DNA of 64,000 nucleotides from contig NZ_LR134336.1 of assembly GCF_900637025.1 (NCBI RefSeq), forward strand, positions 388,001-452,000. Direction: 5' to 3'. The notes under the pieces were generated by a model, which was given only the letters and a program-made list of their open reading frames with translations, had not been told where the DNA came from and searched no databases. Positions 1-64,000 of this stretch are shown here, in pieces. The position numbers and the translations under genes are program-made. Position 1 is the stretch's first letter. Each line of letters begins with the position of its first letter. The DNA is from Streptococcus oralis ATCC 35037 (lineage in GTDB: Bacteria > Bacillota > Bacilli > Lactobacillales > Streptococcaceae).

Positions 1-35
1 CTTGCCTTGGTCCAGGCTCTAATGATTCGTTTCAT
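1..35 (-). CDS. N-terminus of a transporter-like protein (partial, runs off window)
   Basis: On the minus strand an ATG at 35 is preceded by a good ribosome binding site (AAGGAGA, complement of positions 41-49) and opens with MKRIIRAWTKA before the window ends. Only 11 residues are visible. The basic, Trp-containing start resembles serine/threonine:sodium symporters (SstT type) of streptococci, and from memory such a gene lies next to corA in pneumococcus, but 11 residues cannot prove a family. It is divergent from the MscS-like gene, so 36-184 is a shared promoter region. Confidence 0.45.
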   Translation of the reverse strand, partial: MKRIIRAWTKA

Positions 36-157
36 AGCAGTCTCCTTCAAATGTATTGTTTATAATTATAGTATAAATATGCTATAGAGGCAAGTGATAT
101 TTTGAAAACAGGGCCGATAATTGAATAATTATGAAAGAAAAGAGAAGGGCGATTTTA

Positions 158-166
158 TGGTATAAT
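158..166 (+). promoter_or_regulatory. Extended -10 promoter of the MscS-like gene
   Basis: TGGTATAAT (TGn plus TATAAT) lies 19 bases upstream of the ATG at 185, with AAAAGGAG between. Its position inside the longer open frame argues against an ATG start at 131. Confidence 0.6.
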
Positions 167-184
167 AGGGAAAAGGAGTTTTAT

Positions 185-745
185 ATGCAAGATTTTTTTC
201 AACGCTATTTTGATAAACTTGATTTAACAACCATGTTAGAGAATCTCTTGACCAAGGTGATTTCTCTTTTGATTTTGTTTTTGCTATTTTATATAGCTAA
301 AAAGATGCTTCATGCGACTGTACGAAAGATTGTCAAGCCCTCACTTAAATTTTCCAATCGAGATGCTGGCAGACAAAAGACCATTTCTCGTTTGCTGGAG
401 AATGTCTTTAACTACATTCTTTATTTCTTCTTGCTCTATTGCATCCTGTCTATTTTAGGTTTGCCAGTTTCCAGCCTCCTTGCTGGTGCGGGGATTGCTG
501 GGGTGGCCATTGGTATGGGGGCGCAAGGCTTTCTATCCGATGTCATTAATGGCTTCTTCATCCTTTTTGAACGCCAGCTTGATGTGGGTGATGAAGTGGT
601 TCTCACAAATGGACCGATTACCGTTTCTGGAAAGGTCGTTAGCGTAGGGATCCGTACAACGCAACTGCGAGGTGACGATCAAGCCCTTCACTTTGTTCCC
701 AATCGCAATATCACCGTCGTCAGCAATCTATCTCGTACTGAATAG
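185..745 (+). CDS. Short MscS-family mechanosensitive channel protein
   Basis: A 186-residue integral membrane protein of the small-conductance mechanosensitive channel family, which opens under membrane tension to release solutes after osmotic downshock. Hydrophobic segments lie near residues 20-40 and 72-95, followed by the Gly/Ala-rich pore helix (LAGAGIAGVAIGMGAQGF, about 98-118) and the start of the beta domain (GDEVVL, HFVPN). The usual C-terminal alpha/beta cage domain is missing: the protein stops soon after the beta domain, while canonical MscS has about 280 residues. The ATG at 185 is chosen because AAAAGGAG precedes it and a promoter overlaps the upstream frame. It may be a natural minimal MscS. 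The family call is firm, channel activity is inferred. Confidence 0.8.
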   Translation: MQDFFQRYFDKLDLTTMLENLLTKVISLLILFLLFYIAKKMLHATVRKIVKPSLKFSNRDAGRQKTISRLLENVFNYILYFFLLYCILSILGLPVSSLLAGAGIAGVAIGMGAQGFLSDVINGFFILFERQLDVGDEVVLTNGPITVSGKVVSVGIRTTQLRGDDQALHFVPNRNITVVSNLSRTE

Positions 746-767
746 GCCGGCTATTTTAGCAGATTTG

Positions 768-776
768 TGGTACAAT
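768..776 (+). promoter_or_regulatory. Extended -10 promoter upstream of corA
   Basis: TGGTACAAT lies 27 bases before the corA start, immediately downstream of the MscS-like gene. It suggests separate transcription of corA and the genes behind it. Confidence 0.5.
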
Positions 777-802
777 AGAAGGAGTTTGGTAAAGGAGAGA
801 GT

Positions 803-1711
803 ATGCTATTTGTAGAGAAAAAATTAGGTCACGATTGTACGTGGATAGACCTTGATGTGGACAAAATTAAAAACATGGAAGACCTTTCGGATGTCTATGG
901 ATTGGACAAGGAAACTATCGAGTATGCTCTGGATAGAAATGAGCGTGCCCACATGGACTATCACCGTGAAACGGGAACGGTCACCTTCATTTATAATGTT
1001 CTTGACTTGGAAAAAGACAAAGAATATTATGAAGCGATTCCGATGACCTTTATCGTTGAAAAACAACGGCTAATCACAATTAGCAATCATAAGAATAGTT
1101 ATGTGATTAAACGTATGGCAACCTACCTTGAAAGCCATGAAATTGTTTCAATCTACAAATTTCTTTTTGCCAGTTTAGAGATTATTAGCAATGCTTATTA
1201 TCCGGTTATTGAAGAAATGGATAAAAGTAAGGATGAAATCAGTGCACTTCTTCGTCAAAAAACAACTAAAAAAAATCTTTTTGCCCTCTCTGACTTGGAA
1301 ACTGGTATGGTTTACCTGACAGCTGCTGCCAAACAAAATCGTCTCCTCTTGGAACACATCCAAGGGCATGCTCTTTATCGCAATTTTAATGAGGTAGAAA
1401 GAGAGCAGTTTGATGATGCCATGATTGAAGCGCATCAGTTGGTTTCGATGACAGACTTGATTTCTCAAGTTTTGCAACAACTCTCAGCCTCTTACAACAA
1501 CATCCTGAATAATAATCTAAATGATAATTTGACAACTTTGACCATTATCTCAGTCTTGCTAGCTATCCTTGCGGTTATTACAGGATTCTTCGGAATGAAT
1601 GTTCCCTTACCGTTTACAGATGAACCAAATGCTTGGATTTATATTTTGATAGCTAGTCTCATTTTATGGGTAGTCTTAGCCCAATATTTAAAGAATATTG
1701 CTAGAAATTAA
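803..1711 (+). CDS. corA: CorA-family magnesium/divalent cation transporter
   Basis: A 302-residue CorA-type channel protein. It has a long, charged cytoplasmic N-terminal domain (residues 1-240) and two C-terminal membrane helices (about 243-263 and 275-296). The family signature GMN sits directly after the first helix (residues 264-266, in FFGMNVP). CorA proteins form pentamers that import Mg2+ (some members export or carry Co2+ or Zn2+). GGAGAG precedes the ATG at 803. It is followed 17 bases later by the HAD phosphatase gene and may share its transcript. Family assignment is certain; the exact ion is not shown by the sequence. Confidence 0.92.
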   Translation: MLFVEKKLGHDCTWIDLDVDKIKNMEDLSDVYGLDKETIEYALDRNERAHMDYHRETGTVTFIYNVLDLEKDKEYYEAIPMTFIVEKQRLITISNHKNSYVIKRMATYLESHEIVSIYKFLFASLEIISNAYYPVIEEMDKSKDEISALLRQKTTKKNLFALSDLETGMVYLTAAAKQNRLLLEHIQGHALYRNFNEVEREQFDDAMIEAHQLVSMTDLISQVLQQLSASYNNILNNNLNDNLTTLTIISVLLAILAVITGFFGMNVPLPFTDEPNAWIYILIASLILWVVLAQYLKNIARN

Positions 1712-1728
1712 AAAGAAAAGGAGCCAGA

Positions 1729-2256
1729 ATGGCGATTGAAAATTATATGCCAGATTTTGCTGTGGAAGCAGTTTATGATCTGACAGTCCCAAGCCTGCAA
1801 GCGCAGGGAATCAAGGCTGTTTTGGTCGATTTGGACAATACCCTCATTGCTTGGAACAACCCTGATGGGACGCTAGAGATGAAACAGTGGCTACATGACC
1901 TTCGGGATGCAGGTATTCGCATCATCGTGGTCTCAAATAATACTAAAAAACGGGTCCAACGCGCAGTTGAGAAATTTGGAATTGATTACGTTTATTGGGC
2001 CTTGAAACCCTTCACATTTGGGATTGATCGTGCCATGAAGGAATTTCACTATGAGAAAAATGAAGTGGTCATGGTTGGTGACCAGCTCATGACTGATATA
2101 CGCGCAGCGCATCGTGCGGGTATTCGCTCGATCTTAGTCAAGCCCTTGGTCCAACACGACTCCATCAAAACGCAGATTAACCGAGCTCGCGAGCGCCGTG
2201 TCATGCGCAAAATCACTGAAAAGTACGGACCGATTACATATAAAAAAGGAATTTAA
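1729..2256 (+). CDS. yqeG: YqeG family HAD-superfamily phosphatase
   Basis: A 175-residue HAD phosphatase of the YqeG (TIGR01668) type. Motif I is DLDNTL with Asp34 and Asp36 as nucleophile and acid/base; motif II is the VSNN segment; motif IV is GDQLMTDI, which binds Mg2+. The physiological substrate is not settled for this family. It starts a tight cluster: yqeH begins 3 bases after its stop, and yhbY, nadD, yqeK and rsfS follow, an order kept across Firmicutes and linked to ribosome assembly and NAD synthesis. AAAGGAG lies just upstream of the ATG. Confidence 0.93.
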   Translation: MAIENYMPDFAVEAVYDLTVPSLQAQGIKAVLVDLDNTLIAWNNPDGTLEMKQWLHDLRDAGIRIIVVSNNTKKRVQRAVEKFGIDYVYWALKPFTFGIDRAMKEFHYEKNEVVMVGDQLMTDIRAAHRAGIRSILVKPLVQHDSIKTQINRARERRVMRKITEKYGPITYKKGI

Positions 2257-2258
2257 TT

Positions 2259-3365
2259 ATGGAAGAAATTCTCTGTATTGGTTGTGGAGCAACCATTCAG
2301 ACGACAGACAAGACTGGTCTTGGATTTACCCCCCAGTCGGCACTTGAAAAAGGTTTGGAGACTGGCGAAGTCTATTGCCAACGTTGTTTCCGTCTCCGTC
2401 ACTACAATGAAATCACGGATGTCCAGTTGACAGACGATGATTTCCTCAAGCTCTTGCACGAGGTGGGAGACAGTGATGCCTTGGTGGTCAATGTCATTGA
2501 TATCTTTGACTTTAATGGTTCTGTCATCCCAGGCTTGCCACGCTTTGTATCGGGCAATGATGTCCTCTTGGTCGGAAATAAAAAAGATATCCTACCCAAG
2601 TCTGTTAAATCGAGCAAGATTAGCCAGTGGCTTATGGAACGTGCTCACGAAGAAGGACTTCGTCCAGTAGATGTCGTTCTGACTTCAGCCCAAAACAAAC
2701 ATGCCATTAAGGAAGTCATTGATAAAATCGAGCATTACCGTAAGGGACGCGATGTCTATGTCGTTGGGGTAACCAACGTTGGAAAATCAACTCTCATCAA
2801 TGCCATTATCCAAGAAATAACGGGTGACCAGAATGTCATCACGACTTCGCGCTTCCCAGGGACAACCTTGGACAAGATTGAGATTCCGCTTGATGATGGT
2901 TCTTATATCTACGATACACCGGGAATCATCCACCGTCACCAAATGGCCCACTACTTGACGGCTAAAAATCTCAAGTATGTCAGTCCTAAAAAGGAAATCA
3001 AGCCCAAAACCTATCAGCTTAACCCTGAACAAACTCTGTTTTTAGGTGGTCTTGGACGCTTTGACTTCATATCAGGAGAAAAGCAAGGATTCACAGCTTT
3101 CTTTGACAATGAACTCAAACTCCACCGTACCAAGCTAGAAGGCGCTAGTGCTTTTTACGACAAGCACCTAGGAACACTTCTGACACCACCAAATAGCAAA
3201 GAGAAAGAAGATTTTCCAAAACTAGTCCAGCATGTATTTACCATCAAGGACAAGACAGACCTAGTCATCTCAGGACTCGGCTGGATCCGCGTAACAGGCA
3301 CCGCCAAAGTCGCCGTCTGGGCACCAGAAGGCGTCGCCGTCGTCACACGCAAAGCAATCATTTAA
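2259..3365 (+). CDS. yqeH: Ribosome biogenesis GTPase YqeH (circularly permuted)
   Basis: A 368-residue GTPase needed for 30S subunit assembly. The N-terminus carries a zinc finger (CIGCG at residues 5-9 and CQRC about 30 residues later). The GTPase motifs are in permuted order: G4 (NKKD, about residue 107), then SAQ (G5), then the P-loop GVTNVGKST (about 170-178), then DTPG (G3, about 219). A C-terminal RNA-binding region follows. This G4-G5-G1-G3 order is the mark of the YqeH/YlqF/RsgA group. The spacing of 3 bases from yqeG implies one transcript. Confidence 0.96.
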   Translation: MEEILCIGCGATIQTTDKTGLGFTPQSALEKGLETGEVYCQRCFRLRHYNEITDVQLTDDDFLKLLHEVGDSDALVVNVIDIFDFNGSVIPGLPRFVSGNDVLLVGNKKDILPKSVKSSKISQWLMERAHEEGLRPVDVVLTSAQNKHAIKEVIDKIEHYRKGRDVYVVGVTNVGKSTLINAIIQEITGDQNVITTSRFPGTTLDKIEIPLDDGSYIYDTPGIIHRHQMAHYLTAKNLKYVSPKKEIKPKTYQLNPEQTLFLGGLGRFDFISGEKQGFTAFFDNELKLHRTKLEGASAFYDKHLGTLLTPPNSKEKEDFPKLVQHVFTIKDKTDLVISGLGWIRVTGTAKVAVWAPEGVAVVTRKAII

Positions 3366-3395
3366 ACACAGAAAGGAAAGAGTTGTCTGGATTAG

Positions 3396-3554
3396 GGCGA
3401 GCTCTGCGAGCCCATAACGAATACTTTTCGCCGTGGTGTCAGTTGGTACAAGGAGTTGTACCAACTGCGGAAAATTTGAGACCTTAGGCTCAAATTTTAG
3501 TCATGAAAGTCCGAAGGACTTTGCTGACGTCCGTCACCACTTCAGAAAAGTATT
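3396..3554 (+). repeat. Structured repeat, family A, copy 1
   Basis: An intergenic element with four nested or serial hairpins. GGGC/GCCC is at 3396-3414. An outer 10-bp stem AATACTTTTC (3420-3429) pairs with GAAAAGTATT (3545-3554), extended by GTGGTG/CACCAC. Three perfect hairpins lie inside: an 11-bp stem at 3440-3467, a 10-bp stem AAAATTTGAG/CTCAAATTTT at 3471-3498, and AAAGTCC-gaa-GGACTTT at 3506-3522. The same arrangement recurs at about 37274-37494 and 41174-41333 with different bases in the arms. It lies between yqeH and yhbY, inside the operon. It encodes no protein that I can see. Confidence 0.75.
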
Positions 3555-3578
3555 AAAAGAAACTCTTTTAAAGAAATT

Positions 3579-3890
3579 ATGTCATTAACATCAAAACAAC
3601 GTGCCTTCCTCAACAGCCAGGCACACACCCTCAAACCCATCATCCAAATCGGGAAAAATGGACTCAACGACCAAATCAAAACCAGCGTCCGTCAAGCTCT
3701 TGACGCCCGTGAATTGATTAAAGTTACGCTCTTGCAAAACACAGATGAAAACATCCACGAAGTAGCTGAAATCTTGGAAGAAGAAATCGGTGTGGATACT
3801 GTCCAAAAAATCGGACGCATCTTGATCTTGTTTAAACAATCCAGCAAGAAAGAAAATCGCAAGATTTCTAAAAAAGTCAAAGAAATCTAA
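3579..3890 (+). CDS. yhbY: YhbY-type CRM-domain RNA-binding protein
   Basis: A 103-residue single CRM-domain protein that binds pre-50S ribosomal subunits. The diagnostic N-terminal pattern LTSKQRAFLNSQAH is followed by QIGKNG (the GxxG-like RNA-binding loop) and LIKVTLLQN. The C-terminus is lysine-rich. It is separated from yqeH by the family A repeat (213 bases), whereas elsewhere in the cluster genes almost touch, so the repeat looks like a later insertion. No strong Shine-Dalgarno is seen directly before the ATG (the upstream bases are AAAGAAATT). Confidence 0.93.
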   Translation: MSLTSKQRAFLNSQAHTLKPIIQIGKNGLNDQIKTSVRQALDARELIKVTLLQNTDENIHEVAEILEEEIGVDTVQKIGRILILFKQSSKKENRKISKKVKEI

Positions 3891-3940
3891 AAGCTACTCC
3901 AAACAACTGTTTATACAGAGAATTAAAGGAAGACGAGCCT

Positions 3941-4570
3941 ATGGCAATCGAATTATTGACTCCCTTTACCAAGGTAGAGTTGGAGCCAGAAATCAAGGAG
4001 AAAAAACGCAAACAAGTCGGGATTCTAGGGGGAAATTTTAACCCTGTTCACAATGCCCATCTTGTTGTGGCGGACCAAGTACGACAACAGTTGGGGCTGG
4101 ACCAGGTCCTGCTTATGCCCGAATACCAACCACCTCATGTAGATAAAAAGGAAACCATCCCCGAGCACTACCGTCTCAAGATGCTTGAATTGGCGATTGA
4201 GGGGATTGAAGGTCTGGACATTGAAACCATTGAGTTAGAGCGTAAGGGCATTTCCTACACCTACGACACCATGAAGATTTTGACCGAGCAACATCCAGAC
4301 ACGGATTATTACTTCATTATCGGGGCTGATATGGTGGACTATCTGCCTAAATGGTATCGAATTGATGAGCTAGTCGACATGGTTCAGTTTGTAGGGGTTC
4401 AGCGTCCGCGCTACAAGGCAGGGACTTCCTATCCAGTTATCTGGGTGGATGTGCCTCTCATGGACATCTCGTCCAGCATGGTGCGTGACTTCATTGCCCA
4501 AGGTCGGAAACCCAACTTTCTCCTACCTCAGCCAGTGCTAGACTACATCGAGAAGGAGGGGCTCTACTGA
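3941..4570 (+). CDS. nadD: Nicotinate-nucleotide adenylyltransferase
   Basis: A 209-residue nucleotidyltransferase that joins NaMN and ATP to nicotinate adenine dinucleotide in NAD synthesis. The signature [11 protein letters not shown] (residues 29-39) is the GxFxPxHxxH ATP-binding motif, and ISSSMVRD near the C-terminus is the family's ISSTxIR motif. About 25 charged residues precede the catalytic domain. Its TGA overlaps the ATG of yqeK by one base (ATGATGG context at 4568-4572), a sign of coupled translation. Confidence 0.95.
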
Positions 4571-5163
4571 TGGCCTATCAAGACTATATCAACTGCTCCC
4601 GTGAGGCTTTGTTGGAAAGAATGGCAGAGCTTCTGCCTGAAAAACGTTTGACCCATTGTCTGGGTGTAGAGCGTGCAGCCATAGAACTAGCTGAGAGATT
4701 TGGATTCGATGCCGAGAAAGCAGGACTAGCAGGTCTTCTCCATGACTATGCTAAAAAGCTGTCAGATCAGGAATTTCTAGACTTGATTGACCGTTACCAA
4801 TTAGACCCTGACCTCAAAAACTGGGGTAATAATGTCTGGCATGGTATGGTTGGCATCTACAAGATTCAGGAGGACTTGGATTTGCATGATTCTGAAATCC
4901 TGAGAGCTATTGAAATCCATACAGTCGGTGCTGGTCAGATGAGCGACCTGGATAAAGTTGTCTACGTCGCAGACTATATCGAGCACAATCGTGCCTTTCC
5001 TGGAGTGGACGAGGCACGTGAGATTGCTGAGCTATCGCTCAATAAGGCAGTGGCCTACGAAACGGCACGAACTGTGGAGCATCTAGCTCATCAGGGATTC
5101 CCCATCTATCCCCAAACCCTTGAAACCTATAACGCCTTTGTGCACTATTTGAAAGAGGACTAA
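4570..5163 (+). CDS. yqeK: YqeK HD-domain hydrolase (Ap4A hydrolase type)
   Basis: A 197-residue HD-superfamily metal-dependent phosphohydrolase. The HD ligands are visible as RLTHCLGVE (first His), LLHDYAKK (His-Asp pair), WHG, and IHTVG with VVYVADYIE (last Asp). YqeK proteins of Firmicutes hydrolyse diadenosine tetraphosphate symmetrically to two ADP. It overlaps nadD by one base and rsfS starts directly after its stop, so it is firmly inside the operon. Confidence 0.93.
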
Positions 5164-5517
<354 letters not shown>

Positions 5518-5522
5518 TAGAT

Positions 5523-5553
5523 GAACTCAGTTGCAGTCAACTGGGTTTCTTTG
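5523..5553 (+). terminator. Rho-independent terminator after rsfS
   Basis: AACTCAGTT / AACTGGGTT form a stem around gcagtc, followed by TTTCTTTGC. One G-T wobble in the stem and a short T-tract make it moderate. Confidence 0.65.
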
Positions 5554-5589
5554 CTTATTTTAGAAAAATGGATAGAAAGGTAAAGGGCG

Positions 5590-5825
5590 TCGTGTTTTGT
5601 TCATCTCGAAACTGAACACGAGCTAAAGGCTGCGAGAAAAAGAGTAACTTCCTTTGTATCTGATGATACAGCAGAAAGTTTCCTATTTTCTCCTTGCTTT
5701 TAACGCTCTTTGTATCTTAGAAAGGATTTGAACCCGTCCTGTAATCGTCGGAAAATAGATAGCCTTCCTTGGAGCTCGGCTCCATCGTCAAGCTCCTAAT
5801 TTTCATTCCGATTACGGGCGGACTT
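5590..5825 (+). repeat. Structured repeat, family B, two tandem units
   Basis: Two stem-loop units of about 60 bases lie side by side, 5632-5696 and 5741-5816. Each is a purine arm (GAGAAAA or GGAAAAT), then CTTCCTT, a small perfect hairpin (TGTATC-tgat-GATACA; GGAGC-tcg-GCTCC), then TCCTA and TTTTC closing the arm. The second unit is also closed by GTAATCG/CGATTAC. The same unit, with other bases in the hairpin, occurs twice at 41371-41561 upstream of pnp. Flanking words TGAACACG and TTAACG..GTATCTT are also shared. It ends about 6 bases before the methyltransferase start. Confidence 0.7.
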
Positions 5826-5831
5826 GGTATC

Positions 5832-6578
5832 ATGAATATGGCGACTTATGAAACCTTTGCGGCTGTTTACGATGCTGTGATGGATGATAGTTTATATGAT
5901 AAATGGACGGATTTTTCGCTGCGTCATTTGCCTAAGACCAAGGAGAGAAAGAAACTCTTAGAATTGGCTTGTGGAACAGGTATCCAGTCTGTGCGTTTTT
6001 CTCAAGCAGGCTTTGATGTAACTGGACTTGATTTGAGCGCGGATATGCTGAAGATTGCGGAGAAAAGAGCTACTTCAGCCAAGCAAAAGATTGATTTTAT
6101 AGAGGGCAATATGCTGGATTTGTCCAAGGCAGGTCAATATGATTTTGTCACGTGTTACTCTGACTCTATCTGCTACATGCAGGATGAGGTCGAGGTAGGA
6201 GACGTCTTTAAAGAAGTATATAATGCGCTTAACGAAGACGGAGTTTTCATCTTTGATGTGCATTCGACCTACCAGACAGACGAAGTATTCCCTGGCTATT
6301 CCTACCATGAAAATGCGGAAGATTTTGCCATGCTTTGGGACACCTATGAGGACGAAGCTCCTCACTCCATCGTGCATGAGTTGACTTTCTTTATCAAGGA
6401 GGCTGACGGTTCCTTTAGTCGTCACGATGAAGTGCATGAGGAGCGGACCTATGAAGTTTTGACCTATGATATTTTGCTGGAGCAGGCTGGTTTCAAGTCT
6501 TTCAAACTCTATGCGGACTTTGAGGACAAGGAGCCAACAGAAACCAGCACCCGTTGGTTTTTTGTCGCGCAGAAGTAG
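5832..6578 (+). CDS. Class I SAM-dependent methyltransferase, substrate unknown
   Basis: A 248-residue Rossmann-fold methyltransferase. SAM motif I is LLELACGTGIQSV, followed by VTGLDLSADML (motif II acidic residue) and FVTCYSDSICY. Proteins of this kind stand between rsfS and tmcAL in streptococci, but the substrate is not known. The start is either ATG 5832 (MNMATYETF) or ATG 5838; the longer frame from 5769 runs through repeat sequence and is rejected. Neither ATG has a clear Shine-Dalgarno: the family B repeat ends directly upstream and may have replaced it. Confidence 0.85.
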   Translation: MNMATYETFAAVYDAVMDDSLYDKWTDFSLRHLPKTKERKKLLELACGTGIQSVRFSQAGFDVTGLDLSADMLKIAEKRATSAKQKIDFIEGNMLDLSKAGQYDFVTCYSDSICYMQDEVEVGDVFKEVYNALNEDGVFIFDVHSTYQTDEVFPGYSYHENAEDFAMLWDTYEDEAPHSIVHELTFFIKEADGSFSRHDEVHEERTYEVLTYDILLEQAGFKSFKLYADFEDKEPTETSTRWFFVAQK

Positions 6579-6587
6579 GAGAACATC

Positions 6588-7685
6588 ATGACCATCACAG
6601 GTATTATCGCAGAGTTCAATCCTTTTCATAATGGGCACAAATACTTGCTTGAGCAGGCGGAGGGACTGAAAATCGTTGCCATGTCTGGGAATTTCATGCA
6701 GCGTGGAGAACCTGCTATCGTAGACAAGTGGACACGGGCTCAGATGGCGCTGGAAAATGGAGCAGATCTGGTAGTGGAATTGCCCTTTTTAGTCAGTGTT
6801 CAGGCGGCAGATTTCTTTGGCCAAGGAGCTGTGGATATCTTGGCTCGCTTGGGCATTGATACCCTCGCTTTCGGGACGGAGGAAGTTCTGGATTATCAGA
6901 AAATTGCTGACCTATACACGGAGCAAGGCACTGAGATGGAGAAATTTGTGGAAAATCTGCCTGATTCCCTTTCCTATCCTCAGAAAACCCAAGCCATGTG
7001 GAAGGAATTTGCAGGTCTTGATTTTTCAGGCAATACACCCAATCATGTTCTAGCTTTGGCCTATGCCAAGGGGGTTGCGGGACGTAGAATCAAACTCCAT
7101 CCGATTCAGCGTCAGGGGGCTGGTTATCATTCTGTGGACAAGGAAGTGGACTTTGCCTCGGCAACAGCTCTCCGTCAGCATCAATCAGACCAAGATTTCT
7201 TAGAACGCTTTATGCCTTCTGTTGCCCTCTTTGAAAATGCTAATAAGGTGAGTTGGGATGACTATTTTCCCTTGCTCCGCTATCAAATTTTGTCAAATCC
7301 AGCCCTAACGACCATCTATCAGGTCAATCAAGAAATGGCAGTGCGTATCAAGGATGCCATCAAGATGGCCCAGTCTGTTGAAGAATTGGTTGAGGCGGTT
7401 GCGACAAAGCGTTATACCAAGGCGCGTGTCAGACGCCTCTTGACCTATATTTTGGTGCAGGCCAGAGAAAGCGACTTGCCAGAAGCCATCCATGTCCTTG
7501 GCTTTACTGAAAAAGGCAGACAACACCTCAAGTCTCTGAAAGGGCAGATCCATCTAGTCAGCCGAATTGGCAAAGAACCTTGGGATGTTATGACTCAAAA
7601 GGCAGACCAGATTTACCAACTAGGACACCCAAGTATAGCAGAACAGAATTTTGGCAGAGTGCCGATTAGAATAGAATCAAACTAA
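6588..7685 (+). CDS. tmcAL: tRNA(Met) cytidine acetate ligase TmcAL (YlbM)
   Basis: A 365-residue nucleotidyltransferase-fold enzyme. In Bacillus subtilis TmcAL activates acetate with ATP and makes N4-acetylcytidine at the wobble base of elongator tRNA-Met. The motif [13 protein letters not shown] (residues 9-21) is the HxGH-like ATP site; [16 protein letters not shown] follows. Its stop lies in the first copy of the direct repeat that flanks yefM-yoeB. AGGAGAACATC ATG gives a good ribosome site 9 bases after the methyltransferase stop. Confidence 0.92.
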
Positions 7686-7709
7686 GTCTACTGAAAGGTA
7701 GGCTTTTTT
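7681..7709 (+). terminator. Terminator after tmcAL; left copy of a direct repeat
   Basis: AGTCTAC-tgaaag-GTAGGCT then TTTTTT: a 7-bp stem (one wobble) with a T-tract. The same 29 bases, with one change (C to T), recur at 8326-8354 after yoeB, and the stop codons of tmcAL and yoeB fall at the same place in the two copies. Confidence 0.75.
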
Positions 7710-7758
7710 AGAAGATTTTCGAATAAATAGATAGAAAAGAAAAATCTTGTACAGGTTC

Positions 7759-7787
7759 CTGACAATTTCTTTCTTTTTGTGTATAAT
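7759..7787 (+). promoter_or_regulatory. Promoter of yefM-yoeB
   Basis: CTGACA (7759-7764), 17-base spacer, TATAAT (7782-7787). The start codon of yefM is 30 bases downstream. Toxin-antitoxin complexes of this family repress their own promoter; I did not define the operator. Confidence 0.7.
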
Positions 7788-7817
7788 AGTGGAAAAGAGG
7801 TAAAATGAGGTATGGTT

Positions 7818-8072
7818 ATGGAAGTGGTCCTTTACTCAACATTCAGAAATCATTTAAAAGACTACATGAAGAAGGTAAACGATGAATTTGAGCCTTTAAC
7901 GGTGGTCAATAAAAATCCAGATGAGGATATTGTAGTCCTTTCAAAGAGCGAGTGGGATAGTATTCAGGAAACCCTGAGAATCGCTCAAAATAAGGAACTT
8001 TCTGACAAGGTCTTGCGAGGAATGGCTCAAGTCCGAGCAGGAAGTACTCAGGTCCATGTGATTGAGGAGTGA
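7818..8072 (+). CDS. yefM: YefM antitoxin (Phd/YefM family)
   Basis: An 84-residue antitoxin that binds and neutralises the YoeB RNase and represses the operon. The N-terminal Phd/YefM fold shows as LYSTFRNHLKDYMKKV, then PLTVVNKN and DIVVLSKSEWDSIQET; the acidic C-terminal tail is the toxin-binding part. ATG 7818 is preferred over ATG 7812 because GAGGT lies 7 bases before it and almost touches the earlier codon. yoeB starts 3 bases after its stop. It closely matches the pneumococcal YefM sequence as I remember it. Confidence 0.92.
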   Translation: MEVVLYSTFRNHLKDYMKKVNDEFEPLTVVNKNPDEDIVVLSKSEWDSIQETLRIAQNKELSDKVLRGMAQVRAGSTQVHVIEE

Positions 8073-8075
8073 GAA

Positions 8076-8330
8076 ATGCTGCTCAAGTTTACAGAAGATG
8101 CCTGGGCGGATTATTGCTATTGGCAAAACCAAGATAAGAAAACATTAAAAAGAATCAATAAATTAATCAAGGATATTCAACGCGATCCTTTTGTAGGAAT
8201 GGGGAAACCAGAACCGCTCAAGTATGATTATCAAGGAGCTTGGTCGCGGCGCATTGATGCAGAAAATCGCTTGATTTATATGATAGATGGAGATAGCGTG
8301 GCTTTCTTGTCCTTCAAAGATCATTACTAA
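8076..8330 (+). CDS. yoeB: YoeB toxin, ribosome-dependent mRNA endonuclease
   Basis: An 84-residue RelE-fold toxin that cleaves mRNA in the ribosomal A site. The catalytic residues of E. coli YoeB have equivalents at exactly the same numbers: Glu46 (GKPEPLKY), Arg65 (ENRLIY) and His83-Tyr84 at the extreme C-terminus (FKDHY). All appear intact, so the toxin is probably active. GAGTGAGAA precedes its ATG and it is coupled to yefM. Its stop lies in the right copy of the flanking direct repeat. Confidence 0.93.
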   Translation: MLLKFTEDAWADYCYWQNQDKKTLKRINKLIKDIQRDPFVGMGKPEPLKYDYQGAWSRRIDAENRLIYMIDGDSVAFLSFKDHY

Positions 8331-8354
8331 GTCTACTGAAAGGTAGGTTTTTTT
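8326..8354 (+). terminator. Terminator after yoeB; right copy of the direct repeat
   Basis: A copy of 7681-7709 with one base changed, so the stem is slightly weaker (AGTCTAC/GTAGGTT) but has a TTTTTTT tract. The distance between copies is 645 bases, exactly containing the toxin-antitoxin module. Confidence 0.75.
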
Positions 8355-8476
8355 ATTGTATAATTTAATGAAAATGCTATTTTAAAGATCTAGAAAGTTT
8401 GTTTTGCGATTTCAGAACTTTCTTCTAAAATTCACACAAAACTCTTCAATTTGGGTTTGTGAAAATCGGTTTTTTA

Positions 8477-8485
8477 TGATAGAAT
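8477..8485 (+). promoter_or_regulatory. Extended -10 promoter of rny
   Basis: TGATAGAAT, 48 bases before the rny start. The gap 8355-8533 otherwise shows only AT-rich sequence. Confidence 0.5.
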
Positions 8486-8533
8486 ATTAAGGAATGTATG
8501 TCATTCGATAAACAAATTTAATGAGGTAAAAAC

Positions 8534-10147
8534 ATGGAAATCATGACACTTGCGATTGCTGTTTTTGCCGTCATCATTGGTTTAGTCATTGGATATGTCA
8601 GCATCTCAGCTAAGATGAAATCATCTCAAGAAGCTGCAGAGTTGATGCTTCTAAATGCTGAACAAGAAGCAACTAATTTACGAGGACAAGCTGAGCGCGA
8701 AGCGGATTTATTACTAAATGAAGCCAAGAGCGAAAGCAAGTCTCTTAAAAAAGAAGCACTATTGGAGGCCAAAGAGGAAGCCAGAAAATACCGTGAAGAA
8801 GTGGACGCTGAATTTAAGTCAGAACGTCAGGAGCTCAAGCAAATTGAAAGTCGTTTGACGGAGAGAGCTGCGAGCCTTGACCGCAAAGACGACAATTTGA
8901 CGAACAAAGAAAAAACACTTGAACAAAAAGAACAAAGTATTTCTGATAGAGCAAAAAACCTTGATGCACGTGAAGAGCAATTAGAGGAAGTCGAAAGACA
9001 AAAAGAAGCTGAACTTGAACGTATCGGTTCCCTTTCCCAAACTGAGGCTCGAGATATTATCTTGGCTCAGACAGAGGAAAACTTGACTAAGGAAATTGCT
9101 AGCCGCATTCGTGAGGCTGAGCAAGAAGTGAAGGAACGTTCAGACAAGATTGCGAAAGATATCTTGGTTCAGGCTATGCAGCGTATCGCTGGTGAGTATG
9201 TAGCGGAGTCAACAAACTCTACAGTTCATCTACCAGACGATACCATGAAGGGACGCATTATCGGTCGTGAAGGACGCAACATTCGTACCTTTGAAAGTTT
9301 GACAGGGGTTGATGTGATTATCGACGATACACCGGAAGTGGTAACCTTGTCAGGATTTGATCCGATTCGTCGTGAAATTGCTCGTATGACCATGGAAATG
9401 TTGCTCAAAGATGGCCGTATCCACCCAGCTCGTATCGAGGAGTTGGTGGAGAAAAACCGTCAAGAGATTGACAATAAGATCCGAGAATATGGTGAGGCTG
9501 CAGCCTATGAGATTGGTGCGCCAAACCTCCATCCAGACTTGATGAAGATCATGGGACGCTTGCAGTTCCGTACTTCATATGGACAAAATGTCTTGCGTCA
9601 TTCGATTGAGGTTGCTAAGTTATCTGGTATCATCGCCAGTGAACTTGGTGAAAATGCAGCTCTTGCCCGTCGTGCTGGATTCCTTCACGACATCGGGAAA
9701 GCTATTGACCGCGAGGTTGAAGGAAGCCACGTTGAGATTGGTACGGAGTTGGCTCGTAAGTACAAGGAACACCCAGTTGTGGTGAATACCATTGCTAGCC
9801 ACCACGGCGATGTGGAAGCCGAAAGCGTCATTGCAGTGATCGTTGCTGCAGCAGATGCCTTGAGTGCAGCGCGTCCAGGTGCTCGTAGCGAGTCTCTTGA
9901 AAGCTACATCAAGCGTCTCCATGATTTGGAAGAAATCGCCAATGGCTTTGAAGGAGTGCAAAATAGCTTTGCCCTTCAAGCAGGACGTGAAATCCGTATC
10001 ATGGTTAATCCAGGACAAATCAAAGACGACAAAGTCACAATCTTGGCTCACAAAGTTCGTGAGAAAATTGAAAATAATCTCGATTACCCAGGAAATATCA
10101 AGGTAACCGTGATTCGCGAACTTCGTGCAGTAGATTATGCTAAATAA
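8534..10147 (+). CDS. rny: Ribonuclease Y
   Basis: A 537-residue membrane-anchored endoribonuclease that starts bulk mRNA decay in Firmicutes. Residues 1-25 are one membrane helix ([17 protein letters not shown]). Residues 30-195 are a long charged coiled coil rich in Glu, Lys and Gln. The KH domain (about 225-290) has [15 protein letters not shown]. The HD domain (about 353-447) has the metal-binding HDIGKA near residue 385 and SHHGD. Length and order are normal. TGAGGT precedes the ATG by 6 bases. It is likely monocistronic: a promoter lies before it and a terminator behind. Confidence 0.97.
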
Positions 10148-10151
10148 ATAA

Positions 10152-10184
10152 GAAAGAGCAGTTGAAATATTACTGCTTTTTTGT
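10152..10184 (+). terminator. Terminator after rny
   Basis: AGCAGT-tgaaatatt-ACTGCT followed by TTTTTG. TGTTACACT directly behind it (10183-10191) could be the extended -10 of gmk. Confidence 0.75.
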
Positions 10185-10215
10185 TACACTAGATAGAAAG
10201 ACTGTAGAAGGATAA

Positions 10216-10908
<693 letters not shown>

Positions 10909-10932
10909 ACTATAGGAAACAGGTACAAGCAA

Positions 10933-11247
10933 ATGATGTTAAAACCCTCTATCGATACCTTGCTGGACAAGGTACCATCAAAATATTCACTCGTAATCTT
11001 GGAAGCAAAACGTGCCCACGAACTAGAAGCAGGTGCGCCAGCAACTCAAGAGTTTAAGTCTGAAAAATCAACTCTTCGTGCTTTGGAAGAAATCGAGTCT
11101 GGAAATGTAACCATTCACCCAGATCCAGAAGGAAAACGTGAAGCAGTTCGTCTCCGTATCGAAGAAGAAAAACGCCGCAAAGAAGAAGAAGAAAAGAAAA
11201 TCAAAGAGCAAATTGCTAAAGAAAAAGAAGATGGTGAAAAAATTTAA
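10933..11247 (+). CDS. rpoZ: RNA polymerase omega subunit
   Basis: A 104-residue omega subunit that helps assemble and stabilise beta-prime in RNA polymerase. The core is [20 protein letters not shown], then [10 protein letters not shown] and [13 protein letters not shown]. The last 35 residues are a highly charged Lys/Glu helix, typical of streptococci. Two ATG codons in tandem (10933 and 10936) could start it. Confidence 0.95.
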
Positions 11248-11312
11248 GGTTGGGGGGACTCAATCTTATTTTTTCTATTGCAAGAATGTACTGACAAGAA
11301 GGAGGTGAGAAG

Positions 11313-13709
11313 ATGACTATCGCAAAGATTATCGTGGATGTTCCCCTGATGCAGACGGACCAGCCCTATAGTTATAAGGTCCCAGAGGAATTTGAAGAGA
11401 TGCTGGAAGTCGGTATGCGGGTCCATGTCCCCTTCGGTAAAGGCAATCGTTTGATCCAAGGAATTGTGCTAGGCTTGGAGTCCCAGTCGGATGAAGAAGT
11501 GGCTGATCAGGACTTGAAAGAGATTGCAGAAGTCCTAGACTTTTCTCCCGTCTTGACTCAGGAGCAACTTTGGCTAGCTGAGGAATTACGCAAGTCCGTC
11601 TTTTCTTACAAAATCTCCATCCTAAAAGCCATGCTTCCAGGATTTTTAAACTCCAGTTATGATAAGATTCTCTATCCTCTGGAAGGTCTGAGTCAGGCAG
11701 ACCGAGAGCGTCTGTTTGGTTCAGAAGATTCGCTAGCCTTTTCTTCTCTAGACCTTGCTAAGCAGGCAGAAATGATGCGCTTGACCAGGAAAGGTTTGCT
11801 CCGCCTAGAATACCAGGCAGTCGATCAAAAGAAGGTCAAGACCCAGTCTTGGTATGAGGTTGATGCTACTCGACTAGAGAAGATTGAGATTTCTGCGCGT
11901 GCTAAGAAAAAGGCAGAGCTGAGAGACTATTTGCTAGCTCATCCTGAAAGCGCTCCTCTGGCTAGTTTGTTAGATTCCTACTCACGGGAGCAAGTCAACT
12001 TCTTTGTGGAACAAGGTGCTGTGTCTATAGTCCAAAAGGAAGTGCAACGTTCAGCTGCTTATTTTGAAGGCATTGAAGCAAGTACACCTTTGGAGCTGAA
12101 CCCAGAGCAAAGACAAGCTCGCGATGCGGTTGTCAGTGCTATTGGTAGTCAACAGCCTCCATTCCTCCTTCAAGGGATTACAGGAAGTGGGAAAACGGAG
12201 GTTTACTTGCAGATTATCCAAGGAGCCTTGGATAAGGGTAAGACGGCTATTTTGCTGGTGCCTGAGATTTCTCTGACGCCACAAATGACGGAGCGTTTTA
12301 TTGCTCGATTTGGTGAGAAAGTAGCCATTCTTCACTCAGGCCTGTCCAATGGTGAAAAGTACGACGAATGGCGCAAGGTTGAGCGTGGCGATGCCCAAGT
12401 TGTTGTTGGCGCTCGATCAGCTATCTTTGCTCCTTTGAAAAATCTAGGTGTTATAATTATCGACGAAGAGCATGAAGCTAGCTACAAACAAGACAGCAAT
12501 CCCCGTTATCATGCTAGAGAGGTCGCCATTCTACGGGCCCAGTACAATCAAGCAGCCCTAGTCCTTGGCTCAGCGACACCGAGCTTAGAGAGCCGTGCGC
12601 GTGCTGGAAAAGGTGTCTATCAACACTTACGTCTGACCCAACGGGCCAATCCTTTAGCCACTATTCCTGAAGTTCAAGTGATTGACTTTCGGGACTATAT
12701 CGGGCAGAATGAGACATCAAACTTTACGCCTCCTTTGCTAGAGGCCATTCGAGACCGTTTGGATAAAAAAGAACAGGCAGTCCTCATGCTCAACCGTCGG
12801 GGTTATTCTAGTTTTGTTATGTGTCGGGAGTGTGGAACGGTAGATAGCTGTCCCAACTGTGATATTTCTCTGACTCTCCACATGGATACCAAGACCATGA
12901 ACTGCCATTACTGTGGATTTTCAAAGGGGATTCCTCATGTCTGTCCCAACTGTCAAAGCCGCAGTATTCGTTACTACGGGACGGGGACTCAGAAAGCTTA
13001 CGATGAACTGGCAGAACTCTTTCCTCAGGCTCGCATTCTGCGGATGGATGTGGATACGACCCGCAAGAAAGGCAGTCACCAAGCTCTTCTTGACCAGTTT
13101 GGCCGAGGGGAAGCAGATATCTTATTGGGAACTCAGATGATTGCTAAGGGCTTGGATTTTCCAAATGTGACCCTAGTCGGAGTCCTCAATGCGGATACAG
13201 CCTTGAATCTGCCTGATTTCCGTTCTTCTGAGAGAACCTTCCAACTCTTAACTCAGGTGGCAGGACGGGCAGGTCGTGCGGAAAAAGCTGGGCAGGTCTT
13301 GATTCAGTCATACAATCCGGAGCACTATGCCATTCGTTTTGCCAAGGAACAGGACTATGAAGGTTTTTACGCCTATGAAATGAGTATTAGGCGTCAACTC
13401 GGCTATCCACCTTATTATTTCACCATTGGGATTACCCTCTCTCACAAGAAAGAAGAAGAGGTTGTCAAACGTGCCTATGAAGTTATGGGAATTTTGCGCT
13501 CAGGTTTATCGGAAACTAGTAAAATCCTTGGACCAACGCCAAAACCCATTGCCCGTACTCACAACCTTTATCATTACCAGATTTTGATTAAATACCGTTT
13601 AGAAGATGAGCTGGGACAGACTCTCAATCGAGTTTTGGCCTTGACTCAAGAACGGGAAAATAGCGAGCTTCGTCTCAGCATTGACCACGAACCGCAGCAA
13701 TTTTTATAA
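11313..13709 (+). CDS. priA: Primosomal protein N' (replication restart helicase PriA)
   Basis: A 798-residue 3'-5' DNA helicase that reloads the replisome at stalled forks. The N-terminal 3'-DNA-binding domain is followed by helicase motif I GITGSGKTEVY (about residue 287), DEEH (about 384) and GSATPS. A zinc cluster follows with CRECG, CPNC, CHYCG and CPNC (about 505-552), then the second RecA-like domain with LLGTQMIAKGLDFP and QVAGRAGR. AAGGAGGTGAGAAG precedes the ATG, a strong ribosome site. Confidence 0.97.
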   Translation: MTIAKIIVDVPLMQTDQPYSYKVPEEFEEMLEVGMRVHVPFGKGNRLIQGIVLGLESQSDEEVADQDLKEIAEVLDFSPVLTQEQLWLAEELRKSVFSYKISILKAMLPGFLNSSYDKILYPLEGLSQADRERLFGSEDSLAFSSLDLAKQAEMMRLTRKGLLRLEYQAVDQKKVKTQSWYEVDATRLEKIEISARAKKKAELRDYLLAHPESAPLASLLDSYSREQVNFFVEQGAVSIVQKEVQRSAAYFEGIEASTPLELNPEQRQARDAVVSAIGSQQPPFLLQGITGSGKTEVYLQIIQGALDKGKTAILLVPEISLTPQMTERFIARFGEKVAILHSGLSNGEKYDEWRKVERGDAQVVVGARSAIFAPLKNLGVIIIDEEHEASYKQDSNPRYHAREVAILRAQYNQAALVLGSATPSLESRARAGKGVYQHLRLTQRANPLATIPEVQVIDFRDYIGQNETSNFTPPLLEAIRDRLDKKEQAVLMLNRRGYSSFVMCRECGTVDSCPNCDISLTLHMDTKTMNCHYCGFSKGIPHVCPNCQSRSIRYYGTGTQKAYDELAELFPQARILRMDVDTTRKKGSHQALLDQFGRGEADILLGTQMIAKGLDFPNVTLVGVLNADTALNLPDFRSSERTFQLLTQVAGRAGRAEKAGQVLIQSYNPEHYAIRFAKEQDYEGFYAYEMSIRRQLGYPPYYFTIGITLSHKKEEEVVKRAYEVMGILRSGLSETSKILGPTPKPIARTHNLYHYQILIKYRLEDELGQTLNRVLALTQERENSELRLSIDHEPQQFL

Positions 13710-13721
13710 GAAGGAGAAGAA

Positions 13722-14657
13722 ATGACAAAACTAATCTTTATGGGGACACCCGACTTTTCAGCGACAGTCTTAAAAGGACTTTTGACAGATGACCGTTACG
13801 AGATTCTAGCTGTTGTGACCCAGCCAGATCGCGCTGTCGGTCGTAAAAAAGTCATCCAAGAAACCCCAGTCAAGCAGGCTGCCAAAGAAGCAGGCCTTCC
13901 TATCTACCAGCCTGAAAAATTATCTGGAAGTCCAGAGATGGAAGCCATTATGAAGCTAGGGGCAGATGGGATTGTGACCGCTGCTTTTGGGCAGTTCCTC
14001 CCAAGTAAACTTCTTGATAGCATGGATTTTGCGATCAACGTTCACGCTTCCCTTCTTCCAAAACACCGTGGTGGCGCCCCCATTCATTATGCCTTGATTC
14101 AAGGGGATGAGGAAGCTGGTGTGACCATTATGGAGATGGTTAAGGAAATGGATGCAGGAGATATGATTTCCCGTCGCAGTATTCCTATCACTGATGAGGA
14201 TAATGTTGGAACCTTGTTTGAGAAATTAGCCATTGTTGGTCGTGACTTGCTTTTGGACACCCTTCCTGGCTATATTGCTGGGGAGATCAAGCCCGTGCCT
14301 CAGGACCCAAGCCAGGTCACTTTCTCGCCAAATATCAAACCAGAGGAAGAAAAATTGGACTGGAATAAGACTAACCGTCAACTCTTTAACCAAATTAGAG
14401 GCATGAATCCATGGCCTGTTGCCCACACTTTTCTCAAGGGAGACCGCTTTAAGATTTATGAAGCCCTGCCAGTAGAAGGTCAGGGTAATCCAGGTGAAAT
14501 CCTCTCTATCGGCAAGAAGGAATTGATTGTCGCAACGGCAGAAGGAGCTTTGTCTCTCAAACAAGTGCAGCCAGCAGGCAAACCTAAGATGGATATTGCT
14601 TCCTTCCTCAACGGAGTTGGACGTACATTGACTATAGGAGAACGATTTGGTGACTAA
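13722..14657 (+). CDS. fmt: Methionyl-tRNA formyltransferase
   Basis: A 311-residue enzyme that formylates initiator Met-tRNA using 10-formyltetrahydrofolate. The N-terminal Rossmann domain opens with [14 protein letters not shown]. The catalytic signature [20 protein letters not shown] carries the Asn-His pair, and MDAGD supplies the Asp. A C-terminal OB-fold binds the tRNA. Its end overlaps the start of rsmB. Confidence 0.97.
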
Positions 14658-15963
14658 AGTAGAAACGGCTAGAAGTCTAGCTCTAGCAGTGCTAGAGGAT
14701 GTTTTGGTTAACCAAGCATATTCCAATATTGCCTTAAATAAACACCTCAAAGGCAGTCAATTCTCAGCAGCAGATAAGGGCTTGGTGACAGAGATTGTCT
14801 ACGGTACGGTAGCCCGAAAACTAACTCTGGAATGGTACCTGTCCCACTTTATCCAAGACAGAGATAAGTTAGATAACTGGCTCTATATCCTGCTCCTTCT
14901 GAGCGCCTACCAACTTCGGTATCTGGATAAGATTCCTAATCACGCTGTTGTTAATGAAGCGGTAGATCTAGCCAAAGCCCGTAAAAAAGGCAGTGAAAAA
15001 TTAGTCAACGCCGTCCTGCGTCGTATCTTGCGAGAAGGCTGGCCAGACATTGACAGTATCAAACGCAAAAACAAGCGTGATTCCATTGCTTATTCTCTCC
15101 CAGTTTGGCTAGTTGCCAAGCTCAAGGAAGAATACGGAGAGGAGAGAGCCAAAGCCATCTTTAAAAGTCTCTTGGTGCGTAACAAAGCCAGCATCCGGGT
15201 GACTGACTTGAGTCGAAAAGAGGAAATCAAAGCCGTGTTAGAGGCGGCTGATTCCCCTTTGGCTGCCACTGGTCTGGTCAAGGAGCAAGGCCACTTTGCA
15301 GGACATGATTTGTTCGCAGAAGGGGCTATAACCATCCAAGACGAGTCCAGTCAACTGGTTGCTCCGACTCTTGATCTACAAGGTGATGAACAGGTCCTGG
15401 ATGCCTGTGCGGCTCCTGGTGGGAAAACAGCCCATATGGCTTCTTACCTCACATCTGGTAAGGTGACGGCTTTGGATCTTTATGATCATAAGTTGGACTT
15501 GATCCAAGAAAATGCGGAGCGTCTGGGTGTGGCAGATCGAGTGCAAACGCAAAAATTGGATGCCAGAAAAGTGCATGAGTTTTTCGGTCGGGACTCTTTT
15601 GATAAGATTTTAGTAGATGCTCCCTGTTCTGGAATTGGACTTTTACGTCGCAAACCAGACATCAAATACAATAAAGAAACAGCAGATTTCACATCATTAC
15701 AGGAAATTCAGCTGGAAATATTAGGTAGTGTTTGTCAAACGCTACGAAAAGGTGGTATAATAACTTATAGTACCTGTACTATTGTCTCAGAGGAGAACTT
15801 TCAAGTTGTTGAGGCGTTTTTAGAAAGTCATCCCGAGTTCGAGCAGGTTAAACTAGAACATGAATGTAAAGATATCCTGAAAGATGGCTGCATCCTGATT
15901 ACTCCAGAATTGTATGGAAGTGATGGATTCTTTATCAGCCAATTTCGCAAGATATCAGAATAG
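14647..15963 (+). CDS. rsmB: 16S rRNA (cytosine-967 C5) methyltransferase RsmB
   Basis: About 438 residues. An N-terminal NusB-like RNA-binding domain (1-130) is followed by the SAM-binding domain with [10 protein letters not shown], then [17 protein letters not shown] (catalytic Cys) and YSTCTI (second Cys). There is no ATG start: either TTG 14647 (6 bases after AGGAG) or GTG 14650 (9 bases after) is used, overlapping fmt by 8-11 bases, so translation is probably coupled. I recorded the earlier one. Confidence 0.94.
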
Positions 15964-15978
15964 GAAGGAACTGACACA

Positions 15979-16719
15979 ATGGAAATAGCATTATTAACAG
16001 ATGTTGGTCAGAAACGGACAAATAATCAGGACTATGTCAATCACTTTGTCAACCGAGCAGGACGCACTATGATCATCTTGGCTGACGGGATGGGAGGACA
16101 CCGTGCAGGAAATATCGCTAGTGAGATGGCGGTAACAGACCTTGGTGTGGCTTGGGTGGATACCCAAATTGACTCAGTCAATGAAGTTCGTGAGTGGTTT
16201 GCCCACTACCTGGAGATTGAAAATCAAAAAATTCATCAACTAGGTCAGGACGAAGCATACAGAGGCATGGGAACAACGCTAGAAGCTGTTGCGTTTATTG
16301 ACAACCAAGCCATCTATGCTCACATTGGAGATTCTCGTATCGGTTTGATTCGTGGAGAAGAATACCACCAGTTGACGAGTGACCATTCCTTGGTCAACGA
16401 ATTGCTCAAGGCTGGTCAATTGACTCCAGAAGAAGCAGAAACTCACCCTCAAAAGAATATCATCACCCAGTCTATCGGACAAAAAGATGAAATCCAGCCA
16501 GATTTTGGGATGATTACATTGGAGTCAGGAGATTATCTCTTGCTCAATAGTGATGGTTTGACCAATATGATTTCGGCAAGTGAGATTTATGATATCGTAA
16601 CTAGCGATATTTCCCTAGCAGACAAGGCGGCAACCCTTATTCGTTTTGCTAACAATGCAGGAGGTTTAGACAACATTACGGTTGCCCTTGTTTACATGAA
16701 CGAGGAGGCAGCAGAATGA
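15979..16719 (+). CDS. phpP: PP2C-type protein phosphatase PhpP
   Basis: A 246-residue Mn2+/Mg2+-dependent Ser/Thr phosphatase that reverses StkP phosphorylation. Metal-binding motifs: [49 protein letters not shown] and [11 protein letters not shown]. It overlaps stkP by 4 bases (ATGA), so phosphatase and kinase are made together, as in other streptococci. Confidence 0.96.
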
Positions 16720-18617
16720 TCCAAATCGGCAAGATTTTTGCCGGGCGGTATCGGATTGTCAAGCAGATTGGTCGAGGAGGCATGGCAGATGTATACTTGG
16801 CCAAGGATTTGATCCTAGACGGGGAAGAAGTGGCAGTGAAAGTCCTGAGGACCAACTACCAGACGGACCCGATTGCTGTGGCACGTTTCCAGCGGGAAGC
16901 GAGGGCCATGGCGGATCTGGACCATCCTCATATCGTTCGGATAACAGATATTGGTGAGGAAGACGGTCAACAGTACCTAGCTATGGAATACGTAGCAGGC
17001 CTTGACCTCAAGCGTTATATTAAAGAACACTATCCTCTTTCAAATGAAGAAGCGGTTCGGATCATGGGGCAAATTCTCTTGGCGATGCGCTTAGCCCATA
17101 CTCGAGGAATCGTTCACCGGGATTTGAAACCTCAAAATATCCTCTTGACACCTGACGGCACAGCTAAGGTCACGGACTTTGGGATTGCCGTAGCCTTTGC
17201 GGAGACCAGTCTGACTCAGACAAACTCGATGCTGGGTTCTGTTCATTATTTGTCACCTGAGCAAGCGCGTGGTTCTAAAGCGACCTTCCAGAGTGATATC
17301 TATGCAATGGGGATTATCTTCTATGAGATGCTGACTGGTCATATTCCTTACGATGGGGATAGTGCAGTTACGATTGCTCTCCAGCATTTCCAGAAGCCAC
17401 TTCCGTCCGTCATAGCTGAAAACCCATCTGTCCCTCAGGCTTTAGAAAATGTTGTCATCAAGGCGACTGCTAAGAAGCTGTCAGACCGTTATCAGTCTGT
17501 TTCAGAAATGTATGTGGACTTGTCAACTAGCTTGTCTTATAATCGTCGGAATGAACCGAAACTGGTCTTTGACGATGCGAGTAAGGCAGACACTAAGGCT
17601 TTACCAAAAGTTCCACAAAGTACACTGACATCGATTCCTAAAGCTCCGGCGCAGGAAGAACGCCCTCAGCCAAAGAAAGCAACCCAACCAGTCGCTGAGC
17701 CAGCACCTGCGCCAAAGCCAGCTAAAAAACGGAAGTTTAAGGCTCGCTATATGATTCTTTTAGCTAGTCTTCTATTGGTTGCGGCCTCTTTGGTCTGGAT
17801 TTTGTCTAGAACACCTGCAACGATTCCCATTCCTGATGTGGCTGGACAAACCGTTGCAGAGGCTAAGGAAGCTCTTAAAAAATCCAAATTTGAAGCTGGT
17901 GAAGAAAAGTCAGAGGCCAGCGATACAGTAGCAGAGGGACGTGTTATTCGAACGGATCCAGAAGCTGGTAGCGGCCGAAAAGAAGGAACCAAGGTTAATT
18001 TGATCGTTTCTTCTGGTAAGCAATCCTTCCAATTGAGCAATTATGTTGGACGCAAGTATACGGATGTCGTAGCCGAACTCAAGGAGAAGAAGGTTCCTGA
18101 AAATCTAATCAAGATGGAAGAGGAAGAATCCAATGAAAGCGAACCTGGAATCGTCATCAGACAGACCCCTGCTTCGGGTTCGACTTATGATCTCTCAAAA
18201 GCCACTACGATTACCTTAACAGTGGCTAAGAAGGTGACTAGTGTCAGCATGCCTAGCTACATTGGTTCAAGTCTCGAATTTACTAAGAATAATCTGACTC
18301 AGATTGTTGGAGTAAAAGAGGCTAATATCGAAGTTGTTGAAGTATCGACTGCCCCTGAAGGAACGGCAGAAGGAACTGTTGTAAGTCAAACGCCAAGAGC
18401 AGGAGAACTGGTTGATCTTGCAAGTACGCGTATCAAACTTTCCATCTACAAACCAAAAACACCACCGTCAACTTCATCCTCTAATCCTGCCCAACGTGGG
18501 AACCAGGGTTCTCCTACAAGTCCAAACCAGGGGAACCAACAAGGAAATCAACAAGGGCACACTCCTTCTAGCAGTTCATCCAATAATGAAGGATCTCACG
18601 AAAGTTCTCGAGATTAA
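16716..18617 (+). CDS. stkP: PASTA-domain Ser/Thr protein kinase StkP
   Basis: A 633-residue membrane kinase that senses cell-wall material and governs division and wall synthesis. The kinase domain (1-275) has [19 protein letters not shown] and DFGIA. A Pro/Ala/Lys-rich linker (about 290-340) and one membrane helix (about 344-363) follow. Outside I see three PASTA units (about 367-433, 434-506, 507-582). The last 50 residues are low-complexity, rich in Ser, Asn, Gln and Gly. From memory pneumococcal StkP has 659 residues and four PASTA domains; a fourth is not recognisable here. Confidence 0.95.
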
Positions 18618-18619
18618 AC

Positions 18620-18657
18620 GAATCTTTGTCATGATTTCATGACAAAGATTTTTTTTC
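18620..18657 (+). terminator. Strong terminator after stkP
   Basis: A perfect 13-14 bp stem AATCTTTGTCATGA / CATGACAAAGATT with a tiny loop, then TTTTTTTT. Confidence 0.9.
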
Positions 18658-18668
18658 ACAAGATTTTG

Positions 18669-18677
18669 TGATAAAAT
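18669..18677 (+). promoter_or_regulatory. Extended -10 promoter of the ThrE-type exporter
   Basis: TGATAAAAT, 27 bases before the ATG at 18704, directly behind the stkP terminator. Confidence 0.55.
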
Positions 18678-18703
18678 ATAGGGAGTAGAAAAAGGAGGAG
18701 AAA

Positions 18704-19462
18704 ATGGACGAATCGAGAGAGTTGAATGCCGTCATTGATGTGATTATGCTAGCAGGAACCATTCTCCTGAAAAGTGGCTCAGAGATTCATCGGGTCGAGG
18801 ATACGATGATCCGTATTGCCCATTCGCAGGGAATATTGGATTGCAATGTTCTTGCCATGCCCGCAGCTATTTTCTTTTCTATTGAAAATACCAATATTTC
18901 TCGGATGAAACGGGTGACCTCATCCTCTTATAACATTGAAAAAGTTTGCGATGTCAACCAAGTATCACGGGAGCTTGTGGGCGGGCAGATTGATCTCTCG
19001 ACAGCCTTTAAAAAGCTCAAAGAAATTGGTAATCAAGCCCTTCCTTATACAAAGTTCCAAGTGACTGTAGCAGCGACCCTCAGTGCCCCTTTCTTCTCGA
19101 TTATGTTTGGGGGCAATGTTTATGACGCTTTTGGTGCAGCTATTGCAACTTTATTTGGATTTGCCTTCTCTCTCTATGTCGAGAAGTTTGTCCGCATTCC
19201 TTTTGTAACGGCCTTTGCAGGTGCCTTTGTTTTCGGCTTGATCGCCCAGTTCTGGGCCCGCTATACAGGCTTTCCTTCGACAGCAGACCTGATTATAGCA
19301 GGAGCGGTCATGCCCTTTGTTCCAGGGATTGCTCTGACAAATGCGGTACGGGATATCATGACCAACCATATCAACTCTGGTATGAGCAAGATGTTTGAAT
19401 CCCTGCTCATTACCCTCGCTTTAGGGGCCGGTACCTCCGTCGCCCTAGTTTTGATGACATAA
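18704..19462 (+). CDS. Threonine/serine exporter, N-terminal half (ThrE family)
   Basis: A 252-residue membrane protein of the ThrE/YjjP family (PF06738). The soluble N-terminal part has GTILLKSGSEIHRVEDTM, a family hallmark. From about residue 118 there are four to five hydrophobic segments (for example ATLSAPFFSIMFG, FVTAFAGAFVFGLIAQF, ITLALGAGTSVALVLM). In this two-gene form the partner is the next gene, one base after this stop. Amino-acid efflux is inferred from Corynebacterium ThrE. Confidence 0.86.
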   Translation: MDESRELNAVIDVIMLAGTILLKSGSEIHRVEDTMIRIAHSQGILDCNVLAMPAAIFFSIENTNISRMKRVTSSSYNIEKVCDVNQVSRELVGGQIDLSTAFKKLKEIGNQALPYTKFQVTVAATLSAPFFSIMFGGNVYDAFGAAIATLFGFAFSLYVEKFVRIPFVTAFAGAFVFGLIAQFWARYTGFPSTADLIIAGAVMPFVPGIALTNAVRDIMTNHINSGMSKMFESLLITLALGAGTSVALVLMT

Positions 19463-19463
19463 G

Positions 19464-19919
19464 ATGACTCTAACAAGTATTTTACTCCAAGCAGTAGCGA
19501 GTTTACTCGCCATTATCACCTTTCTAATCGTACTGAATGTTCAACGCTCCATGCTCCTACCTGGTGGTATTTTGGGAATGGGTGTTTGGCTCCTCTATCT
19601 CGTGCTCAAAGAACCAACCAATGTTATTATTGCGACCTTTATCGCAGCAGTAATTGGCTCTTGCATCAGTCAGATTTTAAGTATTGTCTATAAGACACCA
19701 GCGGTGGTCTTTGTCTTGGCTATTCTTGCCCCCTTGGTGCCAGGTTATTTATCCTATCGAACGACAGCTTTCTTTGTGACAGGCGATTACAGCCATGCTA
19801 TTGCCAGCGCGACTTTGGTGGTTATGTTAGCCCTCGTTATTTCTATTGGAATGGCAAGTGGAACGGTAATTCTAAAGCTTTATTACTACATCCGAAAACA
19901 ACGAGGAATCTCTTCCTAA
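19464..19919 (+). CDS. Threonine/serine exporter, C-terminal half (ThrE_2 / YjjB type)
   Basis: A 151-residue protein that is almost wholly hydrophobic, with about four to five membrane helices (ILLQAVASLLAIITFLIVL, VIIATFIAAVIGSCISQIL, VFVLAILAPLVPGY, ATLVVMLALVISIGMA). The LAPLVPGYLSYR segment is typical of the ThrE_2 domain (PF12821). Expected to form one transporter with the preceding protein; it begins one base after it. Confidence 0.85.
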   Translation: MTLTSILLQAVASLLAIITFLIVLNVQRSMLLPGGILGMGVWLLYLVLKEPTNVIIATFIAAVIGSCISQILSIVYKTPAVVFVLAILAPLVPGYLSYRTTAFFVTGDYSHAIASATLVVMLALVISIGMASGTVILKLYYYIRKQRGISS

Positions 19920-19931
19920 TGCAGTCAAAGC

Positions 19932-19965
19932 AAAGACTTGATTTGTTGAATCAAGTCTTTTTTCT
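19932..19965 (+). terminator. Terminator after the ThrE-type genes
   Basis: AAAGACTTGATT-tgttg-AATCAAGTCTTT, a 12-bp perfect stem followed by TTTCTC. Confidence 0.9.
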
Positions 19966-19983
19966 CTCTTTTGTTCCTATTTG

Positions 19984-19992
19984 TGATAAAAT
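19984..19992 (+). promoter_or_regulatory. Extended -10 promoter of mvaS
   Basis: TGATAAAAT, 45 bases before the mvaS start; it overlaps the spurious upstream extension of the frame (from 19996), supporting the start at 20038. Confidence 0.5.
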
Positions 19993-20037
19993 AGAATGAA
20001 ACGATTTTTTACAATGAATGAAAAAACAGAGGTAAAT

Positions 20038-21210
20038 ATGACAATCGGTATTGATAAGATTGGTTTTGCGACCAGTCAATATGTCTTGAAATTACAAGAC
20101 TTAGCAGAAGCGAGGGGAGTTGACCCCGAAAAATTTAGCAAGGGCCTCTTGTTAAATGAAATTAGTATTGCGCCACTGACTGAGGACATTGTTACCTTGG
20201 CAGCCAGTGCAAGCAACTCTATTTTAACAGAAAAAGAAAAAGAAGAAATCGATATGGTCATCGTGGCGACCGAGTCAGGGATTGACCAGAGTAAGGCAGC
20301 GGCAGTCTTTGTTCATGGCCTATTAGGCATTCAGCCTTTCGCCCGTAGCTTTGAAATCAAAGAAGCCTGCTATGGAGCGACAGCTGCCCTTCATTATGCC
20401 AAGTTGCATGTGGAAAATTCTCCAGAGTCTAAGGTTTTGGTCATTGCCAGTGATATTGCCAAGTATGGTGTGGGAACTCCAGGTGAGCCAACTCAGGGTG
20501 CTGGAAGTGTGGCGATGTTGATTACTCAGAATCCACGCATCATGGCCTTTAACAATGATAATGTTGCCCAAACACGCGACATCATGGATTTCTGGCGTCC
20601 GAACTACTCAAGCACTCCTTATGTAAACGGCATGTACTCGACCCAACAGTATCTTGATTGCCTGACAACGACTTGGGATGAATACAAGAAACGCTATGAT
20701 TGGACGATGGATGACTTTGCGGCTATCTGCTTCCATTTGCCTTATCCTAAGTTGGCCCTAAAAGGCTTGCGCAAGATGATGGACAAGACTCTATCTCAGG
20801 AGAAGCAGGATAGTTTGCAAGAAAACTTTGATAAGTCCATTCTCTACAGTCAGATGATTGGGAATATCTACACAGGTTCCCTCTTCCTCGGGCTTCTCTC
20901 CCTTTTGGAAAATGCAGAAAATTTGAAAGCTGGAGATAAAATTGTCCTCTACAGTTACGGAAGTGGAGCGGTTTCAGAGTTCTTTAGTGGAGAACTGGTT
21001 GAAGGCTATGAGGCTTATCTCGACAAAGATCGCTTGAGCAAACTAAAGCAACGTACAGCATTGTCTGTTGCAGACTATGAAAAAGTCTTCTTCGAAGAAT
21101 TGCAGTTGGATGAATCTGGTTCAGCCCAATTTGCAGGTTATGAACATCAAGACTATGCCTTGGTTGAAATTGTCGACCACCAACGCCGTTATAGCAAGGT
21201 TGAAAAATAA
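20038..21210 (+). CDS. mvaS: Hydroxymethylglutaryl-CoA synthase
   Basis: A 390-residue enzyme condensing acetyl-CoA and acetoacetyl-CoA to HMG-CoA, an early step of the mevalonate route to isopentenyl diphosphate used by Gram-positive cocci. The catalytic Cys lies in FEIKEACYGATAAL; AGSVAMLI and YSYGSGAVSEFF are typical of the thiolase-like fold. ATG 20038 follows AGAGGTAAAT; the upstream ATG at 19996 sits on the promoter. Its TAA overlaps mvaA (TAATG). Confidence 0.96.
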   Translation: MTIGIDKIGFATSQYVLKLQDLAEARGVDPEKFSKGLLLNEISIAPLTEDIVTLAASASNSILTEKEKEEIDMVIVATESGIDQSKAAAVFVHGLLGIQPFARSFEIKEACYGATAALHYAKLHVENSPESKVLVIASDIAKYGVGTPGEPTQGAGSVAMLITQNPRIMAFNNDNVAQTRDIMDFWRPNYSSTPYVNGMYSTQQYLDCLTTTWDEYKKRYDWTMDDFAAICFHLPYPKLALKGLRKMMDKTLSQEKQDSLQENFDKSILYSQMIGNIYTGSLFLGLLSLLENAENLKAGDKIVLYSYGSGAVSEFFSGELVEGYEAYLDKDRLSKLKQRTALSVADYEKVFFEELQLDESGSAQFAGYEHQDYALVEIVDHQRRYSKVEK

Positions 21211-22484
21211 TGAAGAGAAGTTGGAATGGATTTTCTAAAAAGTCATACCATGAGCGCCTTGAGTTACTGAAAGCTCAGGCGCTCCTTAGTCCTGAAAAGC
21301 AAACCAGTCTGGAGCAGGATGAACAAGTCAGCTTGGCAGTTGCAGACCAGCTGAGTGAGAATGTAGTGGGAACTTTTTCTCTGCCTTATTCCATTATTCC
21401 AGAGCTTGTGGTGAATGGTAAAGACTACACAGTTCCCTATGTGACAGAAGAACCCTCAGTGGTTGCTGCGGCCAGCTATGCTAGTAAAATCATCAAGCGA
21501 GCAGGTGGCTTTACTGCTCAAGTACATGAGCGCCAGATGATTGGTCAGGTAGCCCTTTATCAAGTTGCTGATCCTGAACAAGCGCAAGAAAAGATTGCCA
21601 GCAAGAAAGCCGAACTCTTGGAACTTGCCAATCAAGCCTATCCTTCTATCGTCAAACGTGGTGGCGGGGCGCGTGATTTGCATGTAGAGCAGATCAAGGG
21701 AGAAACAGACTTTCTCGTTGCTTATCTTCATGTCGATACTCAGGAAGCCATGGGAGCCAATATGCTCAACACCATGCTGGAGGCTTTGAAACCAGTCTTA
21801 GAAGAACTCAGTCAGGGACAGAGCCTTATGGGGATCCTGTCCAACTACGCGACTGATTCTCTGGTGACTGCAAGCTGTCGTATCGCCTTTCGCTACTTGA
21901 GTCCCCAAAGGGACCAAGGACGAGAAATTGCGGAGAAAATAGCCTTGGCCAGCCAGTTTGCGCAGGCTGATCCCTACCGAGCGGCTACCCATAATAAAGG
22001 GATTTTTAATGGTATTGATGCCATTTTAATCGCCACGGGTAATGACTGGCGTGCTATCGAAGCTGGGGCCCATGCCTTTGCCAGTCGAGACGGGCGCTAT
22101 CAAGGTCTTAGTCAATGGACGCTGGACATGGAAAAAGAAGAATTGGTCGGCCAGATGACCCTGCCCATGCCGGTAGCGACCAAGGGTGGCTCTATCGGTC
22201 TCAACCCTCGTGTAGCCCTCAGTCATGAACTACTAGGAAATCCTTCAGCCAAGGAATTGGCTCAGATTATCGTGTCCATCGGTCTTGCCCAAAACTTTGC
22301 GGCCCTCAAAGCCTTAGTAAGTACGGGCATCCAGCAAGGCCACATGAAATTACAGGCCAAATCCCTAGCGCTCCTAGCAGGTGCTAGTGAGTCCGAGGTA
22401 GCTCCCCTCGTTGAGCGCCTCATCGCAGATAAAACCTTTAACTTAGAGACAGCCCAGCGCTATCTCGAAAACTTAAGATCATAA
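21210..22484 (+). CDS. mvaA: Hydroxymethylglutaryl-CoA reductase, class II
   Basis: A 424-residue class II HMG-CoA reductase making mevalonate. Signatures: the VEEP-like substrate site (TEEPSVVAAASYA), a Gly-rich cofactor site (IDAILIATGNDWRAIEAGAHAFA), and LPMPVATKGGSIG. Class II enzymes often use NADH. It overlaps mvaS by one base, and a perfect palindromic terminator follows, so mvaS-mvaA is a two-gene operon. Confidence 0.96.
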   Translation: MKRSWNGFSKKSYHERLELLKAQALLSPEKQTSLEQDEQVSLAVADQLSENVVGTFSLPYSIIPELVVNGKDYTVPYVTEEPSVVAAASYASKIIKRAGGFTAQVHERQMIGQVALYQVADPEQAQEKIASKKAELLELANQAYPSIVKRGGGARDLHVEQIKGETDFLVAYLHVDTQEAMGANMLNTMLEALKPVLEELSQGQSLMGILSNYATDSLVTASCRIAFRYLSPQRDQGREIAEKIALASQFAQADPYRAATHNKGIFNGIDAILIATGNDWRAIEAGAHAFASRDGRYQGLSQWTLDMEKEELVGQMTLPMPVATKGGSIGLNPRVALSHELLGNPSAKELAQIIVSIGLAQNFAALKALVSTGIQQGHMKLQAKSLALLAGASESEVAPLVERLIADKTFNLETAQRYLENLRS

Positions 22485-22516
22485 AAAACTCAGACGAATT
22501 CGTCTGAGTTTTCTTG
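22484..22516. terminator. Bidirectional terminator between mvaA and scrR
   Basis: AAAACTCAGACGAATTCGTCTGAGTTTT is an unbroken palindrome with an A-run on the left and TTTTCTTG on the right, so it can serve mvaA (plus) and, read the other way, scrR (minus). Confidence 0.85.
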
Positions 22517-22520
22517 TGTT

Positions 22521-22637
22521 TATACTCAATGAAAATCAAAAAGCAAATTAAGAAACTAGCCGCAGGCTGCTCAAAACACTGTTTTGAGGTTGCAGATGGA
22601 AGCTGACATGGTTTAAAGAGATTTTCGAAGAGTATTA
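22521..22637 (-). repeat. BOX element (boxA-boxC, no boxB)
   Basis: On the minus strand it starts TAATACTCTTCGAAAATC (boxA), passes through CAACCTCAAAACAGTG and TTTTGAGCAGCCTGCGG, and ends GATTTTCATTGAGTATA (boxC). These words match pneumococcal BOX elements as I know them, and boxB units are absent. Its boxA end supplies the TAA stop codon of scrR. Confidence 0.85.
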
Positions 22638-23600
22638 AATACTTTTTCCTGGTAATAGTGTGACTGGTAAGAAGTAACTAGTTGTCGCGACCTCTTTGCC
22701 TTCAATCTTCTGTAAGAGAAGATCGACAGTGAGGTGGGCAATCTCTTTCATAGGTTGCTTAATCGTTGTCAGGTGAGGATAGTAGTTCTCGATAAAGTAG
22801 GTCCCATCATAGCCGATGACCTTGAGATCTTCAGGAACAGAAATTCCCAGCTCTTGAGCGATTTTGATAACCAGGATAGCTGTCAAATCATCTGAAGCAA
22901 AAATCGCATCTGGTTTCTGATGGGTCAAGATATTTTTGATTTCCATTTCTTTTCGGACGGGAGAAAAATCACTCGAAACATTGATAATAGGCGCTTTCGG
23001 GAGAATAGAGGCAAAGCCAGCATGGCGCAGTCCAGTCGGTGAGTTGGAATTGTCATTTCCTGTAATCATGATGATAGACTGGGCGCCAGTCTTGACCAAA
23101 GTTTGGGCTGCGAGGACACCGCCACCGTAGTTGTCAGAGGAGACGACAGGGATGTCTGGTGATAGATTTCGGTCAAAGGAAATGATCGGTGCTGTCACAC
23201 GATTGTAGTCTTCGATTCCCAAGTTGTGACTTCCAGAAATGATACCATCGACCTGATTGGCCTCCAGCATTTCAATGTACTCTCGTTCTTTTTCAGAGTC
23301 GTGTTCGCTGTTGCAGATGATGGTCTTGTAGCCATTTTTGAAGAGTTGGTGTTCCAACTTGTCAATCAACTCCGCATAAAAGACATGACTGATGTTTGGA
23401 AAAATAAGTCCAATCAACTTGGCAGATTTTCCTTGGAGGCTTCGAGCCAGATTGTTGGGTTTGTAGCCCAATTCTCGCATGGCTTCATTAACCTTTTGAA
23501 TGGTTTTCTCAGATAGATACCCCTTTTTATTGATGACCCGTGAGACGGTAGTAGGGCTGACGCCTGCAAGTTTTGCGACATCAGTTAGTTTTGCGACCAT
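22635..23600 (-). CDS. scrR: Sucrose operon repressor ScrR (LacI family)
   Basis: A 321-residue LacI-family repressor. The N-terminal helix-turn-helix is VAKLAGVSPTTVSRVINKKG, followed by the hinge GYKPNNLARSLQGK and a periplasmic-binding-protein-like sugar domain (IGLIFPNISH, VSSDNYGGG, PDAIFASDDLTAIL). It overlaps scrB by 20 bases on the same strand, so scrB-scrR is one transcript. It is expected to control both scrB-scrR and scrA. Its last codons run into the BOX element, which provides the stop. Confidence 0.93.
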   Translation of the reverse strand: MVAKLTDVAKLAGVSPTTVSRVINKKGYLSEKTIQKVNEAMRELGYKPNNLARSLQGKSAKLIGLIFPNISHVFYAELIDKLEHQLFKNGYKTIICNSEHDSEKEREYIEMLEANQVDGIISGSHNLGIEDYNRVTAPIISFDRNLSPDIPVVSSDNYGGGVLAAQTLVKTGAQSIIMITGNDNSNSPTGLRHAGFASILPKAPIINVSSDFSPVRKEMEIKNILTHQKPDAIFASDDLTAILVIKIAQELGISVPEDLKVIGYDGTYFIENYYPHLTTIKQPMKEIAHLTVDLLLQKIEGKEVATTSYFLPVTLLPGKSI

Positions 23601-25035
23601 AATCTAATTCATAGTAAGTTCCAGTTGGGTTTCCAGACTTGATGAGGATACCATTTTGGTCTGCATGTGGGAAGACACGACCAGAAAATACTTTTTCTCC
23701 TTTATTGATGAAAATTTCAAAGACTGACTTGTCGATGAAGATAGTAGCAGTTGTAGCTTGGTTATTGATAGGGCAAGAACGAGTCGTACCAAATTCTTGG
23801 GCGTACTGTTCACCAGCCTGACTACGATCCACTGTCACCTGTCCATTGACAAGGTCAAAGTTGATTGAAAGCCCCTTGCCTTCTTTATCAGCAAGCAAGA
23901 CAATCTCGCTTTGGCTATTGGTCTCCAAGTTGAGCTCGAGTTCATAGGTGTTATTGGTTTGAGTACGGTTTGAGACGACCTCTTCAGAAGAACGGAGTTC
24001 TTTGGTGGCTGCGACAGGGTATTGGTAGAGTTTGCCATCTTTGATAGTGAGTTCTTTGACCAATGAGAAGGTTCCTTGGTGGTCAAAACGGTCAGATGGG
24101 TAGGAAACATCTGGTAACCCAAGCCAACTTACTGCTAGTGCACGTCCATCTGGAGCGTTGAAGGCTTGCGTTGCATAGGCTTCAAAACCATAGTCTAGAT
24201 TTTGCAATGGAGACACATCGACCATTTTGGCATTTTCAGGATCAAAGGAAGCCCCGATTTTGTACATGTTTGGATAGATATTGTCATAGTCTAGAATAGC
24301 CTTATCCAATCCTTGTGGGCAGTAGAGAAGGACAGGTTGCTCCCCTACAAAGACTAGATTTGGACATTCCATCATGTAGGCAGTGCGATCGTTAGCAAAG
24401 TCAAGTTCGCCAACTGCTTGCCAGTTGGTGTAGTCATTATCTATAGCCTTATAGAGACGGACGAAGCCTTTTTTCTCCAAGTCTTGACCACCCACGATGG
24501 CATAATATTGCCCCTTAAAGTTGAAAATTTGTGGGTCACGGAAGTGATCAGTAGAGTCTGATGGCTGGTCAATCAAGATCTTGTCAATCTTTGTAATCTT
24601 GCCATCCTTATCCATCAGAGCACCAATCTGGTAAGGGTGACGAATCCAATTTTCATCACGGACATTTCCAGTATAAAATAGGAACAACTGATCGCCAAAC
24701 TGCATGGCAGAACCAGAGTAGGCACCGTGGCTATCTAATGGAGTATCTGGCAAAACTTTGACTCCAGTTTCTGTAAAGTGCACTAAATCATCACTTTCAA
24801 GCTGCACCCAAGACTTCAATCCATGGGCTGCACCGAAGGGGAAGTTTTGGTAAAAGAGAATCCATTTGCCATCAAAATAAGAAAAGCCATTTGGATCATT
24901 GAGAAGCCCCATTTTAGGCTCGACATGGTAACGAGTATGCCAAGGAGATTGTGCCATCTTTTCCTTGATTTGCTTGATTTCATCATTAGACCAGTCTTCA
25001 TAGCGTCTGTAACGGCGCTCGGTTGTCCATTCCAT
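23581..25035 (-). CDS. scrB: Sucrose-6-phosphate hydrolase
   Basis: A 484-residue GH32 enzyme that splits sucrose 6-phosphate, the product of PTS uptake, into glucose 6-phosphate and fructose. The catalytic nucleophile is in GLLNDPNGFSYF (WMNDPNG motif). FRDPQIF (RDP transition-state motif) and MECPNL (EC acid/base) are all present. A C-terminal beta-sandwich follows. GGAGGAAAGATAAA before the ATG is a strong ribosome site. Confidence 0.97.
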   Translation of the reverse strand: MEWTTERRYRRYEDWSNDEIKQIKEKMAQSPWHTRYHVEPKMGLLNDPNGFSYFDGKWILFYQNFPFGAAHGLKSWVQLESDDLVHFTETGVKVLPDTPLDSHGAYSGSAMQFGDQLFLFYTGNVRDENWIRHPYQIGALMDKDGKITKIDKILIDQPSDSTDHFRDPQIFNFKGQYYAIVGGQDLEKKGFVRLYKAIDNDYTNWQAVGELDFANDRTAYMMECPNLVFVGEQPVLLYCPQGLDKAILDYDNIYPNMYKIGASFDPENAKMVDVSPLQNLDYGFEAYATQAFNAPDGRALAVSWLGLPDVSYPSDRFDHQGTFSLVKELTIKDGKLYQYPVAATKELRSSEEVVSNRTQTNNTYELELNLETNSQSEIVLLADKEGKGLSINFDLVNGQVTVDRSQAGEQYAQEFGTTRSCPINNQATTATIFIDKSVFEIFINKGEKVFSGRVFPHADQNGILIKSGNPTGTYYELDYGRKTN

Positions 25036-25069
25036 TTTATCTTTCCTCCAAAAGTTCTATTCTATAATA

Positions 25070-25086
25070 ATAGTAAACGTTTTCGG
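25070..25086. promoter_or_regulatory. Operator of the scrB promoter (ScrR and/or CcpA)
   Basis: AGTAAACGTTTTCG in the scrB promoter spacer. On the minus strand TTGCTT and TACTAT, 17 bases apart, flank it. The AAACGTTT core fits both a LacI-type operator and a CcpA cre with mismatches. Confidence 0.5.
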
Positions 25087-25318
25087 CAAAAAAAGCAAGT
25101 CTTTTATGTTAAAAAAAAGAAAAATATGTCAAACGATTGCCATGAATCAAGTAAAGGAAATCTGGCAAATTTTCACGAAAAAATGAAAGAAAATGTAAAC
25201 AAAAGCCTTGATTCCTCAAGTATAAAGATATTTTTTTGAGGAAAAAGAGAATTTCCCTCAAAAACGAGCAAAAATAATCAGAGAAAAAAGAAAGGGAATA
25301 AAAATTTCTGCAAAACGC

Positions 25319-25346
25319 TTGACATATTTTAGAAACGTGATAAAAT
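25319..25346 (+). promoter_or_regulatory. Promoter of scrA
   Basis: TTGACA (25319-25324), 16-base spacer, TAAAAT (25341-25346). AAAACGCTTGAC overlapping the -35 and AAACGT in the spacer resemble ScrR operator halves. Confidence 0.75.
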
Positions 25347-25363
25347 AATAGTCGTAGGGCGAA

Positions 25364-25377
25364 TAAAATCGCTTTCA
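25364..25377 (+). promoter_or_regulatory. cre-like catabolite repression site of scrA
   Basis: TAAAATCGCTTTCA matches the cre consensus TGnAAnCGnWnnCW with one mismatch and lies just downstream of the -10, where CcpA would block transcription when glucose is present. Confidence 0.6.
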
Positions 25378-25412
25378 AACAAGAACAAAATTTTATAAGG
25401 AGATTTTTGCAA

Positions 25413-27299
25413 ATGAACAATCAGGATATTGCAAAAAAAGTCATCGAAGCCCTTGGCGGACGTGAAAATGTCAACAGTGTTGCCCACTGTGCGACTCGTC
25501 TACGTGTCATGGTCAAAGATGAAGGGAAAATCAATAAGGAAGTGATTGAGAACTTGGATAAAGTTCAAGGAGCTTTCTTTAACTCAGGTCAATACCAAAT
25601 CATCTTTGGTACTGGTACAGTAAACAAGATGTACGACGAAGTCGTTGCACTTGGTTTGCCAACCTCTTCTAAAGAAGACATGAAAGCAGAAGCTGCTAAA
25701 CAAGGAAACTGGTTCCAACGTGCTATCCGTACTTTCGGTGATGTCTTCGTGCCAATCATCCCAGTTATTGTAGCAACTGGTCTCTTCATGGGTCTTCGTG
25801 GTCTCATGAACGCTCTTGGAATGACACTTCCAGATGATGTGAAGATTTACTCAGAAATCCTTACAGATACAGCCTTCATCATCTTGCCAGGTTTGGTTGT
25901 ATGGTCAACCTTCCGCGTATTCGGTGGAAATCCAGCCGTTGGTATCGTCCTCGGTATGATGCTGGTTTCTGGTTCACTTCCAAACGCTTGGGCAGTAGCA
26001 TCAGGTGGTGAAGTAACAGCTATGAACTTCTTTGGCTTCATTCCTGTTGTTGGTTTGCAAGGTTCTGTTCTTCCAGCCTTCATCATTGGGGTGGTCGGAG
26101 CCAAGTTTGAAAAAGGCCTCCGAAAAGTAGTTCCAGATGTCTTGGATCTCTTGGTGACACCGTTCGTGACACTTTTGGTCATGTCTATCCTTGGACTTTT
26201 TGTCATCGGACCAGTCTTCCACGTTGTTGAAAACTATATCCTTCTCGGAACAAAAGCAATTCTTGCTTTGCCATTTGGTCTTGGTGGTTTGGTCATCGGT
26301 GGGGTTCACCAATTGATTGTCGTATCAGGTGTGCACCACATCTTCAACTTACTTGAAGTGCAATTGCTTGCTGCGGACCATGCCAACCCATTCAACGCTA
26401 TCATCACTGCTGCTATGACAGCTCAAGGGGCTGCAACTGTTGCGGTTGGTGTTAAAACGAAAAATCCTAAACTAAAAACACTTGCTTTCCCAGCTGCTCT
26501 TTCTGCCTTCCTCGGTATTACAGAGCCTGCTATCTTCGGGGTAAACTTACGTTTCCGTAAACCATTCTTCCTTTCATTGATTGCTGGTGCTATCGGTGGT
26601 GGATTGGCTTCAATCCTTGGACTTGCTGGTACTGGTAATGGTATCACCATCATCCCTGGTACAATGTTGTACGTTGGGAATGGTCAATTGTTCCAATACC
26701 TTCTTATGGTAGCTGTATCATTCGTTCTTGGTTTTGCCCTTACTTACATGTTTGGTTACGAGGACGAAAAAGAAGTTGCTTCTGAAGTAGCGACAGAACG
26801 TTTGGTTCAAGAAGAAACGACTGGTAACATTCCAGTAGCTCCTCAAAATGAAACAATCCAAACTCCGATCGTTGGGGACGTGGTTGCTCTTGAGAATGTT
26901 AACGACCCAGTCTTTTCAAGTGGTGCAATGGGACAAGGGATTGCAGTGAAACCAAGCCAAGGCGTGGTTTACGCACCAGCTGATGCAGAAGTATCGATTG
27001 CTTTTGCTACAGGACATGCTTATGGTTTGAAGACAGCAAATGGAGCTGAAATCTTGATCCACGTTGGTATCGACACGGTGACTATGAACGGTGAAGGCTT
27101 TGAACAAAAAGTTGCTCAAGGCGACAAGGTCAAAGCTGGTGACGTTCTTGGAACATTTGACTCAAACAAAATCGCTGCTGCAGGTCTTGATGATACAACA
27201 ATGGTTATCGTAACCAACACAGCAGACTATGCTTCTGTGACACCAGTCGCAAGCGGTTCAGTTGTCAAGGGTGACGCTATCATCGAAGTGAAAGCCTAG
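25413..27299 (+). CDS. scrA: Sucrose-specific PTS transporter, EIIBCA
   Basis: A 628-residue PTS permease that imports and phosphorylates sucrose. Domains in order: IIB (1-85) with the phosphorylated Cys in SVAHCATRLRV; IIC (about 105-450) with roughly ten membrane helices; IIA (about 490-625) with the phosphorylated His in ILIHVGIDTV. ATG 25413 is preferred over TTG 25407 because AAGGAG at 25397-25402 would be only 4 bases from the latter. Divergent from scrB, with the control region between. Confidence 0.95.
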   Translation: MNNQDIAKKVIEALGGRENVNSVAHCATRLRVMVKDEGKINKEVIENLDKVQGAFFNSGQYQIIFGTGTVNKMYDEVVALGLPTSSKEDMKAEAAKQGNWFQRAIRTFGDVFVPIIPVIVATGLFMGLRGLMNALGMTLPDDVKIYSEILTDTAFIILPGLVVWSTFRVFGGNPAVGIVLGMMLVSGSLPNAWAVASGGEVTAMNFFGFIPVVGLQGSVLPAFIIGVVGAKFEKGLRKVVPDVLDLLVTPFVTLLVMSILGLFVIGPVFHVVENYILLGTKAILALPFGLGGLVIGGVHQLIVVSGVHHIFNLLEVQLLAADHANPFNAIITAAMTAQGAATVAVGVKTKNPKLKTLAFPAALSAFLGITEPAIFGVNLRFRKPFFLSLIAGAIGGGLASILGLAGTGNGITIIPGTMLYVGNGQLFQYLLMVAVSFVLGFALTYMFGYEDEKEVASEVATERLVQEETTGNIPVAPQNETIQTPIVGDVVALENVNDPVFSSGAMGQGIAVKPSQGVVYAPADAEVSIAFATGHAYGLKTANGAEILIHVGIDTVTMNGEGFEQKVAQGDKVKAGDVLGTFDSNKIAAAGLDDTTMVIVTNTADYASVTPVASGSVVKGDAIIEVKA

Positions 27300-27326
27300 T
27301 CCTCTTCGAAAATCAGATTTAAAAAT

Positions 27327-27358
27327 AAAACGAACAAATATTATGTTTGTTCGTTTTT
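27327..27358 (+). terminator. Terminator after scrA
   Basis: AAAACGAACAAA-tattatg-TTTGTTCGTTTTT, a 12-bp stem. Confidence 0.88.
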
Positions 27359-27421
27359 ACTTGGATGGTAAGATTTACAGAGGAAAATCTAAAATATTGA
27401 GAAATCTAGCCCTTTAAAATG

Positions 27422-27430
27422 TGCTATAAT
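27422..27430 (+). promoter_or_regulatory. Extended -10 promoter of scrK
   Basis: TGCTATAAT, 27 bases before the chosen scrK start; it lies inside the longer frame beginning at 27419, which is therefore rejected. Confidence 0.65.
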
Positions 27431-27457
27431 AGAGAAAACAAAGATAAGAGGTTTATC

Positions 27458-28345
27458 ATGACAAAATTATATGGAAGCTTAGAAGCGGGCGGTACAAAGT
27501 TTGTCTGTGCTGTCGGGGATGAAAATTTTAACATTGTAGAAAAAACACAGTTTCCTACAACAACTCCTATCGAGACTATCGATAAAACCATCGAGTTCTT
27601 TTCAAAATTCGACAATCTTGCAGGTCTTGCCATCGGTTCCTTCGGTCCTATCGATATCGATAAAAACTCAAAAACCTATGGCTTTATCACAACGACTCCA
27701 AAACCTCACTGGGCAAATGTAGACCTACTTGGTGCCCTACGTCGTGCCCTCAACGTACCCATGTATTTCACCACTGACGTAAATAGCTCTGCCTATGGTG
27801 AAGTAGTTGCTCGTAACAATGCTGGTGGTCGTATCGAAAACTTGGTTTACTACACGATCGGTACAGGGATTGGTGCAGGTGTTATCCAACGTGGTGAGTT
27901 TATCGGAGGTGTCGGTCACCCTGAGATGGGTCACTACTATGTGGCTAAACACCCAATGGACGAGGAAAAAGAATTTAACGGCGTTTGTCCTTTCCACAAG
28001 GGCTGTTTGGAAGGTTTTGCGGCTGGTCCAAGTCTCGAAGCCCGTACAGGTATTCGTGGTGAAAACATCGAACTCAACAGTTCTGTCTGGGATGTTCAAG
28101 CCTATTATATCGCTCAAGCTGCGGTCAATGCTACAGTGACTTTCCGTCCAGATGTGATCGTCTTTGGTGGTGGGGTTATGGCCCAACAACACATGCTGGA
28201 CCGTGTGCGTGAGAAATTCACAGCTCTTCTCAATGGCTACCTACCAGTACCAGACGTGCGTGACTATATCGTGACGCCAGCAGTTGCAGGAAATGGTTCT
28301 GCCACACTTGGAAACTTTGTTCTTGCTAAGAGTGTCGCAAAATAA
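27458..28345 (+). CDS. scrK: Fructokinase (ROK family)
   Basis: A 295-residue ROK-family kinase that phosphorylates fructose released by ScrB. The ATP loop is GSLEAGGTKFVCAVG; TTDVNSSAYGE and YYTIGTGIGAG form the active site (Asp as base). The ROK zinc site is seen in GHPEMGH and CPFHKGCLEG. AAGAGG lies 6 bases before ATG 27458. It has its own promoter, separate from scrA, but belongs to the same sucrose pathway. Confidence 0.95.
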   Translation: MTKLYGSLEAGGTKFVCAVGDENFNIVEKTQFPTTTPIETIDKTIEFFSKFDNLAGLAIGSFGPIDIDKNSKTYGFITTTPKPHWANVDLLGALRRALNVPMYFTTDVNSSAYGEVVARNNAGGRIENLVYYTIGTGIGAGVIQRGEFIGGVGHPEMGHYYVAKHPMDEEKEFNGVCPFHKGCLEGFAAGPSLEARTGIRGENIELNSSVWDVQAYYIAQAAVNATVTFRPDVIVFGGGVMAQQHMLDRVREKFTALLNGYLPVPDVRDYIVTPAVAGNGSATLGNFVLAKSVAK

Positions 28346-28355
28346 AATAAACAAA

Positions 28356-28386
28356 ACATCCGCTTGGGAAACCAAACGGATTTTTC
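28356..28386. terminator. Bidirectional terminator between scrK and the TVP38-type gene
   Basis: ATCCGCTTGG-gaaa-CCAAACGGAT with one bulge/mismatch, then TTTTT; the two genes converge here. Confidence 0.8.
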
Positions 28387-28391
28387 TATTC

Positions 28392-29009
28392 TCAAAACAT
28401 CTGCCAGAAGAAATCAATAATGTAGGTCAAACCATAAGTATAAACCACTAGGGTAAAGGGTTTGGTCAAAATGATAATAATCATATAGCGCTTGAAGGTC
28501 ATCTTGGTCAGGGCAGCCAGCATACAGAGAAAGTCAGCTGGGCTGACAGGCCAGATCATCATAAAGATAAAGAACCGCTCGAAACGATTGCCCTTATCTA
28601 GCCAGCCGATGTATTTGTCATAGGTGCGCTTGCTGACGACGGACTGAACAAAGGCGGCTCCGTAGAGGCGCACAAGGTAAAAGATAATGGCACAGCCAAT
28701 TACGATGCCGATATAGTTATAGATAGTCCCGATGATGTGGCCGTAAATAAAGACCCCAGCCACTGAGGTCAAAGCTCCCGGAATGATCGGAACGACGGTT
28801 TGTAAGATCTGTAAAAAGATAAAGAGTGGTGGTCCCCAAACCCCAGCTTGCTGGATAAAGGCCGATAGGGTTTCCTTGGACTGTAAAACACCCGCCTGAT
28901 AGGCCCAAATACAGAAAATCAAGGTGCCGACTCCCCCGACGATAGATGAGATATTAATGACTTGCTGTAGAAGGGGAGAAACAGCTTTCATTTGCTTATC
29001 CTGTGACAT
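28392..29009 (-). CDS. TVP38/TMEM64 (DedA-like, SNARE-associated Golgi) family membrane protein
   Basis: A 205-residue integral membrane protein with about five hydrophobic segments and the VTT-domain signature (PIIPGALTSVAGVFIYG, and later MIWPVSPADFLCMLAALTKM). Bacterial relatives are candidates for lipid scrambling, but the role of this one is not known. It has convergent scrK on one side and the divergent helicase gene on the other. Confidence 0.85.
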   Translation of the reverse strand: MSQDKQMKAVSPLLQQVINISSIVGGVGTLIFCIWAYQAGVLQSKETLSAFIQQAGVWGPPLFIFLQILQTVVPIIPGALTSVAGVFIYGHIIGTIYNYIGIVIGCAIIFYLVRLYGAAFVQSVVSKRTYDKYIGWLDKGNRFERFFIFMMIWPVSPADFLCMLAALTKMTFKRYMIIIILTKPFTLVVYTYGLTYIIDFFWQMF

Positions 29010-29142
29010 GTAAACTCCTCATAGATAGTATGATACTACTATACCATATTTTGATAATAAAAACTATCTGGATTATCTGACTGGTGAAATAAGTGTGGTA
29101 AAATGAGAATAAGAAAATGATGGTATAGAATGAGGGGGTATC

Positions 29143-31776
29143 ATGTTAGGTTTAAACTTTAAAGGAAGCTGGCGCCAATATCAAAAACAGGTCTTGGATC
29201 TTTTTCAGGACTATCAAGCAGACGGTCATGTTCATCTAGTGGCTGCTCCAGGGTCTGGAAAGACAACCATTGGTATCGAGCTAATCGCTCGTTTTGGCAA
29301 CCCAGCCCTTGTTTTAGTTCCGACTGTCACCATTCGTGAACAATGGGTGGACAGGATTCAAACAGCCTTTCTAGAGAACGAACAGAAGATTTCAGATCTC
29401 GTTTCCCAAAACTTAAAGGAGATGAAGGCATTAACAATTGTGACCTATCAGGCTTTTCATAGTGCCATGAACCAACTTCAATCACAAGAAGATGGAGAAG
29501 CAGAGGATTTTGTGGGGTTTGATTTGCTTGCAAGCCTAAGAGCTCAGAAAGTTGCGACTCTTTGTTTGGACGAATGCCACCACCTGCGCAATGAATGGTG
29601 GAAAAGTCTGGAAGCCTTTCGCAAGCAGTATGGACCGCTGAAACTCATCTCCCTGACAGCGACACCACCTTATGACAGCGATCCTGAACTCTGGGAACGC
29701 TATATCCGTATGTGTGGGGAAATCGACCAAGAAATCACGGTACCTGAACTAGTCAAGGAAGACACTCTTTGCCCTCATCAGGATTTTGTCTATATGTGTT
29801 CACCAACAGCTGAAGAGGCGGAACGTCTCAAACGGTTTGAGGAGACTAAGTGGGACTATATTCATCACCTTATAGTTGATCCTGATTTTCAAACATTTGT
29901 AGCAGGGTCTAAGGTCCTCAAAGGGGATATTTCATCTGATTTGCTCTTAGAAGATCCCAAGTTCTTGTCTGCTATGTTGATTTATATGCATTCTCAGGGG
30001 TTAACGATTCCTTCCTCTTTACAAAATTTACTGGGAACCCAGAAGCTTCCAGCATTGACCTCCTACTGGCTGGAGACGCTGTTGCAGAGCATACTCTATC
30101 AGACACCAGATTGGTATGAGGATCCAGATGGATATAGGAAAAAGTTAGAGGCTGACTTGAAGGCGCGTGGCTTGGTGGAAAAACGTCAGGTTTATCTGGT
30201 TAAGTCTAAGGCTTCTGACCAGCTTTTAACCCAATCTCTGGGGAAGTTGTCTGCCATTGTCGATATCTTTTTGACGGAGTATGAGAGTCTAGGTCAGGAA
30301 CTGAGACAGTTAGTACTAGCTGACTATATTCGCAAGGATTTTGCTACCTATCTGGGAGATAATCAGGCAACCATTTCTCAGTTGGGGGTTCTCCCTTATT
30401 TTGAAAGCATTCGTCGAAAAGCTCAGGAGCAAGAGATTCCTGTATCTTTGGCTGTCTTGTCAGGTAGTGTAGTAATTTTGCCTACCGATGTGGTAGCAGA
30501 GTTGAAGGAACTCTTGCCTCAGGTTCCTCTTAGTTTCTCATCTATTGGTCACTTAGATCAAAAAGATTATGTGCAGGTTGGTTTTCCAAGCTCAGCTAAG
30601 GGAATCGTAGCGACAGTGACGGAGCTTTTTCAACGAGGGCGGATTCAAGTCCTAGTCGGAACCAAATCTCTCCTCGGAGAGGGTTGGGATGCTCCTTGTG
30701 TTAATTCCCTAATCCTCGGAAGCTTTGTGGGGAGCTTTATGCTGAGTAACCAGATGCGTGGCCGTGCCATTCGTATCTGGCCGTGCCATCCAGAAAAGAC
30801 CAGTAACATCTGGCATCTGGTAGCCGTTCAAGCGCAAGCACTTATCACTCTTCCTGGTGAGGAGTCTAGACCAGAGAGCAATCAGGATCTGCAGACCTTG
30901 TCGCGACGGATGGAGCATTTTCTTGGCTTGGCCTATAATCAGGAGAGTATTGAGACCGGTTTGGATCGTTTGGATTTTCCAAAGCCCCCTTTTAAGAAAA
31001 AGCAAATTAGTGAGTACAATGAGCGAGTTAAGAGTCTCTCCAAGGATCGAGCAGGCTTGAGACTAAAATGGCAAGATGCTCTTGTCGTAGCGGATCAGTT
31101 CGAGATAGTTACAGAAGTCGCAACCCAAAAACAGAAAATCCCAGTTATGCTCTTGCTTGATGCATTAAAATGGGTTCGCATGTCATTGCTCCTGTTGGCA
31201 GTAGATTTGTTGGTCTTGCTATTTAGACTGAGACTGATTGGTGTTTGGTGGCTTACAGTAGCCTGTCTCCTCTTTTTGGTCTTTGCATCTTGGCGCTACC
31301 TCTGCTATAAGAGTCCTTATAAACGCTTGCAGTCTCTGGGTGAGCAAATCCGAAAGGCTATGCTAGATTCGGGGCATCTAACGGATGATCAATCCCGTGT
31401 TCAGGTAGAGGAGAATAAGGAAAATTACATGGTCTTTGCCTATCTCAAGGGAGGAAGCATGAGGGACAAGGAGTTGTTTGCTCAGACTGTGGGAGAGTTC
31501 TTTGCTCCAGTGGACAACCAGCGCTATCTCTTGAAGGCAGAGAAAGTCCGGCAAGGTCAGTCACCTTACTATGTCGTGCCAAGTCTTTTTGACAAGCGCA
31601 AGGAAGAAGCACAGAAATTCCTCGACTTTCTGACGCCGACTATCGGACATTATCATCTCGTCTACACACGAACAGAGGCCGGACGGAAAACCCTTCTCGA
31701 AGCTCGTATCCAAGCTCTCTCTAACAAAAACGACCGTACCTTGACTAAGAAGAAAGTTAAAAGCCAGTTGGAGTAG
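29143..31776 (+). CDS. Large superfamily 2 DEAD/DEAH helicase-like protein with a membrane hairpin
   Basis: An 877-residue protein. The first RecA-like domain has AAPGSGKTTIG (Walker A, about 36-46), LDECHHLRNEW (DECH box) and SLTATPPY (motif III). The second (about 480-560) has LVGTKSLLGEGWDAP and SNQMRGRAIRIWP (motif VI). Near residues 680-727 come two adjacent hydrophobic stretches (LLLLAVDLLVLLF and WWLTVACLLFLVFASW), and a C-terminal domain of about 150 residues ends in KKKVKSQLE. A helicase with a membrane anchor is uncommon. The start follows GAGGGGGTATC. Function unknown; nucleic-acid remodelling is inferred from motifs only. Confidence 0.85.
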   Translation: MLGLNFKGSWRQYQKQVLDLFQDYQADGHVHLVAAPGSGKTTIGIELIARFGNPALVLVPTVTIREQWVDRIQTAFLENEQKISDLVSQNLKEMKALTIVTYQAFHSAMNQLQSQEDGEAEDFVGFDLLASLRAQKVATLCLDECHHLRNEWWKSLEAFRKQYGPLKLISLTATPPYDSDPELWERYIRMCGEIDQEITVPELVKEDTLCPHQDFVYMCSPTAEEAERLKRFEETKWDYIHHLIVDPDFQTFVAGSKVLKGDISSDLLLEDPKFLSAMLIYMHSQGLTIPSSLQNLLGTQKLPALTSYWLETLLQSILYQTPDWYEDPDGYRKKLEADLKARGLVEKRQVYLVKSKASDQLLTQSLGKLSAIVDIFLTEYESLGQELRQLVLADYIRKDFATYLGDNQATISQLGVLPYFESIRRKAQEQEIPVSLAVLSGSVVILPTDVVAELKELLPQVPLSFSSIGHLDQKDYVQVGFPSSAKGIVATVTELFQRGRIQVLVGTKSLLGEGWDAPCVNSLILGSFVGSFMLSNQMRGRAIRIWPCHPEKTSNIWHLVAVQAQALITLPGEESRPESNQDLQTLSRRMEHFLGLAYNQESIETGLDRLDFPKPPFKKKQISEYNERVKSLSKDRAGLRLKWQDALVVADQFEIVTEVATQKQKIPVMLLLDALKWVRMSLLLLAVDLLVLLFRLRLIGVWWLTVACLLFLVFASWRYLCYKSPYKRLQSLGEQIRKAMLDSGHLTDDQSRVQVEENKENYMVFAYLKGGSMRDKELFAQTVGEFFAPVDNQRYLLKAEKVRQGQSPYYVVPSLFDKRKEEAQKFLDFLTPTIGHYHLVYTRTEAGRKTLLEARIQALSNKNDRTLTKKKVKSQLE

Positions 31777-31787
31777 GGGAGGTAGCT

Positions 31788-31970
31788 ATTCGAAGTTTCG
31801 AAGATATGAATTCACTAAAGTTTATATGCATTCTAAACTTAGAATGACAAGAAATACATAAATTTATGGGCATTCTAAGCTTCGAATGGTCTAGCTGAGA
31901 AAGTTTTGGAGTCTTCGAGCTTTCGAATAGTCGTCTTTCCTAAAGTTTAGATGTATTCTAAAGTTAGAAG
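31788..31970. repeat. Degenerate 42-bp tandem repeat with five phased palindromes
   Basis: Five palindromes of the form ATTCnAA-nn-TTnGAAT are centred at 31795.5 (TTCGAA-GT-TTCGAA), 31837.5 (TTCTAA-AC-TTAGAA), 31879.5 (TTCTAA-GC-TTCGAA), 31920.5 (TTCGAG-CT-TTCGAA) and 31962.5 (TTCTAA-AG-TTAGAA). The spacings are 42, 42, 41 and 42 bases. Most units also carry a second word near TAAAGTTTA. It starts 12 bases after the helicase stop. Confidence 0.85.
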
Positions 31971-31992
31971 AGTTAAAATCTAAAAATAGTAA

Positions 31993-32046
31993 GAGTCTCT
32001 AGCTGACAGACAGATATGTTTCCAGTCAGATAGAGATTTTTTGTTT
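31993..32046 (+). terminator. Terminator-like hairpin after the 42-bp array
   Basis: GAGTCTCTAGCTGAC pairs with GTCAGATAGAGATT across a 17-base loop, followed by TTTTTTGTTTT. It probably ends the helicase transcript, so the array would be transcribed. Confidence 0.65.
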
Positions 32047-32203
32047 TGGAAATAAAAGATTTGCCCTGAGAAGTACATTTTAGATGGAAATATTGACAGT
32101 TCAGAGGAAGGGGGACAAATCTTTTAAAGTAACTGTTAGAATGGATTTATAAATTTAAGGGAAAACTCCTTTTTGAAATAATGAAAAAAGAAAGGTTATC
32201 ATC

Positions 32204-32965
32204 ATGACAAAAACATTCACTATCCATCCGCTAAGCTATACCAACTTTACCAACCGCGAGTTTGAAAGTCTCATGGTAGACACGGGTCAACTACTAGAAG
32301 TTTTTGCCAAGGCACATAAGGACGAGCCTATGTATAGTAAGCACCTTGATTCCTTCAAGAGCAAACTAGCAGACTTCCAAGGCCAACTCGCTATTGTAGA
32401 AAAGAAAGAGGCGACGAACCTGACCGAAGTCGATCGCAATCGTGACAGTGCCCTAGTCGGTCTCTTTACTCTTCATCGAGGATTTGCTAAGATCAAGGAG
32501 ACCAAACTCAAAGAAGCCCATGAGACTTTGAAACCAGTCTTTGCCAAGTACAAGGATATCACCAAGCATAGCAATGATGTGGAAACGGCAGAAATCAAGA
32601 GTTTACTCAAAACGCTGAGCGAAGAACCCTACCATACGGCAGTGACCAGCCTAGGACTGACACCCATGCTGACTGCGGTGATTAGTGCGCAGGAGGAGTA
32701 TGATAAGGTGGAAAGTCAGGCGCGTGCGCATAAGTCTGCAAAGGAAGTCGGAAAGACCAGACAAGTCCGCACCGAACTAACCAGTATCTACGACCTCTTT
32801 ATGCGCTATACTGCAGCCAGCGCAGAAGCCTATCCTGAAAAAGAGCACCTGACCAAACTCCTTAAAGACCTCAATAGCATCCGAGATAGCAAGCGGCGAT
32901 TGACTGGTTCCAATAAGAAGGATAAGAAAGTTAAAGTAGAAGAAACTACACAAGTAGCAGGATAA
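32204..32965 (+). CDS. DUF6261-type helical protein
   Basis: A 253-residue protein, soluble and mostly alpha-helical by composition, with many Lys, Glu and Thr. It begins TKTFTIHPLSYTNFTNREFESL, which fits the DUF6261 family as I remember it, and ends in a Lys-rich tail. No catalytic motif, signal peptide or membrane segment is visible, and no function is known. GAAAGG precedes the ATG by 9 bases. It is flanked by terminators on both sides, so it is monocistronic. TGTTAGAAT at 32134-32142 could be its promoter. Confidence 0.75.
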   Translation: MTKTFTIHPLSYTNFTNREFESLMVDTGQLLEVFAKAHKDEPMYSKHLDSFKSKLADFQGQLAIVEKKEATNLTEVDRNRDSALVGLFTLHRGFAKIKETKLKEAHETLKPVFAKYKDITKHSNDVETAEIKSLLKTLSEEPYHTAVTSLGLTPMLTAVISAQEEYDKVESQARAHKSAKEVGKTRQVRTELTSIYDLFMRYTAASAEAYPEKEHLTKLLKDLNSIRDSKRRLTGSNKKDKKVKVEETTQVAG

Positions 32966-32969
32966 AAAC

Positions 32970-33010
32970 AAACGTCTTTAGATATATTATTATCTAAAGA
33001 CGTTTTTTTT
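32970..33010 (+). terminator. Strong terminator after the DUF6261-type gene (left edge of island)
   Basis: AACGTCTTTAGATA-tattat-TATCTAAAGACGTT, a 14-bp perfect stem with a T8 tract. Confidence 0.92.
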
Positions 33011-33020
33011 GGTAGATTCG

Positions 33021-33029
33021 TGGTATAAT
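33021..33029 (+). promoter_or_regulatory. Extended -10 promoter of the accessory island
   Basis: TGGTATAAT, 82 bases before the first island gene. Confidence 0.6.
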
Positions 33030-33110
33030 TTGAGTGAGTAATTCTCTAGAATTGTAATTGGGTATAACTTATATTTTAATTTATAAATTATTGTAATGAA
33101 GGAAGAGTTT

Positions 33111-34157
33111 ATGGTAGATTGTAATAACGAAGAAGAAAATAAAAAGGAATCTGAGAAAGTCTCTAAAGAAATGAACTCAAAGATTTCAAGTTTAGAAGAA
33201 GTTAGAGTTAACTTTCAAAAAATCAATTTAGATATTTCTGAGAAGATGAGGCCGATTTCTGAGGCATGTTTAAAAATATTATCGCAAATAGAGATGCCAA
33301 AAATAGATTTTAGTCCATTGCTTTCATTGAGTGATAAGATAACTGAGTCGTATTCCTATACATTTAAATCCTTAATAGATACTTTTTCTTCAATTGATTT
33401 CGAAAAATATGAAAAAGACTTAGAGGAGCTTGATAAAAGAAAAATAGCACAATTCTTGCACTATGATATTTATCCTCCGTTATTATTCATTGATGAAATG
33501 GGATCATATGAAATAGAAAACCAAAAAGAAGCTAATATTGTACTGATGAAATATCTATCATTATGGGAGGAAAAATATGGTAGAACAGTTTATGATTTTG
33601 TTCCTAAATCTCTAAAAACATATAAAGAGATTTGTCAACTACAAAATCTTGAACAGCTAAAAATGTATAAAACAATGGTCATGTTTTGCTGTGAAAGAAT
33701 TGAAAATGTACTAGCTAAACTCCAAATACAAGAACAAGAGAAAAAGCAATCTGAAATTAAAGTTTCTCAAAAATCGTTTAAAAATTTTATGGATTCTTTG
33801 AATCATGATGAATACCTGAAAGAGTTAATTTCTCATATTGCTTATATTTCTGAATATCATGATAAAGGTTTTAGGGAGATAAATCTTTTCAAGAGATTTG
33901 AGAGCTTAGACGAAGAATATGATGAAGGAACGCTCCCATTGAATAGAAATTTGTTTATGCATGGTTTAGTTGATGAAAAGAATGTGAATTATTTAATGGT
34001 TCAAAAAGCTATTCTAGCTTATTCTTTCTTTGTACAACTATATGTGTTAAAAACTAGAAATAGTAAAGACGCTAGAATAAAAGGTCTGAGAAGAAAAGGG
34101 ATTTCTAGAATACCAAAAATGAAAAGGAGCTTTAATGCTGACGAATCAAGAAATTGA
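33111..34157 (+). CDS. Unknown helical protein with C-terminal R-x4-H (HEPN-like) motif
   Basis: A 348-residue protein that I do not recognise. Residues 1-75 are very charged and look coiled-coil; the middle is helical and AT-rich in codon use. Near residue 285 the segment LPLNRNLFMHG contains Arg-Asn-x3-His, the R-x4-H spacing of HEPN-domain RNases, set between hydrophobic helices (VNYLMVQKAILAYSFFVQLYV). The C-terminus is basic. ATG 33111 is chosen over ATG 33096 because AAGGAAGAG lies just before it. Its 3' end overlaps the next gene by 23 bases. A defence or toxin role is a guess from motif and neighbour. Confidence 0.6.
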   Translation: MVDCNNEEENKKESEKVSKEMNSKISSLEEVRVNFQKINLDISEKMRPISEACLKILSQIEMPKIDFSPLLSLSDKITESYSYTFKSLIDTFSSIDFEKYEKDLEELDKRKIAQFLHYDIYPPLLFIDEMGSYEIENQKEANIVLMKYLSLWEEKYGRTVYDFVPKSLKTYKEICQLQNLEQLKMYKTMVMFCCERIENVLAKLQIQEQEKKQSEIKVSQKSFKNFMDSLNHDEYLKELISHIAYISEYHDKGFREINLFKRFESLDEEYDEGTLPLNRNLFMHGLVDEKNVNYLMVQKAILAYSFFVQLYVLKTRNSKDARIKGLRRKGISRIPKMKRSFNADESRN

Positions 34158-35349
34158 AGATATTGTAAGAGAGTTTTTTTATCAAGAAGCAGAAGGGGAA
34201 TATTGGGATTTTAAAGAAAAGCCATATTTCTATGAAGGTCAAAGTGAAAAGGATAAGAACAAGAAAAAGGGAGACCTTCTCCATGATATTATTTGTATGG
34301 CAAATAATTTAAGTAACCGGGACGCATACATTGTCATGGGAATTCAAGATAAACCAGTTAAGATAACAGGAGTTAAGCAATTCTCTAATAAGTGGACACA
34401 AGAAAGTTATCAGGATTTTTTACACAATTTATCTTGGGCTGGAGATTGTGTACCATCAGTTGAGCTAAGAAGTATTAACGATGGTAATATAGAAGTTCTT
34501 GTAATTAGAAAGTCTAGTAAAGTTCCTTTTTATTTGACAAAAAAGTATAATAAAGTGAAAGAAAATCAAATATACGTAAGGAGAGGTGCAAAAAATACTG
34601 CAATTGATAATCAGGCAGAAATAGGCGATATTGAAAAATTATTCGAATTTAGATTTGGATTAACTCCTTTCCCTAAGGAACGTGTTATTAACTATATAAC
34701 TGACCACGATCATTGGACTGAGATGAAGGGGAATTATGAAACTCGATCTTGGTATTATGAGAAATTTCCTGAATATACAATGGAATTAGTTGATGATCCA
34801 CAGAACGATGAACTCCGGGCTCCAGTTTATGCACTCATCCATCCTAACGTAAGAACCACATGGGAGATTTTACGGATAAAGTATCACCAAACAATTTTAT
34901 TCGAGTTTAGTTCTCACTACATTGATGAATATAGAGGATTGTCTGTTCAACCACGATATAATTTTTTAAAATTATTTGAAGGAGTAAACAATATAAATTT
35001 AAAAACTAATTTTTACTATTATTTAGCAGACTCCGTTGAAATTAATTTGATGTATTTGTTAGAGGAATTACTTGAGCAAGATGGCGAAGCACTAAGACAA
35101 CATTTAAGTTTAATCCCAGTTTTTAAAAACGATGATGAAAGAGAAGCTATTAAAAAATATGTTGAAGACAATAAAGCTGATATTCTAGTTGAAATAAAAA
35201 AAGAAAGTGAGAAGGTTTGTTTAGGTTACAACTATGAAGGAGATGAGCAGAATAGCAAATGGGACAAAGAAGAAATAGCAGTAACCAAAGTTGTTAAAAA
35301 TATTTTAGATGAGTATAGGAAAAATAAATTATATGAAAAAACAAAGTAA
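34135..35349 (+). CDS. AlbA_2 (Schlafen-type, 'divergent AAA') domain protein
   Basis: A 404-residue protein. The N-terminal domain (about 10-160) fits AlbA_2: EGEYWDFKEK (conserved Glu-x-Phe-Lys), LLHDIICMANNLSNRDAYIVMGIQD (helix, Asn, then strand) and YVRRGAKNTAI. The rest (160-404) has no recognised domain. AlbA_2 proteins act on nucleic acids and are frequent passengers of type I restriction-modification loci and other defence loci. AAAGGAG 6 bases before the ATG lies inside the upstream gene, so the two are coupled. It is followed by a broken hsdS start, which fits that context. Confidence 0.8.
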   Translation: MLTNQEIEDIVREFFYQEAEGEYWDFKEKPYFYEGQSEKDKNKKKGDLLHDIICMANNLSNRDAYIVMGIQDKPVKITGVKQFSNKWTQESYQDFLHNLSWAGDCVPSVELRSINDGNIEVLVIRKSSKVPFYLTKKYNKVKENQIYVRRGAKNTAIDNQAEIGDIEKLFEFRFGLTPFPKERVINYITDHDHWTEMKGNYETRSWYYEKFPEYTMELVDDPQNDELRAPVYALIHPNVRTTWEILRIKYHQTILFEFSSHYIDEYRGLSVQPRYNFLKLFEGVNNINLKTNFYYYLADSVEINLMYLLEELLEQDGEALRQHLSLIPVFKNDDEREAIKKYVEDNKADILVEIKKESEKVCLGYNYEGDEQNSKWDKEEIAVTKVVKNILDEYRKNKLYEKTK

Positions 35350-35467
35350 TACTCCACAAATTAGGTTTCAAAATTATGAAGATGGATGGAATGTAGAAAA
35401 AATAAAAAATATTTTCGGAACTATAAGAAATGCTGAACCAATTCCACGGAACCATACAAGAAGCTGA
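35333..35467 (+). pseudogene. Remnant of a type I restriction specificity subunit (hsdS)
   Basis: A frame of 44 codons starting at ATG 35333, overlapping the end of the AlbA_2 gene by 17 bases. It reads MKKQSNTPQIRF, then NYEDGWNVEKIKNIFG: the standard opening of streptococcal HsdS proteins (KxPxIRFxGFxxxWExxKL). It stops at TGA 35465-35467, where an intact gene would have about 400 residues. A second short frame (35430-35510, ending ADAELKKFLKEKTRI) looks like the tail of another lost gene, so this is a deletion junction. Confidence 0.7.
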
Positions 35468-35526
35468 TGCTGAACTTAAAAAGTTTTTGAAGGAGAAAAC
35501 AAGGATATAGCAAAGGAAGTGTGCTT

Positions 35527-36303
35527 ATGAAGTCAAATGAAAATGAAGAAAATCAAACAAGTGTAGAAATAACATTGGCCTCACATCATGAATTTAGTAG
35601 TGATTCAGATAAATCGGCTTGGGATTTTTATTTGAAATATTATGGGGAAAGTTTATATAAAGAGGGAAAAATATTTCTTTTCTCAAATAAAGTGGAATCA
35701 ATCGAAGTTAACGGAGATGTATCTTTTAATATAGATTCTACAGTCTTTAATAAAGGTACTAAACTTTATGAGTCAATTTTAAAGGAGACCAATATTTCGG
35801 AAGGGTTAAAGGATTCTCTTGGCGTTATTCGTTATTCGCCTTTGAACATCAGTATAATGCCTAAAACTGGTGGTTTAAATATCATAAAAAAGTCTTTAGG
35901 GAACGATAGATTTGATACTTTTGCTTACTTTATTAATCAATATTATGAAGGCTTTAAAACTCCCATCATTAATGCTGGTTCTTTAACAATGGGAATTGGG
36001 AATAGATTGATTTTAGAAAAATTTTTGGATAGCTATAAAACTGCTGGAGAGTTCTTTGAAGATATCTATGGTATTGATGAAACATTTGTTAACGAATTGA
36101 TAGAATCAGGTAAGTCTCTAATTACGAATAAGGAAGAGTACTGTGCTTATATTAAATTAGCTCATAAGTACTGGTGTTATAGACTTAACCATGAGAAAAT
36201 GACAAATTTACTTGATAATCAAAAAATTATACAATACAAAGATCATTTGAATACCATTTTAAAAGAGATTGAAATACTAGAAAATAGTATTAATAAGAAA
36301 TAA
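35527..36303 (+). CDS. Unknown island protein, faint resemblance to DUF6994
   Basis: A 258-residue soluble protein that I do not firmly recognise. It is AT-rich like its island neighbours. The segment RFDTFAYFINQYYEG and, about 35 residues on, SYKTAGEFFEDIYGID resemble the RFDLTLECIRRYY...YADFFxLF pattern of DUF6994 proteins, as does the early SAWDFYLKYYGESLYKEGKIF. No catalytic motif is known for that family. ATG 35527 follows AAGGA by 9 bases and is preferred over GTG 35521. It has no clear terminator behind it. Confidence 0.6.
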   Translation: MKSNENEENQTSVEITLASHHEFSSDSDKSAWDFYLKYYGESLYKEGKIFLFSNKVESIEVNGDVSFNIDSTVFNKGTKLYESILKETNISEGLKDSLGVIRYSPLNISIMPKTGGLNIIKKSLGNDRFDTFAYFINQYYEGFKTPIINAGSLTMGIGNRLILEKFLDSYKTAGEFFEDIYGIDETFVNELIESGKSLITNKEEYCAYIKLAHKYWCYRLNHEKMTNLLDNQKIIQYKDHLNTILKEIEILENSINKK

Positions 36304-36384
36304 AGCATACTTTAAGAGTCTACTTCATAGGGCTGTTACTTTGTTTCCATATTTCCTGGAAACTGATAGAAAGTAAGGAGAAAG

Positions 36385-36789
36385 ATGGAACAAACTAATC
36401 AAAAATCCCAGTGCCAGCAACTCTGGGCTAGGAACAAATATCTTGTTTTGAGTCATTCTAGCAATATTTACAATGAGATTCGCCAATACTTGAAGAATGA
36501 ACAGGTGGAGCTGAGTCAGGTTCAAGAGATGATTGACCGTGCCTGCCAGATTCCAGAACATAGAGGTCAGGTTTGCAATGCCTTTCAGCATATTTGGGGC
36601 TATTTCAAAAAGAAAGCGACAGATGCCGAGCGCAAGGACTACATGCTCTTGCTGGATCGCTACCGCTTTGGTCAGGTTTCTAAGGAAGACTTGATCGTTA
36701 AAACTCGAGACTTGCTTGAACTCTATCCCAATACCTACTTGCAACACTCGACCTTACTGAAAGGAGACTCCTATGAGACTTTGGCATGA
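36385..36789 (+). CDS. DUF1722 (YbgA-type) protein
   Basis: A 134-residue stand-alone DUF1722 domain. Characteristic segments are LWARNKYLVLSHSSNIYNEI near the N-terminus and DRYRFGQVSKEDLI near the C-terminus. In other bacteria this domain is fused to DUF523 or stands beside DNA-repair genes such as photolyases; the function is unknown. TAAGGAG precedes the ATG. It overlaps the following glycosylase gene by 17 bases, so the two are probably made together. Confidence 0.82.
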   Translation: MEQTNQKSQCQQLWARNKYLVLSHSSNIYNEIRQYLKNEQVELSQVQEMIDRACQIPEHRGQVCNAFQHIWGYFKKKATDAERKDYMLLLDRYRFGQVSKEDLIVKTRDLLELYPNTYLQHSTLLKGDSYETLA

Positions 36790-37138
36790 GGCTTTGATTT
36801 CACAACTTCCCCGTCCTCAACTTTTGGGGCAACATCGAGAGTGCTGCGCCCTGCGTGGCAATGGCTGGGGCAGAAAGCATGCGACGGTGGACTATGTCTT
36901 TACCCACTCGCCCTATCGTCTCTATGCCTATCATCGCTTGATCATGGAGGAGATGGCTAACCGTGGCTATAATGTCAGTCCAGAGTGGCTGGACAAGAAC
37001 TACCGTGGCAAGACCTGTCCTCCTTATCAAGACTTGCCTGAGGAGAACCTAGGTAATCCCGTCTATAGTGAGCATGACGCTGGATATTATGAGGAGTGTC
37101 TGGCTAATCTCCGTGAGAAGGGGATAGAGCTAGACTAA
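36773..37138 (+). CDS. Pyrimidine-dimer DNA glycosylase-like protein (T4 endonuclease V family, TIGR02328)
   Basis: A 121-residue protein of the Pyr_excise/TIGR02328 type. It opens MRLWHEALISQLPRPQLLGQ and then has Arg22-Glu23, the same numbers as the catalytic Arg22-Glu23 of T4 endonuclease V. GNGWGRKHATVDYVF and SPYRLYAYH are family features. Residue 2 is Arg where the T4 enzyme has the catalytic Thr2. AAAGGAGACTCCT precedes its ATG inside the DUF1722 gene. UV-dimer glycosylase/AP-lyase activity is inferred from the family. Confidence 0.75.
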   Translation: MRLWHEALISQLPRPQLLGQHRECCALRGNGWGRKHATVDYVFTHSPYRLYAYHRLIMEEMANRGYNVSPEWLDKNYRGKTCPPYQDLPEENLGNPVYSEHDAGYYEECLANLREKGIELD

Positions 37139-37197
37139 GAGTCAGGATTAGCTCCACATTATAGCTCTTTTCGCTATTTTTTCGAATAATAAAGATG

Positions 37198-37231
37198 AGA
37201 CCTTTAGAGTTTTTCTAAGGTCTTCTTTTTG
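37198..37231 (+). terminator. Terminator after the glycosylase gene
   Basis: AGACCTTTAG-agttttt-CTAAGGTCT with one mismatch, then TCTTTTT. A weaker hairpin ATAGC...GCTAT with a T-run precedes it at about 37160-37182. Confidence 0.75.
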
Positions 37232-37273
37232 TAAGTATTTGGATTTAATTTTAATAACTTTTGAGTTGTATTT

Positions 37274-37494
37274 AAAAGCCAAGGGCGAACGAAGTGAGCT
37301 TTTAGAAGATATTTCCTACTATAGTGGTATTCTAGATAATAATTTATTATTATCTAGAACGGAATTTTTGAGAGTAAAATAGTTCGGGGAACTATTTTAG
37401 CCTGAGCATAGAAATGAAAAGGCGAAGTGCTCAAAAATTAGGTATGAAATTACGAAGTAATTTGCTCCCGTCCGCACTTTTTCAGGGAAATATC
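37274..37494 (+). repeat. Structured repeat, family A, copy 2
   Basis: Same plan as 3396-3554 with other bases. Leader GGGCGAACGAAGTGAGC. Outer stem GATATTTCC (37308-37316) with GGAAATATC (37486-37494); inner AGTG/CACT. Hairpin 1 is a 14-bp stem TTCTAGATAATAAT and complement (37330-37359). Hairpin 2 is AATTTTTGAG/CTCAAAAATT (37363-37439), enclosing an extra 10-bp hairpin AAAATAGTTC/GAACTATTTT. Hairpin 3 is AAATTAC-gaa-GTAATTT (37447-37463). It lies in the 630-base gap before metE. Confidence 0.8.
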
Positions 37495-37622
37495 AAAAAT
37501 ACCAAAGGAAAATCAACCTATAGTCTTCTCTAATAACAAGCCATAGTCACTTATAAGAATCATCAATAGCTCGTTTGAGCATTCTAACTAAAATACAGCC
37601 ATAAAACAAGCAATACAAAGGA

Positions 37623-37653
37623 TTTGAGACACTGGTCTCAAGTCTTTTTCTTT
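37623..37653 (+). terminator. Terminator-like hairpin in the metE upstream region
   Basis: TTGAGAC-actg-GTCTCAA then GTCTTTTTCTTTT, directly upstream of the MET-box. It insulates metE from transcripts coming through the repeat region. Confidence 0.7.
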
Positions 37654-37668
37654 TGTCCAAAAGAGTGG

Positions 37669-37685
37669 TATAGTTTCAAACTATA
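37669..37685. promoter_or_regulatory. MET-box: operator for a MetR/MtaR-type LysR regulator
   Basis: TATAGTTTCAAACTATA, a perfect palindrome around one central base, 82 bases before the metE start. This is the known MET-box of streptococcal methionine genes, so metE-metF should be induced when methionine is low. Confidence 0.88.
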
Positions 37686-37767
37686 TCAAAGCCTAATTAT
37701 TTACAATTATACAGACAGTTTCTTTTCTGTTAAGATAGTTTCAATAACAATTTTTGGAGGACACATC

Positions 37768-40017
37768 ATGTCAACTACAATCATCGGTTTCCCTCGTTTG
37801 GGCGAATTCCGCGAATTAAAATTTACAACTGAAAAATACTTTAGAAAAGAAATCTCAGAAGAAGAACTCCTTGCAGCAGCAAAAGAATTGCGCGCAAAAC
37901 ACTGGAACATTGTCAAAGAAAAAGGCATCACTGAAATCCCATCAAATGACTTTTCTCACTATGACAACTTCCTAGATGCTGCTTTCCTCTTCAACGTGGT
38001 GCCAGCTTCCGTTCAAAACTTGGACTTGTCTGACCTTGAGCGCTACTTTGCTTTGGCACGTGGTTACCAAGGTGAAAAAGGGGATGTTCGTGCCCTTCCG
38101 ATGAAGAAATGGTTCAACACTAACTACCACTACATCGTTCCTAAATTTGAAAAAGACACTCAAGTTAAATTGGCAGGTCACAAGATCTTCGATGAGTTCC
38201 AAGAAGCAAAAGAACTTGGATTGAACACTCGTCCTGTCCTTGTAGGTCCATTCACTTTCCTTCAATTATCAGACTTTGAAGAAGGCGTGAAAGCTGAAGA
38301 CTTTGTAGATAGCTTAGTAGCTGCTTACCAAGAAGTTTTCGCTAAATTGGCTGAACTTGGTGCAACTCGTATCCAATTGGACGAAGCTGCTCTTGTCAAA
38401 GACTTGACAGCTGAAGAAAAAGCTCTCTTCTTGAACCTCTACAACAAACTCTTGGCTGATAAAAAAGGTCTTGAAGTCTTGCTTCAAACTTACTTCGGAG
38501 ACGTTCGTGACGTCTACTCTGACCTTGTAAAATTGCCAGTAGATGCCATCGGTCTTGACTTCGTTGAAGGTAAGAAAACTCTTGAACTCGTTAAAGGTGG
38601 TTTCCCAGCTGACAAGACTCTCTATGCAGGTATCGTCAATGGTAAAAACATCTGGCGTAACAACTACGAAAAGAGCTTGGCTGTTCTTGAGCAAATCCCA
38701 GCTGAAAACATTGTTTTGACAAGCTCATGCTCACTTCTTCATGTGCCATTTACAACAGCTAACGAAGAATTTGAACCAGCTATCTTGAACCACTTTGCCT
38801 TTGCAGTTGAAAAATTGGATGAGATTCGTGATTTGGATGCTATCCGCAATGGTCAAGGTGCAGAAGCTCTTGCAGCTAACAAAGAACTCTTTGCGACTGA
38901 ACGTGTGGGTGAAAATGCAGAACTTCGTGCGCGTATCGCTGGTTTGACAGATGCTGACTACACTCGTTTGCCAGCTTTTGCAGAACGTGAAGCTATCCAA
39001 GAAGAAGCCTTTAAACTTCCAGCTCTTCCAACAACAACCATCGGTTCATTCCCTCAAACTAAGGAAGTCCGTGCCAAACGTTTGGCCTTCCGTAAGGGTG
39101 AATTATCACAAGAAGAGTACGATGCCTTTCTTGCTGAAACTATCGACGAATGGATCAAATGGCAAGAAGAAGTTGGATTTGACGTGCTTGTACACGGTGA
39201 GTTCGAGCGTAACGACATGGTTGAGTACTTCGGTCAAAACTTGTCAGGTTACCTCTTCTCTAAGAATGGTTGGGTACAATCTTACGGTATGCGTGGGGTG
39301 AAACCGCCAATCATCTGGGGTGACGTCACTCGTCTTAACCCAATCACTGTCAAATGGTCTAGCTATGCTCAAAGCCGTACAGACAAACCTGTCAAAGGTA
39401 TGTTGACTGGACCGGTTACCATCCTCAACTGGTCATTCCCACGTGAAGACATCTCTATCAAGGACTCAACTCTTCAAATCGCCCTTGCTATCAAGGATGA
39501 AGTACTTGACCTTGAAGCTGCTGGTGTGAAAATCATCCAAATCGACGAGGCTGCTCTTCGTGAGAAATTGCCACTCCGTCGTAGCGACTGGTACGAAGAC
39601 TACCTTGATTGGGCTATTCCAGCCTTCCGCTTGGTACACTCTACAGTTGCACCAGATACTCAAATCCACACTCACATGTGTTACTCAGAATTTACAGATA
39701 TCATCCCAGCTATCGACAACATGGATGCGGACGTTATTTCATTTGAGGCAAGCCGTTCAAACCTTGAAATCTTGGACGAACTCAAAGCGAAAAACTTCCA
39801 AACAGAAGTGGGACCTGGGGTTTACGATATCCACTCTCCTCGTGTGCCTAATGAAGGCGAAATCGACCACACAATCGATGCTATTCTTGCCAAAGTACCA
39901 AGCAAGAAAGTTTGGATCAACCCTGACTGTGGTTTGAAAACACGTGGTATTCCAGAAACAAAAGAAAGCTTGATCCGCCTTGTCGAAGCAGCAAAAGCTG
40001 CGCGTGAGAAATTGTAA
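37768..40017 (+). CDS. metE: Cobalamin-independent methionine synthase
   Basis: A 749-residue enzyme that transfers methyl from 5-methyltetrahydrofolate-polyglutamate to homocysteine. Two related barrel domains are seen: the N-terminal half opens [17 protein letters not shown], and the C-terminal catalytic half has [13 protein letters not shown]. The zinc ligands lie in [10 protein letters not shown] (His and Cys), the Glu of [12 protein letters not shown] and the Cys of [13 protein letters not shown] 37768 follows GGAGGACACATC; the longer frame from 37624 covers the MET-box and is rejected. metF follows and supplies its methyl donor. Confidence 0.97.
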
Positions 40018-40110
40018 GATAAGATTTCTCTCTTGACACTGACTGATCAAGGAACTGCTTGGCCTAGCTGGCTCAGCAATCATGAAATCAAAAAGAAAAG
40101 GATAATGACT

Positions 40111-40977
40111 ATGTCACGCCAAACACCGTCACTTTCATTTGAAGTGTTCCCTCCAAACCCAGCAGTGGGTAATGATAAAATTATTTCAGCCTTGCAGGAT
40201 ATGCGGGAGCTGACACCTCACTTTATCAGTGTGACTGCCAGCAATAATAAATTTAATATCAAGGAAACAACGGTTCGTTTGGCTGACTTTATCCAGAATG
40301 ACTTGGCGATTCCAACCATTGCTCACTTGCCAGCTATCTATCTGACCAAGGACAAGGTTGCTGAAACCATTGCAGACTTGGATAAGGTTGGGGTACAGAA
40401 AATCTTGGCCTTGCGTGGGGATATTATCCCTGATGTGGAACCACAAAAGGATTTCCGCTACGCAACGGATTTGATCGAGTTCATCAAGGAACAAGCTCCT
40501 CACTTTGATATTATTGGCGCTTGCTACCCAGAGGGGCATCCTGACTCTCCAAACCAGATCTCGGATATTCAAAATCTCAAGAAGAAAGTGGATGCAGGCT
40601 GTTCCAGCCTTGTAACGCAACTTTTCTTTGACAATGAGCGTTTCTACGATTTCCAAGACAAGTGTACCTTGGCAGGGATTGATGTTCCTATTCATGCGGG
40701 AATCATGCCCATTCTTAACCGTAACCAAGCGCTTCGTCTCTTGAAGACTTGTGAGAATATCCACCTTCCACGCAAATTCAAAGCCATCTTAGACAAGTAT
40801 GAGCATGACCCTGAGTCGCTCAGAGCAGCAGGACTTGCCTATGCAGTGGACCAGATCGTGGACTTGGTAACCCAGGATGTTGCTGGTGTGCATCTCTACA
40901 CCATGAACAATGCTGAAACAGCAAAATACATCCACCAAGCAACCCATGCCTTGTTTAACCATCAGTCTTTAGGATAA
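40111..40977 (+). CDS. metF: 5,10-methylenetetrahydrofolate reductase
   Basis: A 288-residue flavoprotein that reduces methylenetetrahydrofolate to the methyl donor used by MetE. Signatures: SLSFEVFPPNPAVGN (Glu at the folate site), FISVTASNN, ILALRGD, FDIIGACYPEGHP and LVTQLFFDNERFYDF. ATG 40111 has AAAAGGA at a good distance; ATG 40105 is too close to it. The 93-base gap after metE has no terminator, so both belong to the MET-box operon. Confidence 0.96.
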   Translation: MSRQTPSLSFEVFPPNPAVGNDKIISALQDMRELTPHFISVTASNNKFNIKETTVRLADFIQNDLAIPTIAHLPAIYLTKDKVAETIADLDKVGVQKILALRGDIIPDVEPQKDFRYATDLIEFIKEQAPHFDIIGACYPEGHPDSPNQISDIQNLKKKVDAGCSSLVTQLFFDNERFYDFQDKCTLAGIDVPIHAGIMPILNRNQALRLLKTCENIHLPRKFKAILDKYEHDPESLRAAGLAYAVDQIVDLVTQDVAGVHLYTMNNAETAKYIHQATHALFNHQSLG

Positions 40978-40984
40978 TAAAAAG

Positions 40985-41025
40985 CAAACCATTCTTCTCA
41001 GGTGAGGGGAATGGTTCCTTTTTAA
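40985..41025 (+). terminator. Terminator after metF
   Basis: AACCATTC-ttctcaggtgaggg-GAATGGTT followed by CCTTTTTAAT. Confidence 0.82.
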
Positions 41026-41173
41026 TAGAAAAGCCCGCACTTTTTAAGAAAAATATGATAAAATAGACTCTGTACGTACTTGATACAAAGATGAGGGTAT
41101 TTAGGGTATTAAGGATTTTTTAATAGTTGATTAATTTTTAATCGAAATCTGATAATTGGTTCTATAATAAATA

Positions 41174-41333
41174 CGAACGAAGTGAGTGTTAAAAGATATT
41201 TCACGCTATAGTGGTATCCTAGAGAATAACTCTGTTATTTTCTAGGACGGAATTTTTGAGACTTCAGGCTTAAAAATTAGGGATGAAATTCCGAAGGAAG
41301 TTGCTCCCGTCCGCACTGTGTCAGTGAAATATC
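41174..41333 (+). repeat. Structured repeat, family A, copy 3
   Basis: Leader CGAACGAAGTGAG (shared with copy 2). Outer stem GATATTTCAC (41195-41204) with GTGAAATATC (41324-41333); inner AGTG/CACT. Hairpin 1 is CCTAGAgAATAAC-tct-GTTATTtTCTAGG (41218-41246, one G-T pair). Hairpin 2 is AATTTTTGAG/CTTAAAAATT (41251-41278, one G-T pair). Hairpin 3 is at 41286-41302. Compared with copy 2, paired bases change together while pairing is kept. A possible promoter, TGATAAAAT at 41056-41064, lies upstream. Confidence 0.8.
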
Positions 41334-41370
41334 AAAAAAATTCTTAATTGAATTTTGGTCTCATTTCTTA

Positions 41371-41561
41371 GGAAAAAAGATAAGCTTCCTAGCACTCATC
41401 GAGTGTGGCGTCACCTTCCTATTTTTCTATAGAAATGTTCGGCAAACCGAACCGTCCAAAATATCTTGATTAATTGAACACGCCTACAACTCTGTGGAAA
41501 AAAATAAATCTACCTAGGAGCAGTCGCTCCGTCGTTCGATTTCCTATTTTCCTTTGAGTTG
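41371..41561 (+). repeat. Structured repeat, family B, two tandem units upstream of pnp
   Basis: Unit 1 (41371-41428) is GGAAAAAAGATAAGCTTCCT, then GCACTC-atc-GAGTGT, then CACCTTCCTATTTTTC. Unit 2 (41487-41561) is closed by CAACTC/GAGTTG and holds GTGGAAAAAAATAAAT, GGAGC-agtc-GCTCC and TTTCCTATTTTCC. A separate hairpin TTCGG-caaa-CCGAA lies between them (about 41438-41451). Same unit plan as 5590-5825. Confidence 0.72.
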
Positions 41562-41578
41562 CTTAACGGCTTAGTATC

Positions 41579-41605
41579 TTGATCTTTGTAAGCAAGGCGT
41601 ATAAT
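41579..41605 (+). promoter_or_regulatory. Possible promoter of pnp
   Basis: TTGATC (41579-41584) and TATAAT (41600-41605), 15-base spacer, so slightly short. It lies 24 bases before the start codon and covers the upstream frame extension from 41579, which is rejected. Confidence 0.5.
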
Positions 41606-41629
41606 TTCATCAATCCAAAGGGGATTAAA

Positions 41630-43843
41630 ATGACAAAACAAGTGTTTCAAACGACTTTTGCGGGTCGTGAGTTAATCGTAGAGACTGGTCAGGTTGCTAA
41701 GCAAGCAAATGGCTCTGTTGTCATCCGTTACGGTGAGTCAACTGTCTTGACTGCGGCCGTTATGTCTAAGAAAATGGCAACTGGGGATTTCTTCCCACTT
41801 CAAGTCAACTACGAAGAAAAAATGTATGCGGCTGGGAAGTTTCCTGGTGGCTTTATGAAACGTGAAGGACGTCCTTCAACAGATGCGACTTTGACAGCGC
41901 GTTTGATTGACCGTCCAATCCGTCCTATGTTTGCGGAAGGTTTCCGTAATGAAGTGCAAGTCATAAACACGGTCCTTTCTTACGATGATAATGCATCTGC
42001 ACCAATGGCAGCTATGTTTGGTTCATCCTTGGCACTTTCTATTTCAGACATTCCGTTTGACGGTCCGATCGCTGGGGTACAAGTGGGTTATGTCGATGGC
42101 CAAATCATCATCAACCCTACTCAAGAACAAGCTGAGCAATCGCTTCTTGAATTGACAGTAGCTGGGACCAAACACGCTATCAACATGGTTGAGTCTGGTG
42201 CCAAAGAATTGTCAGAAGAAATCATGTTGGAAGCCCTTCTCAAAGGGCACGAAGCAGTTAAAGAATTGATTGCCTTCCAAGAAGAAATCGTTGCTGCTGT
42301 TGGTAAAGAAAAAGCAGAAGTGGAATTGCTTCATGTGGATGCGGACTTGCAAGCTGAAATCATCGCAGCTTACAATAGTGACCTCCAAAAAGCGGTTCAA
42401 GTAGAAGAAAAATTGGCTCGTGAAGCTGCAACTCAAGCAGTTAAAGACCAAGTGACTGCAGTGTATGAAGAAAAATATGCAGACCATGAAGAATTTGACC
42501 GTATCATGCGTGATGTGGCTGAAATCTTGGAACAAATGGAACACGCTGAAGTGCGCCGTTTGATCACAGAAGACAAGGTGCGTCCTGACGGTCGTAAGGT
42601 TGATGAAATCCGTCCTTTAGATGCGCAGGTCGACTATCTTCCTCGTGTACATGGTTCTGGCCTTTTCACTCGTGGACAAACGCAAGCCCTTTCAGTTTTG
42701 ACCTTGGCGCCAATGGGTGAAACTCAAATCATCGATGGTTTGGACCCAGAGTACAAGAAACGCTTTATGCACCACTATAACTTCCCTCAATATTCTGTAG
42801 GGGAAACTGGTCGTTATGGTGCGCCTGGTCGTCGTGAAATTGGTCACGGTGCTCTCGGTGAGCGTGCTCTTGCTCAAGTCTTGCCAAGTTTGGAAGAATT
42901 TCCATACGCTATCCGCTTGGTAGCTGAAGTCTTAGAATCAAACGGTTCTTCATCTCAAGCCTCTATCTGTGCGGGAACTCTTGCCCTTATGGCTGGTGGT
43001 GTGCCAATCAAGGCGCCAGTAGCAGGGATTGCCATGGGTCTTATCTCAGATGGAAATAACTATACAGTATTGACAGATATCCAAGGTTTGGAAGACCACT
43101 TTGGAGACATGGACTTTAAGGTTGCCGGAACTCGTGACGGGATTACAGCCCTTCAAATGGATATCAAGATCCAAGGGATTACTGCTGAAATCTTGACTGA
43201 GGCTCTGGCTCAAGCCAAGAAAGCGCGTTTTGAAATCCTTGATGTGATTGAAGCAACTATTCCAGAAGTTCGTCCAGAATTGGCTCCAACTGCTCCGAAA
43301 ATTGATACTATCAAGATTGATGTGGACAAAATCAAGATTGTCATCGGTAAAGGTGGAGAAACCATCGACAAGATTATCGCTGAAACAGGCGTTAAGATTG
43401 ATATTGACGAAGAAGGTAATGTATCCATCTACTCTAGCGACCAAGATGCCATTAACCGAACCAAAGAAATCATCGCTGGCTTGGTTCGTGAAGCCAAAGT
43501 GGATGAAGTTTACCATGCTAAGGTTGTTCGTATCGAGAAATTTGGTGCCTTTGTCAACCTCTTTGATAAGACAGATGCACTTGTGCACATTTCTGAAATG
43601 GCTTGGACTCGTACCAACCGTGTCGAGGACTTGGTAGCTATCGGTGATGAAGTCGACGTTAAGGTTATCAAGATTGATGAAAAAGGCCGTATCGATGCCT
43701 CTATGAAGGCTCTTCTTCCTCGTCCGCCAAAACCTGAGCATGATGAAAAAGGTGAAAAGTCTGAGCGACCTCACCGTCCACGTCATCACAAGGACCACAA
43801 ACCTAAGAAAGAATTTACAGAAACACCAAAAGATTCAGAATAA
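41630..43843 (+). CDS. pnp: Polyribonucleotide nucleotidyltransferase (PNPase)
   Basis: A 737-residue 3'-5' phosphorolytic exoribonuclease, part of the RNA-decay machinery with RNase Y. Two RNase PH domains (about 1-225 and 310-550) flank a helical region. The second has [16 protein letters not shown] and the conserved ILE-type ends. KH domain: [21 protein letters not shown]1 domain: [18 protein letters not shown]. The C-terminus is a His/Lys/Pro-rich tail. ATG 41630 follows AAAGGGG. cysE begins 15 bases later. Confidence 0.97.
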
Positions 43844-43858
43844 GAAAAGGAGAAATGT

Positions 43859-44476
43859 ATGGGATGGTGGCGCGAAACCATTGATATTGTAAAAGAAAAT
43901 GATCCAGCGGCACGCAACAGTTTGGAAGTTTTGCTGACTTATCCAGGTGTCAAGGCCTTAGCGGCTCACCGTCTCTCGCATTTTCTCTGGAAGCACGGCT
44001 TCAAACTCATGGCTCGGATGCACAGTCAGTTTTGGCGCTTTTGGACTCAGATTGAGATTCATCCAGGAGCTCAGATTGATTCAGGTGTTTTTATCGACCA
44101 TGGCTCAGGTCTGGTGATTGGAGAGACGGCGATTGTTGAAAAAGGCGTTCTTCTCTATCACGGAGTGACTCTTGGTGGAACAGGGAAGGATGTTGGCAAA
44201 CGCCATCCGACTGTTCGAAAAGGGGCGCTGATTTCGGCCCACGCTCAGGTGATTGGCCCTATTGAAATTGGAGAGAAAGCCAAAGTTGGGGCGGGTGCAG
44301 TGGTTGTGGCAGATGTTCCGAGCGATGTGACAGTTGTCGGAATCCCAGCTAAGATCGTCCGAGTTCATGGACAGAAAGATGAGCCGACGATCCACGAAGT
44401 TGAAGAAAAACGAGAGTACTATCTAGACAAGCTAGAGCATGCCCGTGAAGCCAGTCACCATTCATCAAGTCTGTAG
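43859..44476 (+). CDS. cysE: Serine O-acetyltransferase
   Basis: A 205-residue left-handed beta-helix acetyltransferase that makes O-acetylserine for cysteine synthesis. The helical N-terminus (WWRETIDIVKENDPAARN) is followed by hexapeptide repeats (IHPGAQIDSGVFIDHGSGLVI) with the catalytic His of DHGSG and HGVTLGG. AAGGAGAAATGT precedes the ATG. It is encoded in one run with pnp and upstream of cysS, linking it to cysteine supply. Confidence 0.94.
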   Translation: MGWWRETIDIVKENDPAARNSLEVLLTYPGVKALAAHRLSHFLWKHGFKLMARMHSQFWRFWTQIEIHPGAQIDSGVFIDHGSGLVIGETAIVEKGVLLYHGVTLGGTGKDVGKRHPTVRKGALISAHAQVIGPIEIGEKAKVGAGAVVVADVPSDVTVVGIPAKIVRVHGQKDEPTIHEVEEKREYYLDKLEHAREASHHSSSL

Positions 44477-44525
44477 GATAGGGTAGCAAAGTTATCGAGG
44501 TGAAGTATGACAGGAGGTAAGAACT

Positions 44526-44726
44526 ATGTCAGATTTATCAGATGCAATTTTGAACCAGGCAGTTCTTGAGTTGCAAGAACGCTTGGATGGTCTTGTTAAG
44601 GAGCGCTTTATTAAACTGCCACCTAGCCACCAGCGTGAATGGGCTCATTATATCAGTGAAGCCAAAAAAGATGAGACCAAACTGCGCCGTCTAAATAAAA
44701 TGAAGGCGGATTTGCTGAAGCCTTAA
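44526..44726 (+). CDS. Small YdeI/OmdA-type C-terminal domain protein
   Basis: A 66-residue protein that matches only the C-terminal helical part of YdeI/OmdA proteins (PF13376): ILNQAVLELQERLDGL, then KLPPSHQREWAHYISEAKKDETKLRRLNKM split over a conserved PPSxQREwxxwIxeAKxxETxxRRixK pattern. Family members are usually 140-200 residues long, so this is a stand-alone half. AGGAGGTAAGAACT precedes its ATG, so it is translated. Function unknown. Confidence 0.75.
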   Translation: MSDLSDAILNQAVLELQERLDGLVKERFIKLPPSHQREWAHYISEAKKDETKLRRLNKMKADLLKP

Positions 44727-44739
44727 AGAAAGAGAAGTT

Positions 44740-45504
44740 ATGCTATTAGAGGAATTTGAAGATGTAGCAGCAGTTATTGAGCCAACTGAAAAGCCAGTCC
44801 ATGACAAGGGAGAGGTATGCGAAACCATCATTCTGTCCTTTAATGGCGAAATTCTGAAACGTTTGATTGAGTCAGAAGATGTCTATCCGGGAGGCTATTT
44901 GAAAAGCATAAACGGCCATCATCCATGGTATATTTATGGCCAAGGACCTAGCAAGCTAGCAGTTATGTTGGCTCCAATTGGGGCTCCCATGATAGTCGGC
45001 CAGCTGGAGGAGTTGGCGGCCAGAGGCTTCAAAAATTTTATCATTTTAGGTTCCTGTGGCGTTTTGGACCGCTCAATTGAGGCGGATAAAATTATCCTAC
45101 CTGCGGCAGCATTGCGAGATGAAGGAACTAGCTATCACTATGCCCCACCGGGTGATGAAGTCGCCTATGACGAGTCTCTGCTGATCGAGCTGGAAGCCAT
45201 CTTTGACAAGCACAATATCGAACATATCCGCACCAAGTCTTGGACGACTGATGCCTTTTATCGAGAAACGCCTGATAAGGTCAAACGTCGCTTGGCTGCT
45301 GGAGCTCAAGTGGTGGACATGGAAGCTTCAGCTATCATGGCTTGGAGTCAATTTCGCAAGAGTAAAGTCTATCAGTTCTTCTACACAGCTGACTATGTGG
45401 ATCATCATAACAGAACCTGGGATGCCCGCCATGAAGAGCGGACAGCTGATGCCATGACTTTTTTCAATATCGCTTTGACAATAGCAAAGGAACTAGAAAG
45501 GTAA
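44740..45504 (+). CDS. Nucleoside phosphorylase (PNP/UDP phosphorylase family)
   Basis: A 254-residue hexameric-type phosphorylase. Phosphate-binding and base-binding features: LAPIGAPMIVGQLEELAARG, FIILGSCGVLD, and the ribose-binding VVDMEASAIMAW (Met-Glu). This fold cleaves uridine or purine nucleosides with phosphate; the substrate is not determined. It starts 13 bases after the OmdA-like gene and ends 8 bases before a reductase-like gene, suggesting one transcript. Confidence 0.87.
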   Translation: MLLEEFEDVAAVIEPTEKPVHDKGEVCETIILSFNGEILKRLIESEDVYPGGYLKSINGHHPWYIYGQGPSKLAVMLAPIGAPMIVGQLEELAARGFKNFIILGSCGVLDRSIEADKIILPAAALRDEGTSYHYAPPGDEVAYDESLLIELEAIFDKHNIEHIRTKSWTTDAFYRETPDKVKRRLAAGAQVVDMEASAIMAWSQFRKSKVYQFFYTADYVDHHNRTWDARHEERTADAMTFFNIALTIAKELER

Positions 45505-45512
45505 CTACAAGA

Positions 45513-46034
45513 ATGGCAGTATATTTTTACGGCTGTATCACCATGGATGGCTACTTGGCAGACAGCCAGCACAGGATAGACTGGCTGCATCAGCTTGGTT
45601 CTGTAGAGGATACAGGCTATGATGACTTTTACAGACAAATGGATATCACCATCATGGGCAAGCGGACCTTTGAGGAAATCCAAGATTTACAAGATGTAGA
45701 AAGTTTTTATCAAGCTACGGAAAATTATGTCTTTACGCATGATAGGCATCTGCCTGTCAGCAATTACCAGCCAGTAGCTGGGGATGTGGTGGACTTTGTT
45801 CGCCAGATTGACAAAGGCAAAAATGTCTTTGTGATTGGTGGTAATTCCTTGGTAGGACCGCTCTTGGATGCGGATCTTTTCGATCACCTCATTATTCAGA
45901 TAGCGCCCCTTATCCTAGGAAAGGGGGTTCCCCTCTTTACCCAAGAGGAAGGGCAGCGCTTTTACCAACTGGATAGCCTCAGACAATTTGGCCCTTTTGC
46001 AGAGCTGGTTTTCAGCCGAAAAAGTCAGAAATAG
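45513..46034 (+). CDS. Dihydrofolate reductase-like (RibD C-terminal) family protein
   Basis: A 173-residue protein with the DHFR/RibD_C fold: YGCITMDGYLAD at the N-terminus, ITIMGKRTFEEI (NADPH-binding Gly-Lys-Arg-Thr), VFVIGGNSLVGPLLDADLFDHLIIQIAPLILGKG split over the central strands. Such proteins are NADPH-dependent reductases of unknown substrate, often next to unrelated genes; it is not the housekeeping folA. The start lacks a perfect ribosome site (AGAAAGGTAACTACAAG). Confidence 0.85.
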   Translation: MAVYFYGCITMDGYLADSQHRIDWLHQLGSVEDTGYDDFYRQMDITIMGKRTFEEIQDLQDVESFYQATENYVFTHDRHLPVSNYQPVAGDVVDFVRQIDKGKNVFVIGGNSLVGPLLDADLFDHLIIQIAPLILGKGVPLFTQEEGQRFYQLDSLRQFGPFAELVFSRKSQK

Positions 46035-46051
46035 AGAAGGGAGTGGACCGC

Positions 46052-47395
46052 ATGATTAAAATTTATGACACCATGTCTCGTGATTTGCGAGAATTTGTAC
46101 CTATTGAGGACGGTAAGGTAAAGATGTATGTCTGTGGGCCAACAGTTTATAACTATATCCACGTGGGGAATGCCCGCTCGACAGTATCCTTTGATACCAT
46201 TCGTCGTTATTTCGAATACCGTGGCTACGAAGTTGCCTATATTTCCAACTTTACAGATGTAGACGATAAGATTATCAACCGTGCCAAGGAAGAAGGTATC
46301 ACGCCTCTGGAGGTTGCGGACAAGTACATCGCTGCCTTTCGTGAGGATGTGACAGCCTTAGGCGTGAAACCTGCGACTCGCCATCCGCGTGTAGTAGAGT
46401 TTATGGCTGACATCATTCGTTTTGTCACTGACTTGGTTGAAAAAGGCTTTGCCTACGAGAGTCAAGGAGATGTTTACTTCCGCGTGGAAAAATCTCACAA
46501 CTATGCTAAGTTGGCCAATAAAACCTTGGAAGATTTGGAGCTGGGTGCTTCAGGTCGTACCGATGAAGAAACGGCTCGCAAGGAAAATCCTGTAGACTTT
46601 GCCCTTTGGAAAGCTGCAAAACCAGGCGAGATTTCTTGGGACAGTCCTTGGGGACCTGGTCGTCCGGGTTGGCATATTGAATGTTCAGTCATGTCGACAG
46701 AGATTTTGGGAGATACCATTGATATCCACGGTGGTGGAGCTGATTTGGAGTTTCCTCACCATACCAACGAAATTGCCCAGTCAGAAGCAAAAACAGGCAA
46801 GACTTTTGCTAACTACTGGATGCATAATGGCTTTGTCAATATCGACAATGTCAAGATGTCTAAGTCCTTGGGCAACTTTATAACCGTACACGATGCCCTT
46901 AAAACTCTTGATGGGCAAGTGTTGCGTTTCTTCTTTGCCACTCAGCATTACCGTAAACCTATCAACTTTACGGAAAAAGCAGTGCGTGATGCCGAGACCA
47001 ATCTTAAGTATCTAAAAAACACTTATGAGCAACCATTTTCTGGGACTGTAGATGCTCAAGAGTTACAGGCTTTTAAAGATAAGTTTGTTGCCGCTATGGA
47101 TGAGGATTTCAACTCCGCAAATGGTATTACAGTTGTCTTTGAAATGGCCAAATGGATCAACTCAGGAAACTATGATGCAAGTGTTAAGGAAGCTCTTGCG
47201 GCTATGTTGGAGGTCTTTGGGATTGTCTTTGTTGAGGAAGTTTTGGATGCAGACATTGAAGCCTTAATCCAAAAACGTCAAGAAGCGCGTGCTAATCGTG
47301 ACTTTGCGACAGCAGACCAAATCCGTGATCAATTAGCGGCTCAAGGAATTAAGCTCCTTGACACCAAGGATGGAGTGAGGTGGACTCGTGATTGA
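46052..47395 (+). CDS. cysS: Cysteinyl-tRNA synthetase
   Basis: A 447-residue class I synthetase charging tRNA-Cys. MYVCGPTVYNYIHVGNARS contains the zinc Cys and the HIGH-equivalent HVGN; the zinc site continues with CSVMS and HHTNEIAQSEA, and the KMSKS loop is KMSKSLGNF. ATG 46052 is preferred over GTG 46043 because AGAAGGGAG would overlap the latter. Its end overlaps mrnC by 8 bases. Confidence 0.97.
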   Translation: MIKIYDTMSRDLREFVPIEDGKVKMYVCGPTVYNYIHVGNARSTVSFDTIRRYFEYRGYEVAYISNFTDVDDKIINRAKEEGITPLEVADKYIAAFREDVTALGVKPATRHPRVVEFMADIIRFVTDLVEKGFAYESQGDVYFRVEKSHNYAKLANKTLEDLELGASGRTDEETARKENPVDFALWKAAKPGEISWDSPWGPGRPGWHIECSVMSTEILGDTIDIHGGGADLEFPHHTNEIAQSEAKTGKTFANYWMHNGFVNIDNVKMSKSLGNFITVHDALKTLDGQVLRFFFATQHYRKPINFTEKAVRDAETNLKYLKNTYEQPFSGTVDAQELQAFKDKFVAAMDEDFNSANGITVVFEMAKWINSGNYDASVKEALAAMLEVFGIVFVEEVLDADIEALIQKRQEARANRDFATADQIRDQLAAQGIKLLDTKDGVRWTRD

Positions 47396-47774
47396 TGTCA
47401 ATCTCATTAACGGGATTGCGCTAGCTTTTGAGGGAGATGCAGTTTACTCCATGTATATCCGTCGCCATCTCATCCTTAAAGGAATGACCAAACCCAATAA
47501 ACTCCACCAAGAGGCGACTAAGTATGTGTCAGCCAAGGCTCAGGCTCGCTTGATTGCCCTCATGTTGGAAGAGCAAGTCCTGACGGAAAAAGAAGAAGAA
47601 ATCTACAAACGTGGTCGCAATACCAATAGCCACACAAAGGCTAAAAATGCTGATGTGGTGACTTACCGCATGTCTACAGGTTTTGAAGCAGTGATGGGCT
47701 ATCTCCATCTGACTGAAAATCTGGAGCGTCTAGAGACTATAATTTCTTGGTGCATCCAAAAAGTGGAGGGCTAG
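47388..47774 (+). CDS. mrnC: Mini-ribonuclease 3
   Basis: A 128-residue RNase III catalytic domain without a dsRNA-binding domain; in B. subtilis it matures 23S rRNA. The signature is LAFEGDAVYSMYIRRHL (catalytic Glu and Asp), with GRNTNSHTKAKNADVVTYR and TGFEAVMGYLHL. It starts at GTG 47388, overlapping cysS, as in other Firmicutes where cysS-mrnC are paired. Confidence 0.95.
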   Translation: MIDVNLINGIALAFEGDAVYSMYIRRHLILKGMTKPNKLHQEATKYVSAKAQARLIALMLEEQVLTEKEEEIYKRGRNTNSHTKAKNADVVTYRMSTGFEAVMGYLHLTENLERLETIISWCIQKVEG

Positions 47775-47777
47775 AAT

Positions 47778-48647
47778 ATGATTGCAAAGGAATTACAGGA
47801 CTGGTTTCCTGAAGCTCAGATTTCAGATCAGCCGATTGAGAAACCAGGCTATCTTACTCTCCCTTTAGCTTCTCAGCAGTGGATTCTACTGGAGGAAGCT
47901 GGGCTCAGCGAGCGTGAAAAGCAGTTGGTTGCCCTTTTGACCCAGCAGGAGCAGGCTCGTTCGCTCAATCCTTGGTATCCCTATCTGATTGAGGGGAAGG
48001 GGCAGGCACCGCAAGCATTTAAAAAAATTCAGCTGGTTTATTGCCATCTGTCTTATTACCAACAGGAAAATCTAGCCTCTTGGTTGGATATGATGCAAAC
48101 TCTCTTTCCCAACTGCCAAACAGTGTTACAGGTCGGGGCTCAGGATTATGTGTTTGTGCTTCAACAAGATAAGTACACCTCTGTTCGCTCAATCTTATCT
48201 GATACGATTGAAGCGGTTGAGTATGACTTTGGCCTTCGTCTGTCTATCATGTTGGGGCAGGTGTGGTTTCAGACAGGCTCTCAAGCCCTATCAGACCTAA
48301 TCAAAACGGAGCGAGATTTGTTTAAGACTTGGTGGCGTCAGGGTCACCAAGGTGTACACACCTTTTCACAACTCTATCTTTGGAGTATGGGAGAAAGGAT
48401 TGTGGACCTGAGAGTCATTAAAGAATGTCTGCACCAGATGATTTTGGATCAGGATCAGATTCAGGAAATTATCCTTTCTCTCTGGGAAAATAGTGCTGTC
48501 CTAACTAAAACAGCCCAGCAACTCTATCTACATCGCAACTCTCTCCAATACAAGATTGATAGATGGGAAGAATTGACAGGGCTTCAGTTGAAGGAGTTAA
48601 CGGATCTTACCTTGTGTTATCAGTTGATTTTACCAGATATTCTTTAA
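47778..48647 (+). CDS. PucR-type transcription regulator next to msmK
   Basis: A 289-residue protein. Only the C-terminus is diagnostic: SAVLTKTAQQLYLHRNSLQYKI, the PucR/CdaR-type helix-turn-helix (HTH_30). The first 230 residues show no known effector domain. It begins 3 bases after mrnC and is followed by a terminator, then msmK. Control of msmK or of carbohydrate use is suggested by position alone. Confidence 0.75.
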   Translation: MIAKELQDWFPEAQISDQPIEKPGYLTLPLASQQWILLEEAGLSEREKQLVALLTQQEQARSLNPWYPYLIEGKGQAPQAFKKIQLVYCHLSYYQQENLASWLDMMQTLFPNCQTVLQVGAQDYVFVLQQDKYTSVRSILSDTIEAVEYDFGLRLSIMLGQVWFQTGSQALSDLIKTERDLFKTWWRQGHQGVHTFSQLYLWSMGERIVDLRVIKECLHQMILDQDQIQEIILSLWENSAVLTKTAQQLYLHRNSLQYKIDRWEELTGLQLKELTDLTLCYQLILPDIL

Positions 48648-48685
48648 AGTTTTGTGCAAGTTGCACAGAACTTTTTTATTTTTTT
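48646..48685 (+). terminator. Terminator after the PucR-type gene
   Basis: AAAGTTTTGTGCAA/TTGCACAGAACTTT, a long stem with one mismatch, then TTTATTTTTTT. Confidence 0.88.
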
Positions 48686-48704
48686 GGTCACTTTGCCATA
48701 GAAA

Positions 48705-48727
48705 AGTAAAGCGTTTTCATCTATAAT
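48705..48727 (+). promoter_or_regulatory. msmK promoter -10 with overlapping cre-like site
   Basis: TATAAT at 48722-48727 is preceded by AGTAAAGCGTTTTCA (48705-48719), a cre-like word (AAxCG core, two mismatches at the TG). It fits CcpA control of a shared sugar-ABC ATPase. Confidence 0.55.
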
Positions 48728-48760
48728 AAAACTATCAAAATACAAAAGGAGTTCACCTCG

Positions 48761-49891
48761 ATGGTAGAATTAAATCTTAAAAACATTTACAAAAAATATC
48801 CAAACAGCGAACACTATTCAGTTGAAGACTTCAACTTGGACATCAAAGACAAAGAATTTATCGTTTTCGTAGGTCCTTCAGGATGTGGTAAATCAACAAC
48901 TCTTCGTATGATTGCTGGTCTTGAAGACATTACTGAAGGTACTGCATCTATAGATGGTGTGGTTGTCAACGACGTAGCTCCAAAAGACCGTGACATCGCC
49001 ATGGTATTCCAAAACTACGCTCTTTACCCACACATGACTGTATATGACAACATGGCTTTCGGTTTGAAATTACGTAAATACAGCAAAGAAGACATCGACA
49101 AACGTGTACAAGAAGCTGCAGCAATCCTTGGCTTGAAAGAATTTTTGGATCGTAAACCAGCTGACCTTTCAGGTGGTCAACGTCAACGTGTTGCCATGGG
49201 TCGTGCGATTGTCCGTGATGCAAAAGTGTTCTTGATGGACGAGCCTTTGTCAAACTTGGATGCCAAACTTCGTGTATCTATGCGTGCTGAAATTGCCAAG
49301 ATCCACCGTCGTATCGGTGCTACAACCATCTACGTAACCCACGACCAAACAGAAGCGATGACATTGGCAGACCGTATCGTTATCATGTCAGCTACTAAGA
49401 ACCCTGCTGGTACAGGTACTATCGGACGTGTTGAACAAATCGGTACCCCTCAAGAAGTTTACAAAAATCCAGTTAACAAATTTGTAGCAGGATTTATCGG
49501 AAGCCCAGCTATGAACTTCATCAATGTGAAATTGATTGGTAGCGAAATTGTTTCTGACGGTTTCCGCTTGAAAGTGCCAGAAGGTGCTTTGAAAGTTCTT
49601 CGTGACAAAGGCTACGAAGGAAAAGAATTGATCTTCGGTATCCGTCCAGAAGATGTGAACGCAGAACCTGCTTTCCTTGAAACATTCCCAGAATCAGTTG
49701 TCAAAGCTACTATCTCAGTATCAGAATTGCTTGGTTCAGAATCTCACCTTTACTGCCAAGTTGGTAAAGACGAATTTGTTGCAAAAGTGGATGCTCGTGA
49801 CTACTTGCAAACAGGTGCAACAGTTGAACTTGGATTTGACTTGAACAAAGCACACTTCTTCGACGTAGAAACTGAAAAAACAGTCTACTAA
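48761..49891 (+). CDS. msmK: Multi-sugar ABC transporter ATP-binding subunit
   Basis: A 376-residue ATPase of the MalK/MsmK type. Walker [10 protein letters not shown] (about 37-45), signature [14 protein letters not shown], Walker [13 protein letters not shown], switch His in VTHDQTEA, and a C-terminal TOBE/regulatory domain (FGIRPEDV). It stands alone with no permease or binding protein nearby: in streptococci MsmK is a shared ATPase that energises several oligosaccharide ABC importers encoded elsewhere. AAAGGAG precedes the ATG. Confidence 0.95.
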
Positions 49892-49907
49892 ACAAATGAA
49901 ATGTCAA

Positions 49908-49941
49908 AACACTGCTAGAGAAATCTGGCAGTGTTTTTTTA
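49908..49941 (+). terminator. Terminator after msmK
   Basis: AACACTGC-tagagaaatctg-GCAGTGTT then TTTTTT. Confidence 0.9.
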
Positions 49942-49996
49942 ATGATTGGTATTGGCATAAAAACAGGCTTTTCTAGTTTTCATATCCTTAAAAAAG

Positions 49997-50005
49997 TGAT
50001 AAAAT
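49997..50005 (+). promoter_or_regulatory. Extended -10 promoter of relA
   Basis: TGATAAAAT, 25 bases before the relA ATG. Confidence 0.55.
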
Positions 50006-50029
50006 GGTAGGAAGAATTGGAGAGTATAG

Positions 50030-52246
50030 ATGCCGAAAGAAGTGAATTTGACGGGCGATCAGGTAGTCGCTTTAACGAAAGAATATTTAACAAAGGAAGA
50101 CGTTGCTTTTGTACAAAAAGCATTGATTTACGCAGTTGATTGTCATAGTGGGCAGTTTCGGAAATCAGGCGAGCCCTATATTATCCACCCCATTCAGGTA
50201 GCAGGCATTCTGGCTAAGCTCAAGCTGGATGCCGTAACCGTTGCCTGTGGTTTTTTGCATGACGTGGTTGAAGACACAGATGCGACACTGGATGATTTGG
50301 AGAGAGAGTTCGGTCATGATGTTCGGATTATCGTTGATGGGGTGACCAAGCTTGGTAAGGTTGAGTACAAATCACTCGAGGAACAATTGGCTGAAAATCA
50401 CCGCAAGATGCTTATGGCCATGTCAGAGGATATCCGTGTTATCTTGGTTAAATTATCGGACCGTTTGCATAATATGCGGACTCTCAAACACCTGCGAAAG
50501 GACAAGCAGGAACGGATCTCCAGAGAAACCATGGAAATTTACGCACCACTTGCTCATCGTCTAGGGATTTCCAGTGTCAAGTGGGAGTTGGAAGATCTAT
50601 CTTTCCGTTATCTCAATCCAACTGAGTTTTACAAGATCACCCACATGATGAAGGAAAAACGCAGAGAACGTGAGGCTCTGGTCGACGAAGTCGTAACCAA
50701 GTTGGAGGACTATGCTACCGAACGCAATCTCAAAGGGAAAATCTATGGTCGTCCTAAGCATATCTATTCGATCTACCGCAAGATGCAGGATAAGAAGAAA
50801 CGCTTTGAGGAAATTTATGACCTGATTGCCATTCGCTGTATCTTAGATACCCAGAGTGATGTTTATGCTATGCTGGGTTATGTGCATGAACTTTGGAAAC
50901 CTATGCCAGGCCGCTTCAAAGACTATATCGCCAATCGTAAGGCCAATGGTTACCAGTCTATCCATACAACTGTTTATGGGCCAAAAGGGCCGATTGAATT
51001 CCAGATTCGTACTAAAGAAATGCACGAAGTGGCTGAGTACGGGGTTGCGGCTCACTGGGCTTATAAGAAAGGTATTAAAGGGCAGGTCAACAGCAAGGAA
51101 TCTGCTATTGGGATGAACTGGATCAAGGAGATGATGGAGCTCCAAGACCAGGCTGATGATGCCAAGGAATTTGTGGACTCTGTTAAAGAAAACTATCTGG
51201 CGGAGGAGATTTACGTCTTTACTCCAGATGGTGCGGTTCGCTCCCTTCCAAAAGATTCAGGACCGATTGACTTTGCCTATGAAATCCACACCAAAGTCGG
51301 TGAAAAAGCGACTGGTGCCAAGGTCAATGGCCGTATGGTTCCACTGACAACCAAGCTCAAGACAGGGGATCAGGTTGAAATTATCACCAACCCCAACTCC
51401 TTTGGTCCGAGTCGTGACTGGCTCAACATGGTCAAGACTAGCAAGGCACGCAACAAGATTCGTCAGTTCTTTAAAAATCAAGACAAGGAATTATCCGTTA
51501 ACAAGGGCCGTGAGATGTTGATGGCCCAGTTCCAAGAAAACGGCTATGTAGCCAATAAATTCATGGACAAGCGCCATATGGATGAGGTTCTTCAAAAGAC
51601 CAGCTACAAGACAGAGGAGGCTCTCTACGCAGCCATTGGTTTTGGAGAAATTGGCGCTATTACCGTCTTTAACCGTTTGACCGAAAAGGAACGCCGTGAG
51701 GAAGAGCGTGCCAAGGCCAAGGCGGAAGCAGAAGAGCTTGTCAAAGGTGGCGAAGTTAAGGTCGAAAACAAAGAAACCCTCAAGGTTAAGCATGAGGGTG
51801 GTGTGGTCATTGAAGGGGCTTCAGGTCTCCTAGTTCGGATTGCCAAGTGTTGCAATCCAGTGCCGGGTGACGACATAGTCGGCTACATCACTAAGGGACG
51901 CGGTGTAGCTATTCACCGTGTGGACTGTATGAATCTCCGTGCCCAAGAAAACTATGAGCAACGTCTCCTTGATGTGGAATGGGAAGATCAATTCTCAAGC
52001 AAGGAATACACTGCCCACATTGATATCTATGGTCTCAACCGTACAGGGCTCTTAAATGATGTTCTGCAAGTTCTCTCCAACACAACTAAGAATATCTCAA
52101 CCGTTAATGCTCAGCCAACTAAGGATATGAAATTTGCCAATATCCATGTCTCCTTTGGTATTTCCAACCTCTCTACACTGACCACAGTCGTGGACAAGAT
52201 AAAGAGTGTGCCAGAGGTTTACTCCGTCAAACGGACCAACGGCTAA
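50030..52246 (+). CDS. relA: Bifunctional (p)ppGpp synthetase/hydrolase (Rel)
   Basis: A 738-residue RSH protein, master of the stringent response. The hydrolase HD domain has HPIQVAGIL and HDVVEDT (about residues 53 and 77) with intact His-Asp, so both activities are expected. The synthetase domain has [14 protein letters not shown] and [17 protein letters not shown] ([16 protein letters not shown]), a zinc-finger-like region with KCCNPVPGD, and a C-terminal ACT domain follow. dtd starts 30 bases later. Confidence 0.97.
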
Positions 52247-52275
52247 TTCTCCCTTCAGTTACTAGAAAGGCTATT

Positions 52276-52719
52276 ATGAAAATCATCATTCAACGAGTCA
52301 AGAAAGCCCAAGTGAGTATCGGAGGTCAGGTGAGGGGAAAAATTAATCAGGGTCTCTTATTACTGGTTGGTGTTGGCCCAGAGGACCAAGAGGAAGATCT
52401 GGACTATGCTGTGAGAAAGCTTGTCAATATGCGGATTTTTTCAGACGAAGAAGGCAAGATGAACCTATCTGTCAAGGATATCAAGGGGGAAATCCTTTCT
52501 ATTTCCCAGTTTACCCTCTTTGCGGATACCAAGAAAGGCAATCGTCCCGCCTTTACAGGTGCAGCCAAGCCGGATATGGCATCAGATTTCTATGATGCTC
52601 TCAATCAAAAGCTAGCACAGGAAGTACCTGTTCAGACAGGCATCTTTGGAGCGGATATGCAGGTGGAGCTGGTCAATGATGGGCCAGTTACCATCATTCT
52701 TGATACTAAAAATAGATAA
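52276..52719 (+). CDS. dtd: D-aminoacyl-tRNA deacylase
   Basis: A 147-residue proofreading enzyme that removes D-amino acids (and Gly from tRNA-Ala) from tRNA. Both active-site motifs are present: [18 protein letters not shown] (SQFTL) and [11 protein letters not shown] (NxGPVT). Paired with relA in most Firmicutes. AGAAAGGCTATT precedes the ATG, and a terminator follows at once. Confidence 0.96.
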
Positions 52720-52720
52720 G

Positions 52721-52752
52721 AAAACCAAGCCAGTCGGCTTGGTTTTTATTTA
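52721..52752 (+). terminator. Terminator after dtd
   Basis: AAAACCAAGCC-agtc-GGCTTGGTTTT then TATT. Confidence 0.9.
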
Positions 52753-53163
52753 TAGACACTCCCAGAAGGAGATGTGTTTGTCGTAAAAGTCTGGATAGTT
52801 TTCTCTTAGGTGGCTAGCCGTCAGATAATATAAAGTAGAATGACAACCAGTGACGATTGGCATAAGAGATGAAAATCGCTGAGAACTAGTGAAGGCTAAA
52901 AGGACAAATAATAGAAAATCGCTAATGAGCACCCCTAAATAGTAGAAGCGAAACTTTTTATTGATTTGAGGATAAATCTCAGAGAAATGTTTTTTGAGTC
53001 GGTTGACCAAGCGAAATAGCAGTAGTCCTTGAGCAAGGATGAAAATAAAACCAGACAGCAGGAGCCAGTCTACAGAGAGATCGGTTTTGGAGATAAAAAT
53101 TGCTAATAGTAGCAAATCGCTGACTGCAATGGCTGCGAAGTGTAGTCTAAAGAGTTTTTTCAT
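52750..53163 (-). CDS. Small four-helix membrane protein of unknown function
   Basis: A 137-residue protein with four hydrophobic segments arranged as two similar pairs: LHFAAIAVSDLLLLAIFI and WLLLSGFIFILAQGLLLF, then YYLGVLISDFLLFVLLAF and a weaker fourth. The halves FAAIAVSDLLL and YYLGVLISDFLL look like an internal duplication. I know no function. GGGAGGTCATCTT lies upstream of its ATG. It is monocistronic, convergent with dtd. Confidence 0.7.
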   Translation of the reverse strand: MKKLFRLHFAAIAVSDLLLLAIFISKTDLSVDWLLLSGFIFILAQGLLLFRLVNRLKKHFSEIYPQINKKFRFYYLGVLISDFLLFVLLAFTSSQRFSSLMPIVTGCHSTLYYLTASHLRENYPDFYDKHISFWECL

Positions 53164-53270
53164 AAGATGACCTCCCTCTTTTATCTACCTTCATTCTACA
53201 CCAAATGAATCGGACTTACAAGCAAAATAATAAAAAATCCCTGAAAGGAATTTCTTTTAGGAATAAGGGC

Positions 53271-53921
53271 TTAGTTGATTTTTTCGACATAGAGTTGTTT
53301 GGCGATATCGATGCTAACTTGGAGGTCTTCACCTTTGTTGACCAGTGTAAAGGTATTGGAAAAATTATCAAACTGCTTGACTTTGACTTGGTCACCGATA
53401 TGAATTTCATGCTTTTCTAAGTATTTGAGCAGATTAAAGCTATCGTGAACCCGAGTCAGGAGATAGGTTCCAGCTTCTTTGGTATCTGCTAAAGGTAGGT
53501 TGTTGATTTCAACCAAGAGCTCTCCCTTGGCTGGGATGGTTCCTCCGTGGGGGCAGGTTTGAGGGAAGCCCAGGAGTTTATCCAGTCTCTCTACGAAGAG
53601 GTCAGATACAGTGTGCTCTAGGACCTCAGCTTCCTCGTGGATCTGGTCACTGGTATAGTCGAGATGGTGAACCAGAAAGACCTCAATCAACCGGTGTTTG
53701 CGATAGAGCTCGGAGACTAGTTTGAGCCCAATATCTGTCAATAGATAGCCATTCTCCTTGTCCTTGAGGATGAGATTTTCACTTTTCATGCGTTTGATCA
53801 TCTCTGTTACGGCAGGTGGAGAGACTTGCATACGGGCAGCAATTTCTTTGTTGGTGATTTTTTGCATCTCCGTACCGATTTCATAAATACATTTTAGGTA
53901 GTCTTCTTTATTTGGCGTCAT
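53271..53921 (-). CDS. psaR: Manganese-responsive repressor PsaR (DtxR/MntR family)
   Basis: A 216-residue DtxR-family regulator. The winged helix is KEIAARMQVSPPAVTEMIKRM; the metal/dimer domain has HRLIEVFLVHHL, EEAEVLEHTVSD and CPHGGTIP; a C-terminal FeoA/SH3-like domain ends the protein. With Mn2+ it represses psaBCA in pneumococcus. ATG 53921 follows AGAGGAAACG; the longer frame to 53948 has no ribosome site. Codirectional with tpx and psa, separated by a terminator. Confidence 0.93.
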   Translation of the reverse strand: MTPNKEDYLKCIYEIGTEMQKITNKEIAARMQVSPPAVTEMIKRMKSENLILKDKENGYLLTDIGLKLVSELYRKHRLIEVFLVHHLDYTSDQIHEEAEVLEHTVSDLFVERLDKLLGFPQTCPHGGTIPAKGELLVEINNLPLADTKEAGTYLLTRVHDSFNLLKYLEKHEIHIGDQVKVKQFDNFSNTFTLVNKGEDLQVSIDIAKQLYVEKIN

Positions 53922-53959
53922 TCGTTTCCTCTTGTCTTTTCTCTCCATCTAGTATATCA

Positions 53960-53986
53960 AAAAAAGCTAGATTTCTCTAGCCTTCT
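53960..53986 (-). terminator. Terminator after tpx
   Basis: On the minus strand GGCTAGA-gaaa-TCTAGC then TTTTTTTGA. Confidence 0.82.
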
Positions 53987-54004
53987 GCCCTAATGGCTTT
54001 GATT

Positions 54005-54499
54005 TTAGTCCAGTTCTTTCACTGCAGCAATAGCAGCTTCAAAGTCTGGTTCCGTGTTGATGTTATCAACGTATTCTACGTAACGGATGACATTATCAGT
54101 GTCGAGAACAAAAACGGCACGTGCAAGGAGATGCCATTCGTTAATCAAGAGGGCATAATCGCGCCCGAAAGAATGGTCAAAATAGTCTGATAGCATGATG
54201 GCATTGTCAAGGCCTTCAGCCCCGCACCAGCGTCCTTGGGCAAATGGTAGGTCCATAGAAACAGTAAGAACGACGGTATTGTCGAGGTTAGCTAGTTCTT
54301 GGTTGAATCGACGTGTTTGCGTTGAGCAGATACCAGTATCGATAGAAGGGACAACACTCAAGACTTTTTTCTTTCCTTCAAAGTCAGCTAGCGTTTTTTT
54401 AGAGAGATCGGTTGTCGTAAGAGAAAAGTCAAGTGCCTTGTCTCCGACTTGCAGTTGTTTACCTGTAAAGGTTACAGGATTTCCGAGAAAAGTGGTCAT
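54005..54499 (-). CDS. tpx: Thiol peroxidase Tpx (PsaD)
   Basis: A 164-residue atypical 2-Cys peroxiredoxin that reduces hydrogen peroxide, an important defence in peroxide-producing streptococci. The peroxidatic Cys58 is in [15 protein letters not shown], and a second Cys lies in GRWCGAEGL about 35 residues on. It follows psaA on the same strand behind a hairpin, so its expression may partly depend on read-through from psaBCA. Confidence 0.95.
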
Positions 54500-54577
54500 G
54501 AAACTACTCCATTCTTTTTTCTTTTATTTTACCGAGAATTGTCAGATTTTTCCAATGATTTGACTGGAAATTAAGCG

Positions 54578-54616
54578 ATAAAAAACGCCTGTTCATGTGA
54601 GAACGACGTTTTTAAT
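54578..54616. terminator. Terminator-like hairpin between psaA and tpx
   Basis: AAAAACGCCTGTTC / GAACGACGTTTTT: an interrupted stem with A- and T-runs at the ends, able to act on either strand. Confidence 0.75.
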
Positions 54617-54619
54617 GGA

Positions 54620-55549
54620 TTACTTAGACAAACCTTCAGCAATCTTGTCAAGGTTGTATTTCATCATGCTGTAGTAGCTGTCGCCTTCTTTGCCTTCTTC
54701 AGCAATTGAGTCAGTAAAGATTTGTGCGTAGATTGGGATGTTTGTGTCTTGTGAAACAGTCTTCATTGGACGGTCATCGACACTTGATTCAACAAAGAGT
54801 GATGGAACTTTTGTTTGGCGAAGTTTTTCAACCAAGGTCTTGATTTGTTCCGGTGTACCTTCTTCTTCCGTGTTGATTTCCCAGATGTAGGCACTTGGGA
54901 CACCGTAGGCTTTAGAGAAGTATTTGAAGCATCCTTCGCTGGTTACGATGAGTTTCTTTTCAGCAGGGATATTGTTAAATTTCTCTTTGGCTTCCTTGTC
55001 TAGTTTGTCTAGTTTTTCAGTATAGTCTTTGAGATTTTTTTCGTAGAATTCCTTGTTGCTAGGATCTTTGGCAATGAGCTGTTTAGCGATATTTTTAGCA
55101 TAAATCATCCCATTTTCAAGGTTGAGCCAAGCGTGTGGGTCTTCTTTGCCTTTCTCGTTTTGGCCTTCAAGGTAGATAACATCAACGCCTTCGCTGACTG
55201 CAAAGTAGTCTTTGTTTTCAGTTTTCTTGGCATTTTCGACCAATTTGGTAAACCAAGCATTGCCACCTGTTTCAAGGTTGATACCGTTATAGAAAATGAG
55301 GTCAGCCTCAGAAGTTTTCTTTACGTCTTCAGGAAGTGGTTCGTACTCGTGTGGGTCTTGACCAACAGGAACGATACTGTGAAGATCGATCTTATCGCCA
55401 GCGATATTTTTGGTAATATCAGCGATGATTGAGTTTGTAGCAACAACTTTTAGTTTTTGACCAGAAGTAGCATCTTTTTTTCCGCTAGCACATGCTACAA
55501 GTGCAATGACGGAAAGAAAGAGTACAAGCAATGTACCTAATTTTTTCAT
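54620..55549 (-). CDS. psaA: Manganese-binding lipoprotein PsaA
   Basis: A 309-residue solute-binding lipoprotein (pneumococcal surface adhesin A) that captures Mn2+ for PsaBC. The signal peptide ends in the lipobox LVAC with Cys20. Metal ligands known in PsaA are all visible: His67 (GQDPHEYEP), His139 (EDPHAWLN), Glu205 (TSEGCFKYF) and Asp280 (FTDSIAEEG). CTGGAGGAATCTA precedes the ATG. Last gene of psaB-psaC-psaA. Confidence 0.97.
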
Positions 55550-55575
55550 TAGATTCCTCCAGAAAGGGTCTCCCC

Positions 55576-56424
55576 TTATTTATTGATTTTTTTATGTTTC
55601 AGTTTCAAATATCGTTGTTTTGGAGCGATAAAGAAGCTAATGAGAAAGAAACTGGCAGATGTGAGCACGATGCTCGATCCTGCTGCGAGATTGAAGCTAT
55701 AGCCGATAAAGAGTCCCACAACAGAAGCTAGAGCTCCTAGACTTGATGAAAGGAAAATCATGCTCTTTAGGCTATTGGCATAAAGGTAAGCCGTCGCAGC
55801 TGGAGTGATTAGCATGGCCACGATAAGAATGGTTCCAACACTTTGCATGGCGGTGACAGACACAAGGGTCAAGAGCACCATGAGCAGATAGTGGTAGAAA
55901 TTGACAGGCATTCCCATGGCTTTAGCCAGGAGCTCGTCAAAGGATGTAATCAATAGTTGTTTAAAGAAAATCCCGATAATCAAGAGAATGATTACCCCCA
56001 CACCAATGGTAATCCACATGTCCATGTCTTGGACAGCGAGGATATTCCCGAAAAGGATATGGAAGAGGTCTGTCGAACTCTTGGCAACGCTAATCAAGAT
56101 GACACCTAGGGCTAAGAAAGATGAAAAGGTAATACCAATGGCAGTGTCACTCTTGATGATAGAGTTCCCCTTGATGTAGGTAATGATGATGGAGGCCATC
56201 AAGCCAAAGATGATGGCTCCAATAAAGAAATCAATTCCCAGGATAAAGGAAAGGGCTACGCCGGGCAAAACTGCGTGAGAGATAGCATCTCCCATGAGAG
56301 ACATCCCACGTAGGATGATAAAACATCCCACAGCTCCAGCAACCACTCCGATGACTATAGCTGTTATCAAGGCGTTTTGTAGGAAATGGAAATGTTGCAA
56401 TCCATCGATAAATTCTGCTATCAT
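55576..56424 (-). CDS. psaC: Manganese ABC transporter permease PsaC
   Basis: A 282-residue ABC-3 family permease with about eight hydrophobic helices. The coupling-loop region [19 protein letters not shown] is typical, as are [15 protein letters not shown] and [19 protein letters not shown]. It overlaps psaB by 4 bases (ATGA) and precedes psaA by 26 bases. Confidence 0.95.
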
Positions 56425-57143
56425 AGGTCACCTCCATTGAAAAAGAGTTTGCTACCGTAGGCCTTCTTAAGATTGGCTTTGGTAAAGGTTTCTTTAGTCG
56501 GACCAAGGTCTATTAATTCTCGATTGAGAAGCAAAACTTGGTCGAAATAATGGGGGACTTTGCTGAGGTCATGATGGACGATGAGAACTGTTTTACCAGC
56601 TTTTTTAAGGTCTCTCAGCGTATTCATGATAATCTCTTCACTGATCGAGTCAATCCCGACAAAAGGCTCATCTAAAAAGATGTAGTCAGCTTCCTGCACT
56701 AAGCAGCGGGCAATCAACACACGTTGAAATTGTCCGCCTGAGAGCTGACTGATTTGGCGATCAGCATAGTCTGAGAGTCCAACGATTTCAAGTGCATCCG
56801 CCACTTTTTTCCAGTGGCTGGCCTTTAAAGTGTGGAAGAGCGGGATGGATGGATAGAGTCCCAGTGAGACACATTCCTTGACCTTGATAGGGAAATTGTA
56901 GTCGATATGGATCTTTTGCTCGACATAGGCAACTCGATGTAACGATTTCTTGAATTCTTTGTCATCGAGAAAGGCCTGACCTTCATGTGGGATAATTCCC
57001 AACATACTTTTTAATAAAGTTGATTTTCCAGCACCGTTTGGACCAATAATTCCGGTAATAGTTGGTCCGTGGAGCACTAGTGAAATATCCTTTAGTGCCA
57101 ACGTTTCTTTGTAGGAGACACTGAGGTTTTCGATACGTATCAT
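56421..57143 (-). CDS. psaB: Manganese ABC transporter ATP-binding protein PsaB
   Basis: A 240-residue ATPase. Walker [10 protein letters not shown], signature [14 protein letters not shown], Walker [13 protein letters not shown] and switch VHHDLS. ATG 57143 (MIRIENLSV) is chosen: it follows AGGAGGAATACAACTGT and matches pneumococcal PsaB; the longer frame to 57176 runs into the promoter. First gene of the operon. Confidence 0.95.
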
Positions 57144-57167
57144 ACAGTTGTATTCCTCCTGCCTTTT

Positions 57168-57206
57168 AATATACATTAAAAAAAAAATTAAGTCAAGTTA
57201 ATTTTT
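57168..57206 (-). promoter_or_regulatory. psaBCA promoter with PsaR box
   Basis: On the minus strand TTGACT and TATATT are 17 bases apart (plus-strand 57191-57196 and 57168-57173). AAATTAACTTGACTTAATTT, an interrupted palindrome typical of PsaR/SloR sites, covers the -35, so manganese-bound PsaR should block RNA polymerase. Confidence 0.82.
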
Positions 57207-57322
57207 GAAAAATTTAAAATAATAACTGAAAAATGAAGAAAAAAGAGAAAGCATTTTTAATTGCATTCCCAAGTGTTTTTTGCTAAGCTAAGAATAAGTG
57301 AAAAAATGAAAGCGAGAACAAG

Positions 57323-59215
57323 ATGACACGTTATCAAGACGATTTTTATGATGCAATCAATGGCGAATGGGAAAAAACAGCTGTCATTCCAGCTGACAAA
57401 TCTCGAACAGGTGGTTTTATTGACCTTGACGAGGAAATTGAAGAGTTGATGCTAGCGACTACGGACAAGTGGTTGGCAGGTGAAGAAGTCCCAGAGGATG
57501 CCATCCTCGCAAACTTTGTTAAGTACCATCGTATGGTACGTGATTTTGACAAGAGAGAAGCAGATGGGATCAAGCCCGTTTTGCCAATGCTCAAGGAATA
57601 CCAAGATTTGGAGAGCTTTGCAGATTTTACTAGCAAACTGGCAGAGTTCGAACTAGCTGGTAAACCAAACTTCCTTCCATTTGGTGTATCGCCAGACTTT
57701 ATGGATGCCAGAACCAATGTTCTCTGGGCAAGTGCACCAGGAACAATCTTGCCAGATACAACCTACTACGCTGAAGACCATCCTCAGCGTGAGGAACTCT
57801 TGACGCTTTGGAAGGAAAGTACTACAAATCTTCTCAAAGCTTACGATTTCTCAGACGAGGAAATCGAAGACTTACTAGAGAAGAGATTGGAATTGGACCG
57901 TCGTATCGCAGCAGTGGTTCTTTCAAACGAAGAAAGTTCAGAATATGCCAAACTCTACCATCCATATGCCTATGAAGATTTCAAAAAATTCGCCCCTGCC
58001 CTACCTTTGGATGACTTCTTCCAAGCTGTTCTTGGGCAAACTCCAGATAAGGTTATCGTAGACGAGGAACGTTTCTGGCAAGCAGCAGATCAATTTTATA
58101 GTGATGAAGCGTGGCCTCTACTCAAAGCAACCTTGATTTTGGGTGTGGTCAATCTCTCAACAAGCTATCTCACAGACGTGATTCGTGTCTTGTCAGGTGC
58201 CTACGGACGTGCCCTTTCAGGTGTTCCAGAAGCTCAGGACAAGGTCAAGGCAGCCTATCACTTGGCCCAAGGTCCTTTCAAGCAAGCTCTTGGTCTCTGG
58301 TATGCGCATGAAAAATTCTCTCCAGAAGCTAAGGCAGACGTAGAGAAAAAAGTGGCGACGATGATCGATGTTTATAAGGAACGTTTGGCTAAGAATGACT
58401 GGCTCACTCCTGAAACGCGTGATAAGGCCATTGTCAAACTCAATGTCATCAAGCCTTATATCGGTTATCCAGAGGAATTGCCAGAACGCTACAAGGACAA
58501 AGTAGTGGATGAAACTGCCAGTCTCTTTGAGAATGCTCTAGCCTTTGCGCGTGTGGAAATCAAGCACAGCTGGAGCAAGTGGAACCAACCGGTTGACTAC
58601 AAGGAGTGGGGGATGCCAGCTCACATGGTTAATGCCTACTACAATCCTCAGAAGAACTTGATTGTCTTCCCAGCGGCCATTTTACAGGCTCCATTCTATG
58701 ACTTGCATCAGTCGTCTTCTGCCAACTACGGTGGTATTGGTGCTGTTATTGCTCATGAAATTTCTCATGCCTTTGACACAAATGGTGCTTCCTTTGATGA
58801 AAATGGTAGCCTCAAGGATTGGTGGACAGAAAGCGACTATGCTGCCTTTAAAGAAAAAACGCAGAAAGTTATCGACCAGTTTGATGGACAAGAATCTTAC
58901 GGCGCAACGATTAATGGGAAACTAACCGTGTCTGAAAACGTTGCCGACTTGGGAGGAATTGCTGCAGCCCTTGAAGCTGCTAAGAGAGAACCAGACTTCT
59001 CTGCTGAAGAATTCTTCCACAACTTTGCTCGTATCTGGCGCATGAAAGGCCGTCCTGAGTTGATGAAACTTATGGCCAGTGTCGATGTGCACGCGCCTGC
59101 CAAACTCCGTGTCAATGTGCAAGTACCTAACTTCGATGACTTCTTTACAACCTATGATGTCAAAGAAGGCGACGGCATGTGGCGTTCACCAGAGGATCGT
59201 GTGATTATTTGGTAA
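57323..59215 (+). CDS. pepO: M13-family endopeptidase PepO
   Basis: A 630-residue neprilysin-like zinc metallopeptidase. The zinc motif is VIAHEISHAFD (HExxH, about residues 477-481), the third ligand lies in SENVADLGG, and NAYYNPQKN and FPAAILQ are family motifs. There is no signal peptide, yet pneumococcal PepO is found outside the cell and binds host plasminogen and C1q. It is divergent from psaBCA, sharing the 179-base control region, and ends at a terminator. Confidence 0.96.
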   Translation: MTRYQDDFYDAINGEWEKTAVIPADKSRTGGFIDLDEEIEELMLATTDKWLAGEEVPEDAILANFVKYHRMVRDFDKREADGIKPVLPMLKEYQDLESFADFTSKLAEFELAGKPNFLPFGVSPDFMDARTNVLWASAPGTILPDTTYYAEDHPQREELLTLWKESTTNLLKAYDFSDEEIEDLLEKRLELDRRIAAVVLSNEESSEYAKLYHPYAYEDFKKFAPALPLDDFFQAVLGQTPDKVIVDEERFWQAADQFYSDEAWPLLKATLILGVVNLSTSYLTDVIRVLSGAYGRALSGVPEAQDKVKAAYHLAQGPFKQALGLWYAHEKFSPEAKADVEKKVATMIDVYKERLAKNDWLTPETRDKAIVKLNVIKPYIGYPEELPERYKDKVVDETASLFENALAFARVEIKHSWSKWNQPVDYKEWGMPAHMVNAYYNPQKNLIVFPAAILQAPFYDLHQSSSANYGGIGAVIAHEISHAFDTNGASFDENGSLKDWWTESDYAAFKEKTQKVIDQFDGQESYGATINGKLTVSENVADLGGIAAALEAAKREPDFSAEEFFHNFARIWRMKGRPELMKLMASVDVHAPAKLRVNVQVPNFDDFFTTYDVKEGDGMWRSPEDRVIIW

Positions 59216-59218
59216 GAC

Positions 59219-59249
59219 AAAAACCAAGGATTTTTTCCTTGGTTTTTTG
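59219..59249. terminator. Terminator between pepO and the MBL-fold gene
   Basis: AAAACCAAGG-atttttt-CCTTGGTTTT with TT behind and A-run in front; likely bidirectional for the convergent genes. Confidence 0.88.
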
Positions 59250-59253
59250 CTTG

Positions 59254-59883
59254 CTAGAAAAAGGGATTAAAAGTCTTTTCGTGAGCGATAGTCGTAGCTG
59301 GACCATGCCCAGGATAGACATCGTAGTTAGGAAGAGTAAAGAGTTGCGTCTGAATGCTATGGAGGAGTTGTTCCGTGCTACCTGTAGGAAGGTCTGTCCG
59401 TCCGATGGTTTCTCGGAATAGAGCATCTCCCGTCAAGACTAGATGAGCATCAGGAAAGACCAGGGAAACACCGCCAATAGAGTGGCCTGGGGTTGGTAGA
59501 ACAGTAAAACGAAATTCCTCAAGCTGGTATTCCTCATGAAAGACAAAGGTGTGCTCTGCTGGTTTTGCGACCACATCTGCCATATCATCATGACGAGGGA
59601 GACCAGAGAGATTATCGACTGGAGTATAAAGCCAAGATGCTTCACTCTCTGCTACATAAACTGGGGGATTTCCAAAAGTCTCGCGAACCAAGTCCAGACT
59701 CATAATATGATCGTAGTGGGTGTGGGTCAGGAGAATCGCGCAGACGGGTTTGTTGATTTTCTCAATAGTCTTGCGAATGGCTTCCCAATGGCTACCTGGG
59801 TCAACCACAATCAGGTGTTGGTCCCCTTCTAGATAATAAGTGTTTTCATAGGCAACGGGATTCACGTTTTTATGGATTTTCAT
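59254..59883 (-). CDS. MBL-fold metallo-hydrolase (glyoxalase II-like)
   Basis: A 209-residue metallo-beta-lactamase-fold hydrolase. The zinc motif is LTHTHYDHIMSLD (HxHxDH), with further ligands in TPGHSIGGV, LTGDALF and YPGHGPATT. The set matches glyoxalase II-like hydrolases of Firmicutes; the substrate is unproven. Conserved neighbour of pepO in streptococci as I remember it. Confidence 0.9.
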   Translation of the reverse strand: MKIHKNVNPVAYENTYYLEGDQHLIVVDPGSHWEAIRKTIEKINKPVCAILLTHTHYDHIMSLDLVRETFGNPPVYVAESEASWLYTPVDNLSGLPRHDDMADVVAKPAEHTFVFHEEYQLEEFRFTVLPTPGHSIGGVSLVFPDAHLVLTGDALFRETIGRTDLPTGSTEQLLHSIQTQLFTLPNYDVYPGHGPATTIAHEKTFNPFF

Positions 59884-59941
59884 AAAGGCTCCAATCTCAA
59901 AGAATGTACTAAACTAAGTATAGCATAGAAGAGAGAAATAA

Positions 59942-59979
59942 AGTGAAAAGAAAGTCCCTCTTTTGTGTTAGAGGGACAA
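59942..59979 (-). terminator. Terminator after the ferric-reductase-like gene
   Basis: On the minus strand GTCCCTCT-aacacaaa-AGAGGGAC then TTTCTTTTC. Confidence 0.82.
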
Positions 59980-59984
59980 CGATC

Positions 59985-61178
59985 TTATTTAAACTTGAAA
60001 CCTTCGTAAATGAGTTTTGCTTTGGGATTCTTTTTCTTGATTTGCTTAGCGAGGGCCTTCATCATAGGAAGAGGTCCACACATATAGACCGTAGTCTGGG
60101 TAGGGATTTCTTCTTGATCCAAAGTCAGGTATCCTTTTTCATTGCTATCGACTAGTTGCAGATCAAAGTTAGCATTTTGACGGGCGTAGTCTCGAAGTAG
60201 ATCTAGGTAGACAGCATTTTCCTCTCCACGGAAACTATAGTAGAAGCGGACGTTCCTGTCTAGGATAGGATGCTCTCGGATATAAGAGATGAAAGGTGTG
60301 ATTCCAATACCACCTGCGATCCAGATTTGCTGCTTTGGACCGTGTTCCATAGTCATATGCCCATAGGCGCGATCAACTGCAACCTTGCTACCAACTTGAA
60401 GATTGTCATAGATATTCTTGGTGTGGTCACCAGAGTTTTTTATCGTAAAATAAAGAGTTCGTCCTTGTCCTCCTGAGATGGAGAAAGGGTGTGGAGCAGT
60501 CTCAAAACCTTTTTGAAAAATTTTTAGAAAGGCAAATTGCCCATATTCGTAAGTGAAAGGATGACTGAGTTCTATTTCAATTTCAGTCGTGTCGTGGTTG
60601 AGGCGTTTGATTCCTACGATTTTTCCAAGATAGGTGAAACCGATCTTTTGATAAAGGAAAATAATATAAAAACCTGCAAGCAAGCCTAAAATAGCATAGA
60701 TTCCAAAGATAAGACCTAGGAAACTAAAGGAGAGGAGACGATTTCCCATGATCATCAAAACATGAAAGAGGCCAAAGATATAGGCTAGATAAACCAATCG
60801 ATGAATCCATCTCCATGCTTCATACTGGATGTATTGTCCCAGATAGGCAACCAGAACAATGCTGATAAAGATATAGATAGCGATATTTCCAAACTGGGCA
60901 GCCAAATGCGAACCCCAGAGACCACCCATGCTAAAGTTGTGTAGGATTAGTAGGAGAATGGATAGAAAAGCAGTGAATTTATGAGCTAGATACATCTTTT
61001 CAAGTCCGTTAAACCAAGCTTCCAGCAAGGGTAAACGGCTAGCTAGTATAAAAGTAAGTGAGAGGGTAGTGAGAGCTAAACCAGGGATTAGAAACTGACT
61101 AGCACCTGAACTGAGCCAAGCTAGAATAGTCAGAAGCATACTAAGTCCGATAAATAAAACACCTTTTAATGATTTCAT
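59985..61178 (-). CDS. Ferric-reductase-like transmembrane flavoprotein
   Basis: A 397-residue membrane reductase. About six N-terminal helices (1-185, with His residues in AHKFTAFLSILLLILHNFSMG fitting haem ligands) form the ferric-reductase domain. The FAD domain (about 190-285) has HPFSISGG; the NAD(P) domain has AGGIGITPFISYI and YMCGPLPMMKAL. It could reduce flavin, quinone or metals at the membrane; a related membrane-anchored protein lies 1.3 kb upstream at 62526-63284. Confidence 0.87.
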   Translation of the reverse strand: MKSLKGVLFIGLSMLLTILAWLSSGASQFLIPGLALTTLSLTFILASRLPLLEAWFNGLEKMYLAHKFTAFLSILLLILHNFSMGGLWGSHLAAQFGNIAIYIFISIVLVAYLGQYIQYEAWRWIHRLVYLAYIFGLFHVLMIMGNRLLSFSFLGLIFGIYAILGLLAGFYIIFLYQKIGFTYLGKIVGIKRLNHDTTEIEIELSHPFTYEYGQFAFLKIFQKGFETAPHPFSISGGQGRTLYFTIKNSGDHTKNIYDNLQVGSKVAVDRAYGHMTMEHGPKQQIWIAGGIGITPFISYIREHPILDRNVRFYYSFRGEENAVYLDLLRDYARQNANFDLQLVDSNEKGYLTLDQEEIPTQTTVYMCGPLPMMKALAKQIKKKNPKAKLIYEGFKFK

Positions 61179-61299
61179 AGTAGAAGTCCTTTCATGGATT
61201 TATCTTATATTGGATGTAATAAAATTTGTTACATTTTAACAAAAAAAGAATCTGTCGTCAAGGTTTGTGATTTAGGCTAACTTTTCTGACCCTTTTTTC

Positions 61300-61336
61300 T
61301 AAAAAAGCCAACGAATCGGTGATTCATTGACTTTCT
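61300..61336 (-). terminator. Terminator after the lipase-like gene
   Basis: On the minus strand AGTCAATGAATC-acc-GATTCGTTGGCT then TTTTTAG; one wobble and one mismatch. Confidence 0.75.
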
Positions 61337-61340
61337 TATT

Positions 61341-62414
61341 TTAACGATTTTTCCAAGCTTGGTAGCGGGTGTCAATCAAGAGTTGGGTTAGTCGTCCCAT
61401 GGTTTCTCTTTCTTCGGGAGTGAGGGATTGAGCTTGGACAAAGAGATGGTGAACGTGTTCAATGACCTTGAAGGAAGAGAGGTCGTTGATAGAAGAGATG
61501 CCTGCATCGAGAATGATTCCAAAAAAGAGGTCAAAGTAGAGCTGCAGTTCAGTATCAGGGACCGTCTCAACCCATTCCTTGAAGGTTGTATCGACTTGCT
61601 GGCTGTCACTATTGGTCTCGTCCAGTTGGACAAAGTGTTTGTCTTCAACCTGCCAACTAAAGGTGTCGTGCTGAGCAAGGCCACCCAAGGCAGTGCTTCG
61701 AACGACGATTTTTTTATCCGGAATTTCCAGCATCATCCCGATGATAGACCCTTGCGGGATAAACACTTTCGTTCTTTCCATCATGTTTTGATAGCCAGGT
61801 GTTTCGGTTAGTTCCTTGTGAAGCCCAGGGGAATCAAAAGTATAGACAGCGACAATGTTTTTCTGCAAGTTTGGATCAAGTTGACTGGCAGCATAGACAG
61901 CTATATTGCCCCCTTTTGAATGTCCTGCTAGAGTAACCTTTTGATTAGGATGTTGAGCAAAAAAGTCCTCTAAATACTGGAGGGCATGTTTTTGAGCTGG
62001 GATTTCCTTCATATAGGTCATATGGAAATCTTCTTTCCAACCAATGATACTATCATCAGTTCCACGAAAAACAAGCAAATAGGTATCGAGACTGATACGA
62101 TAAGTCATAGCCGCAAACTGTTTTTGCAATTCAGCATCGATATCATTGATAAAGTTTGAGAGCTTGCAATTTTTAAAACGTTTGTGTTGAGCGAGCTGAT
62201 CTAACAACTGGAGACGGTTCTTATTGGTCAGCATAGTCATCTCTCTAGGGATTTGAGATGCAAGATCTATGAGACGCTGTGGTTCTTGGGTAACTACATC
62301 ATCAAAAGCAAGGTAGGTTAATTCGGTCAAGGCAAGAACGTCTAACTCATTCACGGGGTGATCATAAAAGGAATCGTATGCTACATCATTCAGGTAGTCA
62401 AAAATATTGGCCAT
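61341..62414 (-). CDS. Lipase-like alpha/beta hydrolase (DUF2974/Mbeg1-like)
   Basis: A 357-residue alpha/beta hydrolase. The nucleophile elbow is TLAGHSKGGNIAVYAAS (G-H-S-K-G), preceded by TYLLVFRGTDDSIIGWKEDF, typical of Mbeg1-like/DUF2974 proteins. AVYTFDSPGL and a later His complete a likely triad. There is no signal peptide or membrane helix, so it is predicted cytoplasmic. Substrate unknown. Monocistronic, with AAGGAGC before the ATG. Confidence 0.86.
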   Translation of the reverse strand: MANIFDYLNDVAYDSFYDHPVNELDVLALTELTYLAFDDVVTQEPQRLIDLASQIPREMTMLTNKNRLQLLDQLAQHKRFKNCKLSNFINDIDAELQKQFAAMTYRISLDTYLLVFRGTDDSIIGWKEDFHMTYMKEIPAQKHALQYLEDFFAQHPNQKVTLAGHSKGGNIAVYAASQLDPNLQKNIVAVYTFDSPGLHKELTETPGYQNMMERTKVFIPQGSIIGMMLEIPDKKIVVRSTALGGLAQHDTFSWQVEDKHFVQLDETNSDSQQVDTTFKEWVETVPDTELQLYFDLFFGIILDAGISSINDLSSFKVIEHVHHLFVQAQSLTPEERETMGRLTQLLIDTRYQAWKNR

Positions 62415-62525
62415 AAAAGCTCCTTTCTCTATGTTTATCCTACCACATTTACATAGAATTCGCTAGTGGGCTTGTTCGAATGACCTAGTAGGGTTGGATT
62501 GAAATACATAGAAAATAGATTGCTC

Positions 62526-63284
62526 CTATTTCAAACCTCTAAACGAGCTTACTTGTATGTTTTTGCTATCAATCCCATTTTCCTTTAAAAAATTCTTCAT
62601 CTCATTTACATCATCAGGCTGACCTGTGATGAGATAGCTGGCTTGATTGCCGTATTCATCAATAGCACGTTTTAAAAATGCTTGACTTTGAGAAAGTTCA
62701 TCGCTCGTTTTATAAGTAAAATTCGGTGTTTTTTGAGCCAGTTCTTTCATCTCATTATCGAAAATAGTAACTCCTTTGTCAAAATGGTTGAGAATAATTG
62801 GAGCTTTACCAGACCATTCTTTGATAAGGGGGCGTAGAGCAGAAATACCAACATCAGATGCAAAGCAAACTAGTGGCTGATTCGTATCTTTAACAGTCAA
62901 AGAGGAATCCAGCCAACTCATCTCAATCTCACTGCCAGATGGTAAATGTGTCAAGGTGTTCTTAAAGTTGCTACCACTATTATGAGTCAAAATGAGAATT
63001 TCATCTTCATCAGGTGTGGAGGCAATGGTTAACCATCGACTGGTTTGCTCTCCCTTAGCTTCATATTTTTTAGCAGTAGACGAGGTATCAGGGAGTGTAA
63101 ACTTAGCATAAGCCCCCGCTTTCCAGGTTTGATGACTCGGCTTTGTGATATGAATTAAATACAAATCTCCGCTGGGGTTTTCGATGGATTTTATCGATAA
63201 TGTCTGGCTTCGTCCAAAATAAGCGATGGCACCCCAAGTTATAAGGCCTAAGACTCCAAGTGTTGATAGAATGATAATAAACAT
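62526..63284 (-). CDS. Membrane-anchored ferredoxin-reductase-like protein
   Basis: A 252-residue protein with one N-terminal membrane helix (FIIILSTLGVLGLITWGAIAYF) followed by an FNR-like domain. RWLTIASTPDED corresponds to the flavin-binding RxYSxxS strand, and CFASDVGISALRPLIKEW to the NAD(P) site, where the usual GGxGxTP is changed to SDVGISA. YLITGQPDDVNEMKNFLKENG is the usual C-terminal CGPxxM-like region but without Cys. ATG 63284 (after AGAGGT) is preferred to ATG 63302. It is downstream of the TetR gene and an operator-like inverted repeat, so likely controlled by it. Confidence 0.72.
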   Translation of the reverse strand: MFIIILSTLGVLGLITWGAIAYFGRSQTLSIKSIENPSGDLYLIHITKPSHQTWKAGAYAKFTLPDTSSTAKKYEAKGEQTSRWLTIASTPDEDEILILTHNSGSNFKNTLTHLPSGSEIEMSWLDSSLTVKDTNQPLVCFASDVGISALRPLIKEWSGKAPIILNHFDKGVTIFDNEMKELAQKTPNFTYKTSDELSQSQAFLKRAIDEYGNQASYLITGQPDDVNEMKNFLKENGIDSKNIQVSSFRGLK

Positions 63285-63328
63285 TTTTTTACCTCTTTTC
63301 ATTTTTTATGACTCCTGTTCTCAATTTT

Positions 63329-63357
63329 ATGAATGAACTAAAAACAAATTCATTCAT
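63329..63357. promoter_or_regulatory. Inverted repeat, likely TetR operator
   Basis: ATGAATGAA and TTCATTCAT, perfect 9-bp arms 11 bases apart, between the TetR gene and the FNR-like gene. A near copy lies upstream of the TetR gene at 63975-64000. Confidence 0.7.
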
Positions 63358-63387
63358 ATCTTTTCAAAAAATAAAGAAATCCATTCT

Positions 63388-63951
63388 TTATTTTAGAACT
63401 CCTTTAATGAAGTTGGTTGCAAGTATTTCAACAGTTTTGCCAATATCTGGAAAATCTTTTTCCGTGATATGCATATCCATATAGTAAAACAGATTATAAA
63501 CCTGTAAAATATCTTGAATCTTTTCTGGCGAGTACCCTTCAGCCTGCATACGATTTGTAAAAGTTTTAACTAGAAACTGATGAAAAGGATTTGCGACTTT
63601 ACCTTCTTCCGAGGAATAGTAGCTGTGCAACTCATCTGCGATGGCAGGATTGTACCATTCTGCAAGGATTTTATTGGAAGAAACGAGAGTTCTGGACTGA
63701 GCAAATAGTTGACCAATGAGGTCGATCATGTCAATTTCCCAATCCAGTTCTTCGATCATAGCTTGGCGAACACGGTTGTTTTCATCTATATAGATGTCTA
63801 GAAAAATGGCTTCTTTACTCTCGTAATAGTTATAAAAAGAACCAACTGCAACACCAGCTTGCCTAGCAATTTCTGAAATTCCTGTTGCCTTGTAACCTTT
63901 TTTCGAAAAAACTTCATAGGCTGCTCTCTTTAAAGATTGTTTTTTGTCCAA
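63388..63951 (-). CDS. TetR-family transcription regulator
   Basis: A 187-residue TetR repressor. The N-terminal helix-turn-helix is clear: AAYEVFSKKGYKATGISEIA, then RQAGVAVGSFYNYYESKEAIF. The C-terminal ligand domain is variable and gives no hint of the inducer. Inverted repeats ATGAATGAA...TTCATTCAT flank it on both sides, so it probably represses itself and the FNR-like gene. AGGAGGTTAAATC precedes the ATG. Confidence 0.9.
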   Translation of the reverse strand: MDKKQSLKRAAYEVFSKKGYKATGISEIARQAGVAVGSFYNYYESKEAIFLDIYIDENNRVRQAMIEELDWEIDMIDLIGQLFAQSRTLVSSNKILAEWYNPAIADELHSYYSSEEGKVANPFHQFLVKTFTNRMQAEGYSPEKIQDILQVYNLFYYMDMHITEKDFPDIGKTVEILATNFIKGVLK

Positions 63952-63974
63952 TATGATTTAACCTCCTTTGTTTC

Positions 63975-64000
63975 ATGAATGAATTAATTTACTCGTTCAT
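63975..64000. promoter_or_regulatory. Second TetR operator-like repeat at window edge
   Basis: ATGAATGAA ... CTCGTTCAT; the second arm differs from TTCATTCAT at two bases and the spacing is 3 bases shorter. The window ends here. Confidence 0.55.

Follow-up and report, generated by a model that had tools for sequence, protein, structure and literature searches.

HEPN genes linked to restriction-modification (RM) loci comprise PrrC and RloC together with 16 clades, according to Anantharaman et al. (2013; PMC3710099). Both PrrC and RloC carry an ABC ATPase, and PrrC is the precedent for a guard silenced by an RM enzyme (PMC3710099, section 10). Gene A, the first of two overlapping genes in the window (the whole 64-kb stretch of DNA that was analysed), resembled these RM-linked genes in its probable HEPN RNase motif (R-N-x3-H), in lying within a type I locus in relatives, and in that its domain also occurs joined to an HNH nuclease domain (GmrSD_C), for example in S. 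thermophilus and S. australis KO69. It differed from them in being kept without an RM system, in carrying its own conserved segment (L116..DIYxP) ahead of the HEPN part, and in having no ABC ATPase domain, which the profile search found in neither A nor the second gene, B. Gene B matched the PDC-S50 model and the AlbA_2 domain of SLFN/SAMD9, as in bacterial Schlafen-type proteins. The RM guardian PARIS (AriA/AriB) was represented by an AriAB-like gene in the loci of relatives and was absent from the window; PARIS models matched neither A nor B. The DUF4209 (C6orf70) HEPN family and DUF7602 were similar to the RNxxxHG region of A below curated cut-offs.

In this oral Streptococcus, the stretch is probably what remains of a type I RM island, in which A and B would be interchangeable defence cargo: self-contained, predicted abortive-infection RNases that outlived the RM system. 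It was the most AT-rich part of the window (33011-36303). The 1-kb blocks from 33001 to 36000 had G+C contents of 0.278, 0.320 and 0.296, the three lowest among 64, and the remaining 61 blocks ranged from 0.357 to 0.483, in agreement with the original observation of an island poorer in G+C than its surroundings. At its left border, a terminator-like hairpin detected by scanning (32970..33005, + strand; 15-pair stem, T tail) split A from the end of an upstream DUF6261 gene (32204-32962, profile match). The predicted promoter of the A-B pair had a candidate in a possible extended -10 element, TGnTATAAT, seen by eye (33021..33029, + strand); the promoter scan missed it, found nothing on the + strand before A, and returned 16 promoter-like sites in the window against 17.3 expected. 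Scanning the window against Rfam and for tRNA genes gave no match.

Gene A (33111..34157, + strand) encoded 348 residues from the ATG at 33111, which was preferred to an alternative in-frame ATG at 33096 because AAGGAAG, noted by eye, precedes it. The R-x4-H motif reported earlier was present as RNLFMH at residues 279-284 (R279-N280-x3-H284; codons 33945..33962, + strand), and agreed with the HEPN definition taken from PMC3710099 (R-x4-6-H with a polar N, D or H after R). Among 5000 shuffles of A, R[NDH]x3H arose by chance in 2.5% and the bare R-x4-6-H in 48%, so that the motif alone proves little and the weight falls on its conservation in relatives. In the alignment of A relatives (n = 37), R279 was conserved in 37/37, N280 in 36/37 and H284 in 35/37, the exceptions at H284 being one gap in a truncated piece and one N. 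The motif occurred in 113 of 120 A homologues among the matches listed, and the other 7 were truncated sequences.

The predicted model of A was all-helical, and A showed weak similarity to Csm6. DUF7602 reached the RNxxxHG region at a best E of 3.2e-5 (22/37 members at E ≤ 1; sub-threshold) and DUF4209 at an E of 0.088 (below the curated cut-off), with matches to A spanning only about 25-59 residues. Alignment of A with four DUF4209 proteins by hhalign gave a probability of 3% and a score of 25.1, compared with 25.0 for the best of 200 shuffled controls. No Pfam HEPN model matched A above its cut-off, and the PDB sequence search with A and B returned chance matches only. Two further negatives carry no weight: no DUF7602 member turned up in any of 121 genomes searched, and no Foldseek row linked A to HEPN proteins. 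The description of the first protein as HEPN-like thus held for the motif and its conservation, and the HEPN fold, for which profile matches were weak, is likely; A is probably a HEPN RNase. An assignment of A to HNH nucleases was rejected, as the A of the window has no HNH half. Phage records searched with A and B gave no match, and viral contigs searched with A contained no relative.

Gene B (34135..35349, + strand; 404 residues) contained the predicted AlbA_2 domain above the curated cut-off (43 bits against 25.3; residues 20-157). The PADLOC candidate PDC-S50 matched B end to end (E 3.1e-112; residues 5-397 against 3-384 of 387 model positions), and by this match B is not a new family; the name PDC-S50 was not found in the literature search. 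The N-terminal domain resembled the RNase domain of SAMD9/Schlafen and agreed with the SLFN/SAMD9 RNase-domain fold. Ex4[DE][FY]K was present in 120/120 B homologues among the matches listed, and the candidates for the third acid were D63 (19/19 without a gap) and D72 (16/19). The acidic residues of B may pair with those of SLFN13/SAMD9. Given the likeness of its N-terminal domain to these RNase domains, B may cut RNA instead of merely sensing it. A role as a pure sensor was rejected, since RNase domains were among the named matches of AlbA_2, and the proposed division in which B senses and A cuts found no support: of the named matches to the domain of B, RNase domains were the closest.

The end of B overlapped by 17 bases with the 5' end of hsdS (35333..35434, + strand; ATG at 35333), as in an intact S. 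mitis locus. A piece of hsdM from its 3' end (about 35415-35495, + strand), corresponding to residues 504-530 of HsdM in SK579 (533 residues in all), was joined to it at an 8-base repeat common to both genes in relatives. The predicted truncated hsdS start overlapping B was therefore real, but simple truncation or frameshift was ruled out, because the end of hsdM is fused on; what looked like a broken hsdS is the scar of a deletion. At the same site, which lies between a DUF6261 and a DUF1722 gene, an S. mitis relative retained the order A-B-hsdS-AriAB(PARIS-like)-hsdM. Deletion at the 8-base repeat would have removed most of hsdS and nearly all of hsdM and left A and B; AriAB, as the middle gene, was probably lost too. 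The best AriAB match in the window was no better than E 0.09, which is uninformative. The genome of the window, the one genome checked for type I genes elsewhere, contained no hsdS, no hsdR, no recognisable type I hsdM and no relative of the hsdM in the scar. The scar was followed, as predicted, by a 258-residue protein, gene C (35527..36303, + strand; ATG at 35527, or 260 residues from GTG at 35521). Profile searches found no family for C; it had 93 homologous clusters and occurred in 3/237 genomes, including that of the window and one weak 54-residue match.

In the type I loci of relatives, A or B lay directly before hsdS, with overlaps of 17 or 8 bases. Fusions of HNH and A also lay directly before hsdS, with B absent. 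Three streptococcal type I loci, and the scars of the window, G201 and AZ_3a, had B placed between hsdS and an effector that is exchangeable, and an AriAB-like gene stood between hsdS and hsdM in three genomes (G278, G265 and G153; the G278 copy alone was scanned). Such islands have two cargo slots, one before hsdS and one between hsdS and hsdM. Relatives of A and B were otherwise found apart, beside restriction genes (type I, III or IIG), Gabija, SIR2-HerA or a kinase. The link to defence made earlier was thus upheld by the type I scar, the PDC-S50 match and the restriction, Gabija, SIR2-HerA and kinase genes beside relatives.

It is unlikely that A and B form an obligate two-component system in which B detects phage nucleic acid or nucleotide through AlbA_2 and turns on the HEPN RNase A. 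The four A-B loci that were compared, those of the window, G201, AZ_3a and SK579, all showed the 23-base overlap of the two genes, although two of them, G201 and AZ_3a, were nearly identical. The longest contig was equal in length to that of a B cluster among the best 120 of 665 in 10/59 clusters of stand-alone A (P0001-P0059, without the shorter pieces), compared with 1/42 HNH/A clusters and 1/92 C clusters, which suggests further A-B loci in metagenomes. However, among 247 Streptococcus genomes A and B occurred together in only 3/9 A-bearing and 3/24 B-bearing genomes. Some genomes had A fused to the HNH nuclease without an adjoining B, and B without A was found beside Gabija, SIR2-HerA or type III genes or a 272-aa protein, or on plasmids. 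The alleles were also shuffled independently, as indicated by unequal identities between the window and G201 (A 94%, B 78%) and to SK579 (A 81-83%, B 90%). The pairing of A and B is not obligate: the predicted two-gene module was not supported, and its neighbourhood check bore out joint occurrence in three genomes but not constant pairing. A toxin-antitoxin pair was rejected, each gene being found without the other.

Somewhat less probable still is a guard of the PrrC type, in which A (or B) would be kept inactive by the type I enzyme until a phage inhibits that enzyme. The precedent of PrrC and the position of A and B directly before hsdS in relatives favour it, but that position was found in relatives alone. 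A and B were intact in the genome of the window, which lacks a type I system and in which a toxin under RM silencing should do harm; 6/7 plasmid stretches with a B relative had no RM-named gene within about 7 kb (many genes there were hypothetical), and the ABC ATPase of PrrC and RloC was lacking in both proteins. That A and B are decaying debris of a dead RM island is improbable, since, despite the deleted RM genes, a gene C with no recognised family and broken B copies in four genomes (G265, G050, G135 and G005), all three scar loci (window, G201 and AZ_3a) kept full-length A and B frames under purifying selection (dN/dS 0.28-0.30 for A and 0.14 for B) with unchanged active-site candidates.

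With the reading of a remnant island with self-contained cargo, A would most likely be a HEPN RNase, and B most likely a SAMD9/Schlafen-like RNase with an AlbA_2 domain. By cleaving RNA, likely tRNA, both would probably halt translation in the infected cell. They are probably triggered when they themselves sense infection, as RloC and PARIS do, and not merely silenced by RM as in PrrC; the persistence of intact A and B in a genome that lacks a type I system makes such triggering probable. More tentatively, streptococcal type I RM islands may stack RNA-cutting effectors with their own triggers in one operon around hsdS and swap them (the HEPN protein A as a new clade, the SAMD9/Schlafen-like B and the PARIS tRNase), with HsdR and HsdM nearly constant; A would act by itself or form the C-terminal half of an HNH nuclease, and A-B would survive RM loss as a free-standing abortive-infection unit. 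If so, an unannotated HEPN clade would be added to the RM-linked RNases, and guard-type effectors would be shuffled around a type I enzyme within one genus and be able to outlive it. In B, the antiviral RNase domain of SAMD9/Schlafen would have a bacterial relative that is compact and open to testing, and the loci without RM would be a natural experiment on whether RNases embedded in RM loci depend on the RM enzyme for their control, as in the PrrC model, or not, as in that of PARIS and RloC.

Within the single-contig genome (1,931,548 bases), the island at 33011-36303 was bordered by a DUF6261 gene (32204-32965) on one side and by a DUF1722 and Pyr_excise gene pair (36385-37138) on the other, and its three kilobases were the most AT-rich in the window, as expected from the low G+C of the original prediction. 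It comprised A (33111-34157), the gene of a 348-residue probable HEPN RNase; B (34135-35349; 23-base overlap with A), the gene of a 404-residue AlbA_2 protein whose family is already listed as PADLOC candidate PDC-S50; and C (35527-36303; 258 residues), with no family match. The closest named relative encountered was S. oralis subsp. tigurinus AZ_3a (90-95% identity across the region).

Between B and C, a piece aligned to the hsdS start of relatives (35333-35434; 17-base overlap with B, likewise in S. mitis SK579) was fused to one aligned to their hsdM end (35427-35495). The truncated hsdS of the original prediction was thus present as an hsdS start but not as a mere truncation. At the junction, hsdS of another compared genome, G122, and hsdM of SK579 carry the same eight bases, and the simple reading is that the scar arose by deletion between short repeats. 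The order A, B, scar and C was also observed in a further S. oralis (G201) and in AZ_3a. Between the same flanking genes, SK579 carried A and B followed by hsdS, a 621-residue AriAB-like (PARIS) gene (match to PADLOC AriAB, E 3.3e-108), hsdM and a 270-residue gene; hsdR was absent from its DUF6261 gene to A, and its contig stopped shortly past the locus. Type I genes were sought in the window's genome: neither Methylase_S nor HSDR_N was found, and N6_Mtase matched twice, at 37 and at 19-21 bits, in both cases with no tblastn match to the HsdM of this locus.

The SK579 locus was compared with four other streptococcal type I loci, with PADLOC scans for HsdR of G153 and AriAB of SK579, and with hsdM and hsdS named by sequence and position. 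The G153 locus contained hsdR, an HNH/A fusion, hsdS, an AriAB-like gene, hsdM and a putative integrase-like gene; that of S. australis KO69 (G240) had the same first four, its contig ending within the AriAB-like gene. The G122 locus contained hsdR, SIR2, HerA, B, hsdS, two small genes and hsdM, and the G265 locus hsdR, a 272-residue gene, B without a start, hsdS, an AriAB-like gene, two small genes and hsdM. Between G122 and G153, HsdR (99% identity) and HsdM (100%) were near-constant but all genes between them differed (hsdS, about 40% identity across part only), which indicates that A, B, SIR2-HerA and AriAB are swappable cargo of type I loci. Parts of PMC3710099 describe HEPN genes within restriction-modification (RM) loci, HNH fusions included, as a theme; the A-B pair and the slot pattern were undescribed in the titles and abstract starts of the papers listed on HEPN, AlbA_2/Schlafen/SAMD9, PDC-S50, RM, PARIS, RloF/RloB and DUF4209.

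The SIR2-HerA pair of G122 stood beside the PDC-S50 gene within the type I RM locus (fetched locus L048, 8535-12730), and AriAB-like genes stood between hsdS and hsdM at L046 6207-8072, L050 10741-12456 and L053 10505-12373. In the HNH/A fusions of G153 (L053, 7624-9306) and G240 (L052, 5150-6811), an A-type domain lay behind a GmrSD_C (HNH) nuclease domain, and both fusions directly preceded hsdS with an 8-base overlap. Many GmrSD_C/A-type fusion proteins occurred among the matches listed, several labelled S. thermophilus. A mobile small-gene pair (about 117-157 and 98-109 residues; toxin-antitoxin-like as judged by size alone) accompanied the island (L047 12208-12859, L050 12721-13477, L053 3801-4458).

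In a set of 247 Streptococcus genomes that included the window's, B was found in 24, A in nine, and both in three, adjacent in all three. The neighbourhood of B, viewed in 20 of the 24 genomes (the exceptions, G043, G121, G134 and G249, each had only a weak, partial match), was a type I locus or scar in five, Gabija in seven, type III restriction in one, a methylase-like fragment in two and nothing recognised in five, where scanning covered only one neighbour each in G009 and G036. With Gabija, the PDC-S50 gene lay tail to tail with the Gabija genes (L041, L043, L044, L045, L058, L059, L060); gajA was present in all seven, gajB was open in four, and B was broken in one (G005). Across 299 genomes of the class, B was found in 36 (E <= 0.001; the window's counted), five of them matching nearly the whole model, and outside Streptococcus, in G073, it lay directly 3' of a type IIG enzyme. 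B matches occurred in 23 plasmid records; six of seven plasmid neighbourhoods viewed listed no RM-named gene, and a Leuconostoc plasmid had an S subunit and methylases close by its match.

The surroundings of A, viewed for all nine genomes, were a type I locus in three, a scar in two, and in one each a type IIG restriction enzyme, a protein kinase with PDC-S51, and a phage-type integrase; the ninth was G148, with its neighbours unscanned. Among the 299 genomes of the class, A was found in the window's own only, and a pattern search for its close relatives in 84,980 species genomes returned four loci, all Streptococcus. A genome of another family of the order (G062) gave a weak match (38 residues; E 3.5e-4) in a 120-residue frame ending in CRNLFLHGMV and then an A-like end (L002 1261-1620), which indicates that the A domain is present beyond the genus. 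In S. suis 10581 (L054, 5213-8707), an A-type gene was followed by an Stk2-like serine/threonine kinase and PDC-S51 (DUF3800), possibly a three-gene defence unit.

A single system formed by A and B would agree with their overlap and shared unit, which favour joint expression, but the partners of each varied between loci and their alleles have been reshuffled separately (identity to G201, 94% for A and 78% for B; to SK579, 81-83% for A and 90% for B). A and B would likely act by cleaving RNA on infection and arresting the cell. PMC12839542 cites a preprint that deals with the part bacterial Schlafens play in defence against phages.

PARIS and PrrC are already described as RM guardians in parts of PMC12707154, and PrrC is silenced by the type I enzyme that it accompanies (PMC3710099, section 10; PMC12707154, in part), whereas in the window the enzyme was lost with A and B intact. 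Among scar loci, dN/dS was 0.28-0.30 for A and 0.14 for B, and higher for C (0.40-0.42 vs. G201 and AZ_3a), in effect one comparison because G201 and AZ_3a are nearly identical. In a 162-residue protein (P0331), the N-terminal part of a PDDEXK_4 (PDC-S26) protein ran into the C-terminal third of C, a hint of a further deletion at this site in other strains. Loss of the RM enzyme with A and B intact at low dN/dS suggests that its control is needless, and dependence of A and B on it appears unlikely. The near-identity of G201 and AZ_3a weakens this case, as does the chance that intact A and B alleles are brought back by recombination with strains that still carry RM genes. The scar loci offer a neat natural experiment on the loss of RM genes.
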